Assembly: GCF_026914265.1 (NCBI RefSeq) | Contig: NC_069135.1 | Span: 38,244,946 to 38,308,945, forward strand | Direction: 5' to 3' | Origin: Mya arenaria | Lineage: Eukaryota > Mollusca > Bivalvia > Myida > Myidae | DNA length: 64,000 nucleotides | Part shown: positions 1 through 64,000 of the stretch, in pieces | Position numbering within the stretch: the first letter of the stretch is position 1 | Layout of the letters: every line of letters begins with the position of its first letter | Position numbers and translations under genes: made by a program | The notes under the pieces: model-generated | The model's input: only the letters and a program-made list of their open reading frames with translations | What the model was told of the DNA's origin: nothing | The model's database searches: none

Positions 1-50
1 TTGCCTAATAAAGTTCTGGTTTATATAGTCCGTACTGTGCCGTCGCGTAG

Positions 51-164
51 GAATATCCGATACAATTCTTCCGATTGGTTAATCGGAGTCACGTGCTATT
101 GCTGAAGCATGGATATCCGATACAGTACTTATGATTGGCTAATCGGAGTCACGTGATATTGCTG
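51..164. repeat. Two tandem 54-bp copies, each with a CACGTG E-box
   Basis: Two near-identical copies start at 51 and 111 (60-bp period). Each contains an ATTGG (inverted CCAAT) followed by ATCGGAGTCACGTG; the E-box palindromes lie at 90-95 and 150-155. It could be a duplicated regulatory segment, but no gene is visible next to it, so it is listed only as a repeat. Confidence 0.7.
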
Positions 165-495
165 TTTGAATATTCAATATTATAATCTTTGATTCAAATA
201 TGTTCGTTTTAACAATCTACAAGTCTAGATATGTTAATGTGAAAGAATATTTAGGTCATTGTTATGGTACTATTAAGGAGTGTTGTGAAAATAGGGAAAT
301 AAGATTTACCACCAACTTTTTTCTCTCTAGAATATTGTATGCATTATATTATATTATTTATATAAGGCTATAACAGTTTAAAAACCAAATACGCAAAGCA
401 TTGATATCATTGACATGATAACATTTGAAGAACTACTTGAGATTTCTATAGATTAAGTTGAAATTCTGATTTAAACAGATATATAGGTAAAGATA

Positions 496-815
496 TATGG
501 GGGTGACCCGACCCAAGAGTCTCGGGGTGAAGGGGAGAGGGTAAATGTCATCTGTGACTTTATTAAGTTCAAGATTGAAAACTAAACGGCATGACAGAAA
601 ACTATAACCCGACCCCAGAGACTCGGGGTTTTAAGGGGAGTGGGTTTGGGGAGTGGGCAAATGTCATCTGTGACTTTATTAACTTCTAGATTGAAAACTA
701 AACGGCATGACAGAAACTATAACCACTTTAAGGGGAGAGAGTAAGGGTGGGGGGGGGGGTAAATGTCATCTGTAGCTTTATTAACTTCTAGATTGAAAAC
801 TAAACGGCATGACAG
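496..815. repeat. Three tandem copies of a ~105-117 bp unit
   Basis: The block 'AAATGTCATCTGTGACTTTA' recurs at about 543, 659 and 761, each time followed by an AACTAAACGGCATGACAGAAA segment. The copies are separated by G-rich linkers of differing length (a CTCGGGGT-containing linker in the first two, a G run in the third). No coding potential is seen. Confidence 0.8.
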
Positions 816-3480
816 AAAACTCTTAAAAGTCGCCTATCAAGTATTGACGCGAAGCAAACATTGTTAAGGTGTAAATCATAGCTAGATCCTGCAGATAGAC
901 TTAACATTTATCAGTGTATGTTCTTAAAGGCCGAGTGACTAATCAAATATGGCTGGAGTTCAATGAAAGAAATTCAATATAATATATCGATTTCGTATCG
1001 TAAGTATTTACTTATGCTTACATGGGAGCGAAGGTTTTGTTGACTTGAGATCATGTTGTAGTTACAAACATAGTAACCACCGCGTTATGAATTCTCGTTG
1101 TTAAAGCTGCATTCCCACAGATTGACTTGTTTTTATTTATTTATGTTTGTCTTGAAATGAGCCAATTTGCGTTTAGTGGGGAACCCAATGCTATAAGACT
1201 GCTGTTATAAGATCAAATCGCAGCTGTTCATATTTACGGTTGAAAATTTATAGTTTATTGCTAAAAGCGTAAAATGCGCTTTCGTCAGAGTGCAGTTTAA
1301 AAGAAGCACACTACTGGTCGACACCTTTTTCTGAAATATTTTTCATTGCATTATTAAGTTCAACTCATTCGACTTAAATGGTAAAACAAATTAAAACAGG
1401 CTTTGTGTACAGATAACAAATATTTAACATTCATAAACGTTAATTTTACTAAGTACGTGGCCACAAATTTCTCTGTCAGTAAAAAGCGCCAAAATATCGC
1501 CGGTATTTTTTTTTAATCTTTTCAAAAAACATATGAGTTTTTTGTTTGTTTTCATGATTAACGTCAAGTGGGTTTAATATGATAATGCATTAAATAAATG
1601 TTTGCATCAAACTAAATTGTGCGACTTTAAAAATGTAAACCAGATGACATGAACTTCAGAAAAAAAAGTACGTATTATCTTTTTCTCCCAATGTATATTT
1701 TAAGAAGATAAATATTGGCTCGAAAACAATTTGTTGTCAATGAATTAACAAAAGCTCTACCTCAATTGAATACAAATAAATATATTGAAGTTTCGATACT
1801 CGGGGTGGATCAATGGTTGAAGAGAATTAGTATTAGTCCTTAATCTTACATGTAGCTATTGGTTTTGCAAAACATATCGATTGAAACAATCCAATAATCA
1901 GATATTGACGACGATTAGTATTTGTGAACCTGAAACTATTTGTAGTCACTGGCAGTACAAAACATGTCAAAATTGAACTTGAAAATAGTTACGTATAAAT
2001 TATTGGTAAAACAGAAACTATTTGACAGTTATGTGAGAGGTTTATATGACTATTGTTTTTGTTTTGTTTTTCAAAAACTTGTATAAACCTGATTTAGTGG
2101 TCAACATTTTATTTTGTTCGATGTGAAGGCAGTTCTTCTCAATTACTCCAATGCATTTCTTTCAGTTAATCTGTAGTCAGCAGTTATTTATTTTAATCAG
2201 GTGAAGCGTTATATATAAAAATTGGCTGGCCCGGATAGTGGGTAGTTTACATAATGTAGTGTAGACCACTAAAAACTTATAGATTATCAGTATGTACTTA
2301 ACTAACATAAATGGTTATGCGACTGCCTCAAACCATTTATTTTTGTACGTGAATTCTAAAAATCCTTAACCATTACTTAGTTCATATATACATAAAATTA
2401 TTTGTAGTCATTGACATCACGAAAGATGTAAGAAGAAAAAAAAGTTTCAAAATAAATATTGAAATTGGAAAAAAGAACAAATTTGACGACTAAGATACGG
2501 CAAAACCTGACTATGTCGATTTTATTTTCAAAAACTTGTATGAACATGATATATATTCCATTAAAATTGTATCTATTCTGAGGTGATTAGATTAATCTCA
2601 TTGTGAAAAGGCTAATATAATACAAATAGATTAATTTCAACGTAAAAGATTAGCTGGTAACTATTGTATTGTTCAAAATGGGTAAGCTGGTATAAACATG
2701 AGCCAGTCTTAATAATAAGAAGAAGAAAATCATTGTTATTATATTTAAGAATTATTATGTTTTACAAAATCCCGTACAACATGTGTCAACCTTGTTGGAC
2801 TCTGGTAGAACTTTCAATTCGTGTCAATTTACCATAATCCAAATAAATACAAATCCCAAAACTTGGTAATGACTAAAGGCTGTTTTGTGTGTACTAACAA
2901 AAAATAAATGGTTTTCTGCGACGCAGTTCCGTTACCATTTATTTTGTGTAAGTGCATACGAACAACCTTTAACTTTTAAGTGGTCTACATTTTATTGTGT
3001 AAATTACCTAACTAACTGCGCCAGCCACTGTTTATATCTACCGCTTTATATGCTTCAATTCAATAACGGCTGACTGACTGAAATAATTGTATTTGAAAAC
3101 TTGAGAAAAATCCCTTTTCATTGGACAAAAGAAAATGTTGACCACTAAGGCCACTTTAGTGCAACCTTTTGATTCACAATCTGTGGTATGCTTGCAGCCA
3201 ATAAATTATTGATCACCAATATATCAAATCAATGTATCGATTGTCAATCAAATCAGACCGATGCAATGCTACACAGCGTGAGTTTCATGAATTTGAAATT
3301 ATTCAAGCTGTGAGACTTCAATATAAAGTCAATTAATCTGTGTGAAACGGCATCAGGATTTAATTCAGTGGTTATCAATTCAATTTACATTTTAATTAAC
3401 ATCGGTGTATGGTGTACAAAAACTGCCAACACTTCTGATAATATTGTACAGTGCATATACTGGGTTTAGTCGACGAAGGT
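816..3480. other. Intergenic, no gene seen
   Basis: AT-rich DNA with only short chance frames. It contains one diverged member of the TTAA MITE family (1101 to about 1290) and otherwise nothing that could be supported as a gene or RNA. Confidence 0.6.
1101..1290 (+). mobile_element. Fragment of TTAA-flanked MITE (family 1)
   Basis: It begins TTAAAGCTGCATTCCCACAG and continues through 'TAAGACTGCTG' and 'GAAAATTTATAGTTTATTGC', collinear with the copies at 5,940, 56,477 and 60,501. The right end is not recognisable. Confidence 0.55.
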
Positions 3481-3488
3481 TAAAAAAA

Positions 3489-3610
3489 TAATAATGTGTG
3501 TGCGTATACCTCCCGGAAGACGATACGTATTTTAGTGGTACGGCGGGGAATCGAACCTGCGGCCCCTGGATTGACAGTCAAGAATATACTATATAAGCCA
3601 CTTATACTTT
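3489..3610 (-). mobile_element. tRNA-derived SINE, head region
   Basis: On the minus strand a tRNA-like head carries a perfect pol III B box (GGTTCGATTCC) and the anticodon-like segment CTTGACTGTCAATCC, shared with the element at 6,352. It is followed by GTCTTCCGGGAGG, the start of the mollusc SINE body. The acceptor stem does not close, so this is a SINE and not a tRNA gene. Confidence 0.6.
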
Positions 3611-3849
3611 CCAGGACGAAGCCTTTACTAGTAGTGTACTTTACACTATTGAGCATTCTTGTCTGTGTGTAATACAACCCTAAACTTGAATGTTTTGTGC
3701 TAGCTAGCGTTCCATACTTTTGAATCATGGCCAATTGCAATGTACATTCCATCGGGACTACAGTGAATAATGAATCAAGTTTTTGTTGAAAGGTATTGGT
3801 CTTGAACATTAACAATCGTCGGCTCGGTGCTAGACGGTCGTAACTCCAT

Positions 3850-4182
3850 TTAAAGTGACACCCTTATTCAAAATCAATGCATACACTACTTACTACATAA
3901 TGGAAAATATTAATTATTGATAAAAAGATAGTAACCGTGTAGTTCATAGCTGAAAACGCAAAAATATTCAATGATTGGTGAGTGCTAAAAGATTTATTGT
4001 GATCTACTATCTACTATCGTTTCATAGGGTGGAAATTACGTGTTTTATGCACCTTTCTTTCAAATTAAACTCGGTATCCTTCATGAGAACATTTGTTTCC
4101 GACATTTATTCATCCTTTTGATATATTTAACAATTGTATTAATTGTAGTAAATCTTTTTTGGGAGTAGGAGTGCATCTTTAA
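3850..4182. mobile_element. TTAA-flanked MITE (family 2)
   Basis: It begins at TTAAAGTGACACCC and ends GAGTGCATCTTTAA, so imperfect inverted ends abut TTAA on both sides. The interior is collinear with 23,173-23,475 (shared blocks 'ATGATTGGTGAGTGCTAAA' and 'CTTTCAAATTAAACTCG'). A 3' fragment lies at about 32,224-32,283. TTAA duplication is used by piggyBac and Kolobok; which one is unknown. Confidence 0.6.
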
Positions 4183-5157
4183 AACGGACATATACGTTAG
4201 TTTTACGCTGAACATTCGATTATTGCGATCACAGTCATGGGCAACCGAGCAGTTCGTTATACAAAATCTATAGACTAGATCAAAACCTAAATTATTTAAC
4301 AATACAATAACCTTATATACAATGGTTCCTCTGTTCAAATTGATTTTTGTTTTTCTCGTATCTTAGGTTCTTGCCGGTCGATAGCAATTGTAGGCATAGT
4401 GGGTCACACCCGTATTCATAAATCAGGCATTGACTTATATCAAGTACATGATTTTAAATATGATTGAAAAACAAATTCATGAATAATTTTAATATTAAAG
4501 TTTGAATACAATTATAATCATTGAGTCATACAATCTTTGTATACTTAGTTTTTTTTTTTAAATAAAACGGAGTTTGATATGAAAATATGGGGCGGCGGCG
4601 ACGGTGGGCGGGAGGGCGGCGTCCATTAAGTTACCCGCGTTCTAACTCGAATAGCTTTCGTTTCATAACACGGACGTATAAACGGTTTATAGGTCCGTGG
4701 TCCTTAGATTATATGTGTTTATGGGCAAAATATCACAGGTACGATAACCAGCCATGTCGGCCCAGTCACTTCAGAGTTTTGGCCCTTGCATTGCTATATT
4801 CAGAAGAAAAAAACAATCACAACTTCGAGGGGCGTATCATATGACAGTTTACAACAGTTGGGACTCGGAAAGTTGAATAATCTGATCACTTCATTATTTT
4901 ATTTGCAGGAATAGTAATAATAATTCCGTTTGGGAAACTAGCAAATTACCGTCGTACGATGAATGGGCGCGCGCTCCCTCTAAAATCGTCCAAGTTTACC
5001 TTCTATGTCAATATCGGAGAAAAAGTAATAAAATACACTCAAAATGGACCATTTCGGAATAGAATTTGATAATTTTCCGAAGGGATATACCCCAACATAC
5101 CTTGCCAACATTTTAACCAAGTCAATACTGGTTCTGGGGGAGGGGCGAATGTCAAAA

Positions 5158-5430
5158 CGTTACGCTACTAGGATACGCCCCCTCGAACGTTTAAATATAA
5201 AAAATAGTATAAGTATACATTTCTCGAATCTTTGGTCATACGAATTTTACCTTCTAAATATCATTTTTCTACTAAACAGACGTGATAAGATTTCTGCCAT
5301 TAACCATTTTTCCCTGTTGGCCAAAGCTGCCTTGAAAATTTGTTCGTAACTTCATTTATTCTATTTGAGTACTTGGGCTCGCAACAATTGCTTAAACTTA
5401 CGCCACTAGGATACGCCCCCTCGAACGTCA
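5158..5430. repeat. Dispersed repeat bracketed by ~30-bp direct repeats
   Basis: The direct repeats at 5158-5191 and 5398-5430 share 'ACTAGGATACGCCCCCTCGA'. They flank a ~180-bp sequence (from about 5218, 'ATTTCTCGAATCTTTGGTCA') that recurs in the same orientation at 8,173-8,352. The outer sequence resembles termini seen near 57.6 and 58.15 kb (GGATCCAGGAATCGACGTTA type). Confidence 0.6.
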
Positions 5431-5939
5431 AATCCTGGACCCGCCCCTGGTTAAAGCAAACAGGATGAGCAGGAGTTTCGTTCTCGGAGGGGGTAGGGTG
5501 GAGCGGGGTCCGGCACATCCCCCTTTATAGACTTATTCTTTTTCGTGGCATACCTTTACACTTATACGGCATATTTCCTGTCTAAAATGTGCAGGCCCTG
5601 GAAAATTGCCATTTGGCATTAGTATGGGTATTTTTATGAAATAATGCACTAACCAAATTATTATTCAATAGGAAATAAGACACACTTCAAACCCATTTAC
5701 ACAATCAAAATACTTCATGACGAAGGAGATGTTTAGCCATATTATCTTAAAAGAGGGTCGATGGCATAAAAACAGGCTTCCTTTTTCATATCATATTTTA
5801 TCATATTTTTATTACGAACAAACGTTATCTTGAGACAAAAATGTACATGTATGTTGATTGATAAATCAGAATACCACAGACCTGTAAACATATCGATTAC
5901 TCCGTTGAAATTTTATCAGACTTAAACCTACATGTATAT

Positions 5940-6130
5940 TTAAAGCTGCACTCTCACAGATTGACCATTTTGACAAGTTGTTTTTATATTTTGTCTTGGA
6001 ATGAGCCCATTTTTATTCGTGAATGTCTGGAAACCAGTGATATAAGACTGCTGACAAAAACTCATAACGCAGGTTTTCATATTTAAGGTCGAAAATTGAT
6101 GTTTATGGCTAAAAGCGTTACTAGGGTTTT
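5940..6130 (+). mobile_element. TTAA MITE family 1, left portion
   Basis: It starts TTAAAGCTGCACTCTCACAG and matches the full-length copy at 56,477-56,832 through 'AAGACTGCTGACAAAAACTC' and 'GCTAAAAGCGTTACT'. The right inverted end is not obvious. Confidence 0.6.
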
Positions 6131-6351
6131 AAGACAAATATGTTTATCGGCATCAGTTTTCGAAAGTAGATATGAAATATTGTGGTCTTATCTTTTGTCA
6201 GCAGTCTTTGGCAAAAGGATATACATGCTGTCTCCATTAGGGCAGATGGGTGTCACCATAAACGGACAGGGTGTAGCATCCTTTCACTACTCTTTAACTA
6301 AAACCATACTTTATAGGCCTAAAACCCATTTCTGAATGTTGCATGTTATAT

Positions 6352-6570
6352 ATGGCGAACCGTGGTCTAGTGGTGACACACTTGACTGTCAATCCAGGAT
6401 TCGGAGGTTCGATTCCCCTCTCCACCGCGATACAAGTACGTTACGTCTTCCGGAAGGGACGTTGTATGGGGGTCCCGTGTGACAGTTGTATACACTGGTG
6501 CACGTTGAACAACCTTAATAGCTCTAACCAGGGTTATATTATGTCTGTGCACTTTGCTCCAAAAACCTAA
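6352..6570 (+). mobile_element. tRNA-derived SINE
   Basis: The head has a good A box (TGGTCTAGTGG) and a perfect B box (GGTTCGATTCC) with anticodon-like loop CTGTCAA. It is followed by the body 'CTTCCGGAAGGGACGTTG' and 'GGGGTCCCGTGTGACAG', then 'GCACGTTGAACAACC'. This body is common in mollusc SINEs. The acceptor arms do not pair, so a functional tRNA is unlikely. Confidence 0.7.
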
Positions 6571-6639
6571 AATGACTAACAATCTTATGGGATCTCTCGG
6601 AAATTGGGCCTTGTCCAAGTGCAAGTATAAATAAGCTTA

Positions 6640-9600
6640 CATCCCCCACCATTTGCTGTAGACACACTTAATATTGGTCCATTTATATGGAATCTGAGTG
6701 AAGCTATGATGTTTTTTTGCATTCATGCATTTAAGCAAAACTTTCCACTGGAGATTTGATACAATAAAACAATTGTGAAAATTACCAAAATTTATGTCAG
6801 ATATATATATATATATCCCCTTATACAAAAATAGAATTATTATAATAGAAGAAAATTAGCAATAAAATACAAAACACAAGTTTAGCAAAATCAAGGTTAA
6901 ACATGCAAATACATGTATATTTCACAGTGGAAATACTGATTTAAATTATAATCAATACAGATCAATAGGTTTTAGGTCTCATAAATTACAGATCCATATT
7001 ATTATGTTGGAGATATTTCAAGTCAGTATGTTTATACCAAAGTATGTTTAATACTTCATTGTTTATGATTTAGCCTACATAGAAACCAAACAAATACTAT
7101 ACATGAAGTCATTCATGTTTATCACATAGAAATAAAAGTAATAAATGAAATGGAAAATAAACAGAACATGTTTATCATAAAAGCATTTTCAATGATCTTT
7201 AACTGTGACATTTAACTTAATATCTGTTTTGTTGGTAATTTAATGACAATCATGGTTTTAAAAGTCTTAAGAAATCCATAATGATATATCTAAAATAGTG
7301 TGCTTAACAAGTGAATTCATTTAAAAATTATGAAAAGCAAAAGAGGTGGGCATTCAATCAATTCACTGGCGACACATCAGTTCAATTTCAGTATGGTTTT
7401 TAAAAGGGAGAAATGCTTCCGAGATCAAAGGAGATCTCTCTTAGGAGCCAAACTATTCCAACTAGTAGCAACTGTAACCATTTTTCATATCATAGTTAAC
7501 GAACTTATTTAAAATTATTTTTATTTAATATTGATTGATATTATTTTCTGAAAGCAATTAACGGTTACGAATGCAATAGTACTAGTGCTCTTCTGACTGT
7601 ATTTCTCCAATAAACAATTTGATTGTTTCAAAAAATAATCTGAGAAAATATTGACTCATGATATAATTTTGCTATAATTTTAGTGTTGAGTTTAAATAAT
7701 TTTATCTTTTTCCAGAATGTGAAAGATTTATGATAAAATGATGCATCAATCTCAGGATAAACAAGAGCGCCACGGAGCAATCATCAACCAATGTCTGTTG
7801 TTTTGTTGTAGAAAAACGGGCATAACTCTACAATCATTAAAACAGTTAAACATGCACGTATCGTCCCTGGCAACATGTGTACCAAGTTTCATATGAATAT
7901 CTTGAACAATTTCAAGTTAATGGCCAATGGAAGTTTTTGCATAATACTGAAAACACCACAACTCAAGGTTAGTTTTTGCACAATGCTTAACGACATCACA
8001 GTTATATAACAATATCGAGACATTGTTTCTTTTAAAAAAAGAACAGCTAAAACACAGACCAAACAAATAAACAATTTGAGAGTGGAGATAATGCGATCAA
8101 GCGAAAACTGGCATTATGATACATGTAAATTCTACAGAATGACATGCCAAATGAAACATTAGTACTTGTATACATTTCTCGAATCTTTGGTCATTAGAAT
8201 TTTACCTTCAAAATATTATTTTTTTACTGAACAGACGTTATAAGATTTAAGCACTTAACCATTTTTCCTTGTTGGCCTAGGCTGCCTTGATCATTTGTTC
8301 ATAACTTCACTTTTATTTCAGAACTTGGGCTTACAAGACTTGATTAAACTTACTGGCACCTTTAATTAAATGTGTACCAAGTTTCATGCAAATATCTTGA
8401 ATGTTTTTGAGATATATATGGCAAATGAAATCTTGGGTGGTATTTAATATTCAACTTAGGTTAATATTCAGGACTAAGCTACACTCACTATTTTTGACAC
8501 TGAATAATTTGCATAATATTTACTTCTTTAAGAGTTTTATATTTTAAATTTTATATAGGAATTATCATAATATTTTTTTAATCGAAATCCAATTTGTATA
8601 TCTATTTTTGACTAAATGAAAAAAAGCTACTTTACCCTTTTAAGCTTAAGAAGATTTGAAAAATTGGGCTGGTCATACAACATTGACCTTATTACACAAT
8701 TGGTCGGTTATTATAGTAACACGAAAATCCGATCACTACATCGTTCTAAGATCCAATTCAGACCCATACTGAATACCAGCTCTTTGACAATACATCAAAA
8801 AAAATTTAAGAACGTGTAAAAACAATCATTAATAAAACAACGGACATGTTAAAAAAGTTAATTCAAAATGAATTCATTTGTGTCTCAAATAAAATGTATA
8901 CATCTAGAGAAAATCGAATAGAATTTAAAGCTTATACGAAAATAAATAAGTGGATATTTCTGATGACATTTAGAAAAGATTTCCTTGCAATCATGTTATA
9001 AAAGCCTAAATTTTATTCTGTCCATATAAAAAATTCAGCGACATGAAAAATAACATCAAAGCTGTCCAGCAGTAAGAAAGTTGAAGGTAGGAATAAACCA
9101 TTCATCCACGCGTGAATTTGATTCAACCCTCACTATAAGCGCACCAATGTCTTTTCCATCATCAGCACTATCCCAACACGACCCAGCACTTTTCATATTT
9201 ACAATTACTACATCTCCCACAATCCGTTTCAATCTAATGTCTGTCCTTTAACAATCTGAAAAAGAACAAAACATGAACCACTTTACATCATTAAAAGGCC
9301 AAAATAAAAATAAAAATGTGTGGGTAGAGTTACATCTTGTCCAAAACAGGTAGGGCAGTTTTTTTGTTTGTTTTTTATAAGGCTTTATGTTAGAATATTA
9401 TTGTCATTATTTGGGATAATGGCCTATAAGTAACTTTCACTTGAAACGTTTTAACTACATGTATGTACTAAAATGCACACAAAATAAATACTATAAAAAC
9501 GGAAGATTGATCGGGTAACCATAACCAGAAGTATTTTTTAGGCCTAACTATTAATAAACATACACATATTATATAATGAATAAAATTTCATTACCGCTGT

Positions 9601-10010
9601 GATAGGACTCAACATATTCAAAACACACACTGTCAGTAGTGTATTTGACTCTTAATTGGTTATGCTAGATTTTTACAATATCACCACACACATTTTCATT
9701 AACTTTTATGTGCATATAAATCATAGATAAGACAAAAGCACATAAAAACATCTATCAATTAATCAACTGCAGGGTTAGACAATCAATATCTCATATGAGT
9801 CATATTTAATTGCTTTAATGTTATTTATTTTCACCTTTTTCACTTTATGAGCCAATTATTCAATTTAATTCTTAGTAGCCACAATGATACCATTTACTTT
9901 TGCAACTTGGAAAAATTAATTTAACAGTGGACTGTCCATTTAAAACACTCAATTTTAACTCTGAATGAAATATGACTTAAATATACCTTAGATAATGATA
10001 ACGTGCCCCT
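6640..10010. other. Intergenic, no gene seen
   Basis: Long AT-rich stretch. It holds the second copy of the ~180-bp dispersed repeat (8,173-8,352), generic mollusc repeat text ('accaagtttcatatgaatatcttgaa', about 7,880 and 8,370) and a short piece (about 8,437-8,490) of the GGTATTCAATATTCAACTTA MITE. No supported genes. Confidence 0.55.
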
Positions 10011-10012
10011 GA

Positions 10013-10105
10013 CATGCCATCCTCAGCACCCCAGCGTATCATAACCCATATGATATATATACCCGGTAGTTTATGATACACTGGGGTGCTGAGGATGCCG
10101 GTATG
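10013..10105. repeat. Near-perfect hairpin (~28-bp core stem, 26-nt loop)
   Basis: The left arm 10013-10044 and right arm 10071-10105 pair over 'ATCCTCAGCACCCCAG' plus GTATCATAA with one internal mismatch. The AT-rich loop contains ATATATAT. It could be a tiny fold-back element or a hairpin RNA precursor. Confidence 0.75.
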
Positions 10106-10369
10106 CTTGCTAAACATAATTTATGGCTTTTAGCCTTTACAATTTACAAATCTAAATCCAGGCGATAATTTTCACTACTTTTCAAACATAAAGCTTCTCT
10201 AAGAAGGTCAGTAACACCTGCTACTTTAAGTTATTTAAAGCTAGCTGTGTTTATGCCCCTTATTTCTGAACATTAATCCTCAGATATTCAAACTTGACTT
10301 CTGAAACAACAAGCCCAATTTCTTACAGAAGTGCTCAAGACATTTTTCAACATATAGCCTCCCTACATA

Positions 10370-10460
10370 ATGCACCATGCAGTCAATTTTTACCTTTCAG
10401 GTGGCCCAGGGGGGGGGGGGGGGGGGGGGGGGGGGGCGTGGTTACAATTGACTGGTGCAT
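10370..10460. mobile_element. Internally deleted MITE with poly-G core
   Basis: It has the same ends as the element at 11,208 (ATGCACC... and ...ACAATTGACTGGTGCAT). The interior is reduced to a TTTTTACCTTTCAGGTGGCCC piece and an uninterrupted run of about 27 G. Confidence 0.65.
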
Positions 10461-11207
10461 AAAATCAAGAATTTAGCAAGCCGGGAAAGCCTTTTACTAG
10501 TGCATCGCTTGTGTGATTGTGCTGATTTCTAATGTTCACCATCATTCAAGACATCTTCGTTAGAAACTAAAGGGAGCTTACTCTTGCTTCAATATACTCC
10601 ACTCTTCTTTCTAGTTGTGTCAGCTTTTCGTTTAAAGTTGCAAGACGAGATCGACATGATGTGTCTGAAATTTTAAACAAAAACTGATAGTTAAATATAT
10701 CATATTTGTTTTAAACAAAGGTCACATTTAAATACACGTAAACTATCAGCAGGGAAATGATGGCTGAAACTAATTATTAAAACAATAAATGTCATACCTG
10801 TGGAAAGTGCTAGAAATAGGACAAGTAAAATGCTTACTTCAAATACTATGATTTGTGCTAAAATAAACCTATAGGCTGGATTACTATAATGGACTATGAT
10901 ATCCATAAACAAAGATCATAGAAAAAAAAGCGCCAACTTTCTCAAAATATCCCTGTTCTATTTTTATGACATAAATTTGGTGATAGCTGGTTTTACATTA
11001 GTGAAATTTAGAAAGCAGAGACTGTCATAATTCTGAAGTGATTGAGGTGACATGGCTGGTTATCTCACCTGACTGAGATATTCTAACCATGCACATTCTG
11101 ACCAAATTTGGTGATGATTTAACAAATATTTCTTAATTTATCAATCCAGCAAGATCAATTGAAGGTCTATAACTTAAAGGGGGATTACTCTCGAGTGACA
11201 GGAGCTA

Positions 11208-11440
11208 ATGCACCAGTCAATTGTAACCACGGCCCCGCAAGGTCCGGGGGTATACCGGAGATAGCCGGGGAAATGGGCCGTGTTTTTACCTTCCAGGTGG
11301 CCCCGCAGTGCCGGGTGAATGCTGTGGTTTTGTCTATGCGCCAAGTATAGCGGGGAATGGGCCTTACCTAGGGTCCCCAAAGTCCCCGCTATTCCCTGGA
11401 CCTGGGGGGGGGGGGCAGTGGTTACAATTGACTGGTGCAT
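11208..11440. mobile_element. GC-rich MITE with perfect 23-bp TIRs
   Basis: The terminal inverted repeats begin ATGCACCAGTCAATTGTAAC and are perfect over 23 bp. The interior is markedly GC-rich against its surroundings and has an internal G run (about 11,404). It is inserted between two copies of a mollusc-type repeat ('ttctgaccaaatttggtgatgat', about 11,097 and 12,035). Relatives lie at 10,370-10,460 and 46,967-47,287. No clear target duplication was found, so the superfamily is unknown. Confidence 0.75.
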
Positions 11441-12249
11441 AGTGTTGGGAATCGGTTGCAATTTTACTATCAATGATCGGTTCCACTCAAGTTACCGATT
11501 ATCAATAGTACAATCGGTTTTTAAAATACTAGATAGTACCTGAGTTGTAGTTTTATTCATGTACAGTATTAAACTCTTAATCATTATATGCATATACCTT
11601 ATGTCTATGATTGAAGTTATTAAGTGTTGTTGTATAAAAAATAGTTCATTTTCTTGCTCATTGTGGCTTTCATCAGCCATTTTGTTAAAGATAACATCTG
11701 AACACTTACTAATTATTTTTTATTATTATTATGTTTAATTTTTTTCGATAATCGATTATAACCAAATACTATCGATTGTCGCCGATTTCAGGCTCAACCA
11801 ATCGATTTTCGATTACAATCGATCATCGGAACATCACTACTGGTGCATAATGGTTGATTATCAAACTTGTCTGAACAAATTTGGAGATGATTGGACAAAG
11901 GCTTCTAAAGGTATTGAGCAGGCAAAACTGATATCAGGAAATTTATTTAATTAAAGGGCGATAACTCATGAGTGACTCCAATGATATGGCTGGTTAATGA
12001 ACTCTTAAATCCAATATATTATGCCCACACACATTCTGACCAAATTTGGTGATGATAAGACAAATGTTTTGTAATTGGTTGGTCAAACAACAAACTGGAA
12101 ATTTCCAGTTGTCCTGCAATAGGTAATCAAACAAATATTTTGCTAATACTTTCCTGAAAAAGTTGTCTTTGAGATATTGCAAATGGACACACTTTCAGAA
12201 AATACACTGATTTCGCATACTCTCAGGTATGAAATTGTTTTTCTGTATA

Positions 12250-14658
12250 ATTCAAAAAATACAAACAGAAGGAGATGTTAGATAAATATCGTTTTTACAG
12301 AAACCTTGTTCAGAGAGAAGTAATTAAGGCCAAATCGGAATATATGTCAAACAAGCTGGAAGAAAATAAAAATGATCCAAAAAAGCTGTGGTCAGATTTA
12401 AAAAATCTTGGATATAGTAGTAAAAGTAAATCTTCTCCAAATATTGTTTTGAACATTGATGATGAAAATTGTTTTGAACCATGTAAGATTGCAAATCACT
12501 TTAATACTTTTTTTACTACTGTAGCCTCAACTTTAGTAAAAAAACTACCTTTGCCCTTCAATTTGTTTAACTATGAGTCTGACTATTTTAAACGATTTTA
12601 TAAAGATAGAAATCCTGACTCTGTTAAATTTAAACTTCACACTGTTAGTGAAGAATACATTTACAAGGAACTATGTAAACTAAATTGTTCAAAAAGCACA
12701 GGGTTAGATAACATTCCTGCAAGATTTTTAAAAGATGCTGCACCATTTTTAAAGATACCAGTAACATTTCTGATAAACAGTTCTATCACAAGTAACATTG
12801 TACCATCTGAACTCAAAAATGCTAAAGTTAAACCATTGTTTAAGAAAAACAACAGATCTGATGTTTCAAACTATCGACCTGTAAGCATACTATGTATAGT
12901 TTCAAAAATCTTAGAAAGAGTTGTATACAACCAACTAGAATCTTTTCTTGTTAAACATGGATTATTATACGAACTTCAGAGTGGTTTTAGATGTAACTAT
13001 TCAACTGACTCCTGCCTAATTCATTTGACCGACCATATAAAAGAACAAAATTCCAAAGGTCTATATACAGGAATGATTATGCTGGATCTTCAAAAGGCGT
13101 TTGATACCGTAGATCACAAAATTCTATGTCAGAAGTTAAAAGAAATTGGTGTGGATTCAATTGATTGGTTTCAATCATATTTATCTGGACGTAAACAAGT
13201 TTTCAATGTAAATAATACAATGTCTGAATTCATGAACATCTCTTGTGGCGTTCCTCAAGGAAGCATACTTGGACCGTTGCTGTTTTTATGCTATGTCAAT
13301 GATATGAGTATAAGCATAAGTGAAAAATGTAAATTAATATTATATGCAGATGATAGTGCTATCCTTTTCTCACACAAAGATCCGTCTGTTATTAGTAATG
13401 TACTCGGCAAGGAACTTGAAAACTGTAGTAAGTGGTTAGTTGACAACAAACTGTCTTTGCATCTTGGAAAAACAGAATGTATTTTATTTGGGTCTAAAAG
13501 AAAACTAACAAAAGTTGATAGCTTTAATGTAAACTGCAATGGCCATATCATAAAACCTAAACAATCTGTTAAATATCTTGGAAATATACTGGACAATGAT
13601 CTCAGTGCTGCATCTATTGTTAACAATATTGTCAGTAAAGTTAATTCTAGGCTAAAATTTTTATATAGACAAAATCGTTTTTTAGATATGAATCTAAGAA
13701 GATTGTTATGTAACTCCTTAATACAATGCCATTTTGACTATGCATCGACATCTTGGTACAGTGGTATATGTAAACAATTCAAGAACAGATTACAGGTCAC
13801 TCAGAACAAAGTTGTCAGATTTATTTATGGCTATGATTGTAGAACTTCCCTGAAAGTCTCGGCTTTCAGTGATATTGGATGGCTTAATATAGAAAATAGG
13901 ATAAAGCAACTACGACTAAACCATGTACATAAAATCTTAAATAGCAAATGCCCATCATACTTACATGAACATTTTACTTTAGTCTCATCCACACATTCTT
14001 ACAACAGTAGACATAGTGCTGGAAATTTTAAAGTGCCACAGGCTGACAGTTTTATATTAAATACTTTCTTTTATCAAGCAATCCAGGACTGGAACAGTCT
14101 TCCAATAAAGTTAAAAGAATTGAAAAATAAGAATACTTTTAAAAAAGAAGTGAAATCACATCTCATTGTTGGTATGAAATGTGCAGAAATGGAAGATTTC
14201 CTTTTTTATTAATTGTTATTCATTTAATCTTGCATATCAGTCCAAAGATTTTTGTCATATTATGCTAAAGTGTCATATGGTTTTAACAGTCGGTTGCATT
14301 ATAACTGTAAAAGTTCGATATCAAACATTTAATCATTCTTTAACTGGTCAAGAGTACATGCATGTTATTTTTGTATAAGTAAACCTAATTTAAACAGCTT
14401 ATAACTGAGATCTTGGCAAATAATTATATTTGTCATAAGGACCCCATTGGAAATAAGTTGAATAACTTTAATGGGTTATCCTGTGTTATATATTTGTCAC
14501 ATTGAATTAAATCTTTGTTAACGCACGTATGTATCCAAAGCATTCTAATGATGTTGTGCTTTAGTATAGATATCATCACTAATACTTTGTTAATCAGTCT
14601 GTGTTATAACTTTATGAGATATTTGGTTTGTTACAATGACATATATATGCACGAATAA

Positions 14659-14695
<37 letters not shown>

Positions 14696-14696
14696 C
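12250..14696 (+). mobile_element. 5'-truncated CR1/L2-like LINE with (ATCT)n tail
   Basis: A non-LTR retrotransposon with the reverse transcriptase frame, a ~450-bp 3' region and a tetranucleotide tail (ATCT)n at about 14,660-14,694 instead of poly-A. CR1/L2-group elements often end in short tandem repeats. The endonuclease domain is absent: the in-frame sequence is closed by a stop near 12,248, so the copy is 5'-truncated between endonuclease and RT, as expected from incomplete target-primed reverse transcription. Confidence 0.85.
12275..14212 (+). CDS. LINE reverse transcriptase (endonuclease lost), frame intact
   Basis: 645-codon open frame. Visible RT landmarks in order: 'NYRPVSILCIVSKILERVV' (finger region), 'MLDLQKAFDTVDHK' with the catalytic Asp (about residue 271), 'CGVPQGSILGPLLFL', and the catalytic 'YADDS' (about residue 356). 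These are followed by thumb and C-terminal sequence typical of CR1-like elements ('RFIYGYDCRTSLKVS', 'AIQDWNSLPIKLKEL'). The first Met is arbitrary, since the real protein began upstream with an apurinic endonuclease domain now missing. Absence of internal stops over 1.9 kb argues for a recent insertion. It cannot be an autonomous element in this form. Confidence 0.9.
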   Translation: MLDKYRFYRNLVQREVIKAKSEYMSNKLEENKNDPKKLWSDLKNLGYSSKSKSSPNIVLNIDDENCFEPCKIANHFNTFFTTVASTLVKKLPLPFNLFNYESDYFKRFYKDRNPDSVKFKLHTVSEEYIYKELCKLNCSKSTGLDNIPARFLKDAAPFLKIPVTFLINSSITSNIVPSELKNAKVKPLFKKNNRSDVSNYRPVSILCIVSKILERVVYNQLESFLVKHGLLYELQSGFRCNYSTDSCLIHLTDHIKEQNSKGLYTGMIMLDLQKAFDTVDHKILCQKLKEIGVDSIDWFQSYLSGRKQVFNVNNTMSEFMNISCGVPQGSILGPLLFLCYVNDMSISISEKCKLILYADDSAILFSHKDPSVISNVLGKELENCSKWLVDNKLSLHLGKTECILFGSKRKLTKVDSFNVNCNGHIIKPKQSVKYLGNILDNDLSAASIVNNIVSKVNSRLKFLYRQNRFLDMNLRRLLCNSLIQCHFDYASTSWYSGICKQFKNRLQVTQNKVVRFIYGYDCRTSLKVSAFSDIGWLNIENRIKQLRLNHVHKILNSKCPSYLHEHFTLVSSTHSYNSRHSAGNFKVPQADSFILNTFFYQAIQDWNSLPIKLKELKNKNTFKKEVKSHLIVGMKCAEMEDFLFY

Positions 14697-15739
14697 AATC
14701 AGCCAAAACACAGAAAAACGTAAATTGCTGTAAAAGGGCTTTGACAGTTATAGAAGCCACAACTACCTCTGGATGTATTCTAGGCCATGGATACACTTAT
14801 ATCTGCTTGTAACCCATTTACGCCTGAAGATGTCCAACCATTGAAACTTCCCTGTTCTACATGAACCCTATTTTGTGTAAAAAGTGTAGCTTGATCCAAA
14901 TCCAAGATATCAAACTTTCTTACAAATAAATGAACAAGAATAGTTTACCAAAAGAATTCAAGAAGTCAGATATTTTCTTTATGCTGCATGTGATGACTTC
15001 AACATATTCTCTATTCGCCCAATCCTGCTGTATAGGCTTTTGAATTGAGTTGGGCTGTGGTGGTCCTGACATCTTGAATATTTTTATTTCCGGGTTGGAA
15101 CACTTTGTAAAAGACACTTCCATTGGATAAAGCTTTGATAGTCGGCCAATGAAAATTACCCTCCAATACTGCATCAACTTCTGTAGTATAGGTACATCTG
15201 ATTGGCTTGTACATTTTCCTTTCGGCTAATGAAATGCTTTTTAACAAAAGCCACACGACAGTAAACAACGAACAAAATGGAGAGAATAAAACGATTTCTA
15301 GAGAAAAGATACATTTCATCATCAACATAAACAACGCTAATTGGTAAAAAAAATAACATATCATGTCCAATTCTGTTTAAGTAAAGGAAATGGCAGTTAA
15401 TATGGTATTGAGCGTTTTTGTTAGTTTGTAATATGTTTTCGCGATTTATTGAAGAAGAGTGAGATGTTATCTAACGACCTCATACATAGAAAAATTAAAC
15501 GTTATAATGCTATTCCAATAAACATGATCTACAGACTCTCAAACTCAAAAATGGCCTGGTCACAACACATCTAATTTGTTTGTAATCTCCGTTTTGTCCT
15601 GAGTAAAAAAATGCACTGATTAAATTCTACATATGCCAACGATAATCACCAATGATTTGGAACGATATGGCAAACTTATAAACTAGACCAGTAACTTAGT
15701 TACTTTATTTGTGTCTGCTATCAGTTTGACAGAAAAAAA

Positions 15740-15747
15740 TGACGTCA
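15740..15747. promoter_or_regulatory. CRE palindrome TGACGTCA
   Basis: A perfect CREB/ATF-type site about 1.5 kb upstream of the RD3-like start codon and 74 bp left of the TIR element. It may belong to the RD3 promoter; that is inference. Confidence 0.35.
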
Positions 15748-15820
15748 TTCAGGCCCTTGATGTATCATCCGGATCTGCTCAAAACAAACAGTTTTCAGAC
15801 ACAGATATAGTCGCTATATA

Positions 15821-17128
15821 CAGTACACTCCACGCGGAACTACCACTTTCCTCGGGTGACTTGGAGGCGTTTTAAATTTATCGCGGATTTCCGACGAATA
15901 CGCAAAGTAAGTTTCTTTTTAAAAATAATTATCGAAAATTTCCATAACAGTATTCATCAGCATCGTCTAACAACTGTTGTTTTTCACATTATTTAATTAA
16001 AAGATATACCATAGCGTGCGTTTGTGTTTGTTATTGTCATCTTTCTCTTACTATATTAAGGTGTTGAGAACTTAATTAGATTGGAGTAATGAAGGTGTTG
16101 AGAACTTTGTAAGTGTGAATATTTTTCGGTCATTATTTCTTAATTTGCATTTTACCACTTATTAATTTATCCGTAGTTATCAATGGGTATAACCTATTTA
16201 TTACGCATATAAGTGTAAATCCTTCATCAAGTTAATTAAAATCCCATTTAACACCATTTTATACATGCATTGAAATGAATAACACATTCTATCGGCTTCA
16301 GATCAAACAGTCACACTGTGTGACGTCGCATAACTCACAGTTTTACCCACGAGGATCTCATGGAGAGCATGTATATTGTTATGCAGGATTAATGTGTCTG
16401 GGTGGTGTTTTCGAATGTTACTTTAAGTATTGCATTTCCAACTTTAATTCATCACATTAATTAGTTACCTATATCATTGAATGTGTTGACTTTTATTGAT
16501 GATTCAATAAGTATAACTGTACATACTGTAATTGCTTCTTACAGTCTATAAATGTGGTACGAGTTTTAAAGTTTATTGGCAGATCGTTTTACAAAAATGT
16601 CATGTCTTTGTTTTCTTAATCCCTTGATTGCCCTTGTTGTTTATTTAATCCTCCAATAAATATTTCACACTTCCTCTTTCTACATGCAATACATCGTTTA
16701 GGATGGGTATTTACTAATTCACTTGTCACAGTGGTGTATACGGTTAGGTAAATAGATAGATAGATAATCTTCGTCTGTGAAACTTGGTAAGTGTAAAAGT
16801 AACGATTGATGTCCTTTGGGTGTCCGAAAATTAGGTACTCAAAATAAATTATTTTTATAAATAATTACGGGTGTAGCAAAAATTCTCAAATAAATTTAAC
16901 AAAATTAGATACAGTGGGAGATTCTTATCGGTTTTCCTTCGAGTTTCGCGGTGTTTTTACCTCCGAGTAACGCGGCGATTGTAATTATACGGTCCACTGA
17001 TCAGCCTCGGTGGGTGAACGAGTAAAAACGCCGAGGAAAGAGGATTATGATCAATTGGATGTCGTGTCCGCGATGACCAAAATCCGCCGAGGAAAACGGA
17101 AAGTGGTAGTTCCGCGTGGAGTGTACTG
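15821..17128. mobile_element. 1.3 kb TA-flanked TIR element (Tc1/mariner-pogo type, non-autonomous)
   Basis: The ends match as perfect inverted repeats for about 31 bp, starting CAGTACACTCCACGCGGAAC. Each end is flanked by TA (15819-15820 and 17129-17130), the Tc1/mariner signature. The interior shows further inverted pieces (GGTGTTTTTACCTCCGAG against CGAGTAAAAACGCCGAGG) and no transposase. It lies immediately upstream of the RD3-like exon; a strong donor-like site (GCAAA|GTAAGT, 15,906/15,907) is inside its left part. Confidence 0.8.
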
Positions 17129-17195
17129 TAGTTTATAATTTGATCAACATTTTAATTTTTTGAATTAATGAACACCATGGTTTTCTTTTCTTCAG

Positions 17196-17852
17196 ATTGA
17201 TTATAAAGAAAGAGAGATGTTTTCACTGAAATCAATCTGGAAGCCTTGGATTGGCGGTGATGCCAACAAGCCTCCTGGAAAGGATGAACACATGGTAATA
17301 GTGGATTCACTCATGTTAGAGCTCGAGTTTCACATACGAGAGCAGGAACAGATTCTCAAAGATCGTGAACAGGAAGAAAGAAGACGAATAACTGGTGTTG
17401 ACTATAGCTGGCTCGTCAGTGCTCCTGTGAAACAGTATGAAATTCCCCACCTTGAAAGATTGGAACTAGAGGATCTTTGCTACAGAGTTAAGCCACCAGA
17501 ATGTGGTAAAGTTATATCACTCTTCAGAGATTCAATTCTCAATGAGCCAAGAGTTTGTGATATTCCTAAGATTCTCAAAGCTTGTATTCGTCAAGTGGTC
17601 GAACAAAGACCTAAGGAGGAGACTCTAACTGACTGGGTTACGAAAAGGACATCGAGTCTTATAAATATGAAAATACGGCCTTCGACTAAGATTACACCAT
17701 TCCACAAAGAAAGTGATGACGTGGAGAGCAATACAACAATTGAAACCATATCAAGCCATGTAGATTTGATTACACCTAGTGGTGCCCATAGAAACAACCA
17801 ATCATTATCATACCACTCACAACCGCACGATTTTGACTCACTGCCAGTTTAG
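17196..17852 (+). CDS. RD3-like: RD3-family protein, single coding exon
   Basis: The coding frame is 17217-17852 (211 aa); the exon probably starts at 17196 after the acceptor TTTTCTTTTCTTCAG. RD3 of vertebrate photoreceptors binds and inhibits retinal membrane guanylate cyclases and helps their trafficking. Family landmarks here: an N-terminal amphipathic coiled-coil segment (about residues 27-55), 'GVDYSWLVSAP' (60-70; vertebrate RD3 has GVDYSWLAS), 'ERLELEDLC' (80-88), 'CGKVISLFR' (96-104), and a following helix to about 130. The C-terminal third is polar and diverges. Length is close to the human protein (195 aa). The coding part is uninterrupted, with an upstream noncoding exon implied by the acceptor. 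Function in guanylate cyclase control is inferred from family membership. Confidence 0.85.
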   Translation: MDYKEREMFSLKSIWKPWIGGDANKPPGKDEHMVIVDSLMLELEFHIREQEQILKDREQEERRRITGVDYSWLVSAPVKQYEIPHLERLELEDLCYRVKPPECGKVISLFRDSILNEPRVCDIPKILKACIRQVVEQRPKEETLTDWVTKRTSSLINMKIRPSTKITPFHKESDDVESNTTIETISSHVDLITPSGAHRNNQSLSYHSQPHDFDSLPV

Positions 17853-20800
17853 ATACAGCGTTTATTTTTTATTTTTTGTTCTTATAATACAGGCATCAAG
17901 TAAGACTTTGGAAATGAATAAGTCTTTGGAGAAATTTGTTTCAAGATTTTCATCTTCATCTATAAATGTCTATGTATAGCTAAAACCTCTCCCTTAAAAT
18001 ACAAAAGCTAAAAATGGCCTATTGAAAAGTATGAATGATTTTGGAGACTTCTAGCTTTTAGGATTCCTGTTATACAAAATGTGTTCATTTTTTACAAGTC
18101 ATGATTTCTACAAGTTTATTTCAAGGTTATTTATTTCTTATGACTTTGAGTTTTACTTTATGTGTCAGAACCTTATCACATTAATGTACACATGTTGTTC
18201 ACTTCTTAAGTGTTGTTGCTGGCCCTGGCTAATAGCAAAAAGGTTCTTTTCGCTATGTAAATAAAGGGCACTTGGAACCATTTCGCCCTGACCCGTCAAA
18301 ATGTTAGAGCTGATCGACATTTTAGTACCATTGTTTTGCGTTTTCTTTGTTCCTGGCCTTATTGAATACTTCTTACATATATATACAGCCTTTTCTCCTT
18401 GTCCCATCAGATTGTATTCCTGTATAGACATAATCATTATTAAACATTGTACCTTTTATTTTTGTTCAAAGTTATGTTCTTTCGGCATTATTTTTTGTAA
18501 CTAGCCTTATTGAATGCTACGCAGAAACTTCTTGTCTTAACCTGAGGCTTTCAAATTGTATTCCTGTTTTTTGTTCACTTTAAGCACTGATCATGTTATC
18601 AATTGTTCAGTACATGAAGTGTATCACTTGTTTGTAGTTGATTAGCCTTATCGAAGCATTTGTGTTCGAGTGCCTTTAAGGAATTATACCGATTTTGGTT
18701 TACAATCTCTCAGTTTCATTGGGTTGATTGTTTATAACTTTGTTAAAAATATCAATCAAATTAACCTCATCGTTGTTAACTTTTAAATGTGAAATATCTG
18801 ATGATATTCTCACATATTTAAATAAATCAAGTACATGAGCTTAAATGGGCGTCTCAATCAAGTGTTTTCACTGAACTTCCCAAGCAATAACGATTTGAAA
18901 GTTAACAAAGATGACGTTAACAACGTTGTTAACTTTAATAAAGTTCTGAACAATAGGCCCAATGTTTTTTAAATATGCTATTATGGTATATTGTTGTGAT
19001 GTTATTGTTTGAATCGTTGTTCATAAGGTAAGAGTTGTTGTTCATCTCTCTTAAGATTTGTTGTTCATAAGGTAAGAGTTGTTGTTCATAACGTAAGAGT
19101 TGTTGTTCATAAGGAGTTCTTGTTGTTCATAACTTTAGAGTTGTTTATGTCTTTAACATATCATTAAAATGTTTTTTGTTTAAACATTTTAACAGTCAAA
19201 ATATATGACGCAATGTGATGACTTTTTGCTGTTCTGTTTTGAGAAGACAAAAAGTTTTGGTATTGTTTTAGCCCTGGTGTCATTGTTAGTTGAGTCAGTG
19301 TGCGAAAACGTGGCTATAACTCAGAAAGATAGTTCAACCACAACTTTGTACACATGTTGCCAGAGTCAAAACACACATATTAAGCAAGGGTCATAACTTG
19401 GACCTAAATGATCATCAATTTATGCCCTTCTTCACATGATAACAACAACGGCTAAGCAAAACTTTTGAACTTGACATTTCATATTTTGTAACAAACCTAA
19501 TTTTCGAGCCTAGATGGCTTATACTTTTACAATCTTCTAAAATTCAGGTTTCAAAACAACCCTTAACCGATGAAAAGATAAAACTATTAAAACCTGATTT
19601 CTTATGAATTTCAAATATATCTTTGAATGCAATTTTGAAAATGCATGAATTGAAATACATTAACTATGTACAAAGGAAGATGTTTTATATACTGGAAAAT
19701 AAGTGTTCATTACTCTTGTTAATGGAAAGGTTCATTATTCAGGTGTTATTTTAACTACACACCTTTGGGCCATTTCAATGAAGGATTATAGCGTTTTTCA
19801 TCACTTGGTCACAAATGGCCACACATGCAGGGTTCTCAATAAGTTTCGGTTGAACCGTCACAAAAAGAAAAGTAACCGTACAGCTACTACTTATTCTACT
19901 TAAATTTTATTTATTTTTCCAGATTGAAACCGGCCCAATTGCCATTTGAACCGCCCATTTTAGCCGGCAGCCGGTTCATATTGAGAACACTGACATGATA
20001 CTTTTTTTATTTCCTCAACTTTTGTGCTCATTTTTAATACTGGCTAAAGGCCAAGTCACTGAATTTTTTAGTTTAATTACAAAAATATGACACTTTTCAA
20101 GATGATTTCAATGTACGACTTAGATTTTTCTTGTAACGTCACCTAGGCTATGTTTACACGAAGATGCATATCATAACATGCTGCAATATATTAAAGCAGA
20201 AATGTTACTGTTGGATGGTTGTATTGAGACCACAGTAAAAAGTTTGTTTGGCGTATTCTGGTTTGACTCAGAAAATAACATGTGACCCGAAATAGATACC
20301 TTTTATCCTATCTAGTGTTTTTTTTTATTTCAATATGGTAAATTTATCTAAAAAGTAAAATAAAAGAAGAAAAAAAACTTCCTACTAACAGAACCACACC
20401 TTGAAATGTTGATAGGGTAACGCCAGACAAACTGTAAATTGTAGTCTAATATTTACAAACTGAAACAAGTTATAAGCAAGTTGATCTCATAAAAAATCTT
20501 AAGCATTATAATCACAGAATGGTGAAATTATGAATGTTGTTTTTGGACCAAAATATTGTTTGTGATACTCTGTATATCATTTACAAATGTTCGATGATTT
20601 TGATTTTTAGCTTTTGTTGTAATGTTGGCCATGATGATGTACCATATCTCTATAACTGTTATTGGATGTGATTTACATACATGTAATAAGCTATCGATGG
20701 CGGCCAAAAGTGCTTGTATGTTATATTACTCTAGTTGTTTTTTTATGTATATGATATCTCTATACATTATCTACACCAAAAACCGTTTCAAATAAAACCA

Positions 20801-21330
20801 AATAAAGCCGAAATAAAATGGGGTAATAATAGGCCTAAAATTTCTGAATTAACTCAAGCAGTTTAAGTATAATATTTCATTTAACCCAAACATAGTTCAT
20901 CAGGATTATTTTATTTGTAGCAGAATGACGTTATACCGAAAATGACATCCTTAATGTTTTTTCATAGGCACTGTGCATAAACATTTTCAAAGAGAAAGAG
21001 GGTATAATGTGAATTTTTTTTTATATGATCAACCGTAAAACAAGAAATAAGTTGATTTGTAAGCATAAATTATTTTCTTATTCTCAATGGTTAAGATCAT
21101 GTTTTTAAAACTGTCAAACTCATTTTAAAATACAGGAAAAAAAAATGTGTTTAATGATTTTTAAAATAAACAAAATTATATTATAACAGTCTTCAGGATT
21201 ATATATTGTCATATTTGTATACATGTACCTGTGATGTGCAAAGGGGTAGACACCAGAGGATACGATTGCAAGAAAAAAAGAAAACTGTCGAATACTTGCA
21301 TACTATTGATATCATTGTGTACAAAGCATA
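17853..21330. other. Intergenic / RD3 3' region, no further gene
   Basis: Likely RD3 3' UTR at first (an AATAAA occurs at about 18,258). The rest holds only short chance frames, a small minisatellite (19,015-19,145) and AT-rich DNA. Confidence 0.5.
19015..19145. repeat. Short minisatellite, 'gagttgttgttcataaggta' type
   Basis: About five imperfect copies of a ~24-bp unit containing GTTGTTCATAA. Confidence 0.7.
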
Positions 21331-21340
21331 GAATCTTACT

Positions 21341-22083
21341 TACTGATTGATCACATCGCTTACTGATATATCACATCACTTACTGATATATCACATCACT
21401 TACTGATATATCACATCACTTACTGATTGATCACATCGCTTACTGATATATCACATCACTTACTGATATATCACATCACTTACTGATTGATCACATCACT
21501 TACTGATTGATCACATCACTTACTGATTGATCACATCACTTACTGATTGATCACATCGCTTACTGATATATCACATCACTTACTGATTTATCACATCACT
21601 TACTGATTGATCACATCACTTACTGATTGATCACATCACTTACTGATATATCACATCACTTACTGATTGATCACATCACTTACTGATATATCACATCACT
21701 TACAGTGATATATCACATCACTTACTGATTGATCACATCACTTACTGATTGATCACATCACTTACTGATATATCACATCACTTACTGATTGATCACATCA
21801 CTTACTGATATATCACATCACTTACTGATATATCACATCACTTACTGATTGATCACATCACTTACTGATATATCACATCACTTACTGATATATCACATCA
21901 CTTACTGATTGATCACATCACTTACTGATTGATCACATCACTTACTGATATATCACATCACTTACTGATATATCACATCACTTACTGATTGATCACATCA
22001 CTTACTGATTGATCACATCACTTACTGATATATCACATCACTTACTGATATATCACATCACTTACTGATTGATCACATCACTT
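21341..22083. repeat. 37-unit 20-bp satellite array with two alternating variants
   Basis: The unit is CTTACTGATNNATCACATCA. Eighteen units have TTG (variant A, containing TGATTGATCA), eighteen have TAT (variant B, containing the perfect palindrome TGATATATCA) and one has TTT. A 2-bp insertion (CTTACAGTGATA) at about 21,701 shifts the phase once. A and B units are interspersed in short runs. Invariant spacing and near-perfect units indicate recent amplification. It is not a CRISPR: there are no unique spacers. Confidence 0.95.
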
Positions 22084-22561
22084 ATGACACATGCATCTTT
22101 TGCTGTTTTTATGCAGTTTTACAATTCGAAATGTACTGGGGTTGTCTACCATGTATAAACCCCCAGTAAGTTTAAAAATAGCGTCAGTATATTTATATGC
22201 AACCATTAATAGATATGATTTAAACTGGGAAACCATTATGCGCTATTTTAAATTGAGAAAAACAAATGAGACCGCAACATGATGGTTGCGTTTATTATTT
22301 CAAGCATTTTAAATGATGTATAATCGGCCTCCAACTAGCTCGCAATGACAATTCTAGACTTGTTCTGATGAAATACTGTATAAGCCGAATTTTTGATCAT
22401 CTGGTGTCTAGCCCCTTTAATGTTTGCTATTTATAGTTGTGTATGTTTGAAAAGTTCTAGTCTACTTTGCAATTGTTAACATATCACTTATGTTGTTTAA
22501 AGCTGTTTAATTGGATATTAAAATGTGACAAAACTATCAGCTATTTGTTGTCTATAGTTAA

Positions 22562-23160
22562 AGAACAGATTAATTGAACAAAACAAACCAGTTAATCAGA
22601 ATAGAACAGTGCAATTGAACAAATCAGAACAGAACAGATCAATTGAACGGAATAGAACATAACAATTGAACAGATCAGAGTAATTGAATAGAACAGATTA
22701 ATTGAACCTAACAGAGCAATTGAATAGAATAGAGCAATTGAACAGAATATAATATAGCAATTGAACAGAATAGAACAGAGCAATTGAACAGAATTTAAGA
22801 ACAGAGCAATTTAACAGACTAGAACAGAGCAATTGAACAGAACACATCAATTTAATATAACAGCAATTGAACAGAATAGAACAGAGCAATTGAATAGACT
22901 ATAACAGAGCAATTGAACATAATAGAACAGAGCAATTGAATGGAAAGGAGCAATTTAACAGAACAGAGCAATTGAGCAGAACAGATTAATTGAACAGAAC
23001 AGAGCAATGGAATAGAACAGAGCAATGGAATAGAACAGAGCAATTGAACAGACTAGAACAGAGCAATTGAACAGACTAGAACAGAGCAATTTAAAAGAAC
23101 AGAGCAATCGAACAGACTAGAACAGACCAATTGAACAAAACAGAGCAATTAAATATAACA
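22562..23160. repeat. Imperfect ~23-bp minisatellite, 'agcaattgaacagaatagaa' type
   Basis: Roughly two dozen diverged units built from AGCAATTGAACAG and AATAGAACAG. It is related in motif to the cleaner array at 58,776-59,150 in the third-from-right GST gene intron. Apparent minus-strand frames (Leu/Cys/Ser-rich) are artefacts of the repeat. Confidence 0.85.
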
Positions 23161-23172
23161 AAGCATAAACCC

Positions 23173-23475
23173 TTAACTACCTCCTAAATAATGCATTTAT
23201 AGAAAATACTAATTACTGATAACAAGATTGCAACCGTGTACTTAATAGATGAAAAAGCAAAATATTAGATGATTGGTGAGTGCTAAAGGATTTCCTGTGA
23301 ACTTCTGTCGTCTCATAAGGTATAAATACCGTGTTTTCTGCTCCTTTCTTTCAAATTAAACTCGCATATCCTTCAAAAAAACTTTTTTTTCTACATTTAT
23401 TCATCCTTTTTGGTATTTCAAAACACTCGTATTAATTGTGATAAATCTTGTTTGGGAGTAAGAGTGTATTTTTAA
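23173..23475. mobile_element. TTAA-flanked MITE (family 2), second copy
   Basis: It is collinear with 3,850-4,182 over most of its length, with TTAA at 23173-23176 and 23472-23475. Confidence 0.6.
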
Positions 23476-23663
23476 GTTTGATCCAAGTCGGTTACCGAAT
23501 ACGGCCGCATTGGGTAAACATAAGTTCGATCTTTTTTAATACGGTCCCTTATGAAGTTCGATCTAAGTTACATATTCAATATTATTCTGATCAATATCCT
23601 TCGATATGACTCGATTATTCCATTCAGTCAATTGGCCAGTTATTTTTAAGGTTCCATCAAAAC

Positions 23664-23977
23664 CAAGGGCGTAGCTTGACGAAAATATATGTGTAGGCCA
23701 TGTTTTAGGGGGCACGCGGGGCATGCTCCCCACACCAAGGAAATTTTGCCTAGCTAGGTGATTGTAGGTGCGTTTTGGCGTATATTTCGTTGTTGTAAAA
23801 AACATTAAAGAGAGCAACAATATCATTATGTTTTACCATAAATTAATTTGGTACGTATATTAGCTAAAGAAGACAGGCCATAGAAGTAAAACATTGAACA
23901 TTTTATTTAATGTCACTCAATATTAATGCAATTTGTTACCAAAATCTAAATTAACTATATGTGTATTTGCACAAACA

Positions 23978-24026
<49 letters not shown>

Positions 24027-25343
24027 AAATATAATGTAGCTTTCTACACCACAGCTGACTTTCCGGGATCATTAAAAAACCCTCTAGCTTCCGGCATTTT
24101 CGCGACTCAAACACATTGATGACGCGGTCAACATCTATGATTATGCTCTTGTGGCTGTGAGTTTGGGCCAAGGATGACAACCGGTCGCTTTTCATTGTCG
24201 TTCGCAGGAAGTTTTTTTATTCCTTTCATTCCACTTAACGACCTTTCACAAAGAGGCTGATGTAGGTGGCATAGTAAGAAGAACCTCGAATATTGTAAAT
24301 ATGCTAGGGTACAGGTCCATGTTGGTCTGCTTCGTGGTATCTTGTAGTCAAGATAAACTTGCGGCTGCGATGCTCCATCTCACATTCCATTCTGTTTTAA
24401 ATGTGTCAAATGTTTCGTGGCGATCAGGGGCCTTAGCAGCATAAATTGATGGCAGCATGTCATCCTTTCCAGTTTTGAAGGCAATACATGTTGTGCACTG
24501 TATCTGTGTCTTTGAAGACATTGAACAAGGTTGGCTCTGTTTTGCTGTCGACCAACTCTTCTCGGCATTGATGGTTGAATGTCGAAGCCTGAGCTTATAT
24601 CCGTTGCTTTCATGTACATTCCATTCTACACATCAGGTTTCAAGTGTGTAGACCACTACGGGGAACGCATTTTGGAACGTTTCGAGTGCGCCCGCATGTC
24701 TGAACCATCGTGTCACACATAACGAGCGAAGTTTAGTGCGCCGATTCATTTCCTCTTTCGTTGCGACTTCTCTAGAAACCTCGTCCTGGAACGCTGCTAG
24801 ACGATTTGCTGAAAACTTGAACAAGAATCCAATGTCCTGAACTGTGTCCATCAAAGTTCGGACACTCGGATGGAAACTGGTACAGGAGGCAGGATTGCCA
24901 AGTTCCTTCTAGCATTGTTGTTTGGTATCTTCATCTATTGAAGTCAAGGTGAGACTATCGAAAAGAGGATACGTAGGAGTATGTTCGGCAATATACAGAC
25001 CGTTTACAATTTCAAATAATAAAGCGCCCGTAAACTTTTACCAAGCCAACTGGAAATGTTTAATGAACGGCGTAAATGCGCAGACTACTGATATGCAACT
25101 TCCAATTAATTATATACGAAACATTAACGTCGCGTGAAAATATACTTTAGATCGAAGGAAAACGATATATTTGAAATACCAGGTTTCCTATTTATTAAAG
25201 CGCATTTGTCGGAATTTCATATTTAGCCCGTCACCCTCCTATGCCTTCAGTTTTTATTGCAGATTTGCCATTTTTATTTTTTCGGTTTTTCTGAAAAATG
25301 TGTAGGCCGCGGCCTACACGGCCTATAGGAAGCTACGCCCCTG
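23664..25343 (-). mobile_element. Decayed hAT-like DNA transposon
   Basis: The inverted ends are CAAGGGCGTAGCTT (left) and AAGCTACGCCCCTG (right), the 'CAGGGGCGTAGC' type of hAT elements; adjacent inner sequence (TGTGTAGGCC...) also pairs. The minus strand holds transposase pieces with a dinucleotide (TA)n run (about 23,982-24,014) downstream. A convincing 8-bp target duplication was not found (the flanks share only AAAAC). Confidence 0.7.
23960..24860 (-). pseudogene. hAT transposase remnant
   Basis: Three fragments in different frames read in transposase order. 24854 to 24633 contains 'LCVTRWFRHAGALETFQ' (the conserved TRW block). 24619 to about 24500 contains 'DIQPSMPRRVGRQQNRANL'. 24195 to about 24060 contains 'MKSDRLSSLAQTHSHK' and 'DRVINVFESRKCRKLE', the usual C-terminal dimerisation tail. 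Frame changes between the pieces and loss of the N-terminal half and DDE core show it is dead. Confidence 0.75.
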
Positions 25344-25423
25344 AAAACATTCATATTCTACTTTTAAACCTAAGTTAGATCTTCATGTGCTTATTTAATA
25401 CGGTCCCTGGTGTATAAATAATA

Positions 25424-25690
25424 TCAGTGGTTGAACATTCGCTTCGGGTTCGGAACGTCAGGGGTTCAAACCCCGGCCACGTCCAACCGAAATGCGTAAA
25501 ATAGGTACCTAGTAGCTCCCTTGCCTAGTGCTCGGCATTCAAAGGGATGTACTCCGAAAACAGTGTACTCAGTACTGGTTCAGCCAAGGAAAGTATCCCG
25601 TGTATCTGTGTTTTACATCTAGAACGTTAAAGAACCAAGAGGTCTCTTCACAAAGAGCTAGGGTATCGCAATCGAATCTCTTTTATCCCA
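25424..25690 (+). mobile_element. tRNA-derived SINE (second type)
   Basis: The head has a B box GGTTCAAACCC (25463-25473). The body contains 'TATCCCGTGTATCTGTG' and 'ACGTTAAAGAACC', recalling the mollusc SINE tail. The head sequence differs from the SINEs at 3.5 and 6.35 kb. Confidence 0.6.
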
Positions 25691-26525
25691 ATCTGTTTCT
25701 TTAAGTCTTCCAATGTCTGGATTTGACTGAGAATTGCAGTCACTTCTATTTTATGTCACTGATGGCATTTATACACAATGTAAGTCGTGATGGCGTCACG
25801 ATGGGGTCAAGGCGTCACGTCGGGTTGAAGGCGTCACGTCGGGGTAAAACCATACTTAAGCCAAAAGGCGCGGGCAGACCTTGATAAACTCAAATAAACA
25901 GATTAGTTTATTATTGTATTGATTCTTTAAGATGTTGATGTCTGATGACCTCATATAATTTGGGCTATTTGTATCATTCAATAGGATGTTCAACTTAAGC
26001 CTGGTTAAAACAAAAAGTTTGGTAAGGGTTACATCATTTTCAAAACAGGTTGGGTAACTAAGCTTTTTTTATTAGGCTCTATGAAAGAACGTTATTGCAA
26101 TCATTGGAGAATAGTGTTAAAGTAATCTTCTGTATAAAGCTTTAATGGTTTTAAACTACACATTAAAACACACACATTTTTTTTACCAACTGACTATAAA
26201 AACGGTAGGGTCGGCGCCTTTTTCGTTGGTAGGGTCGGGTAAACCCAACCAAATGTATTTTTCTTAGGCCTTAATAATATTTAAATTAGTGGACTAAAAC
26301 ATATTACAGATTATGCTATGCAAGTTTGTATTTTTGTTCTGTTACTGAACTGTAAATGGATGTAGTGTTATATACTACACATCTTCGATACCCACTTTAA
26401 ATGTATCTTCAGCTTAAGTATACTCTTAGTTCAGAAGCATATTTGGCTTACAAAATATATCTGGATTTACAGTAATTATTAAAGTTCTTGCAAATTCCGC
26501 CATCCTTACGTCAAAAATGCTGAAA

Positions 26526-26578
26526 TGACGTTATTTCTGGTCTGGCAGTACAATGACGTCACTTCCGATTTGACGTCA
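26526..26578 (+). promoter_or_regulatory. Cluster of CRE sites before the Ig gene
   Basis: Two perfect TGACGTCA palindromes (26554-26561 and 26571-26578) plus one imperfect TGACGTTA (26526-26533) lie within 56 bp just upstream of the preferred ATG at 26582. This suggests cAMP/CREB-ATF-type control; it also argues that the first in-frame ATG (26525) lies within regulatory or leader DNA. Confidence 0.5.
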
Positions 26579-26581
26579 ACA

Positions 26582-27547
26582 ATGGCTGTTACGCTGTTAA
26601 ATATGTGTGTCTTCCTGACTGCCTTGTTCATGATTTGCATTTCATTTAGTTCGGCAAGAAGTGGTTATCCGAATTTACATCAAAGACAAAGACCTACATC
26701 TAAACCTCCAACACCTGCAGTGGAATTACGGAACATGTACCATTCGCTGGACTTGAAACCTCTGCAACGCATGACCCTAGACTGCAACAGCAGAGAAATG
26801 GAACAGCTTTTGCAGAAGCATCCGTTTGTTGAACATCGCTGGAAACACAATGGGGAAGCGTTTAAGTTGCAACCGGTTAGAATGGAATACATGACGGAAA
26901 AACTGACAATAAACAATCTGATGCCACAGGACAGTGGAACATACCATTGTATAGCCGAGGAGCCATCGGCCACGCAACAAGTTGTCGCAATTTACGCCAC
27001 TGTTATTGGTAGGCTTTTGAAGTACACTTACAGAGGTGACGACCTTGAACTTGACTGTCTGAGTAACGAATTCGGCAAACTATACCCGAAAGCCATACGC
27101 TATTGGATCGATCCGAAAGGAAAACGGGTTTTTGAAAAACCGGCAATCGATAATCTTGAAACATTCCCCAAAGCTGATGACAGATTGGCGGGAAATTGGA
27201 CGTGCTTTGTTGAGGATCCAGTTGTTCCAAGAAAATGGACGACAGCGAGGCTCCAGGTTTTCATCAGTCCTATACCATCTTTTGTGAAGAGAACAGAATT
27301 ATTTGTGAAAGGTAACAAAATCGTAAGTTGTATTATAATAGTTTTGATAATAGCAGCCTTCCTAATGCTTTCCCAACTGGTTGCAAAACTTTCGGATAAG
27401 AGTGAAAATCGCGTGAAAAAGGACATGAAACACATGAAAAACGTTTTGGGCCTCAAGGATAAGAAGAAAGGGTCAGACGACGATGATGACGATGATGATG
27501 TTGACATTAATGATGGAATGCCTTTGTTGAACACCACGAAGACATAA
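26582..27547 (+). CDS. Two-Ig-domain type I membrane protein, single exon
   Basis: 321 aa from the ATG at 26582 (context GTCAACAATGG, with a hydrophobic signal sequence directly after it); an upstream in-frame ATG at 26525 would add 19 residues ahead of the signal and is less likely. Order: signal peptide (about 1-26), a Pro-rich linker, an Ig-like domain (Cys in 'TLDCNS', Trp in 'HRWKHNG', and 'DSGTYHCIAEE'), a second Ig-like domain ('LELDCLS', 'RYWIDPKG', 'GNWTCFVEDP' with an NWT glycosylation site), one transmembrane helix ('IVSCIIIVLIIAAFLML'), then a basic stretch and a D-rich tail. A cell-surface adhesion or recognition role is plausible; I do not recognise an orthologue. No introns interrupt it, unusual for Ig proteins. 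Confidence 0.8.
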   Translation: MAVTLLNMCVFLTALFMICISFSSARSGYPNLHQRQRPTSKPPTPAVELRNMYHSLDLKPLQRMTLDCNSREMEQLLQKHPFVEHRWKHNGEAFKLQPVRMEYMTEKLTINNLMPQDSGTYHCIAEEPSATQQVVAIYATVIGRLLKYTYRGDDLELDCLSNEFGKLYPKAIRYWIDPKGKRVFEKPAIDNLETFPKADDRLAGNWTCFVEDPVVPRKWTTARLQVFISPIPSFVKRTELFVKGNKIVSCIIIVLIIAAFLMLSQLVAKLSDKSENRVKKDMKHMKNVLGLKDKKKGSDDDDDDDDVDINDGMPLLNTTKT

Positions 27548-27665
27548 GCGTTGAGGATAAATTTAAACATTTCTGAAGCATTGTTCAAAAAGTTGCATGA
27601 GTGTGTAAACGAGCATAGCTTTTATTTATCAAAAGGTGACCTTGTTCCAGTACAAGAAAACATTA

Positions 27666-27834
27666 CAGTCGAAACCCGCTGGCTCGATGTCGCTAGGCTC
27701 GATTTTCTCGTTGGCTCGAACTGAATGTAAAGGATTTTTTTAACACTGTGTAAGAATTCCCGCTTGGCTCGATATTCGCGAAGCTCGAAGTATTTTGGTC
27801 GGTCTCTTCAACATCGAGCCAACGGGTTTTGATG
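27666..27834. mobile_element. Tigger/pogo-like MITE
   Basis: The left end CAGTCGAAACCCGCTGGCTC pairs with the right end TCGAGCCAACGGGTTTTGATG. Left flank TA (27664-27665). Same family as 48,163, 60,312 and 60,808. Confidence 0.7.
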
Positions 27835-28019
27835 AACAAACGGCATCTTATTGACAATTATCACTATCAGATGTTTCGAAGGCACAGTGTTCCTCCATCC
27901 AGAAATTCATTCTTTGATAATTGCTGTATATATGTTTTATTTTGTCTGTAGTCCACTTGTCGTAACATTCTGTGGCCGCTAGTACAGGGGACATCGATCG
28001 TATTAACATCTTACGAACG

Positions 28020-28200
28020 TGTGTGTAAAAATGCATGTGAGTGGGTGCGTGTATGTTTACATACGCGCTTGTGTTTTGTTTTGTTATTTTATACGCGCGT
28101 TTGGGTGTGTGCGAATGTAATAGCGTGTGTGTGTGTGTGGGGGGGGGGGGGGAGCGGTTGTGTGCGTGCATGTGTGTGAGCATTTTTGTTTTTGTACATA
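28020..28200. repeat. (GTGTGT)n / poly-G low-complexity tract
   Basis: GT-rich DNA with an uninterrupted G run of about 14 at 28,139. The frames over it are artefacts. Confidence 0.8.
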
Positions 28201-28229
28201 TGTTTATCCTTACAAATTGCAATTGAAGA

Positions 28230-31200
28230 ATAAATGAGATTTAAAAGAATGATGTTCGTATTCTTGCTGATTAAACAAGACTGCTTATTTAACTGTACAG
28301 GTATGGTAACAAGAAAAAAGTACACTCCGCTGAAGGAATAGTTCCCCCTGCTAAGTTAATGGGCGTCTGACGAAATAATAACACACACTACTGAAATTAA
28401 AGTTCAATGCAAAATTCAGTAAGTCTCATTATACTAACAATGCCAACCAATACAGTTCCAATACTTTAAGTTCAATGTTACTTATTTGTGAAAGAAATCT
28501 GCGACAGTAGATAAAATGTTATTATTTAAATCCCCAAAGGCCTACCGTGTTAAACCAGCCATGTCCAAATGTTCAATATTGTCTGAAAGAAATTGTGGAA
28601 GTGATATGCGTATAACGAATATTTTGCAAAACATTCAGTTCGATTCACTTTAAGATATGAAGTTCAAGAAGGGTGAAAGGGGATGTTTAATAACGCTTAA
28701 ATAGTTTATCTTAAGGGAGTGTGGAGTTTGTAGATCGATGACTATAGATCGATGACTATTACAACGTGATCATTTTTTCTCAACTCATGTAGATCAACCC
28801 ATATACATGTGCAGAAGATATACAAGGTAAATATAGTCTTCGATTATCGATTACGACCACTTACCCAACTTTATGGCTTAATTTGATCATGTGAAAACTA
28901 ATTAACCGAATAAGAATTTTAATTATTATTCATTTACTTGTTTTATGTATTATGTATAAATATTTTCAAAATGCAGTTTAAGTTGAATCTAGTATAATGT
29001 TTTAAACGAAATACCGGTGGTGCTAAATAGGTTATCATCTTTTATCAATTCAAATCGATTCTTTAAAATAATCTCAAAACTTATCTTTCATGTTATGCTT
29101 TACTATGTTGATTGTTCACTGTACTTGGCCTCTCACAATAAGAAATAGTGAAGCCATTAATGGTAATATTATGTAAAACAAGGGTGTACATTTGAAAAGC
29201 AGTTAAGGTAAGTCATCCATCATTAATATAAAAATATTGCTACCGCTTAAGTTTCATTTTAAAGTTACAAAATGTTAAAATTGAATATAAATAATGTTTA
29301 CACCGAGATATATTTTGATATATACATTATGTTATTTAAGAAAAAGATCACTACAGTTGCAGTATAAGCACTAATATAAAGTAAACATATAACAAATCTC
29401 GATATAAATATATAAAATGCACACATCCCAGTTAGATTGGAGGAGTGTACATGAACATCGAAGCGTTTTGAAAACTTAGATTTAAAACTCGTCGCTGTAA
29501 GCCATGGTTTATACATATGTCTAAGGTAAATGGCCCTGTATATCAAATGTCATGGTAAAATATGTCACCAGGCTTGACCTAGGACCATGAAACTTTAGCA
29601 TTTTCGTGGTAGTTTGCATTTAACCGTAAGATAAAACATTTGATTTTAGGATCAAGTTTTCAGTCAAGGTCAACGTTTTTCTATCCATACGAGAATTGTG
29701 TCTTACATTCATGAACATTCAGCTATATATCGCGGTTGACCAGTAGATGACCACTATTGTTTATGGTCAGCAGGTCAAAGGCGAAACCTCGAAAAACAGT
29801 GGATTAAAGTATACACCAAAAAAACGTAAAGGGTTAGATATAATCATGAAACGTCAGTGGTTGAAACGTCATTGACCAGTAGGTAACTATCGTTTTGCGG
29901 GGATTAATTGGTTAATGTCAAGGACACCATTTATATATAATCACAAGCCTTTGCCAGCACAATAAGCAGACTGCGGCTTGACCTACGCTTATGAAACTTA
30001 AGTGGCATATTAATGTCGACCATCAGTAGCCCTACGGTCAAGGTTATGGTCAGTGTTGTTTTTGAAAACTTGAACCGCAAAATTACTCAAGTATGGTTTG
30101 ACGTGGATCATTTAAAGTTTATGAGTAAGTTGCTGACCTCTGCTTCATGTATGTAGGTCGAATTCACGGTCACCGTCAGCATTTTTGTGGACTTTTTGTC
30201 CGTGCATAATCGAAACAATGCTATGATGTAGGATCAAGGAACATTTTAGTTGTTATGTCCTTGACAAATAGTTGACCTTGTGTGTTGGGACCTCTTGTTT
30301 CAAAAGCGGACATATTTACTTACGCCTTCAATCTAAGTATTTGAGTGTCGAGTTTCCAACTTTGAATCACGACGTCAATGAATATGGGTCCAGCAGATTC
30401 TGCTACCTCGGAGTGTGTTTCGGACCTCCAAACTGGTCGGTCTAATTCTAGCACTTTATAAATTTCCCAGTGTGATCGCGTTGCCCCACCAAGATTAAAA
30501 CCTCGATTTAAAATGGACATCGCTACCTAATTATAGATTGTTTGCATCGTTCCTTTCAGATTATTTCCTGAGTTCCGAAGACTTGGAATCGCCGAGAATA
30601 GTTCGTTAAACTCGATACATTTGTTTACCTTATCCACCTTCAATGGGAGAGTCTCAATCACGTGACATTAATGGCGGAAAGTTCAACACAGATCCTTACC
30701 CCAGACAAAGTGGTCAAGGTGCAGAGCCCTTCATGATGCAACTTAACGCTAATAGGTCGATCAGCCGACAAGGGGAAAAGGTCAAGGCCGCTTATACGCA
30801 TATTTCTGCAGATGACGGCAGAGTGGTGGGGAAAGCAGGCGACACCTGGAACAAGGCACATAACTCTCAGAGTTAATTAGAGAACTAAGTTAAGCTAAAG
30901 TGAAAGCAAGAATTCACTATAATAAGCGTACTTGGAAGTTATTTCAAGAAACAGAATTACAATCGCTATATAACTTTATACATCAAAAACAACAAAACAT
31001 TATTAAATATCAAATAACTTGGAATGGGGACTACATATACTACATATACTGATACATGTATTTTCAAAGACTTGTGTTCCAAGGGAAGCAATTACAGCGC
31101 GTATAGCAAGGCCAAGGGAAGCAAATCAGTCGTGTGTTTCTGAAAATGAGGAAAACGGGGCTAGTTTGTAACAAAATGAACAACCAGCTTATGAAAGTGA

Positions 31201-32200
31201 TACTTAATGATATCTTGTAATAAACTATTACAAAAAAATATCTTTTTTTAAATGGTTATGTAATAATTATATCTCAAAAATGATTCAATTCTACTTTAAC
31301 TACGAACACATGTATGCAGAAAAAGAGAAAACAAAATCTATAATTTTTAATTGCGGTTTGATAATGTATGGCGGCGCTGTTTTATTCTGGTACACGGGGA
31401 TTTTTTCTTGCGAACGATCAGACAAACTATGACTTTAAAAGTATATATTTTCATCTCACGAAGAACAAAGTTTGATACTAACAGACCATCCTATAAATTT
31501 ATGTTTAAATTTAACATGGCTTTATTTATGTTTAAGGATTTTGTTTTTAACAATTGTGTGCTGTAAATTGTCCTTGTTCTGTGCCTGAACAAACAGTTCA
31601 TTACAACTGTTTTTCAAATCCAGCAACAAACTGGGACCTACTGAAAGGAAATTATTTAGACTTCAAAAGACCAAAATTATGATAGGTAACAAGTCACCAG
31701 ACAGCGACAGAAAGGGACGCGTCTGCGAACAGTATCTTCTCCGAATTCACAACAATTTTGTGCAATACTTTTAATATCATTTATGTCTTCCCATCATTTG
31801 AAAATGTTTCAACATGATCAACATGTTGATGATATAATCATCATCTTTGTTAACTTTCATGTTTGTTCTAGTGTGAAAAAGACCAGTGACTTTATAAGAA
31901 AAACTGTGTAAATGTTGCACTGTTAACTAATAAGAAAAACATTGTGTAAATGATGCACTACTTTTCTTTTCTCATTTTAACTTTTTTTAAGAAATAAATC
32001 TTTCAAAAATCGAAGGTATAGTTTGTGTGTTTTAACTGAGCTGGGAACAGTTTTCATTACGGGATCTTGGAGCCATCTTCTTAACACAAACGTATCCAAC
32101 CTGCAGTATAAGTGCTCTATTAACCACGGTACCACATTCTCCGATTTTCGAAATATATCCATTTAATAAAAGCATCAGGACTGGTATTTAATACTGGCCT
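28230..32200. other. Intergenic, no supported gene
   Basis: AT-rich DNA. Around 29,560-30,260 phrases such as 'ggtcaaggtcaacg' and 'gaccagtaggtaactatcg' recur imperfectly, resembling degenerate mollusc repeats. A 77-codon frame at 30,643 was not accepted as a gene. Confidence 0.5.
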
Positions 32201-32401
32201 TCATTGGATCTCAGAACTGATAAACTTTAAACAATTGTATTAAGTGTGGTAAATCTTTTTGGAAGTAGGAGTGCATCTTTAAATTTTAAAGTTGTTGAGA
32301 CTGAAGCCCTGCACAGGACTGGTGAGGTCGACTGCAAAAAGTAATGTATTGACTCAATCACTGGATAAACAATACCTGTGTGCATTACGGCCTTGAACAA
32401 C

Positions 32402-32566
32402 CTCAGGGCTTATATTCAATGTAGGTCCTAATTGAATATAAGAACGATGTAGCTAATCGGATAAATTGTTATCAATTACTGACCGATATAATGAATGAAG
32501 TTAATACTGTGTGACCATAAGATTTACTTAAGTTGAATATTGAATACCACCCCTGGTGAAATTCAA
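32402..32566. mobile_element. Short MITE, 'GGTATTCAATATTCAACTTA' family
   Basis: Imperfect inverted ends (CAGGGCTTATATTCAATGTAG against ACCAGGGGTGGTATTCAATA read inward) with interior 'AAGAACGATGTAGCTAATCG'. Collinear copies lie at about 55,427-55,562 and from 63,887 to the window end. Confidence 0.6.
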
Positions 32567-32639
32567 GTCATACTAACATAATTATGTACAAATAAACATA
32601 AGGCACAGCTGCACCACGGAAGTGTCGACAGCTCATCTT

Positions 32640-33225
32640 CTTTGCAACACCGATATCTGGTGGAAGTGGCGTTTGATAGACTTGTAACTTCTTCGCATCA
32701 TAGAAAAGAGGTGGAGCTGGCGTTTAGTAGGCGTTTAACTTCTTCGCATGACCGATAAGTGGTGGGGCTGGCGTTTAGTAGGCGTGTAACGTCTTTGCAA
32801 CACCGATGATTGGTGGAGCTGGCGTTTAGTAGGCGTTTAACTGCTTCGCAACATCGATAAGTGGTAGGCGTGTAAATTCTTCGCAACATCGATAAGTGGT
32901 GGAGCTGGCGTTTAGTAGGCATGTAACGTCTTTGCATCACCGATGATTGGTGGAGCTGACGTTGAGTAGGCGTGTAACTTCTTCGCAACATAGATAAGTT
33001 GTGGAGATGGCGTTTAGTAGGCGTGTAACGTCTTTGCATTACCGATAATTGGTGGAACTGGCGTTTAGTACGCGTGTTACTTCTTTGCAACATCGATAAG
33101 TGGTGGAGCTAGCGTTTGGTAGGCGTGTAACTTCTTTGCAACATCGATAAGTGGTGGAGCTAGCGTTTGTAAGCGTGTAACTTCTTTGCAACATCGATAA
33201 GTGGTAGAGCTAGCGTTTGGTATGT
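32640..33225. repeat. 51-bp minisatellite, about 11 units
   Basis: The unit core is 'GTGGAGCTGGCGTTTAGTAG' followed by GCGTGTAACTTCTTTGCAACATCGATAA, with SNP and small-indel variation. Because 51 is a multiple of three, the minus strand stays open over long stretches (32698-33093, then another frame to 33262), giving a 17-residue repeat such as 'YTPTKRQLHQLSVMQRR'. No start context, splice signals or flanking gene support coding. Confidence 0.9.
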
Positions 33226-33239
33226 GTGTAACTGGGTAC

Positions 33240-34233
33240 TTCACGAAAGGAAAGTCAGTCAAGTTATTTAAAATATTAAATCATAATGATAAAAAATACG
33301 TATTTGTATTTGGTATTATAACAATATCAATCCGCATGTTTGATACCAATGCAATTAAAAACAACAAGACTAATTTTGATGCAAAGCATCAAAGACGTCG
33401 CGAATGTTGTTTAAACATGACTAAAAAGAACCAGATGCAGTTTAGTAGCTTACCATCACTTTCCAGTGATACTGGGATATTATCAGATGATAAATCTCGG
33501 TATCAAATGACCCGCTATTAATTGCCTATTGAAGGTAAGAGTTTTGGACAAAGATCTCTATTTGCAGACTTGTATTACAATAACATTATATCTAAGTGCC
33601 ATCTCTTAATAGCCAATGGGCCATATAATCACGATTTCAAAAACTGGAGGGCACGAAATCGCTAGGGTACGGAATAACTTAGTTCCAATCTAATTCACAC
33701 AAAAAAATATATCAAGAAACCTATATATACCTATTTGTTACCCTTTTTGCCTTTTAAGTTAACCTCACAATCACCAAAAAAGAAACAAAAAAATCTGCGT
33801 ATGTATATGACATTAATTTATCGATTTTTTAATTATCAAAACTAATTTTGATTGTATTAATTAAAACATTAAGTGTCATAATAACTTTTTTACAAATATA
33901 TTCCCCAAGTATAACATTAAAAAAATAATAAAATATTGAATAAAAGTTACTATATTCCAGATTTACAGTATGTTAAAATGTGTAATTTTAACCGGACTGT
34001 CTACCTATTGATACATGCGATGTATGTTTTTTTTAACATATTCAAAGTCATAGTAGATTATTGTGGACATTGATACTGGGCTTATCATTACCGGGTTTTT
34101 TAAGAGAGTATTATATTACCTACCGTGACGATAAACCCGGTATTAACATAATCTGGTGCCATAAACTGTGATACCGGCTTTTCCCAATATCGATAAAATG
34201 TACCGGGTTTTAGCCTTACCCCGGAAGTATCTT
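33240..34233. other. Intergenic flank of the P-type transposon
   Basis: AT-rich, no supported gene. Near 34,070-34,210 'taccgggtttt' and 'aaacccggta' recur in both orientations, suggesting a small older element into which the transposon may have inserted. Confidence 0.4.
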
Positions 34234-34241
34234 AACTGAAA
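34234..34241. repeat. Target-site duplication AACTGAAA, left
   Basis: A perfect 8-bp match to 42414-42421 on the far side of the transposon. Eight-base duplications are the rule for P and hAT superfamilies. Confidence 0.9.
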
Positions 34242-34789
34242 CACAGGTGGTTAGCGTGTGGTAATTTTTTTTTATCTATTTTTATATATAATATACTGAA
34301 AGGTAAACAACTCAATGTATGGGAAAATGATACCAACATTAATCTGACCGCTGTTTTTCCCTTAATTATGCACCGATTTTAACAAACAAGGTACTGTTAC
34401 AAAGCTAACACATTTATCTACACAAAAACAATAGGCAATACTCCATTTTTTCAAACTACATACAAGTTTAAGCCTTCCAAACGTCCGAAATCGTAACTAG
34501 GAAAACATCTGATTGCATTTTGGTTCGTGGCTACAAAGGCTTAACATGCCATAGCCCGATGAATTGTAACGAAATTAGGGCGTGTGTAGATGCAAACGAT
34601 GGAACACAATAAGTGTCCACCAGTAATAACTCATGATATCAACATACTAACTTTATACGGACCTTTTATTTGCAACGAAGCGATCGACGACAGCTACACC
34701 GCCATGTCAGTTTTATGCGCATGCGCAAATTTTTGTAACGAGTAATTTCATTGGTTGTCAACTGATAGCGTGTTGGGCCCGGCTTCGCT
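34242..34789 (+). repeat. Left terminal inverted repeat of P-type element (548 bp)
   Basis: Inverted match to 41864-42413, ending at ...GGGCCCGGCTTCGCT. Contains an NRF1-type palindrome at 34716-34727. Confidence 0.9.
34716..34727. promoter_or_regulatory. NRF1-type palindrome in left TIR
   Basis: TGCGCATGCGCA, the consensus of the NRF1 family, which marks many animal promoters. Its mirror copy in the right TIR sits upstream of the helicase gene. Confidence 0.45.
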
Positions 34790-34977
34790 AATACATGTAT
34801 GTATACAAGTGGGAATCATACTACCGGAAATAGAAAACTGAAAGTGAAAGTAGACGATTTGTTTATTGAAGAAATTTATAAACGACCAGTTGTTGCAACG
34901 GTATTTGTACAAAATGTGCGTTGTTACATGGTATGTATAAACTCAAATGCATGTGCAATAATATGTGATAAGAACAG

Positions 34978-37027
34978 TCAACAACCTCCACAATCGTTAC
35001 AGTAAAATTTAACACCAGATCGATTAAATTTTTGCCACTTAAAATGATTTTGAAGGCCTGCACATTTACGATGTAGCCATCCATCACATCCGTCGCAGCT
35101 AATCCATTCAGTTAGATGCGGGGCCTGATACTCTGTCAATTTACATATTTTACAAGATTCAGTACTTTCATTGACATGACTGTGTTCTATTTCATTCACA
35201 CTCAACACATTTATGTCATCTTCTGAACTGTCATTCAAGTCCTGTACTTTTCTTTTTGTGATACGGGATGATGCCCCGCCAACAGATCCACTGGAAGTTC
35301 CAGGCTTTGGCTCCTCATGCTGTAGTGTAGATGTTGGATGTTTAGATTTTGAGCCTTTTGAGGACACCCTGATCTGCTTTCGATGTGCCATTTTTTTCTC
35401 AACATTGAATGACTCCAGCATATCCTTCCTAAATTGATTTAGCATTACCATGAGAAAGAGTTTTATAATTTTTTTGTATATGGTTCCAATTATACTGTCA
35501 TTTAATTTTCCACTTTGACAAGTTTCATCAAATTCTTCTTTTTGCAAAAAACTTTGTCTGACCACAGTACAAAATTGTTGATTAAGATCATTGTCACTAA
35601 TAATGTTGTCTGTTAGAACCTGGTACAAATTGCTCCCATATTTATTCAAATGTTCATCAATTAAAAATTCTAAACACTTTTCAGTCAACCTTTGGAATAC
35701 TGTAAACACCTGATCTGATATATTGGTAAGTGACCTATTTTGGACTTGCCTTCTACTAACATCTAGAAGTGACTGTGTGTTACTTGTGGTTTGTTGAATA
35801 TAGTATTCTTCTACCTTTAGTGCATAACATTGACTGCTAACACAGCTTCGTGGTATTGGACCTGGCTGCTTTCATCTGTCTTGTACATATAACTAGTTTT
35901 CTTTTCCATGTACTTGTGTCTTACCTTTGCAACACAGTAACCTCCATTATATCTAACCCTTGCATCTGAACTATTAGTTACTTTTCTATCTGTTATCTTC
36001 CGGGCACTAACTGGAAATAGCTCAGCTTTTTTCCCTAGTATATATTTTCTTATCTGAACTGAGATATTAAAGCATATATGTAAGTGTTCTTCAGTAAAGA
36101 TCACATTTTCAAAGAAATTTAGACAATTCATTCGAAACTCAGAACTTGTGTGATACTCATGCACTTTAGAGTAGAATTCTGTTTGCTGTTTACTTTGCAC
36201 AGGTTTTGAAGGATCAATCTTTAAATCTTCAACCATTTTTGAGAGCTTAGTGTATTCTTGCTTACAGAATTGGATGTATTTAGTCTGATTTATTATTTTC
36301 AGTATATTGTTAGTGTTTAGCTGTTTAGTTGTTTGAACATTTTTACATTGAAGTGAACTCAACATGTCTTCAACATTTAAATCATTTGGTAGATCTGGTA
36401 AATCACTTGGAGTTGAATCAATCATACGGATCACATCATCAAACTCCAAGTCAAAATCCTCATCCTCCTGTACCTGCTCATCCAGTTCTGTCACTTCCTC
36501 AATAATTTCCTCCACTGTAAGGTTCTGTGCTGTCAGGGAACAGCTGTCTGTTAATCTGTGAAAATAAACTAGTTACTTTTAAAGTCTGCAGCAATTGTTA
36601 AAATGAAAACTTATTTAAACAGTTTATAGTGAACAATGGAGTCTGCAAATTTTTGCTCGATGATATGGATTTGCACTGGTGGCACATATAACTTAAATGT
36701 GAGGTAAAGGGTATCTCATATTTAATAAGTATAGAGGTTTTAACATTCAGATTTGAGTGCACAAACATGAATGAAATACTTTTAATTAGTATTTTATATA
36801 AATTGTAGAGATAAACTGTTGTATGTGCATTTTGGAGTTTTTATATATCAAAGACATGGCATAATATTAATGACATTTTTTTGGTGTCACAGACAAGACA
36901 ATACTACATAAATTACATCTTACTCAATAGAAACATATTTAATGTTCATCAACCAGTGTAGATCCAGATCAGTCTGCACATTCCTCAAAATGATATTTTG
37001 TTTCTTTATTGTTGTCAATAAAAACAT
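34978..37027 (-). CDS. PHD-finger protein of the P-type element
   Basis: Read on the minus strand. The main exon begins at 36555 after a strong acceptor (TTTATTTTCACAG) and runs to a stop at 34978. A plausible first exon is 37027 to 36924: ATG, 34 codons, GTAAGA donor, with matching phase 2; tentative. The N-terminal part is acidic ('EEVTELDEQVQEDEDFDLEF'), the middle unfamiliar, followed by a basic/Ser-rich linker. The C-terminus holds a C4HC3 PHD finger: 'CKIC', 'ISCDGCDGWLHRKC' and 'FYCNDC', ending about 3 residues later. PHD fingers usually read histone H3 tails, so a role in target choice or chromatin access is inferred. The frame shifts by one base near 35,820-35,840 (equivalent to a single-base deletion). 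No catalytic domain is visible. Confidence 0.7.
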
Positions 37028-39472
37028 AACAAATATCAAGCATTCTGATTATAATCAAATACTGCATTTTTCATTACGAATCACATAATATTGTGTTTTC
37101 TATTTAAGGTTATTGACACGCATTGTGGAAGACACAAGTGGACGTGTGGAAGTCAATCATCTCTACGATGCATATCATTTTGAGATGCAGGAGTCCGGGT
37201 CAAGCCACGCAGCATCCAAACGTGTATTTGTGGACCATATCACAAAGGTTTATCCAAATGTAGGAAAGGAAAGGAAACAAAAATCCCGTAATTCCATGAC
37301 AACCACATATATTGGGTTACGGTTGAAGCCAGTAGATATGAATGAAGTAGAACTATTTGATTTTGTCAAAGTGAAAGGAATACTGGAAACAACAGTGTGT
37401 ACATCTATCAAAAGTGAATCAACAAGTGTTACTTGTGAAATTGACTCAAATACAAAAAGCAATGGCAACTGTATTAAAAAATGCATATTTTTCCAAAGTA
37501 ATGGTGAATTTCAGCTTAGCATTAGTGGAACACAAATAGATCTAAATGCTGTAAACATTTCTAAAAACTACCAGTCCACTTCAGAATGTTTAAACACTGT
37601 TATTAAAGCAGTTCAATTAATTCCTCTGTGTGAAGGTGTGACTGTATCTAAAAATGTGTCTTTGACTAGATTTCATGTTCTGGAAAATATTACAGACAAA
37701 TATGGTAACTGCAAAAGATCTGTAAGAACAAAACTTTGTAATAGGGTGATATCACTCAATGCTTTTAGCAGCACTTGTATTAAGTGTAAGAAGATGACAA
37801 TGATAGGTCCAGAAAATGTGAGTGTTAATATGTCAGTGAATCAGGAAAATTGGAACAATAAAGAAAAGTTAGAATCATTAACATCAGCAACACATGACAA
37901 TGACATGGAAATAAATGAAAATGTGAAAAAGCTTATACCAGGTGCAACAAAGGAAATGATCGAGCTTATTGTTAATCAAGCCAAAAATGCCGACAAAGAC
38001 CCACGAGGAAGACGCTGGAGTGAAGGCATGATAAAGGTGTGTCTCCAGTGGTACTGCCGCAGCCCCCAGTCATATGAAAGTTTTCGGGAGAGTCAGTACC
38101 TGATCATGCCATCACAATCCACTCTTATTCAATACAAGAACCGTGTTAGGCAGCATGTTGGCTTCGACAAGGATATGCTAACATGGATGTTAGACGAAGC
38201 GAAACTGCGAAATCTTCTCCCAGAAGAATACTATGGGGGCATCATCATAGATGAAATGTCAATTCAAAGTGACATTCAAATGTGCAAGAATGGTGATGTT
38301 ATTGAATTATCTGGCTTCACTGATTTAGGAGAAGAGGGAAACTTCTCGAACACTATGCGGAAAGGAAAAAATGAAAAGGTACTAGGTACACATGCCCTGC
38401 AATTTGTATTCCTTGGTATAAATGGCTTTCGCTTTCCATTTGCGCACTTTATTTCGGACGGTGTTCAAGCACCTGAGATTTATTCACTGTTCTGGGAAGC
38501 TGTTGACATTTTAAATTTGTATGGTTTTACCACATCTTACATTTGCATGGACGGTGCTCAGAGTAACAGAACATTCATGCATATGAATACAAGCTATGAG
38601 AAAAAATTCAAAACATGTTCTTCTTGTACATTTGGAGAAGTGGTTTTCATAATGGACTGTAAGCATGTGATAAAAAAGATCAGAAATAATGTGTTAAAAA
38701 GTGGTCAGCATAAAACCTCTACCAGATTATTAACTCTTCCCAGCCAGCACACAATTCAGTGGCAGATGTTCATAGACAGCTACAAATGGGACAAAACTAA
38801 TGGCATAGCTCTTCACAGAAAACTAAGTGGTGACCATATTTTCCCTACAAACCAGCGGAGGAAGTTTTGGACAATGATATGCTTTATCTTATGTCACAGT
38901 ATCAACAAACTCTGGGAGCAAATGGTTCAGTTTTAGATGGAGTAATCGACTTACTGAAACATACTTCAAAACTTATTGACATTTTTAAAGACATGCGTCC
39001 TATTAAATCACTGGATGATCAAAGACTACATGAACTTCTTGAAATTGCAAATTGGTTTCATGAATGGCAAGAATGTTCTTTAGGTGCTACAGCATTGTCT
39101 GCAAAGGAACGTCAGAAACAATTAATGTCACATCAGTGTCATGAGGACATACAATCATGCATAATTGGATTTTGTGAATTAGCAAAGGTCTTCATTACCC
39201 CAGGACTACTCAACTCGGATGTAATAGAAAATACATTTAACCAACAGAGGGCAACATATCATGGCGCAAATAGTAACCCTAATGCAAACCAGTATCGGCA
39301 GGCTCTAAATAGTATAATATTAGGACAAAATACAGTCTCTCAAAAAAGTAATGCTGGCAAAAATAAATATGCTGCTTCTCCATACAACTGTTCAATCAAA
39401 AAGACAGATACAGCTCGAAAACGAAAAGTTGAATCTACAGAATATAAGAAAATAAAAGTCATACGAGTGTGA
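36636..39472 (+). CDS. P-superfamily transposase with RFX-like DNA-binding domain
   Basis: Exon 1 is 36636-36703 (ATG in AACAATGG; donor GAG|GTAAAG) and exon 2 is 37109-39472 (acceptor TTTTCTATTTAAG); phases match. About 808 aa. Residues ~20-100 align with the RFX winged helix ('LYDAY' for LYNHY, 'HAASKRVFVDHITKVYP' for NAASFGKLIRSVF, 'TTTYIGLRLK' for SKYHYYGLRIK). The usual THAP zinc finger is missing. Then comes the P-type core: 'RRWSEGMIKVCLQW', 'GIIIDEMSIQ' (Asp ~404, likely first catalytic residue), 'MDGAQSN' (Asp ~504), 'DCKHVIKKIRNNVL' (~539; THAP9-like proteins have a similar HLIKNLRNN), the GTP-binding-insertion-like region, and 'VIENTFNQQRATYHG' near the C-terminus (the ENLF-type acidic motif). 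The frame changes by one base near 38,850-38,866, equal to a 1-nt deletion, between 'HIFPTNQ' and 'EEVLDNDM'. No intron explains it. Confidence 0.85.
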
Positions 39473-39821
39473 TTATTGTAGGAATTGTGTGCCACAAACT
39501 AAGTTTTGAGATAACTTTTTCATAAATCATGCCCATCTTGGAAGATTGAGTGACTGAGAAGTGAACTTAAGTGCATATGTACTGAAGTGGATATTATATA
39601 TACATAGATACATCAAATGTGTTATGCTGCATGGGTAGCAAATTTCATTACATAACATTAAATCATTATGAGAATAATACATATGGATTGATAAAGGTCT
39701 ATGAGAAGGCCTATGAGAAGGCCTGCAGCACTAAGTGACTACCCATTGTGTGGATACAGCCCCAGCTTAAGCAGCAAGATAAATGGTAAGTACCAGTACT
39801 TATATATTTGGTACACAATAT

Positions 39822-41799
39822 TTACCTAGTTTCTTGACCGCAGCAACAACTTCTGTCATCATGTAGCACCCCAGACTCCTCACTCAGGAAGTTAATGACA
39901 TCTGGTGGTTGAGGGATGACACATTTCTTCATATTAAAGTTTATAACTTGTAAGTTCTGTGAACTTCTGACACGTCCACGAACTTCTGCTACGCCTAGTT
40001 GTCCTGGCTTGAAAATCTGGTGACAATCAATCGCCACACTGAAACAGATACATATCATGTTAGAAATGAACAATTGATTTTATATTTTTCTTATTGACAA
40101 ATTATGGTATATATATGTACAGTCATAATTAGGGGTAAAAGTGTTTTTTGGGGCAACACATCCCTGCCTAGCCAAAACGTGCGCCCCTAGGTGTTTAAGA
40201 CACTACTTCAGAACTTTCTGATCTTTTCACCAAACCAAACATTATTTTAGGCCTTAATCAAGCCTTCACATTCAATGCAGTCTGATTGGGATAATGGGGA
40301 CACTCAACTAGAGTGTAGCAGTTATTATGTATTACTGATTGATTAACAAACCTTTCTAGAGTCAGTCCCTGCGACTTATGTATACTAATTGCAAAACTTA
40401 GTTTGACTGGGTACTGCACTCTGGTGGCAACATCACAGTTCTTCCTTGGACTGAATACTGAAATTTAAAAGCATTTATTAGCCATTTTTCAAGAGCAAGT
40501 GAATATTGTGTACAAATATAATAATAAACTATGCGGTTCAAAGGCGCTAGGGACGTGTGTAACATAATTACTGATACTGTATTCGTACCCATATATCAGA
40601 GCAGCATTAACTTCGAAACTTTTAAGTAATTGAACCGGCTTAAAAATAGAAAATTAATTTATTTCAATAAGGTTCTTTGCGTTTCTGTTGGTAAGAAATT
40701 TTCAAGAGTTGTTGTGTAAATTAGCCATTTTCTGAAACAAAGCCATACATATTTATAATTATAGTCAATGACTGATGCTTTATTCTGGTAAATAATTTAA
40801 AATTTTGACTTTAAAAATGCTTACCGGAAAATTTCATCTTTTCAATAGGAACTTTAAGCTTGCATGAAGGAAAGTCTATAATTAGTCCATTTTCTGTGAT
40901 GTCATGAACAGTTCCTTGTAGCCCATTAACAAGTTTACCTGTTAAGTTTCGAATTAGGATAATAGGTGCACCCTTTTTAAGCCACAATTTTTTTGGAGCT
41001 AGCATTTGATTTAAATGTTTTCTATCACCATTATCTTCGGACACAAATTCATACATTGCACCGGGAAAATCTTCATTTTTTTTCTGTTGTATGTGTCTAC
41101 TTGGTCGTTTCTAGCAAAAAGCTTGATGGTATCTGTTCTTGCAGGGATACTTCTGTTTAAACTGGTTAGGAACTTTTCTGTTTCATTTGTTATTGTTCCA
41201 ACTGATACCTCATGGATAGCTTTGATAAGTTGTGGGTCTGATTGTCGATTCATTTGTGTGAGCACAACTCTGTGAGTTAATAATCTGCTAAACAGTTCAC
41301 TTTTAAAGCAAAATTCCCCAGATTCAGCATATAAGTAGTTTGGCACTGGTGGTAACTGTGTAAAATCACCACAGAGAATCAGCTGAATTCCTCCAAATAA
41401 AAGTTCAGGGTTTTTCATTTTACAGACTTCATTGAGAGAGTCAAATAATTTTCTACTTAACATTGAACACTCGTCAATTACAAGTACATCAGTTTCTAAT
41501 ATTGTTTTTCTCACATCTAAGTACTGGGCATTATGCTTCACAATATTGGCAATATCGTTCACCCCATACCTGCCGTCCCCAATACCTGACCACCTGTGTA
41601 TTGTTGTTGCATTTGCATGCAAACAACATGCTATCCCCGTTGTTGCTGTTACCGACACATTTTTTCCCTTACTTTTTAGAGTTTCGACAATATGTTTAAT
41701 GACGTGGGTTTTCCCAGTGCCTGCGGCCCCTAAAATTAAAAGATTATGTCCAATGCAGCTTATTTCGATGGCTTTTATTTGTTCTGCATTAAGATTCAT
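39822..41799 (-). CDS. Pif1-family helicase of the P-type element
   Basis: A three-exon minus-strand gene. Exon 1 is 41799-40825 (donor CCG|GTAAGC), exon 2 40457-40352, exon 3 40038-39822 (stop TAA); phases agree. About 430 aa. Superfamily 1B motifs: Walker A 'GAAGTGKT' (24-31), Walker B 'VLVIDECSML' (105-114), 'GDFTQLPPV' (144-152), then exon 2 'SFAISIHKSQGLTLE' (motif VI) and exon 3 'VAIDCHQIFKPGQLGVA'. The usual 'SRVR' block reads 'EVRGRVRSS' here, a small divergence. Pif1 helicases are 5'-3' DNA helicases; related ones occur in Helitrons and other mobile DNA. The frame slips by one base in a T8 run at 41076-41083 (A8 on the coding strand; nine would restore the family sequence 'FPGAMYEFV'). 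The start codon is 65 bp inside the right TIR, so the TIR probably supplies the promoter. Confidence 0.85.
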
Positions 41800-41863
41800 T
41801 TTTGTTTACAGATTTGACATATCGCGGGAAATATTTGGTACCCCTCTACTCAACTGCACTATC

Positions 41864-42413
41864 AGCGAAGCCGGGCCCAACACGCTAACAGTTGACAGCC
41901 AATGAAATTACTCGTTACAAAAATTTGCGCATGCGCATAAAACTGACATGGCGGTGTAGCTGTCGTCGATCGCTTCGTTGCAAATAAAAGGTCCGTATAA
42001 AGTTAGTATGTTGATATCATGAGTTATTACCGGTGGACACTTATTGTGTTCCATCGTTTGCATCTACATACGCCCTAATTTCGTTACAATACATCGGGCT
42101 ATGGCATGTTAAGCCTTTGTAGCCACGAACCAAAATGCAATCAGATGTTTTCCTAGTTACGATTTCGGACGTTTGGAAGGCTTAAACTTGTATGTAGTTT
42201 GAAAAAATGGAGTATTGCCTATTGTTTTTGTGTAGATAAATGTGTTAGCTTTGTAACAGTACCTTGTTTGTTAAAATCGGTGCATAATTAAGGGAAAAAC
42301 AGCGGTCAGATTAATGTTGGTATCATTTTCCCATACATTGAGTTGTTTACCTTTCAGTATATTATATATATAAAAATAGATAAAAAAAAATTACCACACG
42401 CTAACCACCTGTG
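41864..42413 (-). repeat. Right terminal inverted repeat of P-type element (550 bp)
   Basis: Inverted copy of 34242-34789 with about five substitutions and an extra TA. The inner end carries an NRF1 palindrome and an inverted CCAAT box upstream of the helicase ATG. Confidence 0.9.
41926..41937. promoter_or_regulatory. NRF1-type palindrome upstream of helicase
   Basis: TGCGCATGCGCA about 127 bp upstream of the helicase start, with ATTGG (CCAAT inverse on the coding strand) nearby. This resembles a housekeeping-type TATA-less promoter embedded in the TIR. Confidence 0.5.
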
Positions 42414-42421
42414 AACTGAAA
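42414..42421. repeat. Target-site duplication AACTGAAA, right
   Basis: Perfect partner of 34234-34241. Confidence 0.9.
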
Positions 42422-43036
42422 TGCCTACAATTTGATTGGCTGATGGGATATCGTGTGAGCCTACATGTATGTAATTGTTGGGTTATGTACAGTTCCTACA
42501 TTTTATCATTGATACTGCTATATGTAATGAATTGTCCTTGATTTTTCAAGTTTAACAATTTATTGAAAATAATTTTATTTTAAGTAAGCAAAACATCCTC
42601 CGTAACTTTTTTCTGAGTTTTGATGAATCGGGTCTTAAGGTTTCTAAACCAAGCTGTAAAAAAACCCCGTAGCCTTCGAATTTGGGGGCGAGATATTAAA
42701 TACCCATTAATTTTGCTCAAAGATTTGTAAAAACAGTATAAATATACTTTTTTGTATCGTGATGTTTCCTTTTTCTTTTATCAGTTTATACAATTGTTTG
42801 TTGGTAAAGTTGTTTTTTTATTAAACACATTTTATAGTGTTATTTTACAATAATTAATAAGTTGGCTGGTCCATTTTGATCACGTGATCCTTCATGCTAC
42901 AGCATTTAGACCTATCCCAAACTGATTGCTTAATTCGTAATATTCCCGTAGGTCATGCGGTTTCATTTTTGGCTCGTCTGTTTTTGAAAAAAAATGACGA
43001 GCTATTGTCGTCACTTGATTGTAGTCGGAGGAGGAG

Positions 43037-43830
43037 GAGGCGTTCGTTAAGTTTCGCGTTTAGGTCACTTACATGGAAACTATCAAAGCCATCACTTCGA
43101 AACTTGGGGAACTTGTTCATCTAATACCCTTTTTCACATTGTACCCTAATGATCCTGAGTCTCACCTATCTGGGGGGGGGGGGTAAAAACATGAATTTTA
43201 ATGAATTTTGGTTCATTTTGAAAATTTGACATAGCTTATTCAATTTGTTGTTGGATTGATTTCATTTTTTTTCACAGACGATAAATGGAAAATGCCTTCA
43301 CAAAATCAAACGGGTTTTTGAGTCACACATTTGGAAGGGTAGGGGGAGGGTGGGGGATATTTTTGGACTTTGTAATGTTTAGCTAGTCTGATTTTTTAAG
43401 TTAAGTTTTGTGTTTAGTTTACTTAAATGGAAACTATCAAAGCTATCAATTTGAAACTTTGAGAACTTGTTCATCTAACACCTTTCTTCGCATTGTACCA
43501 TAAAGATGCTGAGTCTCACCTGGGGTTTTTTTGTTAAAAAGCATAAACTTTGCTAGTTTTTGGTTGATTTTGAGGGCTGGACATAGCTTCTTCATTTCTT
43601 TTTTGGATTGATTTCCAATTTTTTACAGACAATAAATGGATAATGCCTTTATGAATATATCAAATGGGTTATTGAGTCTCACATTTGGAAGGGTAGGTGT
43701 GGGATATTTTAGTATTTTTGGACTCTGTAATTTCTAGCTAGTCTATTTTTTTAAAAAGTTTTATGCTTGGATCACTTACAAGCAATCTATCAAAGCTATC
43801 ACTTTCATACTATGAAATACCTGTTCACTA
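43037..43830. repeat. Tandem duplication, ~357-bp period, two and a fraction copies
   Basis: 'ACTATCAAAGC(C/T)ATCA' with neighbouring 'GAACTTGTTCATCTAA' recurs at about 43,079, 43,432 and 43,786. Between the copies 'GAGTCTCACCT', a G/T run, 'GATTGATTTC', 'ACAATAAATGGA' and 'TCACATTTGGAAGGGTAGG' are collinear. No coding capacity is seen. Confidence 0.75.
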
Positions 43831-43983
43831 TCAAATGTACAATATAAAATAAATGAACCGAAAAAGGATAAAATCAGACGAGCGTTCAGCAACAGCAGGC
43901 AGTGCTCTTCTTTTGAGTTTATGGTAAAGATTAATTTGAATAAAGAAAATAATTTTTCATTCAAACCATAAGAAAATATAATA

Positions 43984-44124
43984 GGGTTATTAGTACTGCG
44001 TTTTGATCCGGGGATTGTATTCGACTCGAGTGGATTTTTGCAGATTCGGATTTCTTGAGGCGCAAGCAAAAATCCACGAGAGTCGAATACGACATTCCGG
44101 ATCAACACGCAGTACTAATAACCC
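43984..44124. mobile_element. Fold-back element, ~58-bp arms, 24-nt loop
   Basis: The left arm 43984-44041 pairs with 44066-44124: 'GGGTTATTAGTACTGCG' and 'GTATTCGACTC' with 'GTGGATTTTTGC' recur inverted with about five mismatches. The AT-rich flanks (TATAATA / TATTATA) extend the symmetry. Confidence 0.75.
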
Positions 44125-44646
44125 TTTTATTATATACATAACTGGTTAGATCAATTAAAAGCCACATGTTTTCATAATAAATGTCATTTTAACGACCACT
44201 GTTTTGTTTTATTACGTCATTTTAACATCGCGCAACGATACTTGTTATGACGTGACGTCACAAGAGTGGAATACGGCCGTATTGCACTGGAATGGAATAC
44301 GGACTACCGTATTTTGCGATATGTATTGCGTGTGGATTTAAGTCGTGTTAAAAGTTTGGTGTTAACTTTATTGCTTTTAACATGTTGAAATCATTGATAA
44401 TTTATGTATGTATAAATGTATATGCACTCTCGCATTTATAAATTATTACCATGCCTTGTGTTATGTTATTGTAATAACGATGAACTGTATATGTTCAAGT
44501 TAACAATACATGTTCTGTTCTGTTCTGTTCTATAATTTGATTCCCTCAGATATCATCACATAATTCATTCTACTTATACAAGAAAGTAAAGTGATCATGA
44601 CAGATCATGTATATATAATAAGCAATGAAAACCTTTTTTTGCGCAT

Positions 44647-44652
44647 TTTATT
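44647..44652 (-). terminator. Polyadenylation signal of GST gene A
   Basis: AATAAA on the minus strand, about 185 nt after the stop codon. The paralogous position in gene B (52798-52803) reads ATTAAA. Confidence 0.5.
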
Positions 44653-44836
44653 CACAGTTTTCTAAAGTACACGAGAGAAAAAGGATGCATTGAACATTAC
44701 GTAATTTTGCTAAGAATATACTGCACAATAAAGTAATATAAATAACACAACAATTTGATAATAAATGGACGAAACATTCCATTACAGAACGAAATAACAC
44801 GACATGGCTAGTAGGTCAGATATTTAAACAATTATC

Positions 44837-48630
<3,794 letters not shown>

Positions 48631-48713
48631 ATTTGCTGCCGATTAATTTAGTTAGACTCGTTTATTTAACACAAGTGCTGTACAATATGGCAACGCATAG
48701 ACTGAACGATGCG

Positions 48714-48721
48714 TATTTATA
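48714..48721 (-). promoter_or_regulatory. TATA box of GST gene A
   Basis: TATAAATA on the minus strand, 84-91 bp upstream of the start codon. The same motif and spacing occur at gene B (60102-60109), within ~170 bp of otherwise well conserved upstream DNA ('AGCTAGGACTC', 'TTTACCTTTGTTATTAGA'). Confidence 0.7.
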
Positions 48722-51060
48722 CCATGGGTAAAAGCTAGGACTCCAATGTTTACCTTTGTTATTAGAAGTTTTTAGTGACCATGAGGTGTTCGCACAGGAC
48801 ATTCATGGTAAGTGTTGTTCTATATAATGTTCCATATGATTTGTCAATAATGCCCAGTTAGAACTGCACTTTAGGTATACGCGTATTGACCCGTGGTAAA
48901 ACTAGGAAAGCATCTGCATGGACAGGGATAAAGGTCATATACCACTAAATAAATGTTCTATTTCTTATATCGTGCATCGATGGATTTGCTCGTTCATTTT
49001 ATGTGTGCAATATATAGGACATGTTGAAGTTATTATTACTTTTAAAGAATTATCAAATAATATTCTATTAAAGTACAACATTTATAAAATGTTAAATTTT
49101 TTAAAGATTCGTTTTGATTGAAAATAAATATCACAAAAGTAAGATATTATCACAGAATTATAATGATTTACAATTAAAATGGAACAAACATTACGATTAA
49201 GACATATATACATAAATTCACCTGACAGCCCATACACTTATATCCATTGCGGTCTTTTTAAATACAAATGGTCAAGGGTCAAAATATTGGCTTCATTGAA
49301 ATATAATAGTTACATAGAAAATAGGTAACTCATATATTCTAATAAAATATATGATATCTGAAACGTTGTTGTTTTCCATGTACAGTTTGAGGTAATCTTT
49401 AACTCCATTCTAAAATGCATATATGTGTCTATAATTTTGTACACAGAGTGGCAGTTTGTTCCTGTCAAGATTAGCTTGATAATACAAAGAAAAATCATTT
49501 ACCTGAGGCACATTAAAGTTACAATATGAGCCCCTATTATTATGCAAAGTCGTGTCAGACATCTTCGTAAAATGATTATGCATATAGGATTCACTCGAGG
49601 ATTCAGAGGGGGGGGGGGGGGGGGGGGGGCGGTGGCGCACCCGGCGACAAGATTAGAAAGAGGTACAAACCTCCTGAGATTACCGTTCCGCTGACCCAAC
49701 GTGTTTTTACAAATGATTGAGGAGGACAGTGCAGAGGGTCAGGTGGCCCTCAAAGAAGTTCGAACATAGGGTGGGATATGGGAAAATCAGAAGGCAAGAT
49801 CAGGAGTCGAGGTAGTTCGAACAGGAGGTAAGGACACTTACTGTGGGATTCGTGAAGTAGGTCAGGACGCCCTCGGAATGATTGAGGAATAAAACGTTGT
49901 TCTTGAAATGGGGTTTCCATGTCATTTTGCTATTGCGTTTCACGTGATCTGCATCTATAATGACGTAATGCATTCTTGTATATGTATCACAAAACCACAT
50001 AGATTATTACGTCAAAAACACTGTACATTACGCGGCAAATAGTGAGATGTAGCCATTGAATAAGCAATAAGCCAACCTATAAGTTGTCACCTCCTTACTC
50101 CCCTATGCTCATTTTCCACCGAGATGTCAACAAGCTCAAATGCGAAATATGCCATTGGACGCTGAGTACGCGAGATACTATGCTACGACATAACAGAACG
50201 ACGACGAAATAAAATCATACGATTCGAGCGGCGAGTATGACACGAACGCCTCTAATGAAAACGAAAACGGCGAAGGCAACGACATTTGTGACTCCTCAGA
50301 GGACGAGCAAGTGACCCGTGGTATGGAACTTATATGAAGTGCCAATCAGAATACAAAGACATTTTACAAAACTACCTGTAAATTGAATTTGTTGCAGTAG
50401 ATGATGTTAAGAAGCGGGATTTCAACGATATGAAAAGCAAACGATCGGAACACAATGGCGCGAATCTTTAACTTCACTATCCTATGAATCAAGTGTCTTT
50501 AATCGGATCCTATTTTAAGTCAATTAAGAATAACTCCTCCCCGTATTCTGCGTCAGGTTTAGCAGTTATTTCCCTTGGAAGACAGAGCTGAGACCTGCCC
50601 TGGGTTTTCTTGGAATAAATTATATCATAACAAATGGGTTTGCTTATCACATTTCACGATGATACTGCGCATTACATAATACATGTACATGAATACATTT
50701 GTAATTCAACGTTAAAGTGTTAAATTGTTTTTGACGCGCTTTTTTGTAGCGCGAGGGGCGGGTGAAGGGGAGGGGCCCACCTCCACCAGAACGGCGTACA
50801 TAACCCACTCTACTACTTATATCGTTTGAAGACGTAAAGTTACAACAATGATTTGATTGTCGATGTATCTACCTCAAATGCATTTGTAAGAAAGCGTGTT
50901 ATTTTGTTCCTAAATATTTTGGTCATATACCAGTCCCAAAATGTGTTTGTTTGTTTCTGTACTTATTGAGCATAAATTGCAAACTAATCCGAGAACTCGT
51001 ACTGCATCGATTCAGTTAAGACATATCAGGCAGCATTCAAAATAAGCATTTTGACTGCAA
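48722..51060. other. Intergenic between GST genes A and B
   Basis: No supported gene. Contains a poly-G run (49,608-49,629), an acidic open stretch (about 50,205-50,335) of unknown origin and unplaced repeat DNA. Confidence 0.5.
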
Positions 51061-51080
51061 TGCTCTTAATTTAGAACCTA

Positions 51081-51168
51081 TTGGCATCCAATAGAAATCG
51101 TTAATAGTTCCACAATTTGAGAACTTTCTTTATAGACGAAAAGCTTTACATCGGCCATCGTCAACTGA
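51081..51168 (-). pseudogene. Decayed GST terminal exon
   Basis: It aligns with GST exon 5 (B: 52986-53144): 'AGTTCCACAATTTGAGAA' is exact and the flanking 'TCGGCCATCGTCAACTGA', including the splice acceptor, is nearly so. The rest carries indels and in-frame disruption, and the C-terminal half is gone. The residual acceptor lies at the expected place. A relic of a fourth cluster member between A and B. Confidence 0.8.
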
Positions 51169-52473
51169 TTTGTTTATGAAATGATTTGTGTACTTCAAAG
51201 ATAAAAATAGTTTGTTGATAATTGATTTTTTCATAATACTGTTACATTTTGCCGTCATTATTTAAAACTTCGTAATCAAGCAAGTTATACATTTTTTTTA
51301 AACACATCGTCCTTCACTTTCTTCCGTGCAACGTGAAAAATAAACAATATTTTTTTCTGTATTTATGAACTGGTCCGTAAGTTAAGCTATATATTTATCA
51401 AATATAGTCGGCTTTCTCCTTGGATGCTGAGTCAACTAATGACCTACTACATACATATCAATTGTGCGTATTACCCAACAAACGTTTATACGCAGTGATT
51501 TTCTTCACATATCAGGTGAGCGCTTCGGGGCCATCATGGGCCTCTTGTTAAGGAATAATTCAAAAGCGTTAAATATTTCCTATAACCATTTTGGTAAATT
51601 TCATATAGTTTATGTGAGTACTTAAAATCATAAACTGTTTCTTGTTTAAGTTCTACAGAAACTTAATATAGTGAATACATTTGTTGTTGTTTTTTTTTCC
51701 AATTTTTATAGTTAAACGTGTAATAGTTATGTCAGTGTGTGTATACCGCGTGATAAATAACGTCATATATGCTACGTCGGAAGGCAACATTTTGCTTAAA
51801 ATGAAGACTTAAAACAAACATAACTTTTCTTTTACTACACCATTTTTAATGAAACAAAGAGCAGTCTGTGCCGTTTAAAGAGCTTCGCCTTTGTTTCATT
51901 ACCGGACTTTAATTAGGCGATAATTTTTATCAAAAACTTCGACAAACCTGTTTTCGAAATAATGTTTTGACAGTGCTCCGTCAGACGGCCGTTTTGTGAA
52001 AAGGTTTGTCGAATTGTTTTAAGAAACTAAACTCTCAATCAAACTCTGGTAATAGACCAAGGGCGGGGCTCTCTATATTTCTATCATTCTGCATAATTGG
52101 ATTTCGCGAAACTTTATCGCGATATTTGCCCCACACAAGATGGATTTCGTTTTTGTTTAATATTATATCTAAAAATGTACCTGAATGCGAGTTTTATGAC
52201 GTTTGTTTCTGTTTAACCATTTCCTGTTGTAACAAAATTTCACTGGGAACCTTTGTGAACAATATAATTGAATAAAATAATTGCTTATTTCATAATACTC
52301 AAGCAAGTCATACGTTTATTTCCCTTTCTGCTTTCATGAGTATGATTAATTTGAATAAATATTTACATCATCAAAGGAAAACGTGTGATTCCTCATGGAT
52401 CCTTGAAAAAAAAAAAACATTGTTAAAACTTTCGTCAGGTATTGTACTTAAACAGAAAATGACGCCATGAAAA

Positions 52474-52647
52474 CAGTCAAAACTCGCTAGGTCGAAGTCG
52501 TTGGGATCACGGGAAATACTTCGAGATAACGAAAGTTCGTTATAACAGAAGTACAAAAAGTGTATAACCTAATCATCAAAAATCGAGAATTGTTCAACAT
52601 ATCCAGAACATCGAAATAACAGAGTTCGACTTAGCGAGTTTCGACTG
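52474..52647. mobile_element. pogo-like MITE, second subfamily
   Basis: The ends CAGTCAAAACTCGCTAGGTC and AGCGAGTTTCGACTG are inverted; the interior has 'TTCGAGATAACGAAAGTTCG'. Sister copy at 53,235-53,389 inside GST B intron 4. Confidence 0.7.
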
Positions 52648-52985
52648 TATGATGTCATCTAGCCGTATGTCGCGTTAATCGTGTTTATGTTGTTAATGTT
52701 TGTGGATATTATCAAATAATTCATTCTTCTTAAAAACGGAATTAAAGTGGTCGTGACAGATCCTATATATAAAAAGATATAAAATCAATTTTGCGCATTT
52801 AATTTACAGTTTTCAAAAATACACGGAAATTAAAACATTTATTTGGTGCTTTCGCTCAAAGAAACAACAACTACACATTAACATAATGTAAATACCACAA
52901 CGATTTTATAATAAATGCACACATGTTCCATTTCAAAATGAAATGACACGACATGGGAAGTAGGTTAGATAATTAAACAATTATC

Positions 52986-55900
52986 TTAAAATTCAGTGAC
53001 GGGCCTCTTCGCCAAGTATTCCTTTATCTTTGGTAGCTGCTCGACTTTCTTTCTGTTGGCGTCCAACAGTTTGTAATCTTTCAAAAGTTCCACAATTTGA
53101 GAATTTTCAATGAAGGCGTAAAGCATAAGGTCGGCCACCGTCAACTGAAAAAGATGTGATTAAAATTATATTCGACCATCGAATACTAGTAGGTCAAAAC
53201 ATTTCGATTAATGTTTGATTATGTTATCAAATTATAGTCAAAACTCGCTCTGTCGAAGTCGCTGGACCAAGAGAGATTCTTCGAGATAACAATCATTTGA
53301 TGTAACAGAAAAAAAAAGTTTATTTTAATCGTAAATAGTCGAAAAGTGTTCGACATATCCAGAACATCGAGATAACAAAGTTCGACTGTATCAACAATCA
53401 TAAAGATGTTAAAAAAATTAAGTCTACTCAACAATGAAAGAACACGAAAACAGATTACTATATGTTTCTGACTTATTACATCTATGTAAAGTTAATGCAA
53501 ATAAACACATGGTAATATATTAAATAATACATAATTGGCCATGGATTAGTATGATATCGAATACGACCCCTGGCCCCAATTTCTCTAAACTTCATAAGCT
53601 TAAACGGCTTAAGCTGCTTATTTCAATAAGCCAAAATACAAAGTTATTGTGATTTGATTTAATGAAAAATGGTTTATTGTGACAATCGTAACGAGAATTC
53701 TTAACTAAAGTATTAACACTTTTAAAGGAGTATATAAAACGCAAAATATTGAAAGACAAAAATAGTGGATTTATTTAGCTTAATCATGTTATAAGAGACT
53801 TGAGAAGTTTCGAGAAATTGGGGCGTTGGTTTAATAAACAACTTAAATCGTAGTTAAGTTTACAAGTAGAAAATGATTGTTTTGAATGGACTGGCCAACA
53901 GATTGAATACAGAATACTTATTTTCATATACATATTCAGTATAAATAAGGAATTTGCAAACTTTATTTTAATTCGCTGGTTAAGCATTTTCAGAATAATT
54001 AATATTAACTTACGGACGATCCAACCGCAAAGCCACTCTTACCGCCCTCTTGGACAAGTTTTTCCAAAAGTCCCAGATATTTTTTAGCGTCACCTGCCAA
54101 GTACTCTTCCCGTTTCTGGGCCTGAAATTTAGGCCATTCACTGTTAGTCTTTGGTGAGCCGAGTTGTAAACTCCACGAAAAGTAAATTCCCCATTCGGAA
54201 CTCCTCGGCTATTTTTCCATCGAAAACAACCTTGGATGTGTATGTACGGTTAAATACATTGTCAGAAATTTAAACACTTAAACTACGCTGCATCGCGTAG
54301 TAACTTCAATTAAGCAGTTAAACTTTATGGCTTTACTCTTGGAAATCATAATTATTCATGCAATAATACACTTAAATGGCAATCAATTTAGACTTAGTGC
54401 GACACAACACACGTTAAAACACTACAATAAATTAATACTATTATTAAAAAAAATAACGAACTACTTCTACTGATGTACCGGCATACATCCGAGGTTGTTT
54501 TCGATGGGCAATGGGCGAGGAGTTCCCAATGTTTTTTTTCACAGTTATAAAATCATTTCTGAATCTGATTCTCTGACTCCAGAAATTAATGAACATGGAC
54601 CTATGGCGCGATTACGAACAGTTGCAAGTTTAAGTCTAGAGTCTGACTTAGAAAAACACCTTTATTTAATTACATGTACATATAATCACTTTTATTATAT
54701 TCGTTTTGCAAAAATAAATGTGAAATATCGTACAATTTCAAAAAGTTAGATTTCAACAAAGTTCACCTTCAAAACTCAATTAGTAAGACAGTTACGATAA
54801 AATTTAGATTTGTAGTTTTGCCATTTGAGTCTGAACTCTGACTTTAGATTGTTTGTAATCATTGCCACAGGGCCGTGTTCACTAACATACTGAGTCTAAG
54901 TTTGAGACTCAGATTTATGAAAGCAACATTTTAATTTTGTTTCTAAAATGCTATTACAGCAGCAAATATGGTGAATGGCATTGTATCTGTAACACATTGC
55001 AGGCACTCAACCAGGCACATATATTTTGTAAAAATACGTAATAGTATAGATATTTCAAAACATTTAAGAATTCAATTTTCTGATCCTGAGTCTCTAACTC
55101 AGACTTAAGGCGTTAGTGAATATATCGATCAGGGCTTTTTTGTTTCCTCTTTTGTATTCATATCTTACAATGAGATACTGACCTTTTCAGCTTCGTCCTT
55201 GAGAAAGGCAAACTTTAACACCCCGCTGAAGAGATCAATACAGGTGTCCATAATCTGGTCCACCAAGGTCATATCAGTGTTACCCTTGCCATATAAGTCT
55301 GAAAAAATAAAAGACAAATTCATCACATGTTTCTTTTTTTTGACTCGATATGTTTAAAGGGTATCGCACATACTTAACTTAAGCGGAAAGTATGCCAATA
55401 TATAGAGGTCATGGCTGTTATTCAATATTGGTCTTAATTGGGTATAAGAACGATGTAGCTAATCGGATTTCTTGTTATTAATGACTTACCAATATAGTGA
55501 ATGGAGTCAATGATGTATGACCCTAAGATTATCTTAAGTTGCATATTGAATATCACACCTGGATAACTGTTTGTTTAAGTGAAAGATCGCAATATATTTC
55601 ATCGAGTTAACACCAAAAACAAAATTACTTATGCATTTAATTGTATATGACTTAAGTTTCGATAAGCAATATTATTATACATTTGGGTTGGGCCACAATC
55701 TATAATACTTAAGTATTCACGAGATGAAATCAATTGCGATCTTATACGGGAACACACCATTTTTCGTTTCATTAGTTTCCTAAAAGAGATACATTTGTTG
55801 TTTTTTTTCGAAAATGACCTTGTGAAGTTGTGTTCGATTTGCCGTGAAGTCGCGCTACAGTTTAAAAACAGTTTAAAGAAAACATTCGGAACTCCTCGGA

Positions 55901-58900
55901 CATTTTTTTCAAAAACAACCTCGGAAGTATTTGGACGGTTAACATACTCAAAAAGTGGTACGTTTAAGTCCGCTGCAAGTAGATCGCGTAGTAATTTTAT
56001 TTAGCAGTTAAACTTTGTGACTTAACTCTAAGGATTCTTTATTATGTTTGCAATGACACAATTCAATGGCAATCAATTTAAACTTGAATCAATAAATACA
56101 ACTCTAAAACACTTCATTTAATTAAGGATATAATTCAAAACTTTACGAACTACTTCAGCTGATGTACCTGCATACATCCGAGGTTGTTTTCGATAAAGTG
56201 GCCGAGGAGTTCCGAATGTAAAGAAAAATGACATTTTCACTGATAAATTTCTATAACCCACAAGAAAGCAAATCATATTATGATAAAGAATATAGCTGAA
56301 ATGCTCATGGTCTAATTTAACATATGTTGCGTGGACTATGTCATTGAAGCAAGAACAATACAATACAATACAATTAAACACAGTCGCCATATATATACAT
56401 AGTTCTTTAAGCTGATGTTCCTTTTCCTCCAGACGGTTATGTCCATTCCTTAAGCAGTGCCAATTTGATTGCAAGATTAAAGCTTCACTCTCACAGATTT
56501 GTCGTTTTGACAACTTTTTTGTCTTCGAATGATCCATTTTTTTGCATAAGTATAAGAAAGCCAGTAATATAACACTGCTCATAAAAATCAGATCGCTGTT
56601 TTTCACATTTATGTTCGAAAATTAATGATATTTTGCCAAAACGCGTTACTATTAACGCTTTAAGAAAGATGCATATAACATCAAATTTTTATCATAAATA
56701 TGAGAAACTTGAGATCTGAGTTTATGTCAGCAGTATTATATCACTGGTTTCCATGCATCTTCGCAAAAATATGCTCGTTCCAAGACAAAAGAAAGTTGTC
56801 AAAACATTTAATGTGTGAGAGTGCAGCTTTAAAACGAGGACCAATAACCATTCTTATTCGTCAGAGGTTTGATAATGATAAATCTAATAACGCATAACAT
56901 CATCGCTCTGGTATACGAGAATGCCAATAAATAGCTCTAAGATCAAAACTGATTGGTTGGTATTACTAATCTTGGTTAATTCTTTTAATTAAGAAACGAA
57001 GTATAATCTGTAATAAGATACTAACCGAACTCTCTTGCGAGGTACCGCGCTATCGAACCGCTCTGAGAGATCTTCATCTTTCCATCCACTTCCAACACCG
57101 GCAGTGTTCCCTGTGGCATATCTGTGGACGAAAGTATAATTGTACATTAATAAGCATAATTATCCAGTAGCGGATTCAGGAGACTGAAGGGGGCGGGGGT
57201 GGTGGCGGCGGTTCCCAGTGCACCTCATGTCCCAGGCCGAACACAAATTACCTTTGGGTAGGTCCCCCAGACCCAAAGGCAAGTTTATAGCTCCTATAGA
57301 AAAAGAGAAGACACGTCCTTAGTTACGCCTCTAAGTAAAACTCAAATGACAAGTATTGGATCCGCCCCTTATAGTCTTAATTGTACAATGAAAGTTGTTT
57401 CTTTTCTCGTTTAAGGTCACTAGCCAAGGCAACGTATGCACAAATAACTCTAAACATCGGATAACTCGAGGTTTTAGGTCGGGCCCGGCGTCTTCGAGTT
57501 ATCGCAGTATTACTGTTTATCATATTTTTACAATAAGTACACAAGATTGGAAACGAAAATAAACAACCCCACCAGTTCTACAATTCACCACGACACTGTT
57601 TAGAGGCCGCTCCATGATTTGACGTTAGAGGGGGTGTAACTTAGGGGTGTTTTTTGACCAGCGGCCCTCGATCAGAACCGAACCTTTTTGGTTTAAAGTG
57701 TTTTGCAGGGGTTTTTAGGGTCATCCCCCAAGAATGTTATTACAAGTTCTAGTCCGAAATGGTGCATTTTGGGAGTGTTTTATTACTTCTATTCTCATAT
57801 ATTACAATTTAATTAAATTAAAAGCCAACTTGGACGACTTGGGGGGGGGGGGGGCGCTACGCTCACCCCGCCCATTGTTAATCATTAAAATATAACTTCA
57901 TGTCATGGGATTTCAAAAGAATTAAATTTTCATTGACAATAGCTAGTTTAATGTAAAAGGACACGGTGTCTTATTTGTGAACTTTTAATCTAACAAGCCT
58001 GACCTCAAATTGACACTTATATCATGTATTTGCGGTTATAATGGTTTGTTGGAACGCCATTAGAAGCTGTATTTGTTCAGCGCAACTTTCAAAGCATCCG
58101 AACAAATCCAGTGTAAACTTGAATAAGATTATAAATATACTGTAGCTCTTGCCGGGGCGGATCCAGGAATCGACGTTAGAGGGGGCATTACTTATGGGGC
58201 GTAACCTTTTGACTTGCTTCCCTCTCTAAGAACCGAAATTTATTTTGTTTAAAGTGATGGAAGGGGGAGGGTTTGGTGGTACATATGGACGTCTACTCCC
58301 CCTCTCCCTGTATGCACTGGTGAAAGTAGTCACGCGATTTATGTGCTTATTAAATGCAAATAAATTGCAAATTCACTGTATTAATTCAAGTTTTCAAATT
58401 AAAGCGTCAGTGTATTATAAAATTATGTGCATGAAATGTCTGCTTTATCACAATGCATTGATTTTATTTAATACGGAGCTCAGAACGTATGACCTTTTGG
58501 TATTAAAATGAAAGTTTAAAATACAATTTATATGACTTACAGTTTAAAATTATAACAACAATATTGAATTTATGTGGCGAAAATAATAAGTGGTCAACAT
58601 ATTGTTTTGTCTAATGAGAAGGCAGTAGCTCTATGCTTCAAATTTGCCAAATCTTTTATTTCAGTAAATCATTTTATTAGTTTTTGTTATTTTAATCAGG
58701 TGAACTGGTAGATATATACCGTATCTGGCTCACTAAGTGAGTGGTTTAAATAATAGTATTTATAGCACTAAACAGTTGAACAGAACAGAACAAAGCAATA
58801 CTGAACAGAACAAAACAGAGCAATACTGAACAGAACATAACAGAGCAATTCTGAACAGAACAGAACAGAGCAATACTGAACAGAACAGAACAGAGCAATA

Positions 58901-60018
58901 CTGAACAGAACAAAACAGAGCAATACTGAACATAACATAACAGAGCAATTCTGAACAGAACATAACAGAGCAATTATGAACAGAACAGAACAGAGCAATA
59001 CTGAACAGAACAGAACATAGCAATACTGAACAGAACTAAACAGAGCAATACTGAACAGAACAGAACAGAGCAATACTGAACAGAACATAACAGAGCAATT
59101 CTGAACAGAACAGAACAGATCAATACTGAACAGAACAGAACAGAGCAGTACATATGTTTGCATATACAAGTCCATACTGTTTTAAACATAAACAAGTTTA
59201 GTGGACTCAAACCAAATACCACGTAGATTGAAATATTAAGAAAAAAATGTAAAAATACAAAAATTATTTTCCAGGCAAAGTGAAAATGATTAAATGATCA
59301 AATATTATCATTTAATTCGAGACAGAGTTAAATAAAACAATAGTTTCAAGTTTTTCATCCATATATAAAAATAAAACTAAAAATTGGCAATGGAAATAAG
59401 ACGAAATTGACAAGTAACTGCGATTGAAAAAAAGATGAAAATGGCAAGTTGCTGCGATTGAAATAAAAAGAAAATGGCAAGTTTCTGCGATTGAAATAGG
59501 AAAAAATTGCAAGTAACAGCGATTGAAATAAGAAGAAAATGGCAAGTAACTATGATTGAAATAAGAAGAAAATGGCAAGTACCTACGATTGAAATAAGAA
59601 GAAAATGGCAAGTAACTGCGATTGAAATAAGACGAAAATGGCAAGTTATTGCGATTGGAATAAGAAGAAAATGGCAAGTAACTACGATAGAAATAAGAAG
59701 AAAATGGCAAGTAACTACGATAGAAATAAGAAGAAAATGGCAAGTAACTGCGATTGAAATAAGAAGAAATATGATCATTGAATACGATTAAAATAAGACA
59801 TAACTGACAAATTACTAAAACACATACAAGAAGTAAATGTCAAATACTGAAATTTAAATTCTTAAAGAAGAAAATGGCAAATTACCTTTCTTGAGATCAC
59901 CCCATTGTGCGAAATCAACTCTTACGTCTTCAAAGGCCTTTCCAGCAGCAGCTAATAAAAGTCGAGAAACTTCCGCTCGTCCCTTTCCATTAAAATACGT
60001 TAATTTATAAGAAGGCAT
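52986..60018 (-). CDS. Sigma-class glutathione S-transferase, gene B
   Basis: Exons 60018-59886, 57121-57026, 55298-55183, 54121-54014 and 53144-52986; each has exactly the length of its gene A counterpart, giving 203 aa. It keeps Tyr8, Trp39, Pro52, Gln64 and Ser65; the neighbouring Val66 of gene A is Gly here ('SQSGSIARYLA'). Other replacements cluster in helix 4 ('VDQIMDTCIDLFSGVLKF' against 'VDQIIDTTQDLLSAVLKF'), which lines the electrophile pocket in GSTs, so substrate preference may differ. Exon 5 is about 95% identical to that of gene A, exon 1 nearer 89% by eye. Intron 1 is expanded by minisatellites and introns 2 and 3 carry paired MITEs. Poly-A signal candidate ATTAAA on the minus strand at 52798-52803. 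Confidence 0.95.
53235..53389. mobile_element. pogo-like MITE, second subfamily, in GST B intron 4
   Basis: 'TAGTCAAAACTCGCTCTGTC' at the left and 'AACAAAGTTCGACTGTA' at the right; interior 'TTCGAGATAAC' as in 52,474-52,647. Confidence 0.65.
54192..54531. mobile_element. MITE in GST B intron 3
   Basis: Inverted ends CATTCGGAACTCCTCGG and CGAGGAGTTCCCAATG, with inner GAAAACAACCT(C/T)GGA on both sides. 340 bp, collinear with 55,883-56,218. Confidence 0.7.
55427..55562. mobile_element. Short MITE, 'GGTATTCAATATTCAACTTA' family, in GST B intron 2
   Basis: 'TATAAGAACGATGTAGCTAA' is exact with 32,402-32,566, and the end 'TTGCATATTGAATATCACACC' is related. Confidence 0.55.
55883..56218. mobile_element. 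MITE in GST B intron 2, sister of 54,192
   Basis: Inverted ends CATTCGGAACTCCTCGG and CCGAGGAGTTCCGAATG are perfect over 17 bp; 336 bp. Confidence 0.75.
56477..56832. mobile_element. Complete TTAA MITE (family 1), fold-back type
   Basis: Starts TTAAAGCTTCACTCTCACAG and ends TGAGAGTGCAGCTTTAA. The two halves are inverted copies over much of their length (e.g. GTCGTTTTGACAAC against GTTGTCAAAAC; 'AGTAATATAACACTGCT' against 'AGCAGTATTATATCACT'). Sits in GST B intron 2. Confidence 0.8.
57160..58260. other. Patchwork of hAT-like short elements in GST B intron 1
   Basis: 'AGTAGCGGATTCAGGAGACT' (57,163) faces 'ATTGGATCCGCCCCTTA' (57,357), a short inverted-end element. Related ends with 'GACGTTAGAGGGGG' recur near 57,620 and 58,172, and a G run lies at 57,841. 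Boundaries are unclear. Confidence 0.45.
58776..59150. repeat. 25-bp minisatellite in GST B intron 1, ~15 units
   Basis: The unit is CTGAACAGAACAGAACAGAG plus CAATA, with few variants. Minus-strand frames reading 'LFCSVLLCSV' are repeat artefacts. Confidence 0.9.
59385..59775. repeat. 33-bp minisatellite in GST B intron 1, ~12 units
   Basis: The unit contains AAGTAACTGCGATTGAAATA and AGAAGAAAATGGC. Intron 1 of gene A at the same distance from exon 1 (about 48,365-48,490) has only two or three diverged versions ('ACGATTGAAATAAGAAGAGA'), so the array expanded after the gene duplication. Confidence 0.9.
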
Positions 60019-60101
60019 ATTTGGTGCCGATTAAGTTAGTAAGATTACTTAATTCAAAATAAGTGTTGTACAGTATGGCAACGCATAGGCTGAGCGATAC
60101 G

Positions 60102-60109
60102 TATTTATA
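60102..60109 (-). promoter_or_regulatory. TATA box of GST gene B
   Basis: TATAAATA on the minus strand, 84-91 bp upstream of the start, mirroring gene A. Confidence 0.7.
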
Positions 60110-60311
60110 CCCTTGGTAAAAGCTAGGACTCTGATATTTACCTTTGTTATTAGAGGTTTTTAGTGACCATGTTGTGTTAACATAGGTCATTTATGTGTAC
60201 ATGTTTGTTCTATATAATGTTCCATATATTTAGTCAATACTTACTAGTTCGAAAATGCACTTTAATAAGACGCTTACTGACCCGTGGGGAAACTGCATGG
60301 ACAGGGATATA

Positions 60312-60473
60312 CAGTCGACACCCGGTTGGCTCGAACTCACAGGGACCGGCGCAAATACTTCGAGCCTCAGAAAATTCGAGCCAAGCGGAAATGTTTACCT
60401 TCAGTATCAAGACATCGGTCCTTTACATCGAGTTCGAGCCAACGAGGAATTCGAGACAACGGGTTTCGACTTT
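60312..60473. mobile_element. Tigger/pogo-like MITE
   Basis: Left end CAGTCGACACCCGGTTGGCT preceded by TA; right end 'GACAACGGGTTTCGAC' diverged at its tip. Just upstream of the gene B promoter. Confidence 0.7.
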
Positions 60474-60500
60474 AGTCCTAATTCAAATAATCACTTGTGC

Positions 60501-60620
60501 TTAAAGCTGCACTGTCACAGACAGTTTTGACATTTTTTTATTTTTTTTGCTTTGGAAAGATTCAATCTTTGCGAAAATGCATTGAAACCATTGATGAGCT
60601 TATTTTTTACAATTCTTTTT
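60501..60620 (+). mobile_element. TTAA MITE family 1, fragment
   Basis: Begins TTAAAGCTGCACTGTCACAG and matches the family for about 100 bp. Confidence 0.55.
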
Positions 60621-60807
60621 CTCACTTGAGCGATGACGATGTCAAAAGTACATACATTAAAAATCACTTCTTTGGAATAAGTTAAGTTTATATAAATATT
60701 TGCGCTTGGTTTCCCTTAAAACACTTTCTCAACCATTATTTATGCTGTCAGTTCTGTCCTAGATACTATTTCCAATGGCTCTGGTGTCGAAATTCTACAT
60801 GTTTATA

Positions 60808-60982
60808 CAGTCAAACCCCGCTGGCTCGAACTCGCTTGGCTCGAATTCCTGGTTGGCTTGAACTGAATGTTAACGACCGATTTTTTAAACTGAATCAAAT
60901 CATTACCCGCTTGGCTCGAATTTTCCGAGGCTCGAGGTAATTACGTCGATCACTCGAAGTTCGAGCCATAAGGGTTTGACTG
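60808..60982. mobile_element. Tigger/pogo-like MITE, 175 bp, TA-flanked
   Basis: Ends CAGTCAAACCCCGCTGGCTC and GAGCCATAAGGGTTTGACTG, with TA on both sides. Confidence 0.8.
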
Positions 60983-60984
60983 TA

Positions 60985-61540
60985 TTGCGTAATCTGTAAA
61001 ACTTACAAACACGTCTGTCGTATGTGAGGAAGAAGACATATCGAGCTGTTTAATGTCGATGTGACTAATTATAAAACGCTATCTGATTATGTTGTCGACT
61101 TATAAATTTCCAAACGGTTTGTTCAACACATTATTTCATTTTAAACTTCACATTATAAAGACGACGTAGCATATTCAACTTTTTTCGATAAATATAAGTC
61201 GACATAAGTAGGTTATTAAATCGAGGCAACATTGACAATAATTCGTGTAATTAAACGTAAAATTAACATATAAGCTGTGTAATTAATTCCACTTCTTTCA
61301 TAAATAAAACTTGATGTATAGCAGTTATGCGTAATTACGGTCATGGAAGTTATACAATTTTGAAAATATAATGATCAAAGAATTAACCTTTGCTGATCCA
61401 ATGTGAACTTTAACATGATATTAGGTATCGAGTTCATAGACATACTGCACGAAACGCGGATTAGCAGTTCGTCTTTTACCAAGTTTCGTCGATCATCTTA
61501 TTGGCGTAATATATCATTACTCTAACACACTCACACTCCT
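60985..61540. other. Intergenic between GST genes B and C
   Basis: AT-rich, no gene or clear repeat seen. Confidence 0.5.
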
Positions 61541-61544
61541 ATTT

Positions 61545-61960
61545 GCCACATTTCAGTTTAGCCATACTTCATAGAACCATATTTACTATTCGCCAAATTT
61601 TTACTGGCCACATTTCCTATCTGCCACATTTCCTGTCGGTCATATTTCCGATTGGTCGTATTTCCTACTGAACATGTGTCATATTGATCATATTACCTAT
61701 CGGCCATATTTCCTATCGGCCATATTTCCAAATGGCCATATGTCCTAATAACAATATTTCCTATCGGCCATATTTCCTATCGGCCATGTTTCCTATTGAC
61801 TATGTTTCCTATTGATCATATTTTAAATCGGCCATATTTCCTATTAGCTATATTTCCGATTGGCCATGATTCCTATCGGCAATATTTCCGATCGACCATA
61901 TTTCCTACCGACCATATTCCGTATGATCGGTCATATTTCGTTTTTGCCACTTTTGTATTG
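61545..61960. repeat. Imperfect ~18-bp minisatellite 'TCGGCCATATTTCCTA'
   Basis: About twenty diverged units of (C/T)CGGCCATATTTCCTAT. Lies downstream of GST gene C. Confidence 0.8.
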
Positions 61961-62164
61961 GCAATATATTTCATTGAATTCGATAAATAATCAAGTCCTA
62001 TTTTATTCACATTATTAAAAATATAACAGTAAACATGTAAAATTCAAAACAACGAGGTAAATGTCATGAGAATCTGTACAGAGTAGAATGCGACATAAAT
62101 AGACAGTCAAGTCGATTTGTAGTTATTTGTCGTAGTTAGATATGATGATTGGACAGTTATTGCA

Positions 62165-64000
62165 CTAGAAGGCAGTGACGGGCCTCTTCGCCAAGTATTC
62201 CTTTATCTTTGGTTGTTGCTCGACCTTCTTTCTGTTGGCGTCCAATAGTTTGAAATCTTTCAAGATGCCCACACATTGAGAATTTTCTATGTATGCGTAA
62301 AGCATAAGGTCAGCAATCGTCAGCTGAAGAAAAGTTGAGCTTTCAGATAAAAAGAAATACAGTTTATCATAGTTGTAGAGTTTAAGCAAAATCAACGACG
62401 TCATTTCCGAAATGACATTCCGTTATTTTATAATTTTGAGCGCTGTTCTGAAAAATTAAAATAAAAGTAAAAATAAAAAGAAGGGTCTTTGGTTTCAGTG
62501 AAAGATCGCAATATATTTCACCTCTTGAATATTTTAAGTATAGCTTTTGACGCTCACTCGGTTAAATATTATAAGTATCTTCCATGGCCGAGAGTGTAAG
62601 ATAGATTCATTCCGATCCGAGCGTAGGGTGTTTAGCGGAAACGAGGTTTACCGGGATGAACCTATCTTACACGAGCAGCTATGGTAGATGCTTTTTCTCC
62701 TACCTCAGTTTAACAAAATTAAGTAAAAATGTATTTTTTTGCTGGAACTCTTTTGTGCTTAGTGAAAATAATTGCGTACGGATAATTCGTGGTTGTCATG
62801 GATATTCGCGCAGTGATTCAGAGTATGTAAATGGTCTGATCGGTCTTTATATAGTTCTAAGAAGAGTGAAACATTATTTCTTGAAAGGTGCGTGAAAACT
62901 GTTTATGGTGACATTTGAAGCGAGAAATAATTAACTAGCGTTCTAAATATTGCAATAGACAATAAATATAGACAAAGTTTCCATGATGCGCTACAGACGA
63001 CAGTCTTCAACAAGGGAGGTAATAACAATGTGGTGACCAATAAAAGAAGTTCCATACGGGCATTTTATCTTCGCCCGTGGGCAAGATAAGAATTTCTAGC
63101 ATGGTTAAATTATTGGATCTAATTATCTGAGGTGGGAGAAATAACGATCTCACACTGAAAACAATTATTATCCTCTATTTATATCGCACAACCGAGCACA
63201 AATAAAGTCCGAGTCTTCCGTCTTATGTTCCCCCGGAAGACAAAAATGTTTAGTCGTATTTTCTACATATGGTACAGCAGGAATTTGCTGATATGCATAT
63301 ACTATAAGCTTTAATTATTTAATATATCCAGACATTGATGTTCAGAGAAGACTGTTTTGATGTTTTGGTATTATATATCCGTCCACTTACAGAAGATCCA
63401 ACAGCGAAGTCGCCCTTTCCGCCTTCCTTCACCAATTTTTCCAAACATTCGAGAAATGTTTTTGCTTTTCCTTGCAGGAATTCTTCACGTTTCTTGGCCT
63501 GAAATTGTGCAAACATCAAAATTATTACTATAAACAAATCGGTTATGCATCAAAATTATTACTATCAATAAATCGGTTATGCATCAAAATTATTACTATC
63601 AACAAATCGGTTATGCATCAAAGTTATTACTATCAACAAATCGGTTATGCATCAAAATTATTACTATCAACAAATCGGTTATGCATCAAAGTTATTACTA
63701 TCAACAAATCGGTTATGCATCAAAATTATTACTATCAACAAATCGGTTATGCATCAAAGTTATTACTATCAACAAATCGGTTATGCATCAAAGTTATTAC
63801 TATCAACAAATCGGTTATGCATCAAAGTTTTTAATTACCCTGAAACGACACATCAAAAGATACACACCCTAAACACATATGTAGTGGTGGTATTCATTAT
63901 TGGTTTTAATTTTATCTAAGAACGATTTAGCTAATCGGATTGCTCGATATTAAAAACCCGGACTAACACAGTGACTGCAGTTAGTTATGTTTGACAATAA
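62165..64000 (-). CDS. Sigma-class glutathione S-transferase, gene C (3' part)
   Basis: Exon 5 at 62323-62165 (stop TAG) and exon 4 at 63498-63391 are seen; exons 1-3 lie beyond the window. Both exon lengths (159 and 108 nt) match genes A and B. It reads 'KKREEFLQGKAKTFLE' ... 'GDFAVGSS' | 'LTIADLMLYAYIENSQ' ... 'YLAKRPVTAF'. It is the most diverged of the three. Splice sites are intact, so it is likely functional, but the catalytic N-domain is not visible here. Confidence 0.9.
62571..62694. repeat. Imperfect inverted repeat in GST C intron 4
   Basis: 'GAGTGTAAGATAGATTCATTCC' faces 'GGGATGAACCTATCTTACAC', with further pairing outward (TTCCATGGCC / CTATGGTAGA). Confidence 0.6.
63517..63826. 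repeat. 34-bp minisatellite in GST C intron 3, 9 units
   Basis: The unit is AAATTATTACTATCAACAAA plus TCGGTTATGCATCA, with only A/G variation at one site (AAAATTAT or AAAGTTAT). It starts ~20 bp from the exon 4 acceptor. Frames across it are artefacts. Confidence 0.95.
63887..64000. mobile_element. Short MITE, 'GGTATTCAATATTCAACTTA' family, cut by window end
   Basis: 'AAGAACGATTTAGCTAATCGGAT' region and the following 'GACTAACACAGTGA' match 32,402-32,566. Confidence 0.5.

Follow-up and report, generated by a model that had tools for sequence, protein, structure and literature searches.

The window, a 64,000-nucleotide stretch of the Mya arenaria genome, contains a complete transposon (34242–42413) with terminal inverted repeats (TIRs), a target-site duplication, and three genes, the middle of which encodes a P-type transposase (Table 1). 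Four full copies share 99.1–99.5% mutual identity, and perfect 8-bp target duplications flank all four. GAAA occurs in three of these four duplications, a sample too small to judge. Several related families reside in the same genome, and a second family also shows an 8-bp target duplication, TCCTTGAG. Miniature copies of 109–117 bp retain just the outermost 54–60 bp of each end and carry their own 8-bp duplications, observed at two independent insertions. These copies narrow the required ends to 54–60 bp, which makes end recognition directly testable. A Helitron, considered in view of the PIF1 gene, does not fit the TIRs and target duplications, and no HUH Rep domain is found among the Pfam matches of the eight scanned open reading frames (ORFs). 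KolobokP, a mollusc transposon lineage that also has accessory proteins, was not retained as a relative because it belongs to Kolobok and the helicase reported for it is RecQ.

Table 1. Features of the transposon in window coordinates
Feature	Position	Strand	Basis or remark
Left target-site duplication AACTGAAA	34234..34241	.	8 bp
Left TIR	34242..34793	+	552 bp
Terminal motif CAMAGGTGGYYAGCRYGTGGTWA	34242..34264	+	23 bp, common to a second family
Palindrome TGCGCATGCGCA within TIR, probably promoter sequence	34716..34727	.	repeated at 41926–41937
PHD-finger protein gene	34978..36572	-	Pfam PHD; two ORFs, frame broken in window copy
Putative transposase exon 1	36636..36703	+	ATG, GT donor at 36704; 22 codons plus 2 bases; phase fits exon 2; read from sequence
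Probable intron	36704..37108	+	sequence reading
Transposase exon 2	37109..39472	+	winged helix, middle domain, HTH region, RNase H core; frame broken in window copy
RFX/Pox_D5-type winged-helix domain	37110..37334	+	
TNP-like RNase H N-terminal domain (PF21787)	38157..38579	+	Pfam
First catalytic Asp (IDEMSIQ), counterpart of DmTNP D230	38250..38252	+	second-family alignment; conservation
Second catalytic Asp (MDGAQSNR), DmTNP D303 position by motif alone	38550..38552	+	sequence and conservation
Catalytic Glu (SDVIENTF), counterpart of DmTNP E531	39227..39229	+	second-family alignment
PIF1 helicase gene	39822..41805	-	Pfam; several ORFs, frame break in window copy; extent to 39822 from sequence reading
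Right TIR	41860..42413	-	554 bp
Terminal motif, right end	42391..42413	-	
Right target-site duplication AACTGAAA	42414..42421	.	8 bp

P-type core of the transposase

The core of the window transposase matches the Pfam TNP-like_RNaseH_N model (PF21787) with an E-value of 2.7e-13, and it carries the D, D, E residues of the P superfamily, the second Asp being assigned by its motif only; the 8-bp target duplications are likewise those of this superfamily. The residue numbers of the Drosophila P transposase (DmTNP) follow PMC7776569. The best PDB match of the second-family transposase is the P transposase 6p5a (E=7.9e-5), in an alignment of four individually weak pieces (i-Evalues 30 to 1200), three of them co-linear and one out of order. 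A Foldseek search with the long transposase model, itself poor (pLDDT 63, pTM 0.41), returned 6pe2 first (E=3.7e-7), with low TM-scores of 0.23/0.28 and an rmsd of 13.4. The Pfam models for the GTP-binding domain (PF21788) and the RNase H C-terminal part found no match in the window lineage; both match another P-type locus of the same genome. A phmmer piece over DmTNP 329–399, inspected for the GTP-binding insertion, is weak, and the middle domain (residues about 95–220) has no named match. The AG acceptor of exon 2 is kept at the same place in nine of the 11 loci printed. A transposase scan of viral contigs found nothing.

The element shares with DmTNP (PDB 6p5a/6pe2) and vertebrate THAP9 an RNase H core, the order D, D, E, an HTH region, and 8-bp duplications. 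It differs from them in having an RFX/Pox_D5-type winged helix in place of THAP, the middle domain, long TIRs, the additional PIF1 and PHD genes, and a GTP-binding domain that Pfam does not recognize. Galileo of Drosophila also combines P-superfamily membership with long TIRs; unlike that of the window element, its transposase reportedly carries THAP, for which the TIRs hold multiple binding sites.

The N-terminal winged helix in the position of THAP

Sequence-only reading of this locus had proposed an RFX-like winged helix, fused to a P-type core, at 36636–37400. Most of this range is probable intron, but the winged-helix domain does lie inside it, in exon 2, with the named RFX-like motifs in frame and joined to the core. 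The likeness to RFX exceeds chance in profile, hhalign, and Foldseek comparisons. The best three PDB molecules for a profile (A3) of 18 relatives are RFX5 (E=6.8e-8), RFX1 (E=0.0019), and ARID2 (E=0.08), and hhalign against a three-sequence RFX alignment gives a probability of 96.5% (E=7e-10). The AlphaFold model of the domain, compared with 350,542 PDB chains, has RFX5 as its best match (E=1.2e-3) and RFX1 as its second (E=3.6e-3), both with a probability of 1.00, followed by a match at E=0.14; no match in the PDB or the viral models falls below E=0.001. The predicted model has the RFX winged-helix fold. It shares 73–74 aligned columns with RFX1 (1dp7) and RFX5 (8zjr) and differs from RFX factors in its 20–23% identity, its location within a transposase, and the lack of an X-box excess at the element ends. 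The Pfam comparison was divided: the window domain read alone matches Pox_D5 (PF03288; E=9e-6, 26.5 bits against a cut-off of 21.4) and has no match to RFX_DNA_binding (PF02257). Among the 18 relatives, nine match Pox_D5 (E<=10), four match RFX_DNA_binding (best E=4.1e-5), and one matches the CDC6 C-terminal winged helix.

The source of the domain may be RFX factors or viral helicases of the D5 type, since helicase and primase domains of viruses fit it about as well. It is nearly an even bet that the domain is the wing of a viral or mobile-element D5-type primase-helicase rather than a captured RFX domain, the RFX likeness then reflecting shared superfamily ancestry. Pox_D5 is the sole Pfam family listed for the window's domain, with half of the 18 relatives agreeing, and helicases and primases make up many of the named top matches among the viral models, with E-values starting at 1.9e-3, while the profile and PDB fold searches favor RFX5/RFX1 and RFX_DNA_binding also finds relatives. 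The comparison is uneven because the PDB and viral model libraries differ in content. In D5-type proteins, the corresponding C-terminal winged helix belongs to a primase-helicase; no attached SF3 helicase or primase is seen here, and the element's helicase is PIF1. A whole-genome Pox_D5 search returned no matches and is uninformative because it also missed the window locus. Searched with the A3 HMM, the RFX exons of the host genome itself gave no match at E<=0.05.

The winged helix is N-terminal in all 30 best-matching loci taken from the same genome, and all 17 genome matches of the N-domain lie within 3 kb of transposase matches. An RFX-like winged helix does stand where P elements have THAP, but the earlier term "domain swap" is too specific because the domain occurs at all 30 loci and its source could be either RFX or viral D5-type.

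THAP-guided transposition is known above all from described P elements and THAP9, its textbook examples. Their N-terminal C2CH THAP domain was not found here in the ORFs scanned (8, 3, and 6 sequences in three scans), in agreement with the initial reading. A THAP regular expression gave five matches in three sequences, which were duplicates or frames away from the transposase start and were not counted. It is very improbable that an overlooked upstream exon carries THAP and that the winged helix is merely additional. Exon 1 is a putative exon read from the sequence, the scan of the plus strand upstream of exon 2 covered ORFs of at least 60 aa and the 22-codon exon 1, and the genome holds many THAP domains. 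Against a hidden THAP, the three plus-strand ORFs of at least 60 aa in the element upstream of exon 2 are without the domain, and the upstream space is mostly filled by the PHD gene. Furthermore, with 150 of 363 THAP candidates scored, none of the 54 P-type loci has a listed match starting less than 6 kb from its own start; the closest two are 6.3 and 12.5 kb away. The literature searched yielded no earlier description of a P-type transposase or P family with an RFX-like domain.

Recognition of the transposon ends

Palindromes in the TIRs had been proposed as X-box targets, a suggestion that the repeats do not bear out. The X-box search took in the TIRs, the outermost 60 bp, entire elements, and the remaining window sequence. 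Shuffled sequence did as well as the best X-box match in 122 of 300 cases for the outer 60 bp of the window element, in 79/100 and 67/100 for the whole TIRs, and in 25 of 300 for the outer 60 bp of the second family, the case nearest to an excess. The presumed target DNA is thus not clearly above shuffles. The whole window element has two X-box matches with at most one mismatch (shuffle mean 0.3), both internal. Two strong X-boxes at another locus, L064, lie outside the element so far as sister copies show, homology ending at L064:2426. The TIRs hold a single strong palindrome, TGCGCATGCGCA, which neither the TIR of the second family nor the miniature copies contain. It is probably promoter sequence: it resembles an NRF1 site, and on the right-hand side it is found some 130 bp upstream of where PIF1 starts. 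The 23-bp terminal motif common to the two families is a better candidate for binding than the X-box. It has 44 genome matches with at most two mismatches, compared with one for a reversed control. The motif was not matched in the L063 and L064 stretches, whose ends may lie outside, and no TIRs of these two further families (L063; L064–L067) were found in the stretches searched.

The winged helix might instead bind host X-box-like sites or chromatin-bound factors and steer the element to targets or promoters, leaving end recognition to the HTH and core; we consider this unlikely. The repeats without a clear X-box excess and the shared end motif, which is unlike an X-box, are compatible with such targeting, and PMC7776569 describes DNA contacts by the HTH and core of the P element as well. 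The same source identifies THAP as the domain that first tethers the ends, and the winged helix occupies the THAP position at 30/30 loci, which argues for a role at the ends; moreover, no X-box is present at the full-length insertion sites.

We favor, with a probability of roughly 0.7, a recently mobile cut-and-paste transposon of the P superfamily with three genes and no THAP found, in which the winged helix serves as the end-finding tether and PIF1 and PHD proteins act as helpers. In this mechanism, the winged helix in the place of THAP would be the first part to find the end of the element, probably on or close to the conserved terminal motif AGGTGGYYAGCRYGTGG in the outer 54–60 bp. As in the P element, the HTH and RNase H core would next bring the ends together and then cut and join them, leaving an 8-bp stagger. 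The RFX-type domain and the two helper genes suggest a different way of finding the element's own DNA ends. A lineage with another domain in the THAP position, diversified within one genome, offers a natural comparison for the fixed parts of P transposition.

The PIF1 and PHD partner genes

The window helicase matches PIF1 (PF05970; E=5.1e-31) and Pif1_2B (E=4e-8). PIF1 was found in three families at eight loci, and none was seen in the L063 and L064 stretches. The helicase would probably aid DNA unwinding or repair after excision, and the PHD protein would probably read chromatin or regulate transposition. More specifically, and held only tentatively, the element could belong to a separate three-gene P lineage in which the RFX/D5 winged helix recognizes the ends, PHD picks targets through chromatin, and PIF1 acts in excision or gap repair, an independent RAG1/RAG2-like division of labor with its own helicase. 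RAG2 carries PHD and Kelch parts. RAG1-RAG2-like transposons likewise pair an RNase H-type transposase with a PHD-containing partner, which is an analogy only; their transposase is of another superfamily, and RAG systems are without PIF1. The two partners raise the question of a multi-protein transposase machine. The window PHD scores 23.7 bits against PF00628 (E=4.8e-5), slightly below the cut-off of 24, and its relative in the second family exceeds this cut-off with 24.9 bits. An opposite-strand PHD-finger gene accompanies 38 of 50 transposase loci, the other 12 being without PHD. Conversely, of 44 PHD loci, 38 have a transposase at most 20 kb away and always on the other strand (about 0.2% by chance), and the remaining six lack one in that range.

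The transposon and its three genes

The window contains a complete P-type transposon bounded by terminal inverted repeats (TIRs) of 552 and 554 bp, which differ by six mismatches and one 2-bp indel, and flanked on both sides by the 8-bp duplication AACTGAAA. Searching the Mya arenaria assembly (18 contigs, 1.216 Gb) with the TIRs revealed three further full-length copies (two on contig C15 and one on C5) as well as a fragment and three loci with miniature copies. The four full-length copies are 8118–8207 bp long, and all carry perfect 8-bp duplications (AACTGAAA, AATGAAAT, CGCGAAAT, and ATATTACC). Their mutual identity of 99.1–99.5% indicates recent movement of the family. The window copy has at least one frame-changing length difference in each of the three genes, private relative to the other three copies. 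GAAA occurs inside the target duplications of three of the four copies (window 34234–34241, L019, and L020), numbers too small to indicate a target preference.

The element encodes a PHD-finger protein, a transposase, and a PIF1 helicase. The PHD score lies slightly under the cut-off, while the relative in a second, related family (L056/L058) reaches 24.9 bits. The AG acceptor directly preceding the N-terminal domain of the transposase is kept in nine of 11 loci compared, the exceptions being L034, which lacks it, and L039, which is out of register. Relatives of the PHD protein gave at least 75 matches (93 of 147 candidates scored), forming at least 44 loci. Among the scored loci, 38 of 44 have a transposase locus no more than 20 kb away, and all 38 are on the strand opposite to it, where chance gives about 0.2%; 12 of the 50 scored transposase loci have no PHD relative. 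PIF1 was seen at eight loci of three families (the window, L019, L020, L021, L056, L057, L065, and L066), most other loci being covered with only about 1.5 kb of flank. It was not seen in the 10-kb stretches L063 and L064, from two families other than those of the window and of L056/L058; in L064, homology with the sister copies is lost on the PIF1 side. The roles of the PIF1 and PHD proteins, taken from their families, are guesses.

Features of the window and of related loci in the assembly
Feature	Location	Strand	Details
Complete DNA transposon	window 34242–42413		8172 bp
PHD-finger protein gene	left part of element	minus	PHD E = 4.8e-5, 23.7 bits, cut-off 24
Transposase gene	middle of element	plus	
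Putative transposase exon 1	window 36636–36703	plus	sequence reading
Putative transposase intron	window 36704–37108	plus	sequence reading
Transposase middle domain	window 37392–37769		residues ~95–220, mostly beta, block pLDDT 68–89
PIF1 helicase gene	right part of element	minus	E = 5.1e-31
Palindrome TGCGCATGCGCA	window 34716–34727 and 41926–41937		inside both TIRs, beside GTAACNAGNNATTTCATTGG block
Reverse transcriptase ORF	window 12251–14212		653 aa
RD3-domain ORF	window 17172–17852		
Immunoglobulin-domain ORF	window 26483–27547		
Tandem array	window 21338–22084		20-bp unit
Tandem array	window 32637–33233		51-bp unit
Tandem array	window 63514–63833		34-bp unit
P-type locus of another kind (L068)	C5:53568200–53573200		RNase H N, GTP-binding, RNase H C Pfam matches
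PHD-protein relatives	C2:45831189–45832556; C6:27119031–27120398		1041-aa open frames, far larger than the window family's
Paired end motifs	C11:3295396–3295600; C16:41248264–41248466; C16:41949168–41949372; C17:20992849–20993637; C17:22343594–22344382; C13:22096338–22096793		spans of 203–789 bp

The N-terminal winged helix

The sequence-only reading had proposed that an RFX-like winged helix replaced THAP in this transposase through a domain swap. The absence of THAP is borne out by Pfam for the window domain and for 18 relatives (0 of 18), while the likeness to RFX emerges in profile and fold searches and not in sequence searches with the window domain alone. That domain matches Pox_D5 (PF03288; E = 9e-6) and neither the RFX nor the THAP model in Pfam, and phmmer returned zero PDB matches for it up to E = 10. 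An 11-sequence profile placed RFX5 first in the PDB at only E = 0.02. A broader 18-sequence profile, with rows selected by position adjoining the transposase core, gave RFX5 at 6.8e-8, RFX1 at 0.0019, and ARID2 at 0.08, with a possible bias, as some added rows already looked RFX-like before inclusion. ARID2 likewise contains an RFX domain. Pfam assigned Pox_D5 to nine of the 18 relatives, RFX_DNA_binding to four, and a CDC6 winged helix to one (1.8e-4), and hhalign against a three-sequence RFX alignment gave 96.5% and E = 7e-10.

A template-free AlphaFold model of the domain (mean pLDDT 86.6) was ranked against 350,542 PDB chains in a Foldseek search. RFX5 (E = 1.2e-3, TM 0.65/0.67) and RFX1 (E = 3.6e-3, TM 0.70/0.77) came first and second, in agreement with the proposed fold. 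The hits after them have E ≥ 0.14 and are mostly PadR-like winged helices, and no chain in the whole search matched with E below 0.001. Against viral models, the best E was 1.9e-3, and many of the named matches are phage helicases or primases. The HMM of the 18 relatives found no match at E ≤ 0.05 in the assembly's own RFX exons. Considering these Pfam, profile, fold, viral-model, and RFX-exon results, the safe name is an RFX/Pox_D5-type winged helix, of which either could be the parent.

The single swap gives way to a lineage. The transposase search yielded at least 80 matches (75 of 158 candidates scored), merged into at least 50 loci, and each of the 17 matches of the N-domain search has a transposase match no more than 3 kb away. 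With the 18-row profile, the domain was found in all 30 best-matching loci taken (L026–L055), which group into 27 distinct elements; 17 of these supplied profile rows. Of the other ten, two (L027; L028/L048) are almost identical to the window element. The remaining eight (L031, L034, L038, L041, L050, L052, L053, and L054) match with E from 5e-11 to 9e-22, and several of them are closely related to profile rows. Outside these 30 loci, L068 shows a coiled-coil-like stretch, no winged-helix match, and no THAP in the six ORFs scanned.

Since THAP tethers P transposase to the transposon ends, with HTH, RNase H, and GTP-binding domains doing the remainder according to the available text of PMC7776569, the winged helix would by analogy most likely take the tethering step. 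The available text of the PMC literature, including PMC10983969 and PMC9587614, yielded neither a P transposase carrying an RFX or Pox_D5 domain nor a P element with PIF1 plus PHD; Repbase may contain members. The accessible parts of a bivalve transposon survey (PMC10294476) list P among its 17 superfamilies and do not mention PIF1, helicase, or THAP; those of PMC10027918 do not mention RFX or PIF1.

A divergent P-type core

The proposed P-type catalytic core is upheld by several searches. PF21787 (TNP-like_RNaseH_N) matches the core of the window element (2.7e-13) and that of the second family (1.4e-17), the latter an unbroken 526-aa frame. Among PDB sequences, the best match of the second-family core is Drosophila P transposase (whole-sequence E = 7.9e-5), through four individually weak alignment pieces, three in order and one not. 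The ordered pieces place an Asp on D230 and a Glu on E531 (numbering from the available text of PMC7776569). Foldseek likewise placed P transposase first for the window protein modelled up to its frame break (E = 3.7e-7, TM 0.23/0.28, rmsd 13.4), the long model being poor overall (pLDDT 63); RFX5 and RFX1 ranked 7 and 13 through its N-terminus (TM, by target length, 0.70 and 0.81). Pfam's models of the GTP-binding domain and of the RNase H C-terminal part match L068 but nothing in the window lineage, which marks this branch as divergent. The middle domain of the transposase is common to several families and has no named match among the 50 structure matches listed.

Element ends and candidate binding sites

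Second-family elements are 9.8 kb long with the target duplication TCCTTGAG, and their terminal sequence is CAAAGGTGGCCAGCACGTGGTTA, that of the window family being CACAGGTGGTTAGCGTGTGGTAA. The joint end pattern has 44 matches at ≤2 mismatches in the assembly and one for the reversed control, those from the two families themselves arising by construction. Thirty-two of these matches face each other in 16 pairs, which span either full-length or miniature elements. The six short paired spans in the table are probable second-family miniatures. The L063 and L064 stretches lack the motif; their ends may lie beyond.

The window-family miniatures (L022, L023, and L024) are foldbacks of 109–117 bp, built from the two outermost 54–60 bp ends and bearing their own 8-bp duplications; L023 and L024 seem to represent one insertion within duplicated flanks. 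If such miniatures moved in trans, the inner part of the TIR (490 bp) would be dispensable, and the inner palindrome would thereby be excluded as a required site. Together with the GTAACNAGNNATTTCATTGG block it lies in both TIRs, its right-hand copy upstream of PIF1. Second-family elements also have the block upstream of PIF1, without the palindrome. Apart from this promoter-like block, the TIRs of the two families do not align. We read the palindrome and block as a promoter. The palindrome, found only in the window family, is presumably NRF1-like, and the block region CCAAT-like. The block GTAACGAGTAATTTCATTGG occurs in both window TIRs, with a second-family copy at L056 ~1075.

TIR palindromes had been proposed as X-box targets, X-boxes being the binding sites of RFX proteins. 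The palindrome is absent from the miniatures, and shuffled sequences lend this proposal no support, equalling the best X-box of the outer 60 bp in 122 of 300 trials for the window family and 25 of 300 for the second, and that of whole TIRs in 79 and 67 of 100, respectively. The winged helix could still bind the ends, as the X-box is an RFX-type site and may not reflect the specificity of this domain. Two near-perfect X-boxes, 147 bp apart at L064:1359 and 1506, fall outside the part common to sister copies and are probably host sequence.
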